Shown piece by piece: positions 1-45,856 of a stretch of DNA of 45,856 bases. Both the position numbers and the translations under genes were made by a program. The DNA is from Thermodesulfovibrio sp. (lineage in GTDB: Bacteria > Nitrospirota > Thermodesulfovibrionia > UBA6902). The stretch covers positions 1 through 45,856 of the forward strand of contig JALSHG010000100.1 of the NCBI GenBank assembly GCA_026982355.1. The letters run 5' to 3'. The number at the start of each line of letters is the position of its first letter. The stretch's first letter is position 1. Under the pieces are notes generated by a model that saw only the letters and a list, made by a program, of their open reading frames with translations, was not told where the DNA came from and made no database searches.

Positions 1-173
1 TTTATAAAGCGATGGGATATCGGAAATATGTCTTTATTGCAGGACGTAACGGAGAGTGAAATTCCAAAGGATGTCGATAAGCCGTGCGGAATACTCTCCA
101 AGGTATCGCGGATAAAGCTTTTCCGCCGGACTCTCCTGCCGGGGGGCGGCATTTTTATGCCACTGTAAGGTTA
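1..173 (+). repeat. Dispersed repeat copy A, long form, cut by the window edge
   Basis: This is the central domain and right end of the long repeat form. It carries the GCGATGGGATA block (10-20), the GTAACGGAGAGTGAAATTCC block, a GGTATCGC block (102-109) and the right end TTTTTATGCCACTGTAAGGTTA (ending 173, quoted in part). GCGAT near 10 can pair with ATCGC at 105-109, as in the other two long copies. The left arm lies outside the window. The element ends 24 bases before the start of the O-antigen-ligase-like gene, so it probably lies in its leader. Confidence 0.8.
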
Positions 174-197
174 AGTTATATATTGAGGATTGCCAAC

Positions 198-2480
198 ATG
201 TTTCGTGGAAAGTATGAAAAAACAGAGAGGTTTTGCCTGCGGGGAATAAAGATACTTGTTTTTTTAATTCCTCTTATACCGTTTTACATCTCCACATCGA
301 TGGTGTTTCCCTTTGTTACCGGTAAGAACTTTGCATTCAGGATTCTGATCGAGGCCGCCGCTGTTTTGTGGGCCGGACTTATGGTTTTAAACCGGCGGTA
401 TCGTCCGCGAAGCTCTGCAATACTGCTGTCGGTCCTGGTATTTACCGTTATTGTCGGCCTGGCGGATATGACCGGAGTTAATCCGTATAAGAGCTTCTGG
501 TCGAACTATGAACGTATGGAAGGTTATATCACGATCCTGCATCTGGTTGTTTATTTCATGATCCTGACAAGCGTCCTGGGAACGAAAAAGGAATGGATGC
601 TTTTTTTCAACATCTTTGTGGCGGTAAGCGCAATCGTGGCTTTATATGCCTATATCATTCCTTCCGTCGGCATTGTAATCCCGGCATACGGCGGGAGGGT
701 TTCAAGCACATTGGGCAATCCCCCTTTTCTCGCCTCCTACCTGCTGCTGTCGGTCTTCCTCGCATTGATCGCATGGTGCAACACGGCGAGGGTTTACATG
801 AAACTCCTGTATCTCCTGATTATTGCATTGCACCTTGCAACTATCTATCTGACGGCCACAAGGGGGGCCATACTGTCCGTGGTTGCGGGAGTGGTTGTTT
901 TAGGTCTTTTTTTCATATATGCAAAATCAGGGGTGACCGGACAGAAGATTTTGAGGAAGGCCGTTCCTTTATCCATGGCCGCCGCTCTTCTTCTGCCGGC
1001 CCTTTGGCTCGGCCTTGATAACCGGGAATTTGTCCGTGGCGACAGGACATATTTCCCGCGTTCCGGCGATGAGAAGACCCTCTCAAGATTCGAGAGGATG
1101 CTCACGGGCAGGTCGGTACAATCAAGACTCAGGGCATGGGAGGTGGCATGGAGTGGCGTTAAAGAAAGGCCCGCACTGGGCTGGGGCCAGGAAAATTTAA
1201 TCAACGTATATTCCATTACACCCGTTCCCTACGGTGACATGATGTGGGGCTGGATGGACCGGGCACACAATATTGTTCTGCACTGGCTGGTCAATGCCGG
1301 TTTTGCGGGACTGTTTTCCTATCTGTTGATTTTCGGCGGCGCATTTTATTGTCTGAGGGGGGCATACCGCGAAAACATAATTGCAGGAAACGAGACCGCC
1401 GTTATTGCAACGGCTCTTTCCGTTTATTTTATACAGAACCTCTTTATTTTCGACACCATCAGCACATACCTGATATTTTTTGCCTTGCTGGCATATCTGT
1501 CACATATCGATAATCCCGGCCCCCTTGAATGTGCGGAACCGGAAAGGATTAAACTTAAATTCATCGCCGCGACTGTTTGCGCCCTGCTGTTTTTTTCCGC
1601 CGCTGTTTATTTTGCCAATTACAAACCCATGAAGGTTGCTCAATTGTCAAACCGCATGTCCGCTCCATCAAAGGGGAATTACGTATCATTCTCCGCAATC
1701 TCTGATGATTTCTCCAGTGCCCTGTCATACGGCACATTCGGCGGGCCCGAGATCACCATAAAGATGTACAAGGTGTCCACTTTTATACTAAACAATAAAC
1801 TCTTTACCGGGAAAAATGTATCGAAATTTATTGAGATGACGCTGAAAAGAATGAAAAGGCTGGTTTCAGCGGACCCGACCAATTTGACATATTGGACGTA
1901 TTTAATCAAACTTTATCAGAAAACAGCCTTTTTTGATCCTTCTTTTATTGCGAGGGGGGAATCCCTGATTAAGCAGTGCCTCAGGATAAATCCCGATTAT
2001 GAGTGGCTTTATTACGCGCTGGCAGACAATTATATCCTGAAGAATGGCTACGGCGACATCATTTCTCTTGCACCGGATGTTGATGCCGACCCGCGGAATG
2101 ATACCGCACGTTTAAAGCTGGCCCTGGGCGGGCTCCTTGCGTCCCGGGAGGATATACTGAACCGGGCGATGGAGGCGGTCAGGAGGATCAGGATGTCAAG
2201 GGACGACGATATATCTTCCGGCAGAAAACCGGTGTTTTCCATTGACGAGCTTTTAGTGTTCGCCGGGGCTTCCGCCGAGATGAAGAACTTTGAGAGGGAG
2301 CTTCGGTTCTACAGGGAACTGCTGGATATTTCCCCGGGAAACGCTGAATTTCACTTCAACATCGCGCAGGCATACGTCAGGGCCGGCGACATGGAGAACG
2401 CCCGCAGACATGCGGATAAGGCCGCTGAACTCGATCCGGAAAGGTATTCTGGAAAGATAAAAAGTTTACCGATTTATTAA
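198..2480 (+). CDS. O-antigen ligase / Wzy-like polytopic membrane protein with C-terminal TPRs
   Basis: The 760-residue product starts at ATG 198 behind a TTGAGGAT ribosome site about 7 bases upstream; the frame is open back to 84, but that part lies in repeat DNA. About a dozen hydrophobic segments fill residues 15-480. The Wzy_C/O-antigen ligase signature is visible: YLTATRGA near 217-224, an arginine/tryptophan block with PALGWGQEN near 325-333, and an AHN at about 356-358 in the periplasmic loop. After a membrane segment near 455-475 comes a soluble part, with TPR-like helices from about 590 (LLDISPGNAEFHFNIAQAYV is one). Family members polymerise or ligate lipid-linked sugars, or glycosylate proteins (PglL type), on the periplasmic side. 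Which acceptor is used cannot be told. The TPR tail suggests protein interaction. Confidence 0.8.
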   Translation: MFRGKYEKTERFCLRGIKILVFLIPLIPFYISTSMVFPFVTGKNFAFRILIEAAAVLWAGLMVLNRRYRPRSSAILLSVLVFTVIVGLADMTGVNPYKSFWSNYERMEGYITILHLVVYFMILTSVLGTKKEWMLFFNIFVAVSAIVALYAYIIPSVGIVIPAYGGRVSSTLGNPPFLASYLLLSVFLALIAWCNTARVYMKLLYLLIIALHLATIYLTATRGAILSVVAGVVVLGLFFIYAKSGVTGQKILRKAVPLSMAAALLLPALWLGLDNREFVRGDRTYFPRSGDEKTLSRFERMLTGRSVQSRLRAWEVAWSGVKERPALGWGQENLINVYSITPVPYGDMMWGWMDRAHNIVLHWLVNAGFAGLFSYLLIFGGAFYCLRGAYRENIIAGNETAVIATALSVYFIQNLFIFDTISTYLIFFALLAYLSHIDNPGPLECAEPERIKLKFIAATVCALLFFSAAVYFANYKPMKVAQLSNRMSAPSKGNYVSFSAISDDFSSALSYGTFGGPEITIKMYKVSTFILNNKLFTGKNVSKFIEMTLKRMKRLVSADPTNLTYWTYLIKLYQKTAFFDPSFIARGESLIKQCLRINPDYEWLYYALADNYILKNGYGDIISLAPDVDADPRNDTARLKLALGGLLASREDILNRAMEAVRRIRMSRDDDISSGRKPVFSIDELLVFAGASAEMKNFERELRFYRELLDISPGNAEFHFNIAQAYVRAGDMENARRHADKAAELDPERYSGKIKSLPIY

Positions 2481-2513
2481 CCGGTTGAATTTGCGGAAAT
2501 TTTTCGAAAAACC

Positions 2514-2542
2514 TTGACATTTCCAGGAGAAATATGTATAGT
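2514..2542 (+). promoter_or_regulatory. Strong sigma-70-type promoter for the LamG lipoprotein gene
   Basis: A consensus -35 TTGACA (2514-2519) is separated by exactly 17 bases from TATAGT (2537-2542). Transcription would begin near 2549, giving a leader of about 60 bases before the ATG at 2612. The leader region contains an exact tandem 11-mer. Confidence 0.75.
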
Positions 2543-2564
2543 TAAACGTCTTGTAAACGTCTTG
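2543..2564 (+). repeat. Exact tandem 11-bp repeat at the predicted transcription start
   Basis: TAAACGTCTTG occurs twice back to back (2543-2553 and 2554-2564), straddling the predicted start of transcription. It could be an operator, a duplicated start region or chance duplication. Confidence 0.6.
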
Positions 2565-2611
2565 CCCGATTATGATAATTAAATTTAATAACCTTTGCAG
2601 GAGGGGATACC

Positions 2612-3805
2612 ATGAAAATGTCGAAGCAAGTTAAAAGTAAATCGCTGTTAATTTTGACTGCTGCTGTTATTGTCCTGTCTTTGGGATTCATCGTAAGTTG
2701 CGGCATAGGCCCGCAACAGAAAATCGATCTGCTCGACGAAGGGAATTATGCGGTTGACTTAAGCAGCGCTTCCGAGTATGATGCGAATAACGCGACTGAT
2801 CTGAGTGTCTGCGATTCTTCTGCAGATCCACTTGGCGAACCTCAAGCGTGTTATAAGCTGGGAGCCGTATGGAACGCCTCCGGAAACAAGGATCTTCCGC
2901 CAAGCCTGGCGGGGACGGAACTCACCATCGAGGCAATGATAAAAAACAAGGTTGCCTCTGATGCAACCGATGATACTGGCACGGCATGGGATGAAACCAA
3001 GCTGAACGGCGGTATCTTTTCATTTTATGATTCAGGCGGTGTGATGATGTGGGTTAAGAACAATGAGCCGAAGTTCGGAATAAGGATTCCCGGCACGAGA
3101 CCCACTGATTGCGGCGTAGCTGCGAAGCCGACAATCAGTTGCGATCCGAGCACTCAGTATACCGTCAGCAGCGGCGCTGCTTCGGAAGTGGCCAGTGGCA
3201 ACTGGACACATGTCGCGGGTGTGCTTGTTAATGAAGTGCACTCACATACAGAGACATCAAGCTGTACTGCCACGGCCATGGCCGAAACCCCCCATCTGGA
3301 TATTTACATAAACGGTCAATTCAAGGACTGCGCATCCAGCGGCTTTCACTTTGCCGTGAATCCCACGTATACTGTCAACAAGGAGAGAATAGGAGTAGGG
3401 CAACTGATCGCGATAAAACCTACCGGCGAGGGAGGTTACTGGAAAGAAGACTTCAACGTTGACAGTCTTGACGCAACCACAAGGTTTAACGGAGTCATAG
3501 ACGAGGTGAGGCTGTGGACTGTAGCGAGGACGGCGGATGAGATCGACTCCTGCTGGAACAGGGAACTCGGCTTGGAAGGCTCCTGCGCGCGCACATCCGA
3601 CCTTAAGATATACTGGCGCTTCAATGAAAAGGAAGGGGCCCTGGTTCACGATTTTTCAGGAAATGCCTTTAATGGAAGCAAAAACGAAATAATACTCGCT
3701 AATATACTTAACAGCATTAAAGCCGGTGATATAGAGTCCAGCGGTTATCCGTCCTCAACTCCTTCCTCATGGAGCTACGGCTGGACAACGGGTTATCCGT
3801 TCTAA
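2612..3805 (+). CDS. LamG/concanavalin-A-like domain lipoprotein
   Basis: The 397-residue product begins with a basic N-terminus and a hydrophobic core ending in the lipobox FIVSC, with the lipidated cysteine at residue 30, so it is a predicted lipoprotein. The mature part is a LamG/laminin-G-like beta-sandwich, roughly residues 90-360: segments such as NWTHVAGVLV, LDIYINGQF and GVIDEVRLWTVARTADEI are typical of LamG_3 domains. Eight or more further cysteines (for example DSCWNRELGLEGSC) suggest disulfides, hence a surface or periplasmic place. The ATG has a strong AGGAGGGG ribosome site (2599-2606), a consensus promoter and a perfect terminator, so it is a monocistronic, probably well expressed unit. 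Ligand unknown; LamG domains usually bind carbohydrate or protein. Confidence 0.85.
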   Translation: MKMSKQVKSKSLLILTAAVIVLSLGFIVSCGIGPQQKIDLLDEGNYAVDLSSASEYDANNATDLSVCDSSADPLGEPQACYKLGAVWNASGNKDLPPSLAGTELTIEAMIKNKVASDATDDTGTAWDETKLNGGIFSFYDSGGVMMWVKNNEPKFGIRIPGTRPTDCGVAAKPTISCDPSTQYTVSSGAASEVASGNWTHVAGVLVNEVHSHTETSSCTATAMAETPHLDIYINGQFKDCASSGFHFAVNPTYTVNKERIGVGQLIAIKPTGEGGYWKEDFNVDSLDATTRFNGVIDEVRLWTVARTADEIDSCWNRELGLEGSCARTSDLKIYWRFNEKEGALVHDFSGNAFNGSKNEIILANILNSIKAGDIESSGYPSSTPSSWSYGWTTGYPF

Positions 3806-3835
3806 GAAGCGGAGACATTAGCAGTTATCCATCAT

Positions 3836-3870
3836 AAGGAAGGCATTGTTATAATGCCTTCCTTTTTTTT
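3836..3870 (+). terminator. Rho-independent terminator of the LamG lipoprotein gene
   Basis: A perfect 12-bp stem (AAGGAAGGCATT, 3836-3847, with AATGCCTTCCTT, 3853-3864) encloses the loop GTTAT. The T-run continues to 3870. Confidence 0.93.
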
Positions 3871-3879
3871 GTGCCGTAA

Positions 3880-3897
3880 GCGGAGGGGGGCCTCCGC
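3880..3897. repeat. GC-rich short inverted repeat after the terminator
   Basis: GCGGAGG (3880-3886) and CCTCCGC (3891-3897) form a 7-bp stem with a GGGG loop. There is no T-run on either side, so it is not called a terminator. It sits just before repeat copy B. Confidence 0.5.
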
Positions 3898-3958
3898 GCA
3901 AACCTTGATTGTTGCATAAGCCGGCAGGGAGAGTCCGCTGTAACACCTTGATAAAGCG

Positions 3959-4200
3959 GGGCGTTTGCAAAAGCCCTCCGTCCGTCACCTGCAGCGGAGA
4001 GAGAGGTCTTAGACATCATCGATGCCGAAAGATTTCTCCCTCCGGTCGAAATGACATATACAGTCGAAATGACATATACAGTCGAAATGACATATACAGT
4101 CGAAATGACATATACAGTCGAAATGACATATACAGTCGAAATGACATATACAGTCGAAATGACATATACAGGCATTTTCATACTTTTGCAGGAGGCTCAG
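3959..4200 (+). repeat. Nested insertion inside repeat copy B
   Basis: The segment interrupts the long repeat between ATAAAGCG and GCGATGGG; GCG is present on both sides (3956-3958 and 4201-4203), compatible with a short target duplication. Near its ends lie inverted TGCAAAAG (3966-3973) and CTTTTGCA (4183-4190). It holds the 18-bp tandem array. No transposase is encoded. Confidence 0.55.
4045..4170 (+). repeat. Seven perfect tandem copies of an 18-bp unit (minisatellite)
   Basis: The unit GTCGAAATGACATATACA repeats seven times without a mismatch (126 bp). As 18 is a multiple of three and the unit has no stop in several frames, it creates spurious repetitive open frames on both strands. There are no spacers, so it is not a CRISPR array. 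Perfect identity suggests recent expansion by slippage. Confidence 0.95.
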
Positions 4201-4394
4201 GCGATGGGATACCGGGAATATGTCTCTGTTGCAGGACGTAACGGATACTGAAATTCCAAAAGATGTGTCGACATGACGTGCGGGATATGTCTTGGATGTA
4301 TCGCAGCTAAAGCTTTTCCGCCGGACTCCCCCGCCCTGCAGACGGTGTTTTTATGGCGCCCTGCAAGGTATGTAGTGTGCAAAGAGAAGGAATT

Positions 4395-5837
4395 TCAGAC
4401 CTTTGACACAAAGAGTTCGTTATAGATGATCCGTGCGCTTTCCCTTGCGGAAACCTTGTAGGGATATATCCTGTACCTGTAGACATACCCTTTCCAGAAC
4501 TTCCTTATCCTGTTGTACAGCGGACGGAGAGGGAGTTTTATAAGGACGTTCTTTATCAGGGGCATGAGATAGGGAAATTCAACCGCAACTCCAAGCAGAT
4601 GCATGAAGTTTTCGAGCTGCCTCTTATCCTTGAGATTCAATATTATCCTTTCATGGTAGGTCTCGGGATATTGGACGTCGGGGTTGAAGAAACCGTTTGC
4701 CACTGAATAATTGTATATCTCAGTCTTGGGATAGGGCGTAAGAAGAAACGAGTCGCAGAAAGTGGGCTTGCATTTTACCGTCAGTTCCCATGTTTCCATT
4801 GCCGTCTCCAGCGTTTCATGCGGAGCGCCGATTATGTTGTACATGGAAAACTTTACGTTCTTCTCATGCAGGATTTTAAGCCCGTTGATAATCTGCTCTT
4901 TGGTCATGTTCCTGTTGAGAACCTTGTTCCTTATGAAGTCATTGCCGGACTCGATACCTATCCCTATATAGTACAGGCCCGCCTTTTTCAGGTCATCGAT
5001 GATTTCCGGCTTGATAATCTCCGGCCTCATGAGACAGTAGAAGGGAATGCCTATTTCCCGCGGATATTTTTCGGAAAATTCCCTTATCCATTCCTTGTTG
5101 ATGGTGAGTATCTCGTCCCTGAATATCAGGTATTCCACCTTGGGATAGTCCCTTTTAAGTTGTCTCAACTCATCCATTACGTGGTCCACACTTCTCTGGC
5201 GGAATATGGGGTCGCCCTTGAGCCTCATTTTGTGGAGTTGATGATTGTAACAGTAGGAACAGTTGAAGGGACATCCCTGGCTGGTCATTACAGTGGCGGT
5301 CCTTGCCAGTTGATAGTCCTTGTACCTGTTGTAGAGGCTCCTGTCAGGCGGAGGGAGGATGTCGAGATTTTTTATGAGGGGACGCTGTGGGTTTTTATAG
5401 ATTTTGCCGTCCACTTTGACCCACCAGTTTTTAACGTTTGTGATGTCTTCCCCCTTCTCCAGCTTGTTTATGAATTCAGGCATTGCCTCGAATCCCTCTC
5501 CCCTGCACACACCGTCCACTCCGTCTTCCTCGATCATCTCCGGGGAGAAAGTGGGATGGGGGCCGCCGAACATGGCGAAGAAATTGAATTTCTTCTTGAG
5601 CCTCCTGTTCCATTCCATAAAAGTGATATGCCCGCCGCTGAATGTTGTATATGCGACAATGTCCGGCCTGAATTCTTCAAAGGTCCTTTCCACCTCATTG
5701 TAACTGACGCCTGCTATGGTAGTCTCATGACCGTGTTTCTTAAGTACCGCGGACAGCCACATAGGCCCGAACGTTACAAACCCCCCGCTAAGTAACATGG
5801 TCCTGTCAACGTGGGCGATAAATAAGATGCGACTCAT
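4395..5837 (-). CDS. B12-binding-domain radical SAM protein
   Basis: The 480-residue product has an N-terminal cobalamin-binding-like Rossmann domain (about 1-135; GGPHPTFSPE and CRGEGFEAMPEF are typical of this class). A radical SAM core follows with the CxxxCxxC cluster motif CPFNCSYC at residues 189-196, and IGIGIESGND around 300 is a usual SAM-site segment. A C-terminal tail of about 100 residues is family-specific. The class covers methyltransferases and other enzymes acting on lipids, antibiotics or cofactors; the substrate is not predictable here. The start is supported by AAGGAG (5845-5850) 7 bases upstream and by a promoter. It is monocistronic. The classic lower-ligand DxHxxG motif is not obvious, as is common in this class. 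Confidence 0.85.
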   Translation of the reverse strand: MSRILFIAHVDRTMLLSGGFVTFGPMWLSAVLKKHGHETTIAGVSYNEVERTFEEFRPDIVAYTTFSGGHITFMEWNRRLKKKFNFFAMFGGPHPTFSPEMIEEDGVDGVCRGEGFEAMPEFINKLEKGEDITNVKNWWVKVDGKIYKNPQRPLIKNLDILPPPDRSLYNRYKDYQLARTATVMTSQGCPFNCSYCYNHQLHKMRLKGDPIFRQRSVDHVMDELRQLKRDYPKVEYLIFRDEILTINKEWIREFSEKYPREIGIPFYCLMRPEIIKPEIIDDLKKAGLYYIGIGIESGNDFIRNKVLNRNMTKEQIINGLKILHEKNVKFSMYNIIGAPHETLETAMETWELTVKCKPTFCDSFLLTPYPKTEIYNYSVANGFFNPDVQYPETYHERIILNLKDKRQLENFMHLLGVAVEFPYLMPLIKNVLIKLPLRPLYNRIRKFWKGYVYRYRIYPYKVSARESARIIYNELFVSKV

Positions 5838-5887
5838 GGATATACTCCTTTTATGGAAGATGTTTTGAGTTATAGATATATAAAAAT

Positions 5888-5917
5888 ATATTATCTTTTT
5901 TCAGTTCTGATTGTCAA
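5888..5917 (-). promoter_or_regulatory. Predicted promoter for the B12 radical SAM gene
   Basis: On the minus strand, TTGACA (5912-5917) is followed after 18 bases by TAATAT (5888-5893); GATAAT at 5890-5895 gives a 16-base spacer. It lies about 50 bases before the start codon. Confidence 0.55.
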
Positions 5918-5956
5918 GTAATTTTATATGCGTCCGGTGATCGCATTTTCGGTTGA

Positions 5957-5986
5957 TTGACACGCATATTATAAATAATTTACTAT
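5957..5986 (+). promoter_or_regulatory. Predicted promoter for the phosphodiesterase gene
   Basis: TTGACA (5957-5962) and TACTAT (5981-5986) are separated by 18 bases. Transcription would begin near 5993, placing the whole truncated repeat copy C in the leader of the gene at 6084. It is divergent from the promoter at 5888-5917. Confidence 0.5.
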
Positions 5987-5994
5987 CATGTTTT

Positions 5995-6071
5995 AACCTT
6001 AATGTTGCACGAGCGGGCAGGAGGGTCCGCCGTAAAACCTTCTGGGAAGTTTTATAAATCGAATTCCAAAA
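5995..6071 (+). repeat. Dispersed repeat copy C, left arm plus internally deleted centre
   Basis: The left end AACCTTAATGTTGCACGAGC is followed by the GGGCAGGAGGGTCCGCC arm and AAAACCTT. TTTATAAA then joins directly to ATTCCAAAAG, a block that in long copies lies about 45 bases further on. The right arm is absent. The copy stops at the base where the next gene's ribosome site begins. Confidence 0.65.
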
Positions 6072-6080
6072 GGGGGGGAA
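6072..6080 (+). promoter_or_regulatory. G-rich ribosome binding site that decides a TTG start
   Basis: A GGGGGGGAA run ends three bases before TTG 6084. No ATG with a better site precedes the conserved first strand of the protein, so the TTG start is preferred. Confidence 0.55.
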
Positions 6081-6083
6081 GAT

Positions 6084-7994
6084 TTGACGGAAGAAAATTC
6101 TGTAAAGATTACTGCAGATCCAAAATTCGGCAAGGTGATCCTGCTCGGCATGGACGGGCTGGACCCCGGAATATTATCCTCTCTGATGAATGACGGCGAG
6201 CTGCCCAACTTCTCAAGCCTCAACCGCATGGGAGGATTCTCACCACTGGCCACGAGCAATCCCGCTCAGAGCCCGGTGGCATGGGCGTCGATTGCAACAG
6301 GGAATAATCCGGGATATCACGGTGTTTTTGATTTTCTCGGCCGCAGGGTGAGCGATTACATGCCGGAGCTGGCGATACTGAGGATGAACCCCAAGAATGT
6401 ATTCGGCAAGCGTGAAGCCATGTTCCTGCCCGTAATGCAGGGCAATGCCTTCTGGGATTACACATCCGCCAACAAGATACCATCAACTGTTCTGAAATGG
6501 CCCATGACATTTCAGCCGAAACAGAACCGGGCGAAACTGTATGCGGGGCTCGGCGTGCCCGACATCAAGGGCGGGCTCGGCAGATATTCGTTTTATACAA
6601 CAAGGAATATACCGGCAAGTGAAGAAGGCGCTGAAAAGGTGATAAGGGTAGCCATAAAAGGGAATAAAATCAGGACTCATGTTTCAGGGCCGAATGTCGT
6701 CAAACTCAGGGCGAGGGATACGGCAAAGGCGGAGCTTGATATTTCCATTGACGGGGATTCGAAAATTGAAGTGAGCGTGGACGGCAGGAGGCTCACGGTG
6801 CACAAGGGCCGGTGGAGCGAGTGGGTGGAGGTGAAGTTCAAGCTGGGGTTCATGAAAACCGCCACGGCCATCGTCAAGTTTTACCTGAACCGGATCAGGC
6901 CCGAGTTTGAGCTTTACATGACACCCGTGCAGATAAACCCGAAAGACCCCGCATTTGTTATCTCCAGTCCGGATGAGTACATACGTGAACTTGCTGATGA
7001 GGTGGGGTACTTTTATACTCTCGGCATGCCTGAGGACACAAAGGCCGTTGAAGAGGGCAGGACCGATGAGGATGCGTTCATAACCATGTGTGATGAGATT
7101 ATCGATGAGCAGGAAAAGATGCTGTGGTATGAGCTGAACAGGTTCAACGAGGGTGTGCTGGCCTGTGCATTTTTTTCCACCGACAGGATACAGCATATTT
7201 TCTGGGCTACGCGGGATCCGGCGCATCCCCTTTATGACCGTGCCTATGCCGGGAAGTACGGCCGTGTCATTGATGACTGCTATCGGAGGATGGACAGGAT
7301 CCTCGGGGAGGTTATGAAACACGTTGATGACCGCACTGCGCTTATGGTTTTTTCGGACCACGGGTTTTCCACCTTCAGGAGAACCGTGCATATTAATTCA
7401 TGGCTGGCACAGAACGGTTTCATGACCCTCACGCAACAGGTCTCAAAGGATGACAGGGATGCAGGCGGGCTGTTTCAGTATGTCGACTGGAAGAAGACGC
7501 AGGCCTATGCCCTGGGGTTCGGGAGCATTTACCTCAACCTCAGGGGCAGGGAGAAAAACGGCATCGTCGACCCGGCAACTGAGGCTGATGCGGTCTCGGA
7601 CAGGATCATCGCCGGGCTGACAGGGTTGACGGATCCCGGGAACGGACAACCGGTGGTCAGGAATGTCTACAGGAGTAATGACATTTACTCCGGCGCCCGG
7701 GCAGCCGATGCACCTGATCTCGTGATAGGTTTTCAGGACGGCTACAGGGTATCATGGCAGACGGCCGTAGGCGGCTCGCCCCCGGAGATAATCGGGGACA
7801 ATCTGAAGAAATGGAGCGGCGATCACATAATAGACCCTTCGATCGTGCCGGGTATATTGCTGACAAACTTCCGTACGGGCAGGGACAGGCCCGGGCTTAT
7901 GGATATAGCGCCCACGGTCCTGGATTGTTTCGGGATGTCGGCGGAGGGTGTCATGGAGGGGAAAAGTTTACTGCAGATTTGCCGGAATTCGTAA
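6084..7994 (+). CDS. Alkaline-phosphatase-superfamily phosphodiesterase / nucleotide pyrophosphatase-like protein
   Basis: The 636-residue product has the metal-enzyme signatures of type I phosphodiesterases. GMDGLDP near residues 22-28 carries the first aspartate ligand. SPVAWASIATG follows, with the likely nucleophile Ser63. Later come DRIQHIFW, FSDHGFS and VHINSWL, supplying Asp/His ligands. About 120 residues (roughly 150-290) form an inserted beta-rich domain, as in the bacterial family members near 600-700 residues. There is no clear signal peptide, suggesting a cytoplasmic enzyme or non-classical export. It starts at TTG behind a G-rich ribosome site, with a predicted promoter at 5957. 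The substrate is unknown; relatives act on nucleotides, phospholipid headgroups or sugar phosphates. Confidence 0.8.
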   Translation: MTEENSVKITADPKFGKVILLGMDGLDPGILSSLMNDGELPNFSSLNRMGGFSPLATSNPAQSPVAWASIATGNNPGYHGVFDFLGRRVSDYMPELAILRMNPKNVFGKREAMFLPVMQGNAFWDYTSANKIPSTVLKWPMTFQPKQNRAKLYAGLGVPDIKGGLGRYSFYTTRNIPASEEGAEKVIRVAIKGNKIRTHVSGPNVVKLRARDTAKAELDISIDGDSKIEVSVDGRRLTVHKGRWSEWVEVKFKLGFMKTATAIVKFYLNRIRPEFELYMTPVQINPKDPAFVISSPDEYIRELADEVGYFYTLGMPEDTKAVEEGRTDEDAFITMCDEIIDEQEKMLWYELNRFNEGVLACAFFSTDRIQHIFWATRDPAHPLYDRAYAGKYGRVIDDCYRRMDRILGEVMKHVDDRTALMVFSDHGFSTFRRTVHINSWLAQNGFMTLTQQVSKDDRDAGGLFQYVDWKKTQAYALGFGSIYLNLRGREKNGIVDPATEADAVSDRIIAGLTGLTDPGNGQPVVRNVYRSNDIYSGARAADAPDLVIGFQDGYRVSWQTAVGGSPPEIIGDNLKKWSGDHIIDPSIVPGILLTNFRTGRDRPGLMDIAPTVLDCFGMSAEGVMEGKSLLQICRNS

Positions 7995-8030
7995 CAGTTC
8001 ACCTTAAACTTAAATATATTGCATTAAGGT

Positions 8031-8079
8031 TACCTTACAGTTGCATAAAATACCGCCTGTGCACGTTTATGCAATATTA
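8031..8079 (-). repeat. Dispersed repeat copy D1, minimal inverted copy
   Basis: TACCTTACAGTTGCATAAAA at 8031 is the inverse of the family's right end, and TTTATGCAATATTAA at 8067-8080 is the inverse of the left end. Only about 20 bases separate the two ends, so the hairpin core is nearly all lost. It abuts the long copy D2. Confidence 0.6.
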
Positions 8080-8297
8080 ACCTTAATGTTGCATAAGCCG
8101 GCTGTGGAGTCCGGCGTAAAACCTTTATAAAGCGATAGGATACTGGAAATATGTCCCTGTTGCAGGACGTAACGGAGAGTGAAATTGCAAAAGATGGCAA
8201 TATGCCGTGCGGGATATGTCCTGAAGGTATCGCAGATAAAGCTTTTCCGCCGGACTCCACAGCCCGCAGGCGGTGTTTTTATGCCGCTGTTAAGGTT
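8078..8297 (+). repeat. Dispersed repeat copy D2, complete long form (reference copy)
   Basis: This complete 220-bp copy runs from AACCTTAATGTTGCATAAG to CTGTTAAGGTT. A 17-bp perfect arm pair (8100-8116 with 8248-8264) brackets the centre, and an inner GCGATA (8132-8137) pairs with TATCGC (8228-8233). The apical part holds the conserved GCAGGACGTAACGGAGAGTG block. It fills the gap between two convergent genes, ending 3 bases before the stop of the response regulator gene, so it may also act as a terminator. Confidence 0.85.
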
Positions 8298-8300
8298 GAT

Positions 8301-10007
8301 TTATACGGTCTTGGCCTGAACGATGTTGTATTCCTTGATTTTCCGGTAGATGGAACGTCGGCTTATGCCTAACAACATGGCCGCCTTTGTCTTGTTCCAT
8401 GCGCTTTTTTCGAGTGCCTGAATGACCGCCTGCGCGTCGCCGGCCTTGCCGTCATTGCGGCAGGAAATATCTTTCACATTGAAGTTCATCAGCTCAGGAG
8501 GCAGATGGTCAACGGTGATTACAGGCTGGCGGCAGAGGATGAATGCATGCTCTATCGCATGCTCCAGCTCCCTGACATTGCCCGGCCATGGATAATTCAT
8601 GAATATCTTTTTTACGTCGTCGGATACCGAACGGATTTCCTTATTGAACTTCCTGTTGAATTTTTCCAGGAAATAGTCCGTCAGGAGCGGGATATCCTCG
8701 CGGCGTTTCCTGAGCGGCGGAAGCTCTATTTTCATCACGTTGAGGCGGTAGTAGAGGTCTTCACGGAATTCGCCGCGTCTTACTTTTTCGGAAAGGTCCT
8801 GGTTAGTGGCGGTGACGACACGGACGTCGACCTTTTTCGTGGTGGAATCCCCGACCCTTTCAAATTCTTTCTCCTGCAGGACCCTCAGAAGCTCCACCTG
8901 TATCTTCGGGGATATGTCGGAGATTTCATCCAGGAATATGGTCCCTCCGTCCGCTATTTCAAAGCGGCCGACCTTGTTTCTGATCGCGCCTGTAAACGAC
9001 CCCCGTACATGTCCGAACAACTCGCTCTCAAGCAGGTTCTCCGACAGTGCTGAACAATTTACCTTGACTATCTGCTTATGGCTGCGGTTGCCTTTGAAAT
9101 GAAGGGCCTCCGCAATCAGCTCCTTGCCTGTCCCGCTCTCACCGGTGATCAGGACGGTGGTCTCAACGTCCGAGAGCAGTTCAATCAGTGAATAAATTTC
9201 CTGCATTTTCCGGCTCTTTCCTATTATCCCGTGAAACTGACGGCGTTCGTTCAGTTCGCGCTCAAGGCCGGTCAGACGCGTTTCGTCTCTGGCCACCATA
9301 ATGGCGCCAGAGAATGCGCCCTGCCGGTTTATCAGGGGGGAGGTTGTTAATGTCACCACCTGTTCCCTGCGGTTTTTCAGGCGGCACTCAAGGCCGTTTA
9401 TCTCGACCGTCTGTCTGTTCCTTACAGTCTCTGTGAGCGGGCCGAGACATTTTTTCCTGCATTTCAGCGGCAGGGCACGGAAGTTCTTTCCCGCGAAATC
9501 GGGGGCGAAGCCGCAAATCTTTTTCGCCGCTTCGTTAAACCGGAGCACCGACAGATCACTGTCCACGGTGATGATTGCATCCCTGACATTACTGAAGATT
9601 GCCTCGAGGTCGGAGCGGTATTTTTCTTTTTCGACGACTACGGCCTTGTGCTGAAGCGCGACATCAACGCAATGGAAGAGTGTCTCCTTGCGGATCGGCT
9701 TTGGAATGTAATCGAACGCGCCCAGCCGGACGGCCTCGGAAGCGGTTTCTATGTTCGGATATCCCGTAATCATGATCACGGGGCAGAGGAGATTCCTTTC
9801 CTTTATAAGCCGCAGGACATCCATGCCTGTTTTGCCCTTTAAAATGATGTCCGCAAATATCACATCGAAATCCGCGCCGGTGATGCGGTCCTCGGCTTCA
9901 TCGAAGTTGCCGGCCGTAACCACATCATAACCTTCCGCGGACAGGAATTTTTTAAATGTAAAGCGTATGCCTTCTTCGTCGTCTATTATCAGTATTCTGG
10001 CTTTCAT
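8301..10007 (-). CDS. Sigma-54-dependent response regulator (NtrC family) with PAS domain
   Basis: The 568-residue product has a receiver domain (1-120, phospho-acceptor Asp53, conserved K in PKP), a PAS domain (about 135-250), an AAA+ sigma-54 activation domain with Walker A GESGTGKE and Walker B GGTIFLDE, and a Fis-type helix-turn-helix at the C-terminus (KTKAAMLLGISRRSIYRKIK). The sigma-54 contact loop reads GSFTGA rather than GAFTGA. Such proteins, when phosphorylated, hydrolyse ATP to open promoters bound by RNA polymerase-sigma-54. The start codon overlaps the stop of the upstream histidine kinase by 4 bases, so the two form a cognate, translationally coupled pair. No sigma-54 promoter was found nearby, so targets are unknown. 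Confidence 0.92.
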   Translation of the reverse strand: MKARILIIDDEEGIRFTFKKFLSAEGYDVVTAGNFDEAEDRITGADFDVIFADIILKGKTGMDVLRLIKERNLLCPVIMITGYPNIETASEAVRLGAFDYIPKPIRKETLFHCVDVALQHKAVVVEKEKYRSDLEAIFSNVRDAIITVDSDLSVLRFNEAAKKICGFAPDFAGKNFRALPLKCRKKCLGPLTETVRNRQTVEINGLECRLKNRREQVVTLTTSPLINRQGAFSGAIMVARDETRLTGLERELNERRQFHGIIGKSRKMQEIYSLIELLSDVETTVLITGESGTGKELIAEALHFKGNRSHKQIVKVNCSALSENLLESELFGHVRGSFTGAIRNKVGRFEIADGGTIFLDEISDISPKIQVELLRVLQEKEFERVGDSTTKKVDVRVVTATNQDLSEKVRRGEFREDLYYRLNVMKIELPPLRKRREDIPLLTDYFLEKFNRKFNKEIRSVSDDVKKIFMNYPWPGNVRELEHAIEHAFILCRQPVITVDHLPPELMNFNVKDISCRNDGKAGDAQAVIQALEKSAWNKTKAAMLLGISRRSIYRKIKEYNIVQAKTV

Positions 10008-11521
10008 GTGCGACCATCCATTTCAGCCGGCAGGTCTATTATTATCTTTGTGAATTCGCCTTCAACGCTGTTGATTGCAAGCTTGCCGCCGTGTTCGGTT
10101 ATAATGCCGTGGCTTATGCTCAGCCCCAGGCCGGTTCCCACGCGGTTGGGCTTGGTTGAAAAAAACGGATTTATCACCTTGTCGATTATGTTGGAAGGTA
10201 TGCCGGTGCCCCGGTCGTGAAATATGATGCGGATATAGGGAAAGTTGTCAAACGAAACTTCTTCGCACGTTATTTCGAGTATTTTGTTCTTGTGCGTTCC
10301 GGGATATTTTTCATTCAGGGCGAACCTGGAATTGCTTATGATATTCAGAAAGACCTGCTGTATCTGCTGCGGGTGCACCGGGATCTTGATGGATTTCGAC
10401 GAGATATTGACTTTCAGGTTGATCCCGTCTTTCCGTATCTGCGCCGATGTCAGGGAAAGCATGTCCGAGAATATCTCCTGGAGGTATACATAACTCTTCT
10501 CTTCCTTTCTGATCCGGGCGAATGAAAGCAGGCTTCTGACGATGGTTGCGATCCTGTCGCCGTCTTTCATTATCCTCCTGGCCACATCGGCATCCCGGCC
10601 TTCTTTTTTGAATTCATCGATCAGTATCTGTGCGTAGTTGATGATGTTGTTTATGGGATTATTGATCTCATGCGCCACACCCGCAGCAAGCTCACCGAGT
10701 GAGGCGAGGTGCCTCGTGCGGGCGACACCGGCCTGCAGGTTTACCTTTTCGGTGATGTCCTTGCCCAGTTCTATGACGCTTTTTACTCTTCCCGAATCAT
10801 CTTTAATGGGAAATGCCCTTAAATCCCATATCTTTCCTTCGGAGGTCGATATCTCCGCTGTTTCCTCCCTGCCGGAGAGAAAACTTCTCACAGCGGGACA
10901 GTTCTCGCATGGAGATATCGTGTTGCAGCACAGGCTGTAGCAGTATTGCCCTTCCAGTTCGGGGACATTCCTCCCGAACATGTTTTTGGCGGCCTTGTTG
11001 GCCCATAATATTTTCAGACCGGGAGAAAGAAGAATCAGGTAGTCGCGGATACCGTCAAGCAGCACGTTGAATTCCTTTGAGAGGCCTTTGTGCTTGTCTT
11101 CACCCTTGCGTGACTTTCTTGCGGATGTGTTCCGCCTTCTGATTTCACGCAGTGTGAATTGTACGGCGGGCTTTTTTTGACGGCTGAAACGGGTTGCGGA
11201 TATCTCGATATCAACGGCTCTCTTCCCGCCGGCACGGAGAAGTTTTGTCTCAAAAGTGCCGGGGGCCGCACGGCCTTCTTCTGTTTTATGCAGTCTTTCT
11301 CTCACAGTCTCGCGGCCGGCATGGTGAATAAAGTCCGTCAACGGCTTTCCGGTCACCTCGCCGGGTGTTTCGGCGCCCAGGAGTTTCGCTCCTGTTTTAT
11401 TGATAAAAACGATTCGGCCTTTGCTCAGTACCCCGATGGCGACAGGGGCGGATTCCACAAGTTCCCGGTATTGTCCGCCGCTGTCGGGTGATGATTCTTT
11501 TATTCCGGGTTTACAGGCCAT
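10004..11521 (-). CDS. Soluble PAS-domain sensor histidine kinase
   Basis: The 505-residue product has no membrane segment. It contains PAS 1 (about 17-130), PAS 2 (about 150-260), a HisKA dimerisation domain with LGELAAGVAHEINNP (His284) and an HATPase domain with N, G1 (DRGTGIP) and G2 (GTGLGLSIS) boxes. PAS 2 carries a dense cysteine group (C194, C198, C199, C205, C208 in CYSLCCNTISPCENCP), which could bind a metal or respond to redox state. It phosphorylates the adjacent NtrC-type regulator by inference from the 4-base overlap. The ATG start at 11521 has no clear ribosome site, so the exact N-terminus is uncertain. The 217 bases upstream, to hslU, hold AT-rich promoter-like sequence but no firm site. 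Confidence 0.9.
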   Translation of the reverse strand: MACKPGIKESSPDSGGQYRELVESAPVAIGVLSKGRIVFINKTGAKLLGAETPGEVTGKPLTDFIHHAGRETVRERLHKTEEGRAAPGTFETKLLRAGGKRAVDIEISATRFSRQKKPAVQFTLREIRRRNTSARKSRKGEDKHKGLSKEFNVLLDGIRDYLILLSPGLKILWANKAAKNMFGRNVPELEGQYCYSLCCNTISPCENCPAVRSFLSGREETAEISTSEGKIWDLRAFPIKDDSGRVKSVIELGKDITEKVNLQAGVARTRHLASLGELAAGVAHEINNPINNIINYAQILIDEFKKEGRDADVARRIMKDGDRIATIVRSLLSFARIRKEEKSYVYLQEIFSDMLSLTSAQIRKDGINLKVNISSKSIKIPVHPQQIQQVFLNIISNSRFALNEKYPGTHKNKILEITCEEVSFDNFPYIRIIFHDRGTGIPSNIIDKVINPFFSTKPNRVGTGLGLSISHGIITEHGGKLAINSVEGEFTKIIIDLPAEMDGRT

Positions 11522-11738
11522 AAGGATTGGAATATATAAATAATCTTGCCGGATGAAACAGCCATATATGTGTTATATTATTTTACAGGAAAACTCCTTC
11601 TAAGACAATCCGTTAACAGTTGTGCTCACCTTGTGCCTCTTGCCATAGCTCCTGGTTGTAAGTATGCGGCCGGGTTGAAGGCATACGCCAAGCTGCCGGC
11701 AAAAGATGAAAGCCGGGGGGCGGTTCATTCGGAAGAGC

Positions 11739-13091
11739 TTACAGGATGTATCTGCTCAGGTCCTCATCCCTGATGATATCGCTTAGTTTATCTTTTACGT
11801 ACCCGGCGTCTATCACTATATGTTTTTCTTCCAGATCAGGGGCGTTAAACGATATATCTTCAAGGAGTTTCTCAAGGATGGTATGGAGTCTTCTTGCGCC
11901 TATGTTCTCTGTTTTCTCATTAACCATTGCCGCGGTTGATGCTATCTCGTCGATTGAGTCGTCGGTGAACTCTATCTTAACCCCCTCGGTCTCGATAAGC
12001 GCGATGTATTGCTTGATTAATGCATTCCTCGGCTCCCTCAGTATCCTGACGAATTCATCCTTGCCGAGTGCGCCGAGCTCGGACCTGATGGGGAACCTTC
12101 CCTGCAGCTCGGGGATGATGTCGGAGGGTTTCGACATGTTGAACGCCCCTGCCGCCACAAACAGTATATGATCGGTTTTTACCGGTCCGTGTTTGGTGGA
12201 AACAGTGGAGCCTTCAACGATGGGAAGCATGTCCCTCTGCACTCCTTCCCTTGAGACGTCCGGGCCGTGACTTGAGCCCTTTGAGACTATTTTGTCTATC
12301 TCGTCTATGAAGATTATCCCGTTCTGCTCGGTGCGTTCGATCGCTTCTTTCACCACCTTGTCCATGTCGATGAGCTTGTTGGCCTCTTCCTGTTGTATAA
12401 TGCGCATCGCCTCGGGAATCTTCACCTTCTTCCTCTTGGATTTTTCGGGAAGAAAGTTGCCGAGCATTTCCTTCAGATTGATTTCAAGCTCTTCCATGCC
12501 TATGTTGGATATAACACCGAACGGCACAACCCTTTCCCGTACTTCAAGGTCAATGTACCTGTTGTCGAGCTTTCCTTCCCTGAGCTGTTTTCTCAGCTTT
12601 TCGCGCGTCTCCTTGTAGTTGTCCCCGGCTTCCTCATGCCCGGGTGTTTCGGAGGCGGATATCTTCCGGGACCTCGGAGGGGGCAGCAGCAGGTTGAGTA
12701 TTTTCTCTTCGGCCATGGCCATGGCCTTTTCCTGTACCTTTTCCATGTACTCTGTCTTGACCATATTGAGGGCAAGGCCCGTGAGGTCTCTTATCATTGA
12801 TTCCACGTCCCTGCCAACATAACCCACCTCCGTGAACTTCGAGGCCTCGACTTTTATAAAAGGTGCCTGGGCAAGCTTGGCGAGCCTCCTGGCTATCTCT
12901 GTCTTGCCCACTCCGGTGGGGCCTATAAGCAGTATGTTTTTCGGCAGTATCTCGTCCTTTAATTCATTGGAGAGGTTCTGTCTCCTCCACCGGTTTCTCA
13001 GGGCGATCGCCACGGCCTTTTTTGCGCTCTGCTGGCCTATGATGTATTTATCAAGTTCTTCGACAATTTTTTTCGGTGTAAGATTATTCAT
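11739..13091 (-). CDS. hslU: ATP-dependent protease ATPase subunit HslU (ClpY)
   Basis: The 450-residue product matches HslU in length and order: an N-terminal [16 protein letters not shown] segment, Walker A GPTGVGKT (57-64), [14 protein letters not shown], an I-domain (about 110-225), Walker [11 protein letters not shown], and the sensor segment GRFPIRSEL. The C-terminus ends EDLSRYIL, the tail that inserts into HslV to open its pore. HslU hexamers unfold cytoplasmic substrates and feed them into the HslV dodecamer. The gene overlaps hslV by 8 bases and uses GAGGA within the end of hslV as its ribosome site, indicating coupling. A 3-prime terminator is not evident. Confidence 0.97.
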
Positions 13092-13635
13092 TTAATTCCT
13101 CGATATTGATTGTTTCATTTGTATAAATGCAGATCTTTGCCGTTATTTCCATGGCTTCCTCGACAATCCTTTTCGGTTCCAGCCCTGTATGCCTTGTCAG
13201 CGCCTTTGCCGCCGCCTGTGCATAGGGACCTCCGGAGCCGATTGCCGCAATCCCGTCTTCCGGCTCGATAACATCGCCGTTGCCGGAGATGATGAAGGAA
13301 TGTCTGCTGTCTGCCACTATAAGCAGCGCCTCAAGGCGCCTGAGGATTCTGTCGGTCCGCCATTCCTTTGCAAGCTCCACGGCGGCCCTTGTTATATTGC
13401 CCCTGTATGTTTCTATCTTTTCCTCGAATTTTTCAAAGAGCGTGAAGGCATCCGCTGTTGCGCCGGCGAAGCCCGCGATGATTTTATTGTTGTACATGGT
13501 TCTGATCTTTTTTGCATTATGTTTCAGGATCGTCTGACCGAGGGTTACCTGCCCGTCGCCGGCCATGGCGACTTTTCCGTCTTTCCGCACGCACAGTATC
13601 GTGGTCCCGGTAAGTTCATCAGTTCGTGCCGACAT
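13084..13635 (-). CDS. hslV: ATP-dependent protease catalytic subunit HslV (ClpQ)
   Basis: The 183-residue product is the threonine protease partner of Hsl[24 protein letters not shown] gives the mature N-terminal Thr after removal of a roughly 10-residue propeptide; G(A)[12 protein letters not shown]-type and [13 protein letters not shown] blocks are family hallmarks (paraphrased from the translation). An upstream ATG at 13650 is in frame, but GGAG lies well placed for the ATG at 13635, which is preferred. It forms a double hexamer in the cytoplasm and degrades unfolded proteins. The order xerC-hslV-hslU is the same as the codV-clpQ-clpY order known in Bacillus. Confidence 0.95.
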
Positions 13636-13717
13636 TGTTTTTTTCTCCATTGCAAGTATCAGTCATTGATCACAGGGCAGATGCCGCTGTGCGGCAGGGA
13701 CGTATCGCCGCCGGTCC

Positions 13718-14599
13718 CTACCTCTTTTTCACCTTTGCCATGGGATGGGCCTTATCATAAACCTCTGCAAGATGAACGATATCCACATGCGTATATTTCT
13801 GGGTCGTTGAAAGAGAAGAATGCCCAAGAAGCTCCTGGATCGATCTCAGATCAGCGCCTCCATGAAGCAGATGCGTGGCAAAGGTATGCCTTAGAGTGTG
13901 AGGACTGAGATCTCCTTTAAGGTTGACCATCCTGCTGCACTGTAATAATATACGTCTTACGCTTCGCTCTGTCAACCTGCCTCCCCGGTTGTTCAGGAAC
14001 AGGGCGGATGATTTTTTTTTCAGGGAAATCCTTTCCGGAAGGTAATTCCGCATGGCGGCCATTGCCTTTGAGCCGACCGGAATTATGCGTTCTTTCCTGC
14101 CCTTGCCTTTAACCCTTATAAGTGACTCCTTGATATCGAGGTCGCTTATATCCAGTGAAGTCAGTTCGGACACCCTGAGTCCCGATGAGTAGAGAAGCTC
14201 GAGAATCGCCCTGTCCCTTGTCTCCCTGAACGAATCTCCTGCAGGTGCGTCCAGCAGGCAGAACACCTCATCCACGGAAAGAAAATGCGGCAGGCTTTTG
14301 GGGATTTTCGGGCTTGATACGAGTTTGGCCGGATTCTTTTTCACATATCCCTCCATGTAGAGGTATCTGAAAAACGACCTGACGGCGGCAAGTTTCCTTG
14401 ATATGGAAGATTTCCGGAGCTTTTTATGATGCAGGAACGCAACGAAGCTCCGGATGTCGAGATTGTCGATATCACCGGACTTCTTATCGGTAAACGAGAT
14501 GAATTCCTCGAGGTCGCGTGTGTATGCCCTTAGCGTATGCGGGGACACTCCCTGTTCAGCTTTCATGAATTCGACGAATTTGTTCAGGTGTTTTTTCAA
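13718..14599 (-). CDS. xerC: XerC-type tyrosine recombinase
   Basis: The 293-residue product has a SAM-like N-terminal core-binding domain (1-90) and a tyrosine recombinase catalytic domain. Catalytic residues are visible: Arg142 (SSGLRVSEL), Lys166 region (VKGKGRKE), His234 and Arg237 (HTLRHTFATH), His260 (LLGHSS) and Tyr269 (TQKYTHV). This is the XerC/XerD class that resolves chromosome dimers at dif, with FtsK. The xerC assignment over xerD rests on linkage to hslVU. It starts at TTG 14599 with GGAGGA 11 bases upstream. The 80-base gap to hslV holds no distinct promoter. Confidence 0.9.
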   Translation of the reverse strand: MKKHLNKFVEFMKAEQGVSPHTLRAYTRDLEEFISFTDKKSGDIDNLDIRSFVAFLHHKKLRKSSISRKLAAVRSFFRYLYMEGYVKKNPAKLVSSPKIPKSLPHFLSVDEVFCLLDAPAGDSFRETRDRAILELLYSSGLRVSELTSLDISDLDIKESLIRVKGKGRKERIIPVGSKAMAAMRNYLPERISLKKKSSALFLNNRGGRLTERSVRRILLQCSRMVNLKGDLSPHTLRHTFATHLLHGGADLRSIQELLGHSSLSTTQKYTHVDIVHLAEVYDKAHPMAKVKKR

Positions 14600-14610
14600 T
14601 TTTATTAATG

Positions 14611-14616
14611 TCCTCC
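14611..14616 (-). promoter_or_regulatory. Ribosome binding site deciding the TTG start of xerC
   Basis: GGAGGA on the minus strand lies 11 bases before TTG 14599. There is no ATG or GTG start in the frame between it and the conserved N-terminal helix, so the TTG is taken as the start. Confidence 0.6.
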
Positions 14617-14718
14617 GGTAATGTTATTGTAGTTTTTATCTGTTTATCTTTCAAGCCGTGGAAAGATGCTGACGGATGTGCCGGTTGTTGTATTTTGCCT
14701 GTCATCTGTGAAAGAATA

Positions 14719-14810
14719 TACCTTAATGCTGCATAAGCGGCAGGAGAGTCCGCCCGTAAAACTTCCGGACTTTTCCTGCCCGCGGGCGGTGTTTTTATGC
14801 CGCTGCAGGA
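14719..14810 (+). repeat. Dispersed repeat copy E, short form
   Basis: It runs from TACCTTAATGCTGCATAAG to TTTATGCCGCTGCAGGA. The central domain is missing: the left arm (GGCAGGAGAGTCCG) reaches CCGTAAAACTT and then directly the right arm (CCGGACTTTTCCTGCC). It lies between divergent xerC and the antiporter gene. Confidence 0.8.
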
Positions 14811-14866
14811 TCATCACGTTGTTTTTTTGATATGCCCCCGGCACCCCGGGAGAAGGAGAGAATTTA

Positions 14867-16231
14867 ATGGTCGGATCCTACAGCTCGGACCTGGGCGAGA
14901 CTCTTTCACTGTGGAGCACGCTGCCTTTTATCGGAATGCTGCTTTCCATAGCATTTCTGCCCCTGTTCGCCCCGAAATTCTGGCATAACCACTTCGGCAA
15001 GGTGTCTGTTTTCTGGGCGCTGGTCGTATCCATTCCCCTGTTGTCCATCTACAAGGGCGTTGCCCTTCATGATTTTCTCGAGATAGTTATCGCGGATTAC
15101 CTGCCGTTTATAATAATACTGGTTGCCCTGTATACAGTCTCCGGCAATATCCTGCTCAGGGGCACCCTGCTCGGCACACCCGCGGTCAACACCGGCATAC
15201 TTGCAATAGGAACCGCGCTTGCATCATGGATGGGGACAACCGGCGCCTCCATGCTGCTCATAAGGCCCTTTTTACGGGCGAACAGCCACAGGAAAAACAG
15301 GACCTTCATGGTGGTATTCTTTATTTTCCTGGTTTCAAACATCGGTGGTTCCCTGACCCCTCTCGGCGACCCTCCGCTGTTTCTCGGCTTCCTCAGGGGG
15401 GTTCCGTTTTTCTGGACGTTTAAACTCCTGCCCCATATGATGGTTGCCGTTATTATCCTGCTTGCGCTCTATTTTCTGATGGATAGTTACTATTACAAAA
15501 AAGAAAAAGTTGAAGACATTAAAGTCGAGAGGAAAAAGGAGCCGTTCGGAATCGAAGGCACTCATAATCTCTTTTTCCTCGCCGCCATAATCGGCGCGGT
15601 GCTGATGAGCGGAATGGCAAAGCTGGGGGAGGTCAGGATACTCGGGATTGACACTGCGGTGCAGGATTTGATACGTGATGTGCTGCTCCTGGTGATCGCG
15701 GCGCTGTCCATGATGACGACAAGAAAAGAAATCCGCGAGGGCAACGGCTTCACATGGTTTCCGATGAAGGAGGTTGCGATTCTTTTTATCGGGATATTCC
15801 TGACCATGATGCCGTGCCTCAAGATACTGCAGGCCGGTGAAAAAGGCGAACTGGCTTTCGTGATACAGTCGGTCAGGGAACCGTATCATTATTTCTGGAT
15901 CACCGGAATCCTGTCGGCTTTTCTTGACAATGCCCCAACATACCTGACCTTTTTCACCAGCCTCCTGGGAAGATTCTATCCCGGGGTGGGGGGGCAGGAG
16001 GCGATTGTCAGACTGATGAACGAACATGCGCTTTTTCTGGAGGCTGTTTCCGCAGGGGCCGTGTTTTTCGGAGCCAATACATATATAGGCAATGCCCCGA
16101 ACTTCATGGTTCGTTCAATCGCCGAGGAAACCGGCACGCGTATGCCGAGCTTTTTCGGCTATATGCTGAAATATTCCATACCCGTTCTCATACCTGTTTT
16201 TGTTATTATAACCCTGCTTTTTTATTTGTGA
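14867..16231 (+). CDS. Ion-transporter-superfamily membrane protein (NhaD/CitMHS-like antiporter)
   Basis: The 454-residue product has 11-12 hydrophobic segments with few charges. GTTGASMLLIRP, NIGGSLTPLGDPPLFLG and LDNAPTYLTFF are the re-entrant-loop motifs of the ion transporter superfamily, in particular the putative citrate/Na+:H+ (CitMHS_2-like) family. In the last part GANTYIGNAPNFMV repeats the same theme, as expected of an inverted two-fold protein. It probably moves Na+ and H+ or a small carboxylate across the inner membrane; which one is not decided by sequence. The ATG follows a strong AGAAGGAGAG site. The universal stress gene starts 9 bases after its stop, indicating an operon. 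Confidence 0.85.
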   Translation: MVGSYSSDLGETLSLWSTLPFIGMLLSIAFLPLFAPKFWHNHFGKVSVFWALVVSIPLLSIYKGVALHDFLEIVIADYLPFIIILVALYTVSGNILLRGTLLGTPAVNTGILAIGTALASWMGTTGASMLLIRPFLRANSHRKNRTFMVVFFIFLVSNIGGSLTPLGDPPLFLGFLRGVPFFWTFKLLPHMMVAVIILLALYFLMDSYYYKKEKVEDIKVERKKEPFGIEGTHNLFFLAAIIGAVLMSGMAKLGEVRILGIDTAVQDLIRDVLLLVIAALSMMTTRKEIREGNGFTWFPMKEVAILFIGIFLTMMPCLKILQAGEKGELAFVIQSVREPYHYFWITGILSAFLDNAPTYLTFFTSLLGRFYPGVGGQEAIVRLMNEHALFLEAVSAGAVFFGANTYIGNAPNFMVRSIAEETGTRMPSFFGYMLKYSIPVLIPVFVIITLLFYL

Positions 16232-16240
16232 GAGGAATAT

Positions 16241-17131
16241 ATGTCAATAGAAAAGATACTTTTTCCCACGAAATTCAGAGAGTTGGCCTTTGACGCCCTC
16301 GAGTCGCTTTTTGTTCTTAAGGAGGCCGGTCTGAGGGAGGTGCTGCTTCTGCATGTCATTCTGAGGGAAGATGTGGGTTTTGTCCCCTTCGGTGGTTATC
16401 TCAGGAAAGAAGAGGAAAGGCGGAGAGAGGAGGCGCGCATACGTTTTGAAGACTGGCAAAAGTCACTGTCTGAAAAAGGAATCGACAGCAGGATAATAAT
16501 AAATGTGGGAGAGCCTGTTCATGAGATACTCACCGTTGCTGAAAAGGAGCAGGCAGGCCTGATAGTCGTCGGCAGGAAGAAGAGGATCGATACAGAGGAT
16601 TCATTTATAGGTTCCCATACCCACAAGATTATTACACGCACCAGGATTCCGACCCTCGTGAGCAAATACATGGTGCAGTTTCAGTGGGATGATGCCACGC
16701 TCACCAAGGTGAACGGCAGCCCGTTTGAAGCTCCCCTCGTTGTTGTTGACTGGACGGAGCTTTCCGGGAAGGTGGTGGGATTTCTTTCCGGACTCTGCGG
16801 CGCCGTCAGGAAGGTCCGGGTCTTTTACAACCTTGATGCAGATACGTTGAGGGGAAGCAGTGAATCCGAAATATCCCGCCTCAAGGAAGACAGCCTCCGG
16901 AAACTCCGGAATTACTGCGGAAAGCTCGAATCATGCGGCATGGAGGCGGAGCCGCACCTCGGCGCCGGAGAGATGCTGGACGAGATCCTCCGCGTCTCAA
17001 GGGAAAGAAAGGCAAGCATGATAATGATCGGAAATACCTGCGAACAGCATTTTCTTGACAGGATGCTGCACAGGAGCATCTCCTACGAGGTGACAAGGGC
17101 GTCGGAATTGCCGGTGTTACTGGTGGGCTGA
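16241..17131 (+). CDS. Tandem universal stress protein (two UspA domains)
   Basis: The 296-residue product contains two UspA folds. The first (1-145) has the ATP-loop pattern [19 protein letters not shown]. The second (about 160-296) ends [17 protein letters not shown] and [11 protein letters not shown]. The G-x2-G-x9-G(S/T) nucleotide pattern is fair in the first and altered in the second, so ATP binding is doubtful there. It is co-transcribed with the antiporter; such pairs often have the stress protein regulating the transporter (inference). Its last 15 bases overlap the convergent GDP-fucose synthase gene. The ribosome site GAGAGGA spans the antiporter's stop codon. Confidence 0.88.
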
Positions 17132-18193
17132 GTTATTCAGGCTCGAGTACCATTCGTAGGTTTTTCGTATGCCTTCCTCAAGCGGTGTCCTGGCCTTCCA
17201 TCCCATAGCCTCTATTCTGCTTACATCAAGGAGTTTCCGGGGTGTGCCGTCCGGTTTCGAGGGGTCGAACAAGATCTCCCCCTCAAAGCCGACCGTTTCC
17301 CTGATAAGCGAGGCAAGCTCCTTTATTTTCAGGTCTTTTCCCGTCCCGATATTCACCGCCTCTCCCGAATCCTTAAAGTCGTAATTGAGCATTATAAACA
17401 CGCAGGCGTCAGCAAGATCATCCACATACAGGAATTCCCTGTATGCCCCGCCGCTGCCCCACAACACCACGTAATTTCCTGTGATTCCGAGCTTCTCCAG
17501 AGTGAATATCAAAGATTCCGTATCCCGGGGATTTCCCCCGTCGGCCAGATTGAAACCGGGCGGATGCAACTGGAAATCTTTTATGATTTCCTCTGTTTTC
17601 CCTTCTCTCAGAAGCTTTGCAAGATGAAACTTTCTTATGAGGGCCGGGAGCACATGGGACGTCTCGAGATTGAAATTATCATTGGGGCCGTACAGATTTG
17701 TCGGTATAACGGAGATGAAGTTTGTCCCGAACTGTTCGTTGTGGTACCGGCAGAGTTTTATGGCGGAGATCTTCGCCACTGCATACGGCTCGTTTGTGGG
17801 TTCGAGGCTTCCGGTGAGGAGCGCATCCTCTTTCATCGGCTGTGGTGCGAATTTCGGGTAGAGGCATGAAGAACCGAGGTTAAGGAGTTTTTTTACGCCG
17901 TATTTATAGGCCGAATGGATTACATTTGCCGCTATCATTATGTTCCGGTATATGAAATCCGCCTTATAGGTGTTGTTCGCCAGTATGCCGCCGACTTTGG
18001 CAGCGGCAAGGAATACATATTCCGGCCTTTCTTGTCTGAAGAAATCCTCCACTTCCGCCTGCCGGGTAAGGTCCAGTTCGGAACGGGAGCGTTTAACGAT
18101 GTTTGCATATCCTTCTGAAAGCAGTCTCCGCATGATTGCGGAACCGACCATTCCCCTGTGCCCTGCTATGTATATCCTGGAGTCTTTTCTCAT
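17117..18193 (-). CDS. fcl: GDP-L-fucose synthase
   Basis: The 358-residue product is a short-chain dehydrogenase of the extended type: [10 protein letters not shown] dinucleotide motif near residue 11, GSSCLYP with the catalytic Ser, and YAVAK carrying the YxxxK pair. [12 protein letters not shown] and [10 protein letters not shown] are specific to the epimerase-reductase that turns GDP-4-keto-6-deoxy-mannose into GDP-L-fucose. It is about 35-40 residues longer than the usual 320, the extra lying around [10 protein letters not shown] to NYVVLWGSG. It sits downstream of the dehydratase that makes its substrate, with 36 bases between them. A likely NADPH-dependent cytoplasmic enzyme. The start has only a poor ribosome site. 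Confidence 0.92.
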
Positions 18194-18211
18194 GCCGTCG
18201 TGAATCTCACG

Positions 18212-18230
18212 GTCGCATTAAAACATCGCC
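18212..18230 (-). repeat. Possible remnant of a dispersed repeat end (copy O)
   Basis: GTCGCATTAAAACATCGCC resembles the start of copy J (GTTGCATCAAACATCGCC). It lies in the 36-base gap between the two GDP-fucose pathway genes. Only the inverted right-end fragment is present. Confidence 0.3.
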
Positions 18231-19372
18231 TATTTGATTGTCACCCGGTTGGTCGTCCACCTGATCTTTTTGTCTTTCAGAATCCTTTTCCCCTCGCCCG
18301 GCGGGGTGATGCCGATCAGTTCCAGGTCGGCATCCACCATGATCTTCACAAGCTCGTTGAAGGTGACCCTCGGTTGCCAGTTGAGCCTTTCCCTCGCCTT
18401 TGAGATGTCTGCAAGGAGGTAATCAACCTCCGCGGGCCTGAAATAGCGGGGGTCGATTTCAACCACGGTGTCACCGGTCTTTAAACCGCCGGTTAAGGCC
18501 GGTGAGCTTAAGGCGCTGACAACACCCTTTTCATCCGCGCCTTTGCCCCGCCATTCTATTTCAATCCCCGCGTATGCAAATGCATGTTCGACAAATTCCC
18601 TCACGGAATGGCTCTCCCCGGTGCCGATGACATAATCATCCGGTTCATCCTGCTGGAGTATCAGCCACTGGCATTCGACATATTCCGGCGCAAATCCCCA
18701 GTCTCTCCTGGCCTCGAGATTGCCGAGATAGAGCACCTTCTGCCTGCCTGCTGTTATACCGGCCGCCGCCCTTGTGATCTTTCTGGTTACAAAAGTCTCC
18801 CCCCGCCTCGGGGATTCGTGATTAAAGAGTATCCCGTTGCATGCAAATATATCATATGCCTCCCTGTAATTAACGATCATCCAGAATGCATAGACCTTCG
18901 CCGCTGCATAAGGGCTCCTTGGATGAAAGGGCGACAGCTCGTTCTGGGGCGGGGGGGTGGAGCCGAACATCTCTGATGAGGAGGCCTGGTAGCACTTCGT
19001 TTTTATCCCGCTTCTCCTTACGGCCTCCAGCAGTCTCGTTGTGCCCACAGCCGTTATATCCCCGGTATATTCCGGCATCTCGAAGCTGACCTTGACATGG
19101 CTCTGGGCGCCGAGATGATAAATTTCGTCGGGTTTGATATTGTAGACAATGTTCGTGAGCTGCCCCGCATCCGACAGGTCCCCGTAATGCAGGAAGAGCT
19201 TCGCCCCGGAGATATGCGGGTCGACATACAGGTGGTTTATCCTCTTGGTATTAAAAGTGCTTGCCCTGCGGATGAGCCCGTGAACTTCATATCCCTTTGA
19301 CAGCAGCAGTTCCGACAGATAGGAGCCGTCCTGCCCGGTGATTCCTGTGATTAATGCTTTTTTGCTCACCAT
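18230..19372 (-). CDS. gmd: GDP-mannose 4,6-dehydratase
   Basis: The 380-residue product starts [19 protein letters not shown]; the frame is open farther upstream, but this start matches the family and has GGAAAG 13 bases before it. GITGQDGS is the dinucleotide motif. SSSEMFG and YAAAK give the catalytic Thr/Ser-Glu region and Yxxx[18 protein letters not shown] and [14 protein letters not shown] are diagnostic of the enzyme, which converts GDP-D-mannose to GDP-4-keto-6-deoxy-D-mannose with bound NADP. It lies upstream of GDP-L-fucose synthase, forming the two-step fucose nucleotide pathway. The segment near [18 protein letters not shown]-like residues is longer than usual (my reading of the alignment). 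Confidence 0.95.
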
Positions 19373-19417
19373 TAAATATATCTTACTTTCCGGCTTTTTT
19401 TCAATCTTGTGATAGCT

Positions 19418-19503
19418 TGCAGCGGCATGAAAACACCGCCCGCGGACAGGGGAGTCCGGAGGTTTTACGGAGGGACTCCCCTGTCTGCTTGTGCAACTGT
19501 TTA
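19418..19503 (-). repeat. Dispersed repeat copy F, short form, inverted
   Basis: A 16-bp stem with a single wobble (19442-19457 with 19473-19488) encloses a 15-base loop, flanked by AGCGGCATGAAAACACCGCC and CTTGTGCAACTGTTTA, the inverted family ends. The stem sequence differs from copy D2 while still pairing. The rest of the gap up to 19679 is AT-rich with no gene seen. Confidence 0.8.
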
Positions 19504-19678
19504 ATTTATGCCGGGGGACTGGAATTTTTATTAATTTATAGGCTAATATAACTGGTTTGTAGGGAACATAAGCTTTAACGCTTACCCCGGTCAATGAATT
19601 CAGGCAGATACAATGCGGTTGACAAATTCGATTTTTAAGAAAGGAAACAGTGTCGGCGTTACACTTTGACAACATATA

Positions 19679-20722
19679 ATGCGCATTTTGTTGATTGGAA
19701 ATTTTTCTCCTCCATACGATGAAGAAAGTCTCCATAACTTTTTCCTGCTGAACAGGCTGAAGGAAGAGGGCAATGACTGCTGTGTTATCAACCTTTCCGA
19801 GAATTCCTTCAAGACAAAGGGGTTTATCGGCTTTACAAACTGGATATATTTTATAGTCAAGCTGCTGCGCAATATCTGGAGGAAAGACGTCCTTCATTAC
19901 CTGACAAAGGGATACACGCGTCCCGCCTTGATGAGACTGATGTCCTCGGTCTGCGTGGGCTGGCTCTTCCGCGTCAAGCCGATTGTCACCCTTCATTCGG
20001 AAATGTTCTCCATCCTGGGCAGGACAAGGAGCAGGCTGATGGGAGAACCTTCCCTGCGGATTACCTTTGCCCTGGCCTACAAGGTTATATGCACCGACAG
20101 GGAGACATACGAAGCGGCCTCTTATTTCAAGTCAAAGAATAACTTCGAGGTAATCCCCGTGCTTACCCACAGCTCCGGGGGTATAAAGAGGGATGAACCG
20201 GCGGCCCCTGAAAGACTGAAGAACAAAAAAAGGGTTATAGTATTTTCCAACGTAATATATCCATCGTTTGTATTTGAGATTCTCAACCATCTGCTTACCA
20301 GACATCCTTTGGCTCCGGATACGGCGATAGTGGTCTCCGTGTTTGAACAACCTGCCGAAAAACTGCAGCACGTGATAGAGGAGTTCGGAAGAAAGTATTC
20401 CGATAACCTGGTGTTTATAGAATCAACAGACATCAGGCAGATGTTTACAGCGTACAGCAGGGCAAACTATGTCGTAAGGCCGTTGAGCTGTGACAGTGAA
20501 ATACTCTTCCCCGGTTTTATTGCGGCTGTAAAAAAACCGGTGCGGACAAAGGAATATTTACATTTCTCAACGAGCCTGTTCCTCATCAAGGGCGGCGGCA
20601 TATCCGACTTGTGCGCGAGCATAGTAAGCTTTCTCTTAAGGGAGGAACCCCACGAGTTGCTGTCTTCGGACACGGATACGGACTTCTATGCGAGGCTGAG
20701 AAAGATATACCGGCAACGGTAG
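19679..20722 (+). CDS. GT4-like glycosyltransferase-related protein
   Basis: The 347-residue product begins [20 protein letters not shown], the glycine-rich first strand and loop of GT-B glycosyltransferases. [10 protein letters not shown] and [14 protein letters not shown] are typical of the hinge between donor and acceptor domains. The second half ([40 protein letters not shown]) forms the donor-binding Rossmann part, but the usual E-x7-E motif is not clear. It is probably an envelope-sugar transferase acting on the cytoplasmic face; donor and acceptor are unknown. No ribosome site precedes the ATG. It is convergent with the next gene, 7 bases away. Confidence 0.6.
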
Positions 20723-20729
20723 GACATTT

Positions 20730-21794
20730 TCACGTAAAGTCCTGGTATCCCAGGATGCCCGAGCATTCCGCACAGCGGTGCCATGTATACTCCTTGTTGA
20801 GTATCTGCCGCCTCATCCGCCGGTACCTGTCGTTGTTCCAGACGGCCTTGAAGCCTCCGGCCTGCATAACGTCACCGAACTGGATGAGCTCATTGAAACC
20901 GGCACAGCACGGCAGGGCCTTGCCGTCAACCCCGACTATTCCTCCGAGCCAGAGCCACTGGCACCTGCCTTTGTTAAGGATTTTTTTCTGCAGCTTTCCG
21001 TTTTTTATGCGGTATCTCGAGAATTTTTCGTTTCTGGGTATATAGTCCTTGATGGCGTCATCCTGGCCCTTTATCAATATCCCCCGCGTATTTAATATAT
21101 CAACGCCTGTCTCCTCCGCAATGTTCTTTATACGCGCTATTTCGCTTTCATTATGGTGCATCACCATGAAGCGCAGTTTGAGGATGGGGGTTCGGGAGCC
21201 CCTTTTCTTTTTCTCCTCCGAGATCAGTTTGATGTTTCTGATGAGTTTGTCGAAATTGCCGCCTTTCTGGTATTTTTCATAAGTCTCCTTGTCCGCGCCC
21301 GCAAATGATATGAGAAGGGTATCCAGCCCGGACTCCACGAGCTTTCCCGCCTTTTCGGGCGTGTTTATCAGGAGGCCGTTGGTTGATGTGTATACGCTGA
21401 TTTTTTTCCTGTGGGCGTAGTTTATCATCCCGTATATATCGGGATGCACGAAAGGCTCTCCTATGTAATACAGAAAGAGGAAAAGGACATAATCGGACAC
21501 CTCGTCGATCAGCCTCCTGTAATCTTCAAACGGCATATAGGCCTTGGGCCGTTTGGTGAGCCCCCTCCCGGTATCACAGAATGTGCAGGCGATATTGCAC
21601 CTGTTGGTCGGTTCGATCATAAAGAGCGAGGGATATCCCGAAAGCATTGTTTTGTGAAACAGCATGGCCAGGGTGTTGCGTCCCAGGTTCAGCACTTTTT
21701 TAGGCGTAAGCTCCCCGCGCCGCACTATTCTCCCGATCATGCCGATCTTTTCAAGGAAATCGGATTTCCACTTCTTTTCTATTGAAAAAAGCAT
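20730..21794 (-). CDS. Radical SAM protein with SPASM-like C-terminal domain
   Basis: The 354-residue product starts at the ATG 21794, behind a GAGAG site; the longer frame to 21968 would overlap the upstream gene. The CxxxCxxC motif CNIACTFC (C66, C70, C73) begins the radical SAM barrel. The C-terminus has CQWLWLGGIVGVDGKALPCC and CAECSG, which suits a SPASM/twitch auxiliary Fe-S domain. Members modify peptides, sugars or cofactors; here the neighbours point to envelope components, but the substrate is unproven. It follows the B12 radical SAM gene by 29 bases, so the two are likely one transcript. Confidence 0.85.
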   Translation of the reverse strand: MLFSIEKKWKSDFLEKIGMIGRIVRRGELTPKKVLNLGRNTLAMLFHKTMLSGYPSLFMIEPTNRCNIACTFCDTGRGLTKRPKAYMPFEDYRRLIDEVSDYVLFLFLYYIGEPFVHPDIYGMINYAHRKKISVYTSTNGLLINTPEKAGKLVESGLDTLLISFAGADKETYEKYQKGGNFDKLIRNIKLISEEKKKRGSRTPILKLRFMVMHHNESEIARIKNIAEETGVDILNTRGILIKGQDDAIKDYIPRNEKFSRYRIKNGKLQKKILNKGRCQWLWLGGIVGVDGKALPCCAGFNELIQFGDVMQAGGFKAVWNNDRYRRMRRQILNKEYTWHRCAECSGILGYQDFT

Positions 21795-21823
21795 ACGTAG
21801 TTGCTCTCTCGTGAAGAAGAAAA

Positions 21824-23281
21824 TTAATGAGAGGGTTTCATTCTTGTCAACAGGTATTCCCTGAACACATTCACGCCGCCCTGTATGTAGTAAGAGAACT
21901 CCGCAAGGCTCCGCATCCTGAACAGCTGGCGGATCAGATAGCCCGGCCTCAGGTAGAACCGCTTCCACGCGGTGTGCAGGGAACTGACCAGCATTTCATG
22001 CGTCAGTGTCTTGGATATCAGGGCCAGCCTGTTTGTGGTAAGGAGCGTCTTGAAGTCCGTCCAGTCCAGCGATGTGTCAAAGAGCACTCCTTTATACTTA
22101 TTGTATACTTCCGTTCCGGGCAGGGGGACCATTATGCTGAATACTGCGATGTCGGAATTGAGCTCCACGGCAAAATCGATCGTGTCCTTTATTGTCTCCG
22201 GCGTCTCCCCCGGATTGCCGATCATAAAGGTCGACAGGGTCTTTAAACCCGCCCGCTGGCTTGCCTTTACGGCTTTCCGGGCCTGATCCAGGGTTGTTCC
22301 CTTTCTGATATTCCTGAGAATCGTCTGGTTGCCGGACTCGATGCCGAAACTCACATGGGTGCAGCCCGCGCGTTTCATGAGCCTGAGAAGGTCTTCATCC
22401 ACTGTGTTCACCCTGGCATGTGCAAACCACTTGACCTTCAGGCCTCGTTTTATGATTGCGTTGCATATCCTGACCGTGCGTTCGTAGTCGATCGTGAAGG
22501 TATCGTCGTAAAACTGGATATATTCGGCCTTGTAATCCCGTATGAGGTGTTCCATTTCATCGACCACGGCCTCCACGTTCCTGGGGCGGTACCTGTGTCC
22601 CATCGTAAGATGCGCGGCGCAGAAAATGCAGTGATTCGGACATCCCCTGCTGCTGATCATAGTCGCCTTGACACCTCTTACGCTGCTGAGATGAATCTGG
22701 ACATTGTATTTCTTCATGGGAAGGAAGTCGCGGGCGGGAAACGGCAATTTGTCAAGGTCCATGAGCAACGGCCTGGGGGGGCTTTTTTTTGCCTCTCCTG
22801 CCGAACCGCGGAATGCAAGGCCCGCGATGGCGGAATAATCAGTCTCCCCTCCCCCCTCAACGGCCCTGCACAGATCGAGCATGGTTTGTTCGCCTTCTCC
22901 TATTACGACGATATCTATCTCAGGGTGCCTGTCAAGCACCTCGTCCGGCAACGAGGTGGCATGTATGCCTCCCGCCGCAACCAGGGGCGCGCCCGCCTCC
23001 TTGGCCAGTTTCGCAAGTTTTACGGCGTTTACAAAGTTGGCCGTGGCTGCGCTGATGCCCACTATGTCGGGTTTTTCGTTGCGTATAAGAGAGGCCACAT
23101 CATCGTAGGTCATATTCTGGTTTTCAGGGTCGATCAGGTTCACCGGGTAACCGGCTTCCCTGAGCACCGCCGCTATATATGCCAGACCCAACGGGGCCTG
23201 GTTTGTGGCGACTTCATCCAGTCCCTTGTATACTTCCAGATACGGTGCTTTTATCAGCAGTGTCTTAGTCATTGCGGTCAT
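21824..23281 (-). CDS. Cobalamin-binding radical SAM protein
   Basis: The 485-residue product has a B12-binding-like domain (1-140: LGLAYIAAVLREAGY, GGIHATSLPDEVL and IGEGEQTMLDL) followed by a radical SAM core with CPNHCIFC (C214, C218, C221) and SFGIESGNQ. The C-terminal 90 residues are less defined. The class includes methylases of unactivated carbons such as hopanoid C2-methylase and bacteriochlorophyll methylases, but no close match is claimed. There are two ATGs near the start (23281 and 23272) and neither has a good ribosome site. It is next to glycosyltransferase genes and a SPASM enzyme, consistent with lipid or sugar modification. Confidence 0.85.
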   Translation of the reverse strand: MTAMTKTLLIKAPYLEVYKGLDEVATNQAPLGLAYIAAVLREAGYPVNLIDPENQNMTYDDVASLIRNEKPDIVGISAATANFVNAVKLAKLAKEAGAPLVAAGGIHATSLPDEVLDRHPEIDIVVIGEGEQTMLDLCRAVEGGGETDYSAIAGLAFRGSAGEAKKSPPRPLLMDLDKLPFPARDFLPMKKYNVQIHLSSVRGVKATMISSRGCPNHCIFCAAHLTMGHRYRPRNVEAVVDEMEHLIRDYKAEYIQFYDDTFTIDYERTVRICNAIIKRGLKVKWFAHARVNTVDEDLLRLMKRAGCTHVSFGIESGNQTILRNIRKGTTLDQARKAVKASQRAGLKTLSTFMIGNPGETPETIKDTIDFAVELNSDIAVFSIMVPLPGTEVYNKYKGVLFDTSLDWTDFKTLLTTNRLALISKTLTHEMLVSSLHTAWKRFYLRPGYLIRQLFRMRSLAEFSYYIQGGVNVFREYLLTRMKPSH

Positions 23282-23402
23282 GCCAGAGTTTTGAAATGAT
23301 AACTAAAATTAACATACCCATTCCAAAAAATCAAACCGTTTACAACCCTAATCCGGAAAATTCAACATGTTAAAAATGCTGCAGGAAATTTGTTTTTTCC
23401 GT

Positions 23403-24701
23403 TTATTGCATTTGCCCCGGAGATTCACTGTAAAATCGCCCGGACACCGCCTCTTCCCGTCTCCTGCGCAATATCAGGATATTGCAGGCAAACAGGAGCA
23501 GGGTGGCGATAAATTTCGATGAAACAAGCAGGTTCATGATGATACTGTCGAATGAAAGCAGTTTTTCGTACTCGCTGTCGGAGGTAAGCATGAACGCCCA
23601 TATGCAGAAGGACAACAGCAGTAGAAACATGATGAACTCTTTCCGCGGGTTTTCATAACACTGGTATGCGAGAAATTCAAAAACATAAAGGTATGAGATG
23701 AGCAGGAAGATTGCATAGTGCTGCCAGGATTTGGACAGTATCAACAGTGTGGCTACAAAAAACAGGCCGTATTCGATATCGTAGCGCAGTGTTCCCGCAT
23801 CCCGCTGTCTTCGAGTGATAAAGAGAACCGAGAGCATCACTATGCCGCTTGACGCCAGGTAAAGGAAATTCGCTGCTTCTGGATAATGTCCGAGGGATTT
23901 TACAGACTGGTTTTCCGTAAGAAGCCTCAGGAAGAAAGCAAGGAGCCCCTGGCTCCTGTAAAAACCGCCCGCGGAAGCCATTTCCGGCAGTATATCCTTT
24001 AGGAAAGTTACATACAGATTGATATCCAGGAAGATTGCGGATACGCCGACAAGGAGGAGCATGCCTGCAAGGGTTGTCCCGATTATTCCGTACTGGCGCT
24101 TAAGGGCAAAGAAAGGAAGCAGCGCCAGTGGAAATATCTTGATAAGGGATGCTGCGGCAATAAAAAAACCGGCCGGCCATGCACGGTTCCTGCGGATGAA
24201 ATACAATGCCGAAACACAAAAGAGAAACAGGAGGGAGTTTATCTGTCCCATATTAAGTGAACGGTACAGGGGATAAAAGACAAGGGTTGCAAACAATCCG
24301 ATTAATATAAGATCCCTGCGCCGTTCCTTGCTGCGACCGGAGAAAAGCAGCAGGACCGCCAGAATGTTGCAGAGAAGGCTGATGAAAAAAAAGGAATACC
24401 GCGCGTAATTGTAAGACAGCAGCGCAAAAGGGAGCATGAAAAAGGCGACAAAGGGGGGATATGCATTCGGCATTGCGTACTTGACGCCCTGTATGCCGTA
24501 TGCCCTTGCACTTTCCTGATAGCTTATCCCCGTGTCGTAAATCAGCGGGGACTTCCCGTCGAGAACAAGACGGCTTGCGACGTAATACTGGCTGAAATCC
24601 AGTCCCTGCGTGGGTCCGAACAGTGAACGGCCGAGCTCGTAACCGCCGTGCACAAGCATGAGCGCCAGAAGAAATATGAGGAAAACCTTTCTCGGACTCA
24701 T
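23403..24701 (-). CDS. GT87-like polytopic membrane glycosyltransferase (DUF2029)
   Basis: The 432-residue product has about ten hydrophobic helices. TQGLDFSQYYVASRLVLDGKSPLIYD near residues 31-56 (quoted as two parts: TQGLDFSQYYVAS and RLVLDGKSPLIYD) is the conserved periplasmic DFxxYY-type loop of the GT87 / alpha-mannosyltransferase family. Members use polyprenyl-phosphate sugars as donors outside the membrane. Its start codon overlaps the stop of the GT2 gene by 4 bases (24698-24701), implying translational coupling and a shared pathway in which GT2 makes the lipid-linked donor. Acceptor unknown. Confidence 0.8.
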   Translation of the reverse strand: MSPRKVFLIFLLALMLVHGGYELGRSLFGPTQGLDFSQYYVASRLVLDGKSPLIYDTGISYQESARAYGIQGVKYAMPNAYPPFVAFFMLPFALLSYNYARYSFFFISLLCNILAVLLLFSGRSKERRRDLILIGLFATLVFYPLYRSLNMGQINSLLFLFCVSALYFIRRNRAWPAGFFIAAASLIKIFPLALLPFFALKRQYGIIGTTLAGMLLLVGVSAIFLDINLYVTFLKDILPEMASAGGFYRSQGLLAFFLRLLTENQSVKSLGHYPEAANFLYLASSGIVMLSVLFITRRQRDAGTLRYDIEYGLFFVATLLILSKSWQHYAIFLLISYLYVFEFLAYQCYENPRKEFIMFLLLLSFCIWAFMLTSDSEYEKLLSFDSIIMNLLVSSKFIATLLLFACNILILRRRREEAVSGRFYSESPGQMQ

Positions 24702-25384
24702 TCAAAAAAGCGGAACCGCAGCATCGTGTATATAGCCGTAATCCCGTCTTTCCATGTTATTTTTTTTCCTTCCGAGTATCCCCTGCCGCTGTAGCTTATT
24801 GGCACCTCGTAGACCCTGAAGCCGTTTTTTGCGATTTTCACCGTGAACTCAGGTTCAAACCCGAAACGGTCGGACTTCAGATTTATCCCCTCCAGCACCT
24901 TTCTCCTGAAGACCTTGTAACACGTCTCCATGTCCGTGAGGTTCAGGTTGGTCAGGGCGTTTGACATCAATGTCAGCAGCTTGTTGCCCACATAGTGCCA
25001 GAAGAGCAGCACCCTGTGCGGCCCCCCGAGGAACCGTGAACCATACACCACGTCGGCCCTGCCGTCAAGAATGGGTTCCAGGAGGATCGGGTATTCTTTC
25101 GGATCATACTCGAGATCGGCGTCCTGGATGATTATGATGTCGCCTGAGGCGCTTTTAAATCCTGTCCTCAATGCGGCGCCTTTTCCCCTGTTGGAGTCGT
25201 GATGGAAGATTTTTACGTTGTCATACTTCCGCCCGATTTTTTCCAGGCGTCCAGATGTGCCGTCGGTTGATGCGTCATTCACTATGATAACCTCTTTTTC
25301 CAGCGCAACAGCCTGCACGCGCGAGACGATTTCCTCGATTGTTCCTGCTTCATTATAGACGGGAATGACCACGGACACTTTCAT
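24698..25384 (-). CDS. Dolichyl-phosphate-mannose-synthase-like GT2 glycosyltransferase
   Basis: The 228-residue product is a compact GT-A enzyme: VVIPVYNEAGTIEEIV, IIVNDASTDGT and the DxD-type IIIQDADLEYDP. It lacks C-terminal membrane helices, like the soluble catalytic-only DPM1 form. It is predicted to transfer a sugar from a nucleotide donor to a polyprenyl phosphate. The GT87 gene directly downstream (4-base overlap) could consume that product. A weak -10 TATACT is upstream. Start at ATG 25384. Confidence 0.9.
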   Translation of the reverse strand: MKVSVVIPVYNEAGTIEEIVSRVQAVALEKEVIIVNDASTDGTSGRLEKIGRKYDNVKIFHHDSNRGKGAALRTGFKSASGDIIIIQDADLEYDPKEYPILLEPILDGRADVVYGSRFLGGPHRVLLFWHYVGNKLLTLMSNALTNLNLTDMETCYKVFRRKVLEGINLKSDRFGFEPEFTVKIAKNGFRVYEVPISYSGRGYSEGKKITWKDGITAIYTMLRFRFFE

Positions 25385-25454
25385 GTGTTATTTGCTTTCA
25401 CTCCTCAACTTGCCGAAAGGAAGGCGTTCTTGCGCTTGCGTTACGGACATTTTT

Positions 25455-25460
25455 AGTATA
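25455..25460 (-). promoter_or_regulatory. Possible -10 element for the GT2-GT87 operon
   Basis: TATACT on the minus strand lies about 70 bases before the GT2 start. No good -35 is seen at 16-18 bases, so this is tentative. Confidence 0.25.
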
Positions 25461-25502
25461 GCAGATAACCGGATATAATTGCATTATATTTCCCGGCTTC
25501 CC

Positions 25503-26474
25503 TCACCACCGCCGTGTCTCTCCATGGCGCATCAGCCACAGTGCGGAAGGGGAGGGCAGGCTTTTCTCCGCCGCTTTCCTTGCGCGCGCCGGCGGTTCAT
25601 CCATCGGCTCGTCGGAAAGGCTGAAGGTCCCCCAGTGGCTTGCCACGCATATGCGGCTTTGCAGGTCCGCAGATGCCTGTATCGCCTCCTCCGGGGTCAT
25701 GTGTATGTCGTGCATGATTTCCGCCGGAAGATATGCGCTTATGGGCAGGATTGCCATATCAAAAGGTCCGTATTTCCTCCCCGTCTCCTTGAATCCCCTG
25801 AAATATCCTGAATCCCCCATGAAGAAAAGCCGTTTCTTTTTTCCTGAGACCACCCATCCTGCCCAGAGGGATCGGTTCCTGTCGAATAATCCGCGGCCCG
25901 AGAAATGCCTCGCCGGAGTGCTCGTAACGGTAATCTTACCGAAACCCGCGGACTCTTCCCAGTCAAGTTCCAGGAATCTCTTTATGTTCATTCTGTCGAA
26001 GTACTTCCTGAATCCGGGCGGGGTGAAAAAGGTCGCACCTTTGCCCGCCAGATACATGATCGTCCCGGCGTCAAAATGGTCATAATGGTCGTGGGAAACA
26101 AGGACGAAGTCTATCGGGGGCAGGCTGCCAAGCTCGAGACCGGGTTCAACGCAGCGTTTGGGCCCGGCCCATGAGAAGGGGGACGCCCTGAGTGACCAGA
26201 CCGGGTCCGTCAGAAAGGAGACGCCTTCCATCCGGATGAGGAAACTTGCATGTCCGATCCATGTTATTGCATCCAGCGGGGGATTGTGGTGAATAAGGCG
26301 TCCGTCATTCTTTAACGCGGGCCGGGGGGTCATGAACTGGCGGGTTGCTGCGTACCTGAGCCGCCCTATGAAGAACCTGGTCCATGAGGCCGGACCGGGA
26401 TGGTTTTCTTCAGGTTCTGGATTGATAAATCCCTTGGTGCTGTGATGTAACGGTCTGTCACCCGGCTTATCCAT
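25503..26474 (-). CDS. MBL-fold metallohydrolase (NAPE-PLD/UlaG-like)
   Basis: The 323-residue product has the beta-lactamase-fold signature SHDHYDHFD (HxHxDH) preceded by ITWIGHASFLIRMEGVSFLTDP. FMGDSGYFRGF and SHWGTFSLSDEP hold the later Asp/His ligands. N-acylphosphatidylethanolamine phospholipase D-like family members have this pattern, but the real substrate is unknown. A GAGGGGGG ribosome site starts exactly at the stop of the upstream small membrane-protein gene, so the two are probably co-translated. Confidence 0.88.
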   Translation of the reverse strand: MDKPGDRPLHHSTKGFINPEPEENHPGPASWTRFFIGRLRYAATRQFMTPRPALKNDGRLIHHNPPLDAITWIGHASFLIRMEGVSFLTDPVWSLRASPFSWAGPKRCVEPGLELGSLPPIDFVLVSHDHYDHFDAGTIMYLAGKGATFFTPPGFRKYFDRMNIKRFLELDWEESAGFGKITVTSTPARHFSGRGLFDRNRSLWAGWVVSGKKKRLFFMGDSGYFRGFKETGRKYGPFDMAILPISAYLPAEIMHDIHMTPEEAIQASADLQSRICVASHWGTFSLSDEPMDEPPARARKAAEKSLPSPSALWLMRHGETRRW

Positions 26475-26483
26475 TGCCCCCCC

Positions 26484-26744
26484 TCATGTGCCGGCCAGAC
26501 GCTCATTCCGGTAATAAAGCAGCAGGTCGGTAAATACCATCAGGCCGTTTGTTATATACAGAATAATAACAGGATCGAAGCTGTAAATGATCTTGTGAAG
26601 GGTTCCGGCCACATATCCCGTAAAGATCACGTATAAAAACAGCAGGCTCTTGCCCGCGTTTGTTCTTGATTTGTATGATTTATAAATCGAAAAAGGCCAG
26701 GCCGCGCCGAAACAGATCAACATGATAATCTCAAATATGCTCAA
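26484..26744 (-). CDS. Small PQ-loop/SemiSWEET-like membrane protein
   Basis: The 86-residue product has three hydrophobic segments (FEIIMLICFGAAW..., LLFLYVIFTGYVAG, VIILYITNGLMVFTDLLLYY) and a WPFSIYKSYKSRTNAGKS segment like the PQ-loop of SemiSWEET sugar transporters. I recall similar short unannotated proteins in many anaerobes, but no function is established. TTG 26744 with a GGGGGGAA site is preferred; ATG 26789 (101 residues) is also open, but its extra part falls in a repeat fragment. It overlaps nothing and precedes the MBL gene by 9 bases. Confidence 0.6.
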   Translation of the reverse strand: MSIFEIIMLICFGAAWPFSIYKSYKSRTNAGKSLLFLYVIFTGYVAGTLHKIIYSFDPVIILYITNGLMVFTDLLLYYRNERLAGT

Positions 26745-26780
26745 TCTTCCCCCCGCCCGCTCCCGATGTTCCTCAACCCT

Positions 26781-26808
26781 CAGCGGCATGAAAATATCGG
26801 CAGCGGGA
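26781..26808 (-). repeat. Dispersed repeat copy G, fragment of the right end, inverted
   Basis: CAGCGGCATGAAAATATCGGCAGCGGGA (28 bases, quoted in part as CAGCGGCATGAAAAT) matches the inverted right end with a divergent middle. It lies in the 69-base gap between the small PQ-loop gene and the glycogen-synthase-like gene. Confidence 0.4.
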
Positions 26809-26813
26809 CAATA

Positions 26814-28550
26814 TCAGGATTTAACTTTTTCGTATACCGCGTAATATTTTTTGACACTCGCCTCCCAGTTGAAATTATCGGCTTTCCTGAGGCCGTTGAG
26901 GATCATTTCATAGTATTTATCCGGCTTGTGACGGTATACATAAACGGCCTTTTTCAATACCCTGTACAGGCTGTCGGCCATGCTCCGGGCCCACGGATTC
27001 CTTTTCCTCATCTGGACGATATCGCCTGCCCCGGCAAAATCACGTATGTTATCGATCGTATAGAAAGCATCATCTTCCCTGTAGAGGAAACCGCATGTGT
27101 CATCAATCTGATCCATCAGTCCGCCTGTGGCCCTGCCGATGTTTACCGTACCGTTTGCCATGTATTCCACGGCGGCTCCGAACGGTTCATAAATGGAGGG
27201 CATTATTCCGAATGTGCTTCCTGCCTGAAGCTCGTGGTAGCCCCTCTTCATTTTTACCGGGAACACGGTCAGGTTCCCCCTGCATTTGCACGCGACCTCG
27301 TAAAAGTAGTCAAGATCGGACCGGCTGGAGGGCATGGGGGTCAGGATGACCTTTATTCTGTCTCCGGCGAACCTCTCCACCGCCTGCAGCAGGATATCGT
27401 ATCCCTTCTGCAGGGGAGCCAGACGCCCGCTCATCAGCAGGATCGGAATGTCGTCCGGCAGCCCGGATACGCTCCTGCCGCGGTATGTCAGCTCACCGAA
27501 CCGCCCGGCGGGTTTGTATGAACACAGAAGCCGCAGGAGTTTCTTTCTGTTTTTCAGCTTGATCTTTCGTATTTCAGCGGTGACATCTTTTTTCGTGCCG
27601 GAGATTATCCCTGAGAATTCAGCGGATAAATCACAGAAGGCCCCGTTGTTGATCCCGTAGACCCCGTTTTTTCTGAATATGTTTTGCAGGTGCGGCGCAA
27701 AATGCCTGCTCTGGAGAATGTCGGACGTGAATTCCCTTGCAAAATGTTCGCTTACGGTGGTGATCGGGGCATCCACCAGTTGAAGGCCGACCTGATATGC
27801 CGTCAAGCCCTGCGCCGGAAACCGCGTGACGGGCATCCTTAACGTCCTGCCTGTGCATGCCGTCAGCAAATCCCATGATATTTGTGAATCATAGGAATTG
27901 TGCATTGTCTGGACAGTGCCGCATGAATGGAGAACGCCGTTTAACATCGCCTGTTTTGATGTCAGGGAAATCAGCGCGGTCTGCCACTCGTGCAGATGCA
28001 GTATTATATTTTCGCGTATGCCAAGGGCCTTAAGGGCATAAGGGACGGCCCTGCAGAAGAACACGGCGTTTTCGTTCATTGCATGTTTATTGGCGCCGGG
28101 GTCGGACTCGCTGTATATATACGGATCGTTGAGTTTGTTGGCTGCTTCAAAAAAACCCTCCGCCCTCAGGTAGTATTCCTTCAGGTTGCCGTTGCGGGGT
28201 TTGTTGTAATGCCATGTATGCTCTAATAATTCCGCCTTGATGATTTTATCGAAGAACGGCACGGCGAAGGATTTCCCCGTTGATTTCAACCTGCCCGTAC
28301 TCATGATCCGGGGATAGAACGGAGTCATCAGGATAACGGAGGGAATCTCGTTGACCTCTTTTAAATACGGCAGGATGTTGGTAATCACGGAGGCCAGGCC
28401 ACCGCTTTTTGCAAACCTGTTCTCGAATGAACAGAAGACGACATTACGTATCGCGATATTCCCGAGCCTGCCGGCAATCGCGGCAATTTCGCCGGCACTG
28501 AAAAAAGCGCTCATCAATGACCAGTCTCTGCGCCATTTATCCAATTGCAT
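26814..28550 (-). CDS. Glycogen/starch-synthase-like GT5 glycosyltransferase
   Basis: The 578-residue product has two GT-B domains. The N-terminal half holds the GT5-type FAKSGGLASVITNILPYL (KxGGL, donor-contact loop) and LHLHEWQTALISL. The second half has GRLAPLQKGYDILLQAV and the E-bearing MPSIYEPFGAAVEYMANGT motif, retained in glycogen synthases. It may transfer glucose from ADP- or UDP-glucose to an alpha-glucan, although the overall sequence is divergent enough that other nucleotide-sugar use is possible. About 80 residues longer than GlgA. The start has a weak ribosome site. It is isolated from other glycogen genes in this window. Confidence 0.78.
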   Translation of the reverse strand: MQLDKWRRDWSLMSAFFSAGEIAAIAGRLGNIAIRNVVFCSFENRFAKSGGLASVITNILPYLKEVNEIPSVILMTPFYPRIMSTGRLKSTGKSFAVPFFDKIIKAELLEHTWHYNKPRNGNLKEYYLRAEGFFEAANKLNDPYIYSESDPGANKHAMNENAVFFCRAVPYALKALGIRENIILHLHEWQTALISLTSKQAMLNGVLHSCGTVQTMHNSYDSQISWDLLTACTGRTLRMPVTRFPAQGLTAYQVGLQLVDAPITTVSEHFAREFTSDILQSRHFAPHLQNIFRKNGVYGINNGAFCDLSAEFSGIISGTKKDVTAEIRKIKLKNRKKLLRLLCSYKPAGRFGELTYRGRSVSGLPDDIPILLMSGRLAPLQKGYDILLQAVERFAGDRIKVILTPMPSSRSDLDYFYEVACKCRGNLTVFPVKMKRGYHELQAGSTFGIMPSIYEPFGAAVEYMANGTVNIGRATGGLMDQIDDTCGFLYREDDAFYTIDNIRDFAGAGDIVQMRKRNPWARSMADSLYRVLKKAVYVYRHKPDKYYEMILNGLRKADNFNWEASVKKYYAVYEKVKS

Positions 28551-28604
28551 GGTTTTTTCCGACAGGATTGCAGAATTTCAGGTTGCGAATCACCTGTAAT
28601 ACTT

Positions 28605-28648
28605 TACCTTAATGCCGCATGAACGGGCAAGGCAGCCTGCCGGAAAAT
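28605..28648 (+). repeat. Dispersed repeat copy H1, left-arm fragment
   Basis: TACCTTAATGCCGCATGAAC followed by GGGCAAGGCAGCCTGCCGGAAAAT (quoted in part) is a left arm that ends where copy H2 begins. Confidence 0.5.
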
Positions 28649-28649
28649 A

Positions 28650-28713
28650 TTCCTTAATGTTGCATAAACGTGCATGGGAGTCTGCCGGCTGGATGTTATG
28701 CCGCTGTAAGGTA
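28650..28713 (+). repeat. Dispersed repeat copy H2, short form
   Basis: TTCCTTAATGTTGCATAAAC to TTATGCCGCTGTAAGGTA; the arm reads GTGCATGGGAGTCTGCCGG, and the matching right arm is mostly lost. It lies in the 195-base gap between the GT5 gene and the HD-GYP gene; the rest of the gap shows no feature. Confidence 0.7.
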
Positions 28714-28745
28714 TTGTTTCCGGAAAGACCCCGACAACCGTTCTT

Positions 28746-29690
28746 TTACCGTATGCACTCGAGAAAAAGATCAAAGATTTCAGGGTCAAAGATATTTCCT
28801 CTCATCAGCAGCATGATATCCATGGTCTTTTCCCTGCTGTACCGTTTCCTGTATGCCCGCTCGCTCGTCAGGGCGTCATACACGTCGGCCACGGTCACTA
28901 TCCTTGCCTCGAGGGGGATGTCCCTGCCTTTTATGCCCGAAGGATAGCCGCTGCCGTCATATCTCTCATGGTGGTGCAGGATGATGTTTACCACAGATGC
29001 CGGCATTCTTGCCTGAAGGGCAAGGTCGGCGCCCCAGCGCGGATGGTTTTTTATGATTTCGTATTCTTCCTTGATGAGAGGGCTTTTTTTGTCCAGTATA
29101 TGGTCCGGGATGTTTATCTTGCCGCAGTCGTGCAGCCAACTGCCGTACAGCAGGCGCTTCTTTTTCTCTCCGGAGAGATTCAGCGCACCGGCTATCAGCA
29201 TGGCATATGACGCCACATTTTCACAGTGGCCCCGTGTATGGGGGTCTTTTAACTCTATCGCCCGCGCAATACCGAGCAGAGCGGCCTCATCTCCTGTTTT
29301 CAATGTCCTTACAAGGTGGTAGTGTTTGACCGCATCATGCACTGTCTGTACCAGCGCATCATCCTCCCAGGGCTTCATGATAAAGCGGAACAGTTCTCCT
29401 TTATTTATTGCATCAACAGCGGTTACGAGGTCTGCATAGGCCGTCATCAGTATCCTCAGGGTATCCGGCGAGACATCCCTGACCTTCTGGAGCAGGTCGA
29501 TCCCCTTCATACCGGGCATATGGTTATCCGAGACAATAACCGCTATTTCCTCTTTGGCGAATATCTCAATGGCCTCCCGGGGATCGGCGGCTTTAAGGAT
29601 TTTCAGGTCAGTGCCGCCAAAGAGGCTCTCCAGAGAGTCCAGGACATGTTTTTCATCATCAATAAACAGGACGGTACCCGAGATTTCCAT
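28746..29690 (-). CDS. Receiver plus HD-GYP domain response regulator
   Basis: The 314-residue product has a receiver domain (1-120, Asp55, with MKPWEDD in the conserved Lys region) and an HD-GYP domain. WLHDCGKINIP, NHPRWGAD and HHHERYDGSGYPSGIKGRDIP carry the His/Asp metal ligands and the GYP signature. Active relatives hydrolyse cyclic di-GMP. The canonical HDIGKI reads HDCGKI, a mild change. A single-domain receiver follows downstream on the same strand order, but each has its own ribosome site (AGGGGCAAG here). Its partner kinase is not in the window. Confidence 0.92.
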   Translation of the reverse strand: MEISGTVLFIDDEKHVLDSLESLFGGTDLKILKAADPREAIEIFAKEEIAVIVSDNHMPGMKGIDLLQKVRDVSPDTLRILMTAYADLVTAVDAINKGELFRFIMKPWEDDALVQTVHDAVKHYHLVRTLKTGDEAALLGIARAIELKDPHTRGHCENVASYAMLIAGALNLSGEKKKRLLYGSWLHDCGKINIPDHILDKKSPLIKEEYEIIKNHPRWGADLALQARMPASVVNIILHHHERYDGSGYPSGIKGRDIPLEARIVTVADVYDALTSERAYRKRYSREKTMDIMLLMRGNIFDPEIFDLFLECIR

Positions 29691-29816
29691 CTTGCCCCTG
29701 TATCGTTATTTCCCCCCGACATGGGGGAGCTTCCGTATGCATCAATTTCCGGGAATTAAACACCCTCTCTTTTTAGATTACGTATCGGACGGCATGATTG
29801 ATTTCTTGAACAGACC

Positions 29817-29863
29817 GTAATGGGGCATAAGCCGGCGGGCGGTGTTTTTATGCCGCTGTAAGG
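29817..29863 (+). repeat. Dispersed repeat copy I, minimal copy
   Basis: GTAATGGGGCATAAGCCGGC joins directly to GGGCGGTGTTTTTATGCCGC and TGTAAGGC; the hairpin arms are nearly deleted. It lies between the two response-regulator genes. Confidence 0.6.
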
Positions 29864-29871
29864 CAGGGGCT

Positions 29872-30303
29872 TCAGCGCGGCGCATCCATCTTCAGGAGAA
29901 ACTCGCCCAGTTCCCTGACGGTTTCAATGAACCTGTCATAGTCGACAGGCTTTATTATGTAGCCTTTGCATCCGAGCTCATAACACTTCCGTATGGTGCC
30001 GGGCTCATCCGTGGTCGTGATGATTATTACCGGGATGTTGCGCAGCGCCTCATCCCGCCTGAGCTTCTGCAGGATTTCAATGCCGTCGATTCCGGGCATG
30101 CGGATGTCCAGAAGCAGTATGCAGGAGCCTTCATCCTCGAGGCAGAGGTTTTTCCCCTCTCCCGAGAGAAAGGTCAGTATGTCTTCGCCGTTCCTGAAAA
30201 CCAGTATCCGGTTGCCGACGCCTGCCCGTCTGAGATTTTTTACTATGAGTCCTGCATGGCCTTCATCGTCTTCGGCCAGGAGGATAACGGCATTTCTTCC
30301 CAT
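29872..30303 (-). CDS. Single-domain response regulator receiver
   Basis: The 143-residue product contains only a receiver domain: acidic pocket LLAEDDEGHAGL, phospho-acceptor Asp66 (LLLDIRMPG), Thr in IIITTTDEP and Lys in YIIKPVDYD. The SGEGKNLCLEDEGS segment is like the Rcp1 subgroup, typically partnered with phytochrome-like or hybrid kinases. The start at 30303, ahead of a GGGTGGA site, is preferred to 30336, whose extra 11 residues have no receiver match. No output domain, so it likely signals by protein contact. Confidence 0.88.
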   Translation of the reverse strand: MGRNAVILLAEDDEGHAGLIVKNLRRAGVGNRILVFRNGEDILTFLSGEGKNLCLEDEGSCILLLDIRMPGIDGIEILQKLRRDEALRNIPVIIITTTDEPGTIRKCYELGCKGYIIKPVDYDRFIETVRELGEFLLKMDAPR

Positions 30304-30318
30304 ATTCAAATTCCACCC

Positions 30319-30404
30319 TGCAGTTGCATCAAACATCGCCCGCGGGCGGGAGATTACGGGGCTTTTACGGCGGCCTCTCCCGCCGGCTTATGCAACATTA
30401 AGGT
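30319..30404 (-). repeat. Dispersed repeat copy J, short form, inverted
   Basis: It opens with GTTGCATCAAACATCGCCCG and closes CGGCTTATGCAACATTAAGG. GGCGGGAG and CTCTCCCGCC pair as the inverted stem. It lies 108 bases before apgM and divergent from the receiver gene. Confidence 0.78.
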
Positions 30405-30438
30405 TTATTATATTTCATGCCGGAGGCAAAATTCAGTC

Positions 30439-30471
30439 TTCACTTTTATAAAGCAGAAAAGTTAATATAAT
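30439..30471 (+). promoter_or_regulatory. Possible promoter for the apgM run
   Basis: GTTAATATAATTCC contains TATAAT (30466-30471) and TAATAT (30463-30468). The nearest -35-like element is TTCACT (30439-30444), 18 bases from TAATAT. The downstream leader would be about 40 bases. Confidence 0.4.
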
Positions 30472-30512
30472 TCCTGTTCTTCATTACATACGAAAGACCG
30501 GAAAAAGAAATC

Positions 30513-31733
30513 ATGAAATACATCATTCTTGTCGGAGACGGGATGGCCGACAGGCCCCTGAAGTCTCTTGGATATAAGACATGCCTCCAGAAGGCGCATA
30601 CACCGAATATGGACAGGCTGGCGCAGGAGGGGGAAGCAGGAAAGGTCAGAACCATTCCCCCCGGGTTTGAGCCCGGTTCGGATGTCGCAAATCTTTCCAT
30701 TCTCGGCTATGACCCTGTAAAATATTACAGCGGACGGGCGCCGATCGAGGCTGCTTACAGGGGTATAGCGCTGAACCCCGGCGACGTTGCCTTCAGGTGC
30801 AACCTGGTAACGCTGAAATTTTCCGCCTCCGGTGACATGGACAGCGCCGTGATGCAGGATTACAGCGCCGGACATATCACAACAGCAGAGGCCGCGGCCC
30901 TGATCCGCGATATCAACAGGAAACTCGGCACGGGAGAGATTATTGTCTTTCACCCCGGGATGAGTTACCGCCACCTGATGATCTGGAGAAACGGAAAACA
31001 CGGAATGCACTGCACCCCGCCGCATGACATCACCGGGAAAAAAGTGGGGAAATACCTGCCCGGTGGAGAAGGTGCGGAAGTGCTCCGGTCATTGATGGAC
31101 AGATCGAGGGACATACTCCTGTCAAACCGGGTGAATAAAGAGAGGATCAGGCGGGGGCTCAACCCTGCAAACAGCCTGTGGTTCTGGGGCCAGGGCAGGA
31201 AACTGTCATTGCCCGGATTCAGGGAGAAGTTCAATGTGCGGGGCGCTCTCATATCCGCTGTCGACCTCACGAAGGGACTCGGCATGTGCGCGGGTTTCAG
31301 GATATTGAACGTAAGGGGCGCTACCGGATATATTGACACCAACTATGCGGGCAAGGCAAAGGCCGCCCTGAGGGCGCTTAAAACATACGACCTGGTGTAT
31401 GTGCATGTCGAAGCGCCCGATGAGGCTGGACACAACGGCGATGCAGAGGCCAAGATACAGGCGATCGAGGATTTTGACTCAAAGGTGGTGGGAACGGTGC
31501 TGGATGGCGCGGCCGGGCTGAAAGACTGCAGCATCCTGCTGCTGCCCGATCATTTTACGCCCATAAGGGTGAAAACCCACACCGATGAGCCTGTGCCGTT
31601 CGTCATCTTCAGGTCCGGCGGCCGGCACGGCTCAGGGGCCGCGGGTTTTTCGGAAAATATATGCAGGATGAAAAATATCCCGTATTTTGAAGAGGGATAT
31701 AAACTGATGAATTATTTTATCAAGGGGCGGTAG
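30513..31733 (+). CDS. apgM: Cofactor-independent phosphoglycerate mutase (ApgM type)
   Basis: The 406-residue product opens MKYIILVGDGMADRP, with the metal-binding Asp pair, and continues PPGFEPGSDVANLSILGYDP, which holds the nucleophilic Ser region of the archaeal-type mutase. VHVEAPDEAGHNGD and LPDHFTPI give the remaining metal ligands (alkaline-phosphatase fold). It interconverts 3- and 2-phosphoglycerate in glycolysis or gluconeogenesis. It heads a plus-strand run to aspartate kinase and citramalate synthase, as I recall for Geobacter and Nitrospirota genomes. Its ribosome site is weak (GGAAAAAG). Confidence 0.92.
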   Translation: MKYIILVGDGMADRPLKSLGYKTCLQKAHTPNMDRLAQEGEAGKVRTIPPGFEPGSDVANLSILGYDPVKYYSGRAPIEAAYRGIALNPGDVAFRCNLVTLKFSASGDMDSAVMQDYSAGHITTAEAAALIRDINRKLGTGEIIVFHPGMSYRHLMIWRNGKHGMHCTPPHDITGKKVGKYLPGGEGAEVLRSLMDRSRDILLSNRVNKERIRRGLNPANSLWFWGQGRKLSLPGFREKFNVRGALISAVDLTKGLGMCAGFRILNVRGATGYIDTNYAGKAKAALRALKTYDLVYVHVEAPDEAGHNGDAEAKIQAIEDFDSKVVGTVLDGAAGLKDCSILLLPDHFTPIRVKTHTDEPVPFVIFRSGGRHGSGAAGFSENICRMKNIPYFEEGYKLMNYFIKGR

Positions 31734-31769
31734 ATTATTTGAATACTCCTCCCCCACTCTGATCTTGCT

Positions 31770-31789
31770 CCTCCGATTTTAAGCGGAGG
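31770..31789. repeat. Small inverted repeat between apgM and lysC
   Basis: CCTCCG and CGGAGG flank the 8-base loop ATTTTAAG (31770-31775 with 31784-31789). No T-run follows, so it is not called a terminator. It precedes repeat copy K. Confidence 0.35.
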
Positions 31790-31793
31790 GAAG

Positions 31794-31882
31794 AGTTGTA
31801 TAAACGTGCAGAGGAGTCTGCCGGAAAACCTGCCGCACACTCCCCTGCCCGCAGGCGGTGGTTTTATGCAACCGCAAGGTAA
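31794..31882 (+). repeat. Dispersed repeat copy K, short form
   Basis: GAGTTGTATAAACGTGCAGA to TTTATGCAACCGCAAGGTAA. The left arm GCAGAGGAGTCTGCCGG and right arm CACTCCCCTGCCCGC are partly mismatched. The lysC start (GTG 31906) lies 24 bases beyond it. Confidence 0.7.
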
Positions 31883-31905
31883 ACATTGAAACGGACGGTG
31901 AAAAA

Positions 31906-33126
31906 GTGGGACTGATAGTACAGAAATACGGCGGGACATCCGTTGCGGATACAGGCCGCATAAAGGCTGTGGCTGAAAGGGTTGCGGCAAGGGCAAGGGA
32001 AGGCGACATGGTGATAGTCGTTGTCTCTGCAATGGCCGGCGAGACGGACAAGTTCGTCGGATTCGCCCATGAAATAACGGACACCCCGGATGAGAGGGAG
32101 ATGGACCTGCTGCTTTCATCCGGCGAGAGGATAACGAGCGCGCTCATGGCCATGGCGATTCAGGATTTGGGTCTCGAATCAATGAGCTTTACAGGCAGGC
32201 AGGTCGGGATAATCACGGACAGTGCGCATACAAAGGCGATGATCGAGCATATTGAGGCCGGAAGGCTCAGGGCCGCGCTGGATGACGGCAAGGTGCCGGT
32301 TGTGGCGGGATTTCAGGGGATCGATGAGTTTTCCGATGTCACCACGCTGGGCAGGGGAGGTTCGGACACTACGGCGGTGGCCATAGCAGCCGCCCTTAAT
32401 GCGGATCTGTGCGAGATATACACTGACGTGGAAGGGGTGTTCACGGCTGACCCGAGGATAGTTCCAGATGCGAGGAAGATGGACAGGATATCTTACGACG
32501 AGATGCTGGAGATGGCGAGTCTCGGGGCAAAGGTGCTTCACGGCCGCTCTGTCGAGTTTGCAAAAAAATACAATGTTCCTTTAGTTGTCCGGTCGAGTTT
32601 CAACACCTCCCCGGGCACTCTCGTTACAAGGGAGGATGAAGACATGGAGAAAACCGTTATAACAGGGGTCACCCATGACAAGAACCAGGCAAGAATCACC
32701 ATCATGCGCGTGCCCGACAGACCCGGAATTGCGGCCAATATTTTCAATGCAATAGCAGGGGCCAATATCAACGTGGACATGATAGTTCAGAACATAAGCA
32801 GTGACGACCGGGCGACGGACATTTCCTTTACAGTATCAAAGGAAGAGGCCGGAAAGGCGTTCGAGATCACACGGAAGGTATCTGAGGAACTCGGCACAAA
32901 GGGCGTCAACATGAATACTGATGTGGCGAAGGTCTCGATAGTCGGCGTGGGCATGCAGTCGCATTTCGGGGTGGCTGCGACAATGTTTCAAACCCTGTCG
33001 AATGCAGGTATCAACATAATGATGATCAGCACGTCCGAAATAAAGATATCCTGTGTAATAGATGTCAAACACGCTGAAGAAGCCGTCAGAAGGCTTCATG
33101 ACGTTTTTCAGCTTGCAAAACAGTAG
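31906..33126 (+). CDS. lysC: Aspartate kinase
   Basis: The 406-residue product begins with GTG at 31906 ([15 protein letters not shown]); the longer open frame to 31858 runs back into the repeat. The kinase domain (1-240) carries [19 protein letters not shown] and the [16 protein letters not shown] signature. Two ACT domains (about 265-406) follow, including [14 protein letters not shown] and [18 protein letters not shown], which bind lysine/threonine in feedback-controlled enzymes. It makes aspartyl phosphate for lysine, threonine and methionine synthesis. It is followed by citramalate synthase. No lysine riboswitch is visible. Confidence 0.96.
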
Positions 33127-33203
33127 GTGTTTCATTTAATGTGTTTAACAGACGGGTGTCGGTTGAAAAATTCCACTTACACCGGTAACTGACGCTGTAT
33201 CTA

Positions 33204-33284
33204 ATCCTTAATGTTGCATAAGCGGGCGGAGTTTCCCCCGCGGACTCTCCTGCCCGCAGGCGGTGTTTTTATGCAGCGGAAAGG
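33204..33284 (+). repeat. Dispersed repeat copy L, short form
   Basis: ATCCTTAATGTTGCATAAGC to TTTTTATGCAGCGGAAAGGC. The arm pair is GCGGGCGGAGTTTC against GGACTCTCCTGCCCGC, so pairing is imperfect. GGAAAGG at its right edge is the only ribosome-like site before cimA (ATG 33297). Confidence 0.75.
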
Positions 33285-33296
33285 CGCGGTTAATTC

Positions 33297-34859
33297 ATGC
33301 GAAAAGTCGAGATATATGATACAACTCTCAGGGACGGGGCCCAGTCGGAGGATATATCGTTCTCTGTGGAGGACAAGCTCAGGATCCTGCACAAGCTTGA
33401 TGAATTCGGGATTGATTATATTGAGGGCGGATGGCCCGGCGCCAGCCCCAGGGATGCCGAGTTCTTTGAGAGGGCGAAGAAATTCAAATGCAGGAAATCG
33501 AGGCTGGCTGCCTTCGGCTCCACGCACAGGGCCTCGCTGAAGGTCGGGGATGACCCCAACATAAAGGCGCTTCTGTCTGCGGAAACCCCTGTGGTCACGA
33601 TATTCGGCAAGACATGGGATTTCCACGTGAGGGAGGCCCTGAGGATTTCCCTCCAGAAAAATCTCGATATTATCTACAACACAATTGTTTATCTTAAGGA
33701 AAGGATACACGAGGTGTTCTTTGACGCCGAGCATTTTTTCGACGGCTACAGGGCGAACCCCGGATATGCCATGAAGACCCTTCAGGCGGCGGTCTCGGCA
33801 GGCGCGGACCGCCTTGTCCTGTGCGATACAAACGGCGGCACCCTGCCCGGTGACGTGGGAAGGATAGTGGGGGAAATGGTCAGGACATTCGGTACCCCCG
33901 TGGGAATCCATGCGCACAACGATTCGGAATGTGCGGTCGCCAACTCCATCGTGGCCGTGGAATCAGGCGCGGTCCATGTGCAGGGAACCATAAACGGCCT
34001 CGGTGAAAGATGCGGCAACGCCAATCTCGTCTCAGTCATTCCTAATTTAAAGTTAAAGCTTAAGATTAAATGCGTAACCGACAATAAATTAAAGAAATTA
34101 AAGGATGTATCACGGTTTGTGACGGAAATAGCCAATCTCAGGCATTTCAAGAGGCAGCCTTATGTCGGCGACAGCGCCTTTGCCCACAAGGGAGGTATAC
34201 ATGTCAGCGCGATCCAGCGGCATCCCGAGACCTACGAGCATGTAAGGCCCGAACTCGTGGGAAACTATCAGCGGGTCCTCGTATCAGACCTGAGCGGCAG
34301 GGGCAATATACTCAGGAAGATAAAGGATTTCAGATTGAAGGTTGATCCCGACTCACCGAAAGTGGCCCAGGTGATCAGAGAGCTGAAGGAACTGGAGAAC
34401 CAGGGGTTCCAGTTTGAAGGCGCCGAGGCGTCCTTTGAACTCCTGATAAAAAAGACCTTCGGGCTTCACAGGAAGTTTTTTGATCTCATAGGGTTCAGGG
34501 TTATTGACGAAAAGAGGAGCGAAGGGGAGACCCCTTACAGCGAGGCCACCATAATGCTGACCGTGGGCGGAAAACTGGAGCATACCGCCGCCACGGGCAA
34601 CGGGCCTGTCAATGCAATCGACAATGCCCTGAGAAAGGCCCTGGAAAAATTCTATCCACAGTTGAAAGAGGTCAAACTCCTGGATTACAAGGTAAGGGTC
34701 CTGACAGCAGGGGTGGGGACCTCGGCAAAGGTGAGGGTCCTCATAGAATCCGGAGACGAGACGCACAGGTGGGGGACGGTCGGCGTATCCGAGAATATAA
34801 TCGAGGCATCCTGGCAGGCCCTTGTGGACAGTATTGAATACAAGCTGTTAAGGGGGTAG
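33297..34859 (+). CDS. cimA: Citramalate synthase
   Basis: The 520-residue product has the DRE-TIM metallolyase signature [16 protein letters not shown] with the catalytic Arg, Asp metal ligands and the HxH pair [34 protein letters not shown] lies in the linker typical of this family. The C-terminal 120 residues ([42 protein letters not shown]) are the regulatory LeuA-dimer domain. The 520-residue length and sequence match the CimA type rather than 2-isopropylmalate synthase. It condenses acetyl-CoA with pyruvate for isoleucine synthesis without threonine deaminase. It shares the run with lysC; the ribosome site is poor. Confidence 0.92.
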
Positions 34860-34869
34860 TCGGCGCGTA

Positions 34870-34911
34870 CTTATCCTTTAACGCGGGCTGGAGAGCCTCC
34901 CGGAAAACCTT
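34870..34911 (+). repeat. Dispersed repeat copy M, degenerate left-arm fragment
   Basis: CTTATCCTTTAACGCGGGCT then GGAGAGCCTCCCGGAAAACC resembles the left arm with two deletions. It ends at the first bases of the RseC-like gene. Confidence 0.45.
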
Positions 34912-34915
34912 GAGT

Positions 34916-35350
34916 ATGATAATAGAAGAAACGGGGATTGTTACAAAAACAGAGGGCAATTCGGCGAAGGTGGCGGTGGAGAAAAAGGGCGGATGCGAGG
35001 GTTGTGCGGTAAAGAATGCGTGCGAGGCCGCAGGGGAAAACATGGAGATCGAGGCGCTGAATCCCCTTCATGCACGGGAGGGCCAGCGGGTGAGGGTTGA
35101 GATGGGCACGCAGACGTATCTTAAAAGCTCGATGCTGGTGTACGGGCTTCCCCTTGCCCTGTTTGTCGCAGCCGCGATCATGGGAAAAAATATCGGCGAG
35201 GCGTATTTCAGCCGCATGAATCCGGATGCTGTTGCAGCCATAGCAGGATTTACAGCATTGATACTTTCCATGCTGGGAGTCAGGATATGGAGCAAAAGAG
35301 TGGAGACCAGGCCGGGGCACAGGCCTGTTATCAGGGAGATACTCGGATGA
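34916..35350 (+). CDS. RseC/MucC-like (SoxR-reducing system) membrane protein
   Basis: The 144-residue product has an N-terminal beta-rich soluble domain with the cysteine group GGCEGCAVKNAC and two membrane segments (about 72-90 and 103-123). This matches the RseC/MucC family, which takes part in reducing the [2Fe-2S] of SoxR or in Rnf-type complexes; no rnf gene is near, so its role here is open. A TTG at 34910 is also in frame, but ATG 34916 is preferred. The neighbour upstream is cimA. Confidence 0.82.
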   Translation: MIIEETGIVTKTEGNSAKVAVEKKGGCEGCAVKNACEAAGENMEIEALNPLHAREGQRVRVEMGTQTYLKSSMLVYGLPLALFVAAAIMGKNIGEAYFSRMNPDAVAAIAGFTALILSMLGVRIWSKRVETRPGHRPVIREILG

Positions 35351-35381
35351 AGGGTTCAGGCGTCCGGGGTTCATTTTATAA

Positions 35382-35470
35382 TCTGTGGCATAAGCCGGCA
35401 GGAGAGTCCAGCCGCAAAACCTCCGGACTCTCCCGCCCGCTGGCGGTGTTTTCATGCCGCTGTAAGGTTA
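35382..35470 (+). repeat. Dispersed repeat copy N, short form
   Basis: GTGGCATAAGCCGGCAGGAG to TTTTCATGCCGCTGTAAGGT. GGCAGGAGAGTCC pairs closely with GGACTCTCCCGCC, with one mismatch. It ends 45 bases before the EF-G-like start. Confidence 0.78.
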
Positions 35471-35514
35471 GGGTAAATTAAAATGCATCAGAATATTCGG
35501 AAGGAGGTTGTTTT

Positions 35515-37602
35515 ATGGGTTTTGATGTTGAAAAGATCAGGGATATAGCGGTGATTGCCCACGGCGGCGCAGGCAAGACCTCGCTGGTTGAGGCAATGCT
35601 CTATGACTCGGGCGCCACCGACAGGATGGGCAGGATTGAAGACGGAAGCACGGTGACTGATTTTGAAGCAGAGGAGATAACCCGCAAGATAACCATATCT
35701 TCCGCGCCCGCCTTCTGCGAGTGGAAGGGTTACAGGCTGAATATAATAGACACCCCGGGGTATATAAATTTCATTGAAGATACAAAATGCTGCCTCAGCG
35801 CCGTCGACGGCGCGGTTGTTATCGTGAGCGCGCTGTCGGGTGTAAAGGCGGAGACCGAAAAGATATGGCAGTTTGCCTGCAGGTACGAAATTCCAAGGGT
35901 CGTATTCATCAATAAGCTCGACAGGGAAAACGCCAGTTTCAGTATGGCGCTGGATGAGATTGAACAGTCTTACGGCTCCTCCCCCATCCCGCTGAACATA
36001 CCCATAGGCTCGGAAAGCAGCTTCGGGGGGGTTGTGGACCTGATCAGGATGAAGGCCGTGACCTTTCAGAACGGCTCGCCTTCCGAGGGTGACATCCCTG
36101 ATGCCCTGAAGGCCGAGGCGGGCGAATACCGGAAGAAACTGGTTGAGAAGATAGCGGAGCTTGACGATGAACTGCTCGAGAAATACCTCGAAGGTGCCGA
36201 GCTTACGGATGAGGAAATAAACAAAGGCATAAGGGAAGGCTCCATAACGAGGAGGTTCATCCCCGTTGTATGCGGCTCGGCCGTTAAAAATATAGGCGTT
36301 CATCAGCTCCTTGATACAATACTGCTGTGTCTTCCCTCGCCGGCGGAAAAGGCCAATATCACGCCGATCAGGGGCAGGAATCCCAAGACGGGCGAAGAGA
36401 CCGTCAGGAAGGCGGACCCGGCCGAGCCTTTATCAGCCCGCGTCTTCAAGACCATAGCAGACCCCTTTGCCGGAAAGCTCACGCTTTTCAGGGTATTCTC
36501 AGGCGTCCTGAAGGCTGATTCAAATGTTTACAATGCCACGCGTGACAAAAAGGAAAAGATAGGAAACATCTTTTACCTCCTCGGCAAAAAGCATGTTCCG
36601 GTGAAGGAGGCGGGAACCGGAGAGATCGCGGCCGTGGCCAAACTGAAGGAGACCCAGACAGGGGACACCATTTCCGATGCCGCAAACCCCGTGGTCTTTG
36701 AGCCCGTCAGGTTCTCGGACCCGATGATATCGTATGCGATCGAGCCCAGGTCCAGGGGTGACGAGGAAAAGGTCAGCACCAGCCTGCACAAGATGCTCGA
36801 GGAGGACCCGACCCTCAAGTTCCACAGGGATACGGAGACAAAGGAGATGATACTGGCGGGAATGGGGCAGGTGCACCTTGAGGTCACACTTGAGAGACTC
36901 AAGAGAAAGTTCGGGGTCGATGTCCTGATGAAGACCCCGAAGATCCCCTACAGGGAGACCATAAAGGCGTCCTCCAGCGCCCAGGGCAAATACAAGAAAC
37001 AGTCCGGCGGACGGGGACAGTACGGCGACTGCTGGATAAAGATAGAACCCCTGCCGAGAGGGAGCGGTTTTGAGTTTGTCGATAAAATCGTGGGGGGCGT
37101 TATCCCCAGGCAGTACATCCCCGCTGTTGAAAAAGGCATACTGGAGACGATGCAGAGGGGACTGATAGCCGGCTATCCGGTTGTCGACATAAGGGCCACC
37201 CTGTATGACGGGTCGTACCACTCCGTGGACTCTTCGGAAATGGCGTTCAAGATCGCCGGCTCCATGGCGTTGAAGAACGCAGCGGCGAATGCAAAGGTCG
37301 TTCTTCTGGAACCTATTGTCAAGGTTGAGGTCATCACACCGGACGAGTTTCTTGGAAATGTCATAGGAGACCTTAACTCCAAACGCGGAAAGGTTCAGGG
37401 GGTTGAGCCCCAGGCAGGGGGCAACCAGAAGATCACGGCGCTTGTGCCCATGGCTGAAATGCTCACCTATGCAAATCAGCTTAATTCACTGACCAGCGGA
37501 CGGGGCATTTACACCATGGAGGCATCCCACTACGAAGAGGTTCCTTCACACCTTGCCCAGAAAATAATCGCTGAAAAGGCGGAATCAATAAAGGAAGAAT
37601 AG
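35515..37602 (+). CDS. EF-G-like translational GTPase (paralogue)
   Basis: The 695-residue product has the five-domain layout of EF-G: a G domain with AHGGAGKTSL (G1), DTPGYINF (G3) and NKLDREN (G4), then a domain II/III region with GMGQVHLEVTLERL, and IV-V with GGRGQYGDCWIKIEPL and EVITPDEFLGNVIGDLNSKRG. The G1 loop lacks the AHIDAGKTT of canonical EF-G; the sequence fits the EF-G-like group known as a second copy in several anaerobes. Whether it works in translocation, recycling or stress is not determinable. AAGGAGG (35501-35507) supports the ATG. The dehydratase-activase gene follows it after 70 bases. Confidence 0.88.
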   Translation: MGFDVEKIRDIAVIAHGGAGKTSLVEAMLYDSGATDRMGRIEDGSTVTDFEAEEITRKITISSAPAFCEWKGYRLNIIDTPGYINFIEDTKCCLSAVDGAVVIVSALSGVKAETEKIWQFACRYEIPRVVFINKLDRENASFSMALDEIEQSYGSSPIPLNIPIGSESSFGGVVDLIRMKAVTFQNGSPSEGDIPDALKAEAGEYRKKLVEKIAELDDELLEKYLEGAELTDEEINKGIREGSITRRFIPVVCGSAVKNIGVHQLLDTILLCLPSPAEKANITPIRGRNPKTGEETVRKADPAEPLSARVFKTIADPFAGKLTLFRVFSGVLKADSNVYNATRDKKEKIGNIFYLLGKKHVPVKEAGTGEIAAVAKLKETQTGDTISDAANPVVFEPVRFSDPMISYAIEPRSRGDEEKVSTSLHKMLEEDPTLKFHRDTETKEMILAGMGQVHLEVTLERLKRKFGVDVLMKTPKIPYRETIKASSSAQGKYKKQSGGRGQYGDCWIKIEPLPRGSGFEFVDKIVGGVIPRQYIPAVEKGILETMQRGLIAGYPVVDIRATLYDGSYHSVDSSEMAFKIAGSMALKNAAANAKVVLLEPIVKVEVITPDEFLGNVIGDLNSKRGKVQGVEPQAGGNQKITALVPMAEMLTYANQLNSLTSGRGIYTMEASHYEEVPSHLAQKIIAEKAESIKEE

Positions 37603-37604
37603 GC

Positions 37605-37626
37605 AGGGATGTTATTCTCCATCCCT
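37605..37626. repeat. Stem-loop between the EF-G-like and activase genes
   Basis: AGGGATG (37605-37611) pairs with CATCCCT (37620-37626) around an 8-base loop. There is no T-run, so read-through into the next gene is likely. Confidence 0.4.
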
Positions 37627-37655
37627 CCGGGGGACAGAGGGAAAGGTGATAGCAC

Positions 37656-37662
37656 GAGGAGG
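37656..37662 (+). promoter_or_regulatory. Ribosome binding site deciding the activase start
   Basis: GAGGAGG ends 10 bases before ATG 37673, which begins MKKFIGIDAG, the expected first strand of the ASKHA fold. The open frame to 37646 would add nine unrelated residues. Confidence 0.6.
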
Positions 37663-37672
37663 AAGTCAGGTT

Positions 37673-40600
37673 ATGAAAAAATTTATCGGAATTGATGCGG
37701 GTTCGGTGAGCGTAAAGCTCGCTGTGCTGGATTCCGGGGGAAACATCCTCGTGACGGAGTATGTCCGCCACAAGGGTAATCCGCTTCCAGTCGCTTATGA
37801 TCTGCTGAGCCGTATCCCGGCCGGAGCTTCTCTCAGCGTTACAGGATCCGCCGGCAGGCTCATTGCGCAGGCATTCGGCATAACACCTGTGAATGAAGTC
37901 GTGGCCCTCAGCTTCTCGACCAGGAAGCTCTATCCGCACGTCAGGACGGTCATAGAGATGGGAGGCGAGGATTCGAAACTCATATTGCTTGAAAGCGGCA
38001 TGGTGAAGGAATTCTCCATGAACTCCGTGTGCGCGGCGGGCACCGGCTCGTTTCTCGACCAGCAGGCCGAGAGGCTCAAGCTCAGCATCGAGGAATTCGG
38101 CGAGCTTGCGCTCAGGTCCGAAAAACCGCCCCGCATAGCAGGCCGGTGCAGCGTGTTCGCAAAATCCGACATGATTCACCTGCAACAGATAGCGACCCCC
38201 GTGGAAGATATTGTTGCGGGCCTCTGCTTTGCCGTTGCAAGGAATTTCAAGGGCACAATATGCAAAAACATGGACCTGCCCGAACCCATCAGTTTCCAGG
38301 GCGGGGTGGCTGCAAACAGCGGGGTGAAGAGGGCATTCGGGGAAGTGCTGGCTGTCGATGAACTCGTAATTCCCGAACACTTTGCACTGATGCCCGCAAT
38401 AGGCGCCGCCCTCAAGGATATGGAACAGGGAATCGAATCGTCTTTTGATGTTCAGCGCCTCGCGGAATTCATGTCGTCTCTCAGGGATGACGGCGGGGGG
38501 CACAAGCCGCTGTGCGAGAATATCGAGGAATTCGAGAAAAGGCACAAGGTCTCATACTACATTCATAAAACCGACGGGCGTAAAAAGGTCAATGCCTATC
38601 TCGGGATAGACGTAGGCTCGATCAGCACGAATCTTGCCGTCATTGATGAAGAGGGAAGGCTCCTTGCCAAGAGGTATCTCATGACAGCCGGAAGGCCGAT
38701 CGAGGCCGTTAAAAAAGGGCTTGATGAAATAGGACGGGAGATAGGAGAGAGGGTGAATATCTGCGGCGTCGGCACAACGGGGTCAGGACGGTACATGATT
38801 GCGGACTTTGTCGGAGCCGACATTGTGAAAAATGAAATCACGGCCCAGGCCCAGGCCGCTGTTGAGATAGACCCGGAGGTTGACACGATCTTTGAGATCG
38901 GGGGGCAGGATTCCAAGTACATATCAATAAAAGACGGCATTATCGTTGATTTTGAAATGAACAAGGCCTGCGCCGCAGGCACGGGCTCTTTCCTTGAGGA
39001 ACAGGCTGAAAAGCTCGACCTGTCGGTAAAGAAGGAATTCAGCGCCACTGCGTTCAAATCCCGCAACCCGTGCTCCCTCGGCGAGAGATGCACGGTGTTC
39101 ATGGAGAATTCGCTTTTATCCAGGCAGCAGAGGGGCGCGCCCAAGGAAGACCTCGTGGCAGGGCTCTCGTACTCCATTGTCCAGAATTACATAAACAGGG
39201 TTGTCGGCGAGAGGGCGATCGGAGGAAAGATATTTTTCCAGGGCGGCGTGGCCTTCAACAAGACCGTTGCAGCCGCGTTTGAGCAGTACCTCGACAGGCA
39301 CATCATCATCCCGCCGCATCATGATGTCACGGGCGCCATCGGCATGGCGATTATAGCAAAGAAACATATGAAGGACAGTGGCGGTTTGCGGATTGCGGGT
39401 TACAACGTGCCGGGAAACAAGGACAACGGCTCAACCTTAGCGGACAACGGGCGGCGGACCACCAGGTTCAAGGGATTTGACCTTTCAAGGAGAAACTATG
39501 AAATCAAGTCCTTTGAATGCAGGGGCTGCGACAATATGTGCGAGATAAACAGGGTGAAGCTCGAGGGCGAGGAAGAGGCGCTCTACTACGGAAGCAGGTG
39601 CGAGAAATACGACGTCAAGCGCAGGAAGCCGGGTTACGGAGACACCCGCGCCGTGCCCGACCTGTTTGCAGAGAGGGAAGAGCTTCTTACCCGGGTTCAC
39701 AGGCGGTACGAGGAGAAATTCAGCAAGGGAAACGGCAGGCGCACTATCCGTATCGGCGTGCCGAGGGTGTTCTTTTTCCATGACTTCCTGCCGTTCTGGA
39801 GCACACTCCTGTGGGAGCTGGGTTTCCATGTTGAGCTTTCAAGCAGCACGAACAGGCAGATTATAAACAAGGGCGTTGAGAATGTCCTGTCTGAAAGCTG
39901 TTTTCCCCACAAGGTGGCGCACGGGCATATCAGGGACCTGATCGACAAAGACGTGGACGCGGTTTTCCTGCCGAGCTTCATCAACTTCAATCCGGACAGC
40001 AGGACGCTCCGGAGCTATGCCTGTCCCTATGCGCAGACCATGCCGTATATTGCGGAGACGGCCTTTAAAAATGACATAACCGTCCTTAAACCCGTGATCA
40101 ACCTTGAGCGCGGCACGTCGTATCTTGTAAACGAGATACACAGGAGCCTGAAACGCTTCAACATATCAAAGGCCGCCGTAAGGGATGCAATGGAAAAGGC
40201 GGAGGCGGCCCAGGAAGAATTTGCCGCGGCGCTCAAAAAGCGGGGAGGGGAGGTTCTCGAGAACCTGCCCGAGAGGGCCATCGTTATAGTCGGTCGCGCA
40301 TACAATGCCTTTGATCCGGGGATCAACCTCGAGATCCCGAAGAAACTCGCCGCACTCGGCGTCTTCTCCATCCCAATGGATTTCCTGCCGCTGAATCTCG
40401 TCGACATCTCGGAGCAGTGGACCAACATGTACTGGAGGTCGGGACAGAACATCCTGAAGGCAGCCGAGATAATCAGGGATGTCCCCGGCCTGTTTGCGCT
40501 CTACATAGGGAATTTTTCATGCGGGCCCGACTCCTTCATACAGAGGTTCTTTGCCGAGGCGATGGCGAACAAGCCGTTCCTTCAGATCGAGATAGACGAA

Positions 40601-41935
40601 CACAGCGCTGATGCGGGAGTGATAACGAGATGCGAGGCATTTCTTGACAGCATCAGCAGCAGAAAGGACATACCCGTAAACAAGCCGGCAAAGATAAAAC
40701 CCGTTTCCATCAAGAAGGGCGCCAATAACAAGATTATCTACATCCCGCGGATGTCGGACCATTCCTTTGCGCTGGCGGCGGCATTTGAGACATGCGGCCT
40801 GGGCGCGGAGGTAATGGATCCTCCGGACAGCGAGACCGTGAAGATCGGCAGGCGGTACGTCTCCGGCAAGGAATGCTATCCCTGCACCATAACAACGGGC
40901 GACATGGTCAAAAAGACCATGTCCCGTGACTTCGACCCCGAGAGGGCGGTGTTCTTCATGCCTTCAGGGGCAGGGCCGTGCCGTTTCGGACAATACAATA
41001 TCCTGCACAGGCTCGTGCTTGACGAGATAGGATTCCCGCGGGTTCCCATCTATTCCCCCAACCAGGACGAGTCACTGTATTCAGACCTCGGCATCATAGG
41101 CAAGGACTTTACGAAACAGACATGGAAGGGGATTATTGCAATAGACCTCCTGTTGAAATGCCTGCATGAGACCCGGCCTTACGAGATTCACAGGGGAGAG
41201 AGCGACGCGCTCTACGATGAATACCTCGGGAAGATACATGATTCCGTCAGGCGCCGCAACGGCTCCGCGCCTGATCTCCTCGCGGAAATCCGGAGGGCCT
41301 TCGCCGCAGTGAAAAAGAGCGTTCACAAGAGACCCCTCATAGGCATTATCGGGGAGATATTCGTCAGGCAGAACGCCTTTTCGAATGAGAACATTATCAG
41401 AAAGATCGAGGCCCTCGGGGGCGAGGTATGGCTTGCGCCGCTGGAGGAATGGATTTACTACGTCAACCTGATGGGTATCCGCAAGTCGCTCATAAGACTG
41501 CGCAACAGGGCGTTTTCCGGCGGTAATATGAAGGACCTCGCGAATACCGTGATATCGAGATACATACAGAAGAAGGTGGAGCACGAATTCTCCCGGCCCT
41601 TCAGGGGGTTCCTGAAGACCCTCGAGGAGCCTTCCACCAGGGAGCTGTTAAGGAACGCATCTCCCTATGTGCATGATTCCTTTGAGGGAGAGACGGTGCT
41701 GAGCATAGGCAAGGCCATAGACTTTGTAAAAAAGGGGGCATCTGGTATAATTAGTGCGATGCCTTTCGGCTGCATGCCCGGCACGATCGTGGGAGCACTG
41801 TTAAAGGGAGTCAAGCAGGACACGGGAATACCCTGCCTGAGCGTTGCATACGACGGCGTGGAGGCCACATGCTCCGACATTCAGCTGGAGGCCTTCATGT
41901 ATCAGGCCGTGGAGTACGGGAAGGGGAAAGTGTAA
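37673..41935 (+). CDS. Giant 2-hydroxyacyl-CoA dehydratase activase-related protein
   Basis: The 1420-residue product fuses two BadF/BadG/HgdC-type ASKHA ATPase domains (about 1-255 and 305-575). Each has a nucleotide site, a GG(E/Q)DSK motif and a cysteine in CAAGTGSFL, plus a second Cys (GRCSVF, GERCTVF), the pair which in related activases binds one [4Fe-4S] between subunits. A cysteine group follows (FECRGCDNMCEINR), then a DUF2229-like region (RIGVPRVFFFHDFLPFW onward) and a dehydratase-beta-like C-terminal half (RYVSGKECYPCTITTGD, MPSGAGPCRFGQYN). One polypeptide therefore carries activator and dehydratase-like parts. The substrate is unknown. Length near 1400-1430 is known for this family in anaerobes. 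Confidence 0.87.
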   Translation: MKKFIGIDAGSVSVKLAVLDSGGNILVTEYVRHKGNPLPVAYDLLSRIPAGASLSVTGSAGRLIAQAFGITPVNEVVALSFSTRKLYPHVRTVIEMGGEDSKLILLESGMVKEFSMNSVCAAGTGSFLDQQAERLKLSIEEFGELALRSEKPPRIAGRCSVFAKSDMIHLQQIATPVEDIVAGLCFAVARNFKGTICKNMDLPEPISFQGGVAANSGVKRAFGEVLAVDELVIPEHFALMPAIGAALKDMEQGIESSFDVQRLAEFMSSLRDDGGGHKPLCENIEEFEKRHKVSYYIHKTDGRKKVNAYLGIDVGSISTNLAVIDEEGRLLAKRYLMTAGRPIEAVKKGLDEIGREIGERVNICGVGTTGSGRYMIADFVGADIVKNEITAQAQAAVEIDPEVDTIFEIGGQDSKYISIKDGIIVDFEMNKACAAGTGSFLEEQAEKLDLSVKKEFSATAFKSRNPCSLGERCTVFMENSLLSRQQRGAPKEDLVAGLSYSIVQNYINRVVGERAIGGKIFFQGGVAFNKTVAAAFEQYLDRHIIIPPHHDVTGAIGMAIIAKKHMKDSGGLRIAGYNVPGNKDNGSTLADNGRRTTRFKGFDLSRRNYEIKSFECRGCDNMCEINRVKLEGEEEALYYGSRCEKYDVKRRKPGYGDTRAVPDLFAEREELLTRVHRRYEEKFSKGNGRRTIRIGVPRVFFFHDFLPFWSTLLWELGFHVELSSSTNRQIINKGVENVLSESCFPHKVAHGHIRDLIDKDVDAVFLPSFINFNPDSRTLRSYACPYAQTMPYIAETAFKNDITVLKPVINLERGTSYLVNEIHRSLKRFNISKAAVRDAMEKAEAAQEEFAAALKKRGGEVLENLPERAIVIVGRAYNAFDPGINLEIPKKLAALGVFSIPMDFLPLNLVDISEQWTNMYWRSGQNILKAAEIIRDVPGLFALYIGNFSCGPDSFIQRFFAEAMANKPFLQIEIDEHSADAGVITRCEAFLDSISSRKDIPVNKPAKIKPVSIKKGANNKIIYIPRMSDHSFALAAAFETCGLGAEVMDPPDSETVKIGRRYVSGKECYPCTITTGDMVKKTMSRDFDPERAVFFMPSGAGPCRFGQYNILHRLVLDEIGFPRVPIYSPNQDESLYSDLGIIGKDFTKQTWKGIIAIDLLLKCLHETRPYEIHRGESDALYDEYLGKIHDSVRRRNGSAPDLLAEIRRAFAAVKKSVHKRPLIGIIGEIFVRQNAFSNENIIRKIEALGGEVWLAPLEEWIYYVNLMGIRKSLIRLRNRAFSGGNMKDLANTVISRYIQKKVEHEFSRPFRGFLKTLEEPSTRELLRNASPYVHDSFEGETVLSIGKAIDFVKKGASGIISAMPFGCMPGTIVGALLKGVKQDTGIPCLSVAYDGVEATCSDIQLEAFMYQAVEYGKGKV

Positions 41936-41954
41936 GCGACCGAATTCAGGACAA

Positions 41955-41960
41955 GGAGGT
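41955..41960 (+). promoter_or_regulatory. Shine-Dalgarno site of the bS22-like gene
   Basis: GGAGGT lies 6 bases before ATG 41967, in AAGGAGGTGAG, a near-perfect anti-16S match. It is the best evidence that the very short frame is translated. Confidence 0.75.
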
Positions 41961-41966
41961 GAGTGG

Positions 41967-42059
41967 ATGGGGAATGTCATAAAATGGCGCAAGAAGAAGA
42001 TGAGCAAGCACAAGCACAGAAAGCTTCTCAAGAGAACAAAACACCAGAGAAGGAAATAG
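41967..42059 (+). CDS. 30-residue bS22/mS38-like (AURKAIP1/COX24) ribosomal protein
   Basis: The product begins MGNVIKWRKKKMSKHKHRKL and continues with mostly Lys/Arg/His to an Arg-Lys end; more than half the residues are basic. MG(N/S)VIK-(R/K)-rich, KHRKLL and QRR order is, from memory, that of mycobacterial bS22 and the mitochondrial mS38/COX24 domain. These bind the small-subunit rRNA. The gene is too short for most callers but has an ideal ribosome site and sits between the activase gene (31 bases upstream) and smc (39 downstream), all on the plus strand. The alternative, a chance basic frame, is made unlikely by the Shine-Dalgarno and motif order together. Confidence 0.82.
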   Translation: MGNVIKWRKKKMSKHKHRKLLKRTKHQRRK

Positions 42060-42098
42060 CAGCCTGGAGTCTGAAATCATAACTCTACAATTTTTAAA

Positions 42099-45000
42099 AT
42101 GCGTATTGAAAGAATCGAATTAAACGGTTTCAAATCATTCGCCGAAAAAACCGTCTTCAAATTTCATCCGGGCATAACAGCCATAGTAGGTCCCAACGGC
42201 TGTGGGAAAAGCAACATCGTCGATGCCTTCAAATGGGTTCTCGGCGAGCAGAGCGCCAAGAGCCTCCGCGGCGGGAGCATGGAGGATGTGATCTTTGCAG
42301 GCTCTGCAACGAAAAAGACCAAAGGCATGGCCGAGGTGACCCTTGTACTCTCCGATATTATCATGAATCCCTCCAACGGTTCTGATAATAACGGTTCAGA
42401 AGATAAACAGGAAGACAAGAAAGACACTGCCGCCATTTCCGTAACACGCCGCCTTTTCCGTTCGGGTGAGAGTGAATACCTGATGAACAAGGTGCCGTGC
42501 AGGCTCAAGGATATAAGGAACATGTTTCTCGACACGGGACTTGAGCTGAAGGCATATTCGATCCTGGAGCAGGGGAGCATAGGTGATATTGTAAATTCAA
42601 GGCCCCAGGACCGCAGGTTCCTTATCGAGGAAATAGCCGGCGTGATGAAATACAAGGTCAGGAAGCACGAAGCCACCAACAAACTCGAGGCATCCAAGGC
42701 TAATCTCCAGAGGCTGCAGGACATCATCGCCGAGGTCAGGAGACAGATAAACATAATAAACAGGCACGCCAAAAAAGCCGAGAGATACAGGGAGATTCAC
42801 GAGCGCATCAGGGATATAGAGATCAGAAAGGCAAAGAGGGACATGAAGGCCCTGCAGGCCGACATATCCGGGCTTGTCTCATCAGAGGAGGGCCTCAGGG
42901 CGAGGGAGGCCGAGCTTTCCGCCAACGTCCATTCAGCGGATGCGCTGATAGAAGAGAAAAAGCGCACGTGTGTGGAGCAGGAGAGGTCCCTTTCAGAGAT
43001 CAGGAGCAGGCTGTATGCGCTTGAGAAAGAGACCACGGAGGACCAGGGCAGGATCGCCCTGCTCAGGAGCGACTGCACCAATCTCAGGGATAGGTATTCC
43101 GGTCTCCGGAGCCGGGAAGGCGCGCTGGATGCAGAGAAGGAAGAGACAATTGCCGCGCTGAGGGATCTCGCCGCTGACGAAACGGAGACCGCCCGCGAAC
43201 TCTCGGGCCTTGAGGAGATTCTCCGGGAGAAAAAGGCGCTGTTTTCCGAGTCCGAAAGCGGGATTACGGAACTGGAGTCCGAGCTTGAAGACAGGAGAAG
43301 AGATCTCTTCAACAAGGCAGAGGAGATAAGCAATGCAAGAAACGAGATAAATCACCTGAACCTGAGCATTGAAAATATCAGCCGCAAGGCGGAGAAAAAC
43401 TCGCGCGACATCGACTCCCTCAACACAAACCTTGCCGCCGTAAAGACAAAGCTCCGGCAGGCGGAGGACGAGCGTGTCAGAACCGAGACTGAGCTGCTTG
43501 AGGCAAGGAAAGCCAGGGAAGAGCTCACCGGCGCCCTGAGAGACAGGAAGGCCGAGCTTTCCGGAAATGAAGAAGCCCTTTACAGGGAAAGGGAGCAACT
43601 GGCCGCCATGGTCTCAAAGCTTGAATCGCTCAGGGAGATGGAGAGCAGCCGGATGAGTTCACCTGATGAAAATATAAAGATACTCTGCCAGGTGGCCGAC
43701 ATACTTGAGACCCCGCCTGAATATGAAACCGCCATAGAGGCCGTGCTTGGGGACAGGCTGGGCGCCGCCGTTGTCGGGGACAATGATGAAATAGCCAGGG
43801 CCCTGCGGCATTTAAAGGCGGGCGATGCAAAGAGAAGCGGGTTTATAACGCTCAATCCCGCGGGAAGCCGTATCCCCGGCAGGCGCCTCCGCAATTTTGA
43901 CGGGAAAGAAGGGGTCATAGGAAGGGCCGCGGGATTTGTTTCCGTAAGAAAGGGCTTCGACAAGGTGGCGGCCTCGCTCCTGCACGATGTGGTACTCGTG
44001 GACAGCCTTGAGAGGGCCGTTTCGTTCCTTGAGAATGCAGATGCCTCGGAAGACCTCTCATTTCCCTGTTTTGCAACACTTGACGGAGATGTGCTCGAGC
44101 CCTCCGGCATGGTATTCGGCGGCAGCGACAAGGGGGTGCTGAAAATAAAGCGCCTGATAAAAGAGCTTGAAAGAGACATTGAGGGCACAAGGGAAAGGAT
44201 CGCGGAAGCCGAAAGGCTTGTAGCCGGCCTGAGGGATGAGATAGTTTCGGCTGAGAATGAAATCATTTCCATAGACGGAGTCATATCGAGCCGTGAAAAG
44301 TACGGCTACGAGCTGAAAGTCAAGGCGGCCAACCTTGAGGAAGAAAACCTCAGGCTCCGGAGGAAACAGGAATACATCTCAACAGAGATAAGCGACGACC
44401 ACAGGGAGAAGGACAGGCTGAAAAACGCCCTGATAGAGAAGGAGAATCTCTGCAGGACGCTCGAGAGAGAGAAACAGGAGATTGAAGAAAGCATCAGGGC
44501 CGTGCGGAATACGATTGCGGACGGGAGGGAAACGCTCGAGACAATGCGCTCCGAGCTTACGGAAGTCAAGCTCAGGCTTGCATCCGCGGGTGAGAAGATG
44601 TCATCCATAAAAAGAGACGGCAGGAGGCTTAATGCAGCCCTTCTTGAGATAGACAGGAAAAAAGAGGACATCCTGAAAGAGCGGGACGGCATCACCAGGG
44701 CCATTGACGCCAGGGAACAGGAGATACGGGAAAAAGAGGCCGCGCTCAAGACAAAGATAGTCCGGGTCGGCGAGCTGCAGGCACGCGCCTCGGAGATAAA
44801 CGAGGCGCTCGGGGCATCCACGGCCGAACTGGAGGTCCTTGAGGCACAGGCAAAAGAGCTTTCCTCGGAACTTGAAAACCTGCGCGGCGAGATCAGCCGC
44901 ATAGAGATGAAAAAGATGGAGCAGTCCATGAAACTCGACTACCTCAAAGAGGACATCATGAAGACATACTCTGTTGACATCGGGACAGTGGATGCAGCCG

Positions 45001-45659
45001 ATACGGTCTCGCCCGAGGAAGAAGAGACACTGCCGCGGCTGAAAGAAAAGCTCCGGGCAATAGGTCCTGTAAGCCTCGGGGCGCTTGACGAGTATGAAGA
45101 GCTGAAGCAGAGGTATGAATTCATGGTGGCGCAGCGCGATGACCTGCTTGCATCAATCGAAGACCTGGAGGAGACCATACGGAAGATCAACAGGACGTCC
45201 AGGAAGAGGCTGGAGGAGGCCTTTGAGGCCCTGAACGAAAAGTTCAGGGAGGTCTTCACCGTGCTTTTCGGAGGCGGCAGGGCGGAGCTCAGGCTGACAG
45301 AAGGAAGCATCCTTGATGCGGGCATTGAAATAATCGCGCAGCCTCCCGGCAAGAGGCTTCAGAACATGAACCTGCTTTCAGGTGGTGAGAAGGCCCTGAC
45401 GGCCATCTCCCTGCTTTTTGCAGGCTTCATGATAAAGCCGACGCCCCTCTGTCTGCTTGACGAAGTCGATGCGCCGCTTGATGAGTCGAACACGGACAGG
45501 TTCATAGATTTACTGAAGAAGCTCGCCAGGGACATTCAGTTCATAGCCATAACCCACAACAGGCGGACCATGGAGGCAGGGGACTATTTATACGGCATAA
45601 CCATGGAAGAGGCCGGTGTCTCAAAAGTCGTCTCCATGCACCTCGCCGAAGCGGTTTAG
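42099..45659 (+). CDS. smc: Chromosome segregation protein SMC
   Basis: The 1186-residue product has the SMC order: N-terminal Walker A [20 protein letters not shown], a long coiled coil (about 165-480), a hinge (about 500-650, with [17 protein letters not shown]), a second coiled coil (about 680-1015), and a C-terminal head with the signature [17 protein letters not shown] and Walker B [14 protein letters not shown]. It forms ATP-gated rings with ScpA and ScpB that organise the chromosome. No Shine-Dalgarno precedes the ATG, and it starts 39 bases after the bS22-like gene. Translation re-initiation from the upstream gene is possible. Confidence 0.97.
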   Translation: [1186 protein letters not shown]

Positions 45660-45856
45660 GCTATCCACTCCCGAACCAGGGCCTTGAAACACGGTTTCCC
45701 GGCTTTCTGAATCCGCCATATAGTAATAGTCACAGCCGTCATCGGCGCGCACATGGTCAAATCCGAGGGAATCGGGGTCATGTACCGTATCCGGAAAAGC
45801 ATGGATGAGGGAATATTCCCCGCCGAGGAACTGATCGACGGCATGATGATCCTGAT
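45660..45856. other. Terminal 197 bases without an assigned gene
   Basis: After the smc stop, a plus frame is open from ATG 45753 to the window edge (MVKSEGIGVMYRIRKS onward) with no ribosome site. The same frame continues upstream only to a TGA at 45708. A minus frame is also open and ends at 45656. No family was recognised in either, and the start or rest of any gene lies outside the window. Confidence 0.3.

What the first reader, a model, noticed from the sequence alone, without database searches (positions are those of the whole stretch)
8100..8264. Stem arms change in step between copies, suggesting selected structure
Seen: in D2 the arms GGCTGTGGAGTCCGGCG and CGCCGGACTCCACAGCC are a perfect 17-bp pair, 131 bases apart. 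In F the arms are GCGGACAGGGGAGTCC and GGACTCCCCTGTCTGC, again pairing with one wobble. The sequence changed (CTGTGGAG vs ACAGGGGAG), yet pairing held. In all three long copies the inner GCGAT pairs with ATCGC (10/105, 4201/4300, 8132/8228). Inference: the element forms a conserved RNA or cruciform, or its arms convert one another.
Basis: partly seen in the sequence, partly recalled or inferred. Interest (0 to 1): 0.66.

Follow-up and report, generated by a model that had tools for sequence, protein, structure and literature searches.

The report
Hairpin mobile element with matching arms
The repeat is a short "hitch-hiking" transposon (a MITE) present in hundreds of copies in one genus of Nitrospirota-like bacteria, apparently moved by an IS1380-type transposase; its two hairpin arms do change in step, but this looks like a property of the copies that keep jumping rather than of a working RNA in each resident copy.

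Summary
In detail: the 17-bp arms (8100-8116/8248-8264) are perfectly complementary, and across 79 long copies from three species the arms covary beyond shuffled and tree-based nulls (95 doubly changed cells vs 31 shuffled; 20 coincident Watson-Crick changes vs 3.6 simulated, maximum 10). One pair (alignment columns 36/186) does not covary.

The thing itself is a MITE. Ends are CCTTAATGTTGCATAA / CCTTACAGTGGCATAA, with a 4-bp target duplication (TTAA/TAAA). The genome holds 531 exact end motifs (control 1), and two congeners hold hundreds. A 1.53-kb IS1380 element with the same ends and TTAA duplication is its likely transposase source. Empty sites in sister species show insertion.

Mechanism: pairing is kept on internal branches (net +1.9 pairs in 46 substitutions) and lost on terminal ones (-64 in 126). 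Hairpins are matched in lineages that move and decay after landing. Many "in-step" changes also carry the outer ends, so modular exchange contributes. G-U wobble is not favoured, no Rfam family matches, and there is no convergent-gene bias, so a selected RNA in each copy is unsupported. Selection versus template-switch copying of arms is unresolved.

New in passing: a 117:11 orientation bias relative to flanking tandem genes.

The parts
8081..8295 (+). Long (214-bp class) IS1380-type MITE, the copy asked about; one extra T in its right end
   Evidence: Ends, size class and family alignment; 82 matches in own genome
8077..8080 (.). Left copy of the 4-bp target-site duplication, TTAA; right copy TTGA at 8296-8299 (one mismatch)
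   Evidence: Sequence; family 4-bp duplication
8081..8096 (+). L-type terminal inverted repeat CCTTAATGTTGCATAA
8100..8116 (+). Left hairpin arm GGCTGTGGAGTCCGGCG
8117..8247 (+). Core between the arms, with inner helix (TAAAACCTTTATAAAGCGAT / ATCGCAGATAAAGCTTTT)
8248..8264 (+). Right hairpin arm CGCCGGACTCCACAGCC
8279..8295 (+). R-type terminal inverted repeat (reads CCTTAACAGCGGCATAA on the - strand)
8033..8080 (-). Short arm-less member of the same family abutting the long copy (R-type end at 8033, degraded L-type end on the right); right boundary approximate
1..170 (+). Long copy cut by the contig start (left end and left arm missing)
3904..4366 (+). Long copy interrupted by a nested repeat element that carries an 18-bp tandem array (about 4045-4170)
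   Evidence: the same nested insert in copies L051:17086 and L067:5791
19416..19503 (-). 89-bp class copy F, arms GACAGGGGAGTCC / GGACTCCCCTGTC with a short loop, just upstream of the likely true start of a GDP-mannose 4,6-dehydratase gene
14721..14809 (+). 89-bp class copy
28652..28711 (+). 60-bp class copy (one arm only)
29815..29863 (+). 49-bp class copy (no arms)
30316..30403 (-). 88-bp class copy
31789..31879 (+). 89-bp class copy with degraded left end (left boundary approximate)
33206..33284 (+). 79-bp copy
35379..35467 (+). 89-bp class copy with degraded left end

Best explanation
The element is a non-autonomous MITE mobilised in trans by an IS1380-family transposase. Shown: ends shared with a full IS1380 element in the same genome, a 4-bp TTAA-type target duplication, hundreds of copies, insertion polymorphism between sister species, and a fixed L-end/R-end asymmetry. 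The long form carries two arms that fold into a hairpin. The arms change in step because the copies that go on to transpose keep matched arms: pairing is preserved along internal branches of the family tree and lost along terminal ones. Part of the in-step pattern arises because ends with their arms are exchanged between copies as modules around a common core. After landing, copies decay, and in some sites the hairpin appears to have been deleted in place (giving 49-66-bp remnants). Inferred: the pressure acts on the DNA or transcript hairpin of mobile copies (matched arms needed or tolerated for mobility) and not on an RNA function of each resident copy.
For: MITE: 531 exact end motifs vs 1 reversed control in 2.62 Mb; discrete size classes and 4-bp TSD (50/132 exact at 4 bp, 0 at 5-6 bp; 77 vs 19.9 expected from shuffling); L/R end pairing in 193 of 207 elements. 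Autonomous partner: IS1380 transposase on contig C48 (PF13701 149.6 bits; NF033539 234 bits over a cut-off of 180), flanked by TTAA|CCTTACAGTGGCATAA...TGCCACATTAAGG|TTAA. Genus-restricted: 531, 399 and 261 motifs in three congeners against 0-7 in 34 other genomes of the family. Empty sites between species. Covariation. Internal vs terminal branches: Fisher p = 8e-5 on the core tree and 0.02 on the all-column tree; arm mismatches rise with core divergence (rho 0.45, p = 1.6e-4, own-genome copies). Module exchange: branches with coincident arm changes carry 5.3 right-flank changes vs 1.7 (other arm-changing branches) and 0.8 (no arm change). Same-site pair: a 127-bp copy in G012 vs a 45-bp remnant in G000.
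Against: Transposition by this IS1380 enzyme is inferred from ends and target site only, and the MITE interior does not resemble the IS. Parsimony on a recombining family is rough; with a tree from all columns the internal-branch effect weakens (net -0.21 per substitution, p = 0.02). Arm-less classes with intact TSDs exist, so arms may not be needed to move. The tests cannot separate selection from DNA-level copying of one arm onto the other. Only about half of the genome was sampled for alignments, and the genome is a draft in which some mosaic copies may be assembly chimeras.
Confidence: 0.6

Rival explanations
1. Template switching (quasipalindrome correction): during replication the hairpin lets one arm be copied from the other, so arms stay matched by mutation and not by selection.
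For: Coincident changes often involve several bases at once; single-arm changes that restore pairing are frequent (44 events); a few elements have two ends of one type, e.g. L064:17114, L058:16848, L126:7950. Template switching is documented as a source of multi-base compensatory change in hairpins (PMC8794818).
Against: Mismatches near the covarying block persist: 44/178 C-C in 76/79 copies, 39/183 T-C in 54, 36/186 unpaired in 44. Same-type ends are only 6 of 207. Arms are 131 bp apart in the long class, a long jump for template switching.
Confidence: 0.3
2. No maintenance at all: matched arms arise once per founder, and subfamily descent plus exchange of ends between copies produces the apparent covariation.
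For: Much of the signal is subfamily structure: own-arm match 5.17 of 6 vs 4.8 with a nearest relative's arm and 4.17 with random. Coincident branches are enriched for exchanged right flanks.
Against: Coincident Watson-Crick changes exceed a tree-based null on both trees (20 vs 3.6 and 11 vs 2.3). The founder branch of the CTGTGG subfamily changed two pairs with one flank change and no core change. Internal branches do not lose pairing on the core tree.
Confidence: 0.25
3. A functional RNA (regulatory hairpin, terminator or processing site) selected in each copy.
For: Stable fold. Strong orientation bias relative to flanking genes implies a transcript-level or gene-level effect. On the minus strand the A-C mismatches would read as G-U (41 vs 21 cells).
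Against: Resident copies lose pairing. No wobble excess at event level (21 GT vs 30 AC), and none on the transcribed orientation. No Rfam match. No excess between convergent genes (21 vs 25 expected). No terminator-like site at this copy. Orientation bias is equally strong in short and arm-bearing classes (28:3, 42:4, 41:4).
Confidence: 0.12

Closest known systems
Bacterial MITEs (e.g. TIMEs of Pseudomonas, PMC4133298)
   Same: Short, non-coding, terminal inverted repeats shared with an autonomous element, short target duplication, many copies, intergenic
   Different: Ends and TTAA-type target point to IS1380, not Tn3; hairpin arms covary; strong orientation bias relative to genes
IS1380 family insertion sequences (ISEcp1-type; distant relatives of piggyBac, from own knowledge)
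   Same: Transposase model NF033539 and PF13701; CC-starting ends; 4-bp target duplication here
   Different: The MITE carries no transposase and its interior is unrelated to the IS found
BOX, RUP, SPRITE and ERIC repeats (PMC3049150)
   Same: Small dispersed intergenic hairpin repeats in operons; can abut or supply stop codons; orientation-dependent effects reported for ERIC and boxB
   Different: Unrelated ends and sequence; different inferred transposase
REPINs / REP sequences (PMC3116915)
   Same: High-copy extragenic palindromes in inverted pairs
   Different: Longer, with classical TIRs and target duplications; REP-type transposase not searched for here

Membership tests
MITE | Terminal inverted repeats on short (<600 bp) elements | tested here: met
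MITE | Target-site duplication of fixed length | tested here: met
   4 bp; 77 of 207 exact vs 19.9 expected from shuffling; none at 5-6 bp
MITE | High copy number and insertion polymorphism with empty sites in relatives | tested here: met
MITE | No transposase inside | tested here: met
   Core reading frame has no Pfam match and no codon periodicity (p = 0.33)
MITE | Ends shared with an autonomous element in the genome | tested here: met
   L071:159-1689
IS1380-mobilised element | Candidate source encodes an IS1380 transposase | tested here: met
   NF033539 234.2 bits, cut-off 180; PF13701
IS1380-mobilised element | Transposase actually moves the element | not testable with these tools
   Needs a transposition assay
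Known structured RNA (Rfam) | Match above gathering score | tested here: not met
   No match in the window
Selected RNA structure | Covariation beyond phylogeny | tested here: met
   but module exchange contributes
Selected RNA structure | Tolerance of G-U on the transcribed strand | tested here: not met
   GT 21 vs AC 41 cells; 21 vs 30 events
REP/REPIN | REP-associated tyrosine transposase and tagged palindrome | not tested
   Not searched

The most novel reading that the evidence does not exclude
A mobile DNA element in which hairpin pairing itself, not arm sequence, is under selection for mobility or tolerance: arms diverge freely but in step in the moving lineages of three species and relax in resident copies, alongside a strong orientation rule relative to host genes.
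Probability: 0.33. Interest if true: 0.65.

Novelty: new member of a known kind. Interest (0 to 1): 0.5.

Why it matters
It shows that covariation in a repeat family, usually taken as proof of a functional RNA, can come from a mobile hairpin whose resident copies are not maintained. The family (hundreds of copies, three species, many empty sites) is a good natural test bed to separate selection from template-switch copying in hairpin evolution. No IS1380-linked MITE family was found in the held literature, and the orientation rule points to an effect of such inserts on operon expression that can be tested directly.

Tried and rejected
Rfam search (nothing). Core pattern in GTDB contigs and in viral contigs (no matches; own and near genomes may be left out there). 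Terminator hypothesis: no convergent-gene excess and no terminator-like site. Coding core: an open frame exists, but no codon periodicity and no Pfam hit. Local hairpins within each arm: nearly perfect in G012 but not conserved in G000 or G013, so arm-to-arm pairing is the conserved one. One 'element inside a gene' (copy F) turned out to be an over-extended ORF: the dehydratase domain starts downstream of it. The 89-bp class alone gives only weak covariation.

Full report
OBSERVATION. The sequence reported is there. The arms at 8100-8116 and 8248-8264 are a perfect 17-bp inverted repeat separated by 131 bases; the F arms at 19442-19457 and 19473-19488 pair with one wobble. The quoted inner GCGAT/ATCGC motifs are present, with two of six coordinates off by one. 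The fold of 8076-8297 is far more stable than shuffled sequence on both strands (z -7.6 and -8.3).

WHAT IT IS. A search of the window's own genome (2.62 Mb, 119 contigs) gave 82 matches to this 176-bp stretch, with at least 40 near-full copies at 87-100% identity. Aligning the copies shows sharp ends: CCTTAATGTTGCATAA on the left (L end) and, on the other strand, CCTTACAGTGGCATAA on the right (R end). The end motif CCTTANNGNNGCATAA occurs 531 times in the genome against 1 for the reversed control. In sampled stretches, paired ends define elements of about 49, 57-66, 88-90, 213-215 and about 350 bp. They are flanked by a 4-bp duplication: 50 of 132 exact at 4 bp, 5 at 3 bp, none at 5 or 6 bp; in the larger sample 77 of 207 against 19.9 expected from shuffled flanks. 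The target is mostly TTAA or TAAA in the element's orientation. The elements make up about 2.1% of the sampled genome. 193 of 207 have one L and one R end.

SOURCE OF MOBILITY. The CC-starting ends and TTAA target suggested IS1380. The genome encodes an IS1380-family transposase on contig C48 (NF033539 at 234 bits, cut-off 180). It lies in a 1531-bp element with ends CCTTACAGTGGCATAA and CCTTAATGTGGCA and TTAA on both sides (L071:155-1693). The two ends of this IS match the R and L ends of the MITE respectively. That this enzyme moves the MITE is inferred, not shown.

DISTRIBUTION. Two congeners carry 399 and 261 end motifs; 34 other genomes of the same family carry 0 to 7. A window protein has 99% identical relatives in Nitrospirae- and Deferribacteres-labelled metagenome genomes, and most relatives are labelled Nitrospirae or Thermodesulfovibrionia. 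Empty sites in sister species at 74-97% flank identity show insertion, for example L124:6931-7175 (TTTT duplicated) against a single TTTT in L086.

DO THE ARMS COVARY? Yes. On 79 long copies from three species (alignment A1) the 17 pairs form in 90% of cells, with 95 cells changed on both sides against 31 in shuffles (0/500) and 6-27 in slid controls. A tree-based null gives the same answer: Watson-Crick cells 1186 vs 886 (sd 56), coincident Watson-Crick changes 20 vs 3.6 (maximum 10) on the core tree and 11 vs 2.3 (maximum 7) on the all-column tree. Six pairs carry the signal (columns 24-27, 32, 34 with 197-194, 190, 188). Pair 36/186 does not covary. Across species the arms differ (GGCTGTGGAGTCC..., GGCAGAGGAGTCTGCC..., GGCTGGAGAGCCC...) and pairing is largely kept, least in G013.

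WHY DO THEY COVARY? Four lines bear on this. First, on the core tree pairing is neutral on internal branches (+1.9 net pairs in 45.6 substitutions) but lost on terminal branches (-63.7 in 126.4), p = 8e-5; with the all-column tree p = 0.02. Mismatches also rise with divergence. So pairing belongs to the lineages that kept moving, and resident copies relax. Second, branches with coincident arm changes carry many more outer-flank changes than other branches, so arms often change as matched modules exchanged around the same core; the CTGTGG founder branch is a clean exception. Third, no wobble preference is seen on the + strand, which argues against an RNA of that strand; the opposite strand is not excluded. 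Fourth, mismatches close to the covarying block persist (44/178, 36/186, 39/183), which speaks against wholesale copying of one arm onto the other, although template switching is a documented route to such changes (PMC8794818). I rank selection or tolerance acting on mobile copies above template switching, without being able to separate them.

DECAY IN PLACE. At one orthologous site G012 holds a 127-bp copy and G000 a 45-bp remnant. The 49-bp class lacks the hairpin, with the junction at short direct repeats flanking it (sequence); this fits deletion across the hairpin and is an inference.

GENE CONTEXT. With a simple codon-score gene caller, only 6 of 207 elements fall in genes, and at least one copy seemingly inside an ORF (F, in the window) is explained by an over-extended ORF. 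Gap types are used in proportion to their length, with no convergent excess. Unexpectedly, in tandem gaps 117 elements run L-to-R in the direction of transcription and 11 the other way; G012 gives 12:1 and G013 11:0. The bias is strongest within 60 bp of the downstream start (74:1) and weak when both genes are over 100 bp away (10:5). It is the same in elements with intact and broken target duplications (41:4, 70:7). The upstream stop codon often lies in the target duplication or in the L end. This looks like a gene-proximity effect, set at or soon after insertion; it holds in arm-less classes too, so it is separate from the hairpin question.

LIMITS. The genome is a draft; about 49% was sampled; gene calls are home-made; parsimony is rough for a recombining family; some mosaic copies could be assembly chimeras.

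Noticed in passing
all loci of G000, G012, G013: Strong orientation bias of the MITEs relative to flanking tandem genes (117:11, 12:1, 11:0), concentrated close to start and stop codons; cause unknown.
   Followed up: partly
window 3975-4199; L051:17086-17435; L067:5791-6141: A second, unrelated short repeat element (ends like GAGCCTCTTGCAAAAG) nested inside long MITE copies; in the window it carries an 18-bp tandem array (TCGAAATGACATATACAG) of about 7 copies.
   Followed up: no
L121, L122, L125, L127 (G012): In G012 several elements keep the ends and arms but have a completely different core (C/T-rich, CCCCCTCCC... and GAACTCTGAACTCTG), i.e. core replacement inside the same hairpin frame.
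   Followed up: no
core of the long class, e.g. window 8127-8294: An open frame (KRWDIGNMSLLQDVTESEIPKDVDMPCGIFPEGIADKAF...) runs through the consensus core; no Pfam match, no significant codon periodicity.
   Followed up: yes
A1 columns 21-38 and 184-200, G012 rows: In G012 each arm is itself close to a perfect 6-bp local palindrome (GGCAGA-GGAG-TCTGCC), an alternative fold to arm-arm pairing.
   Followed up: partly
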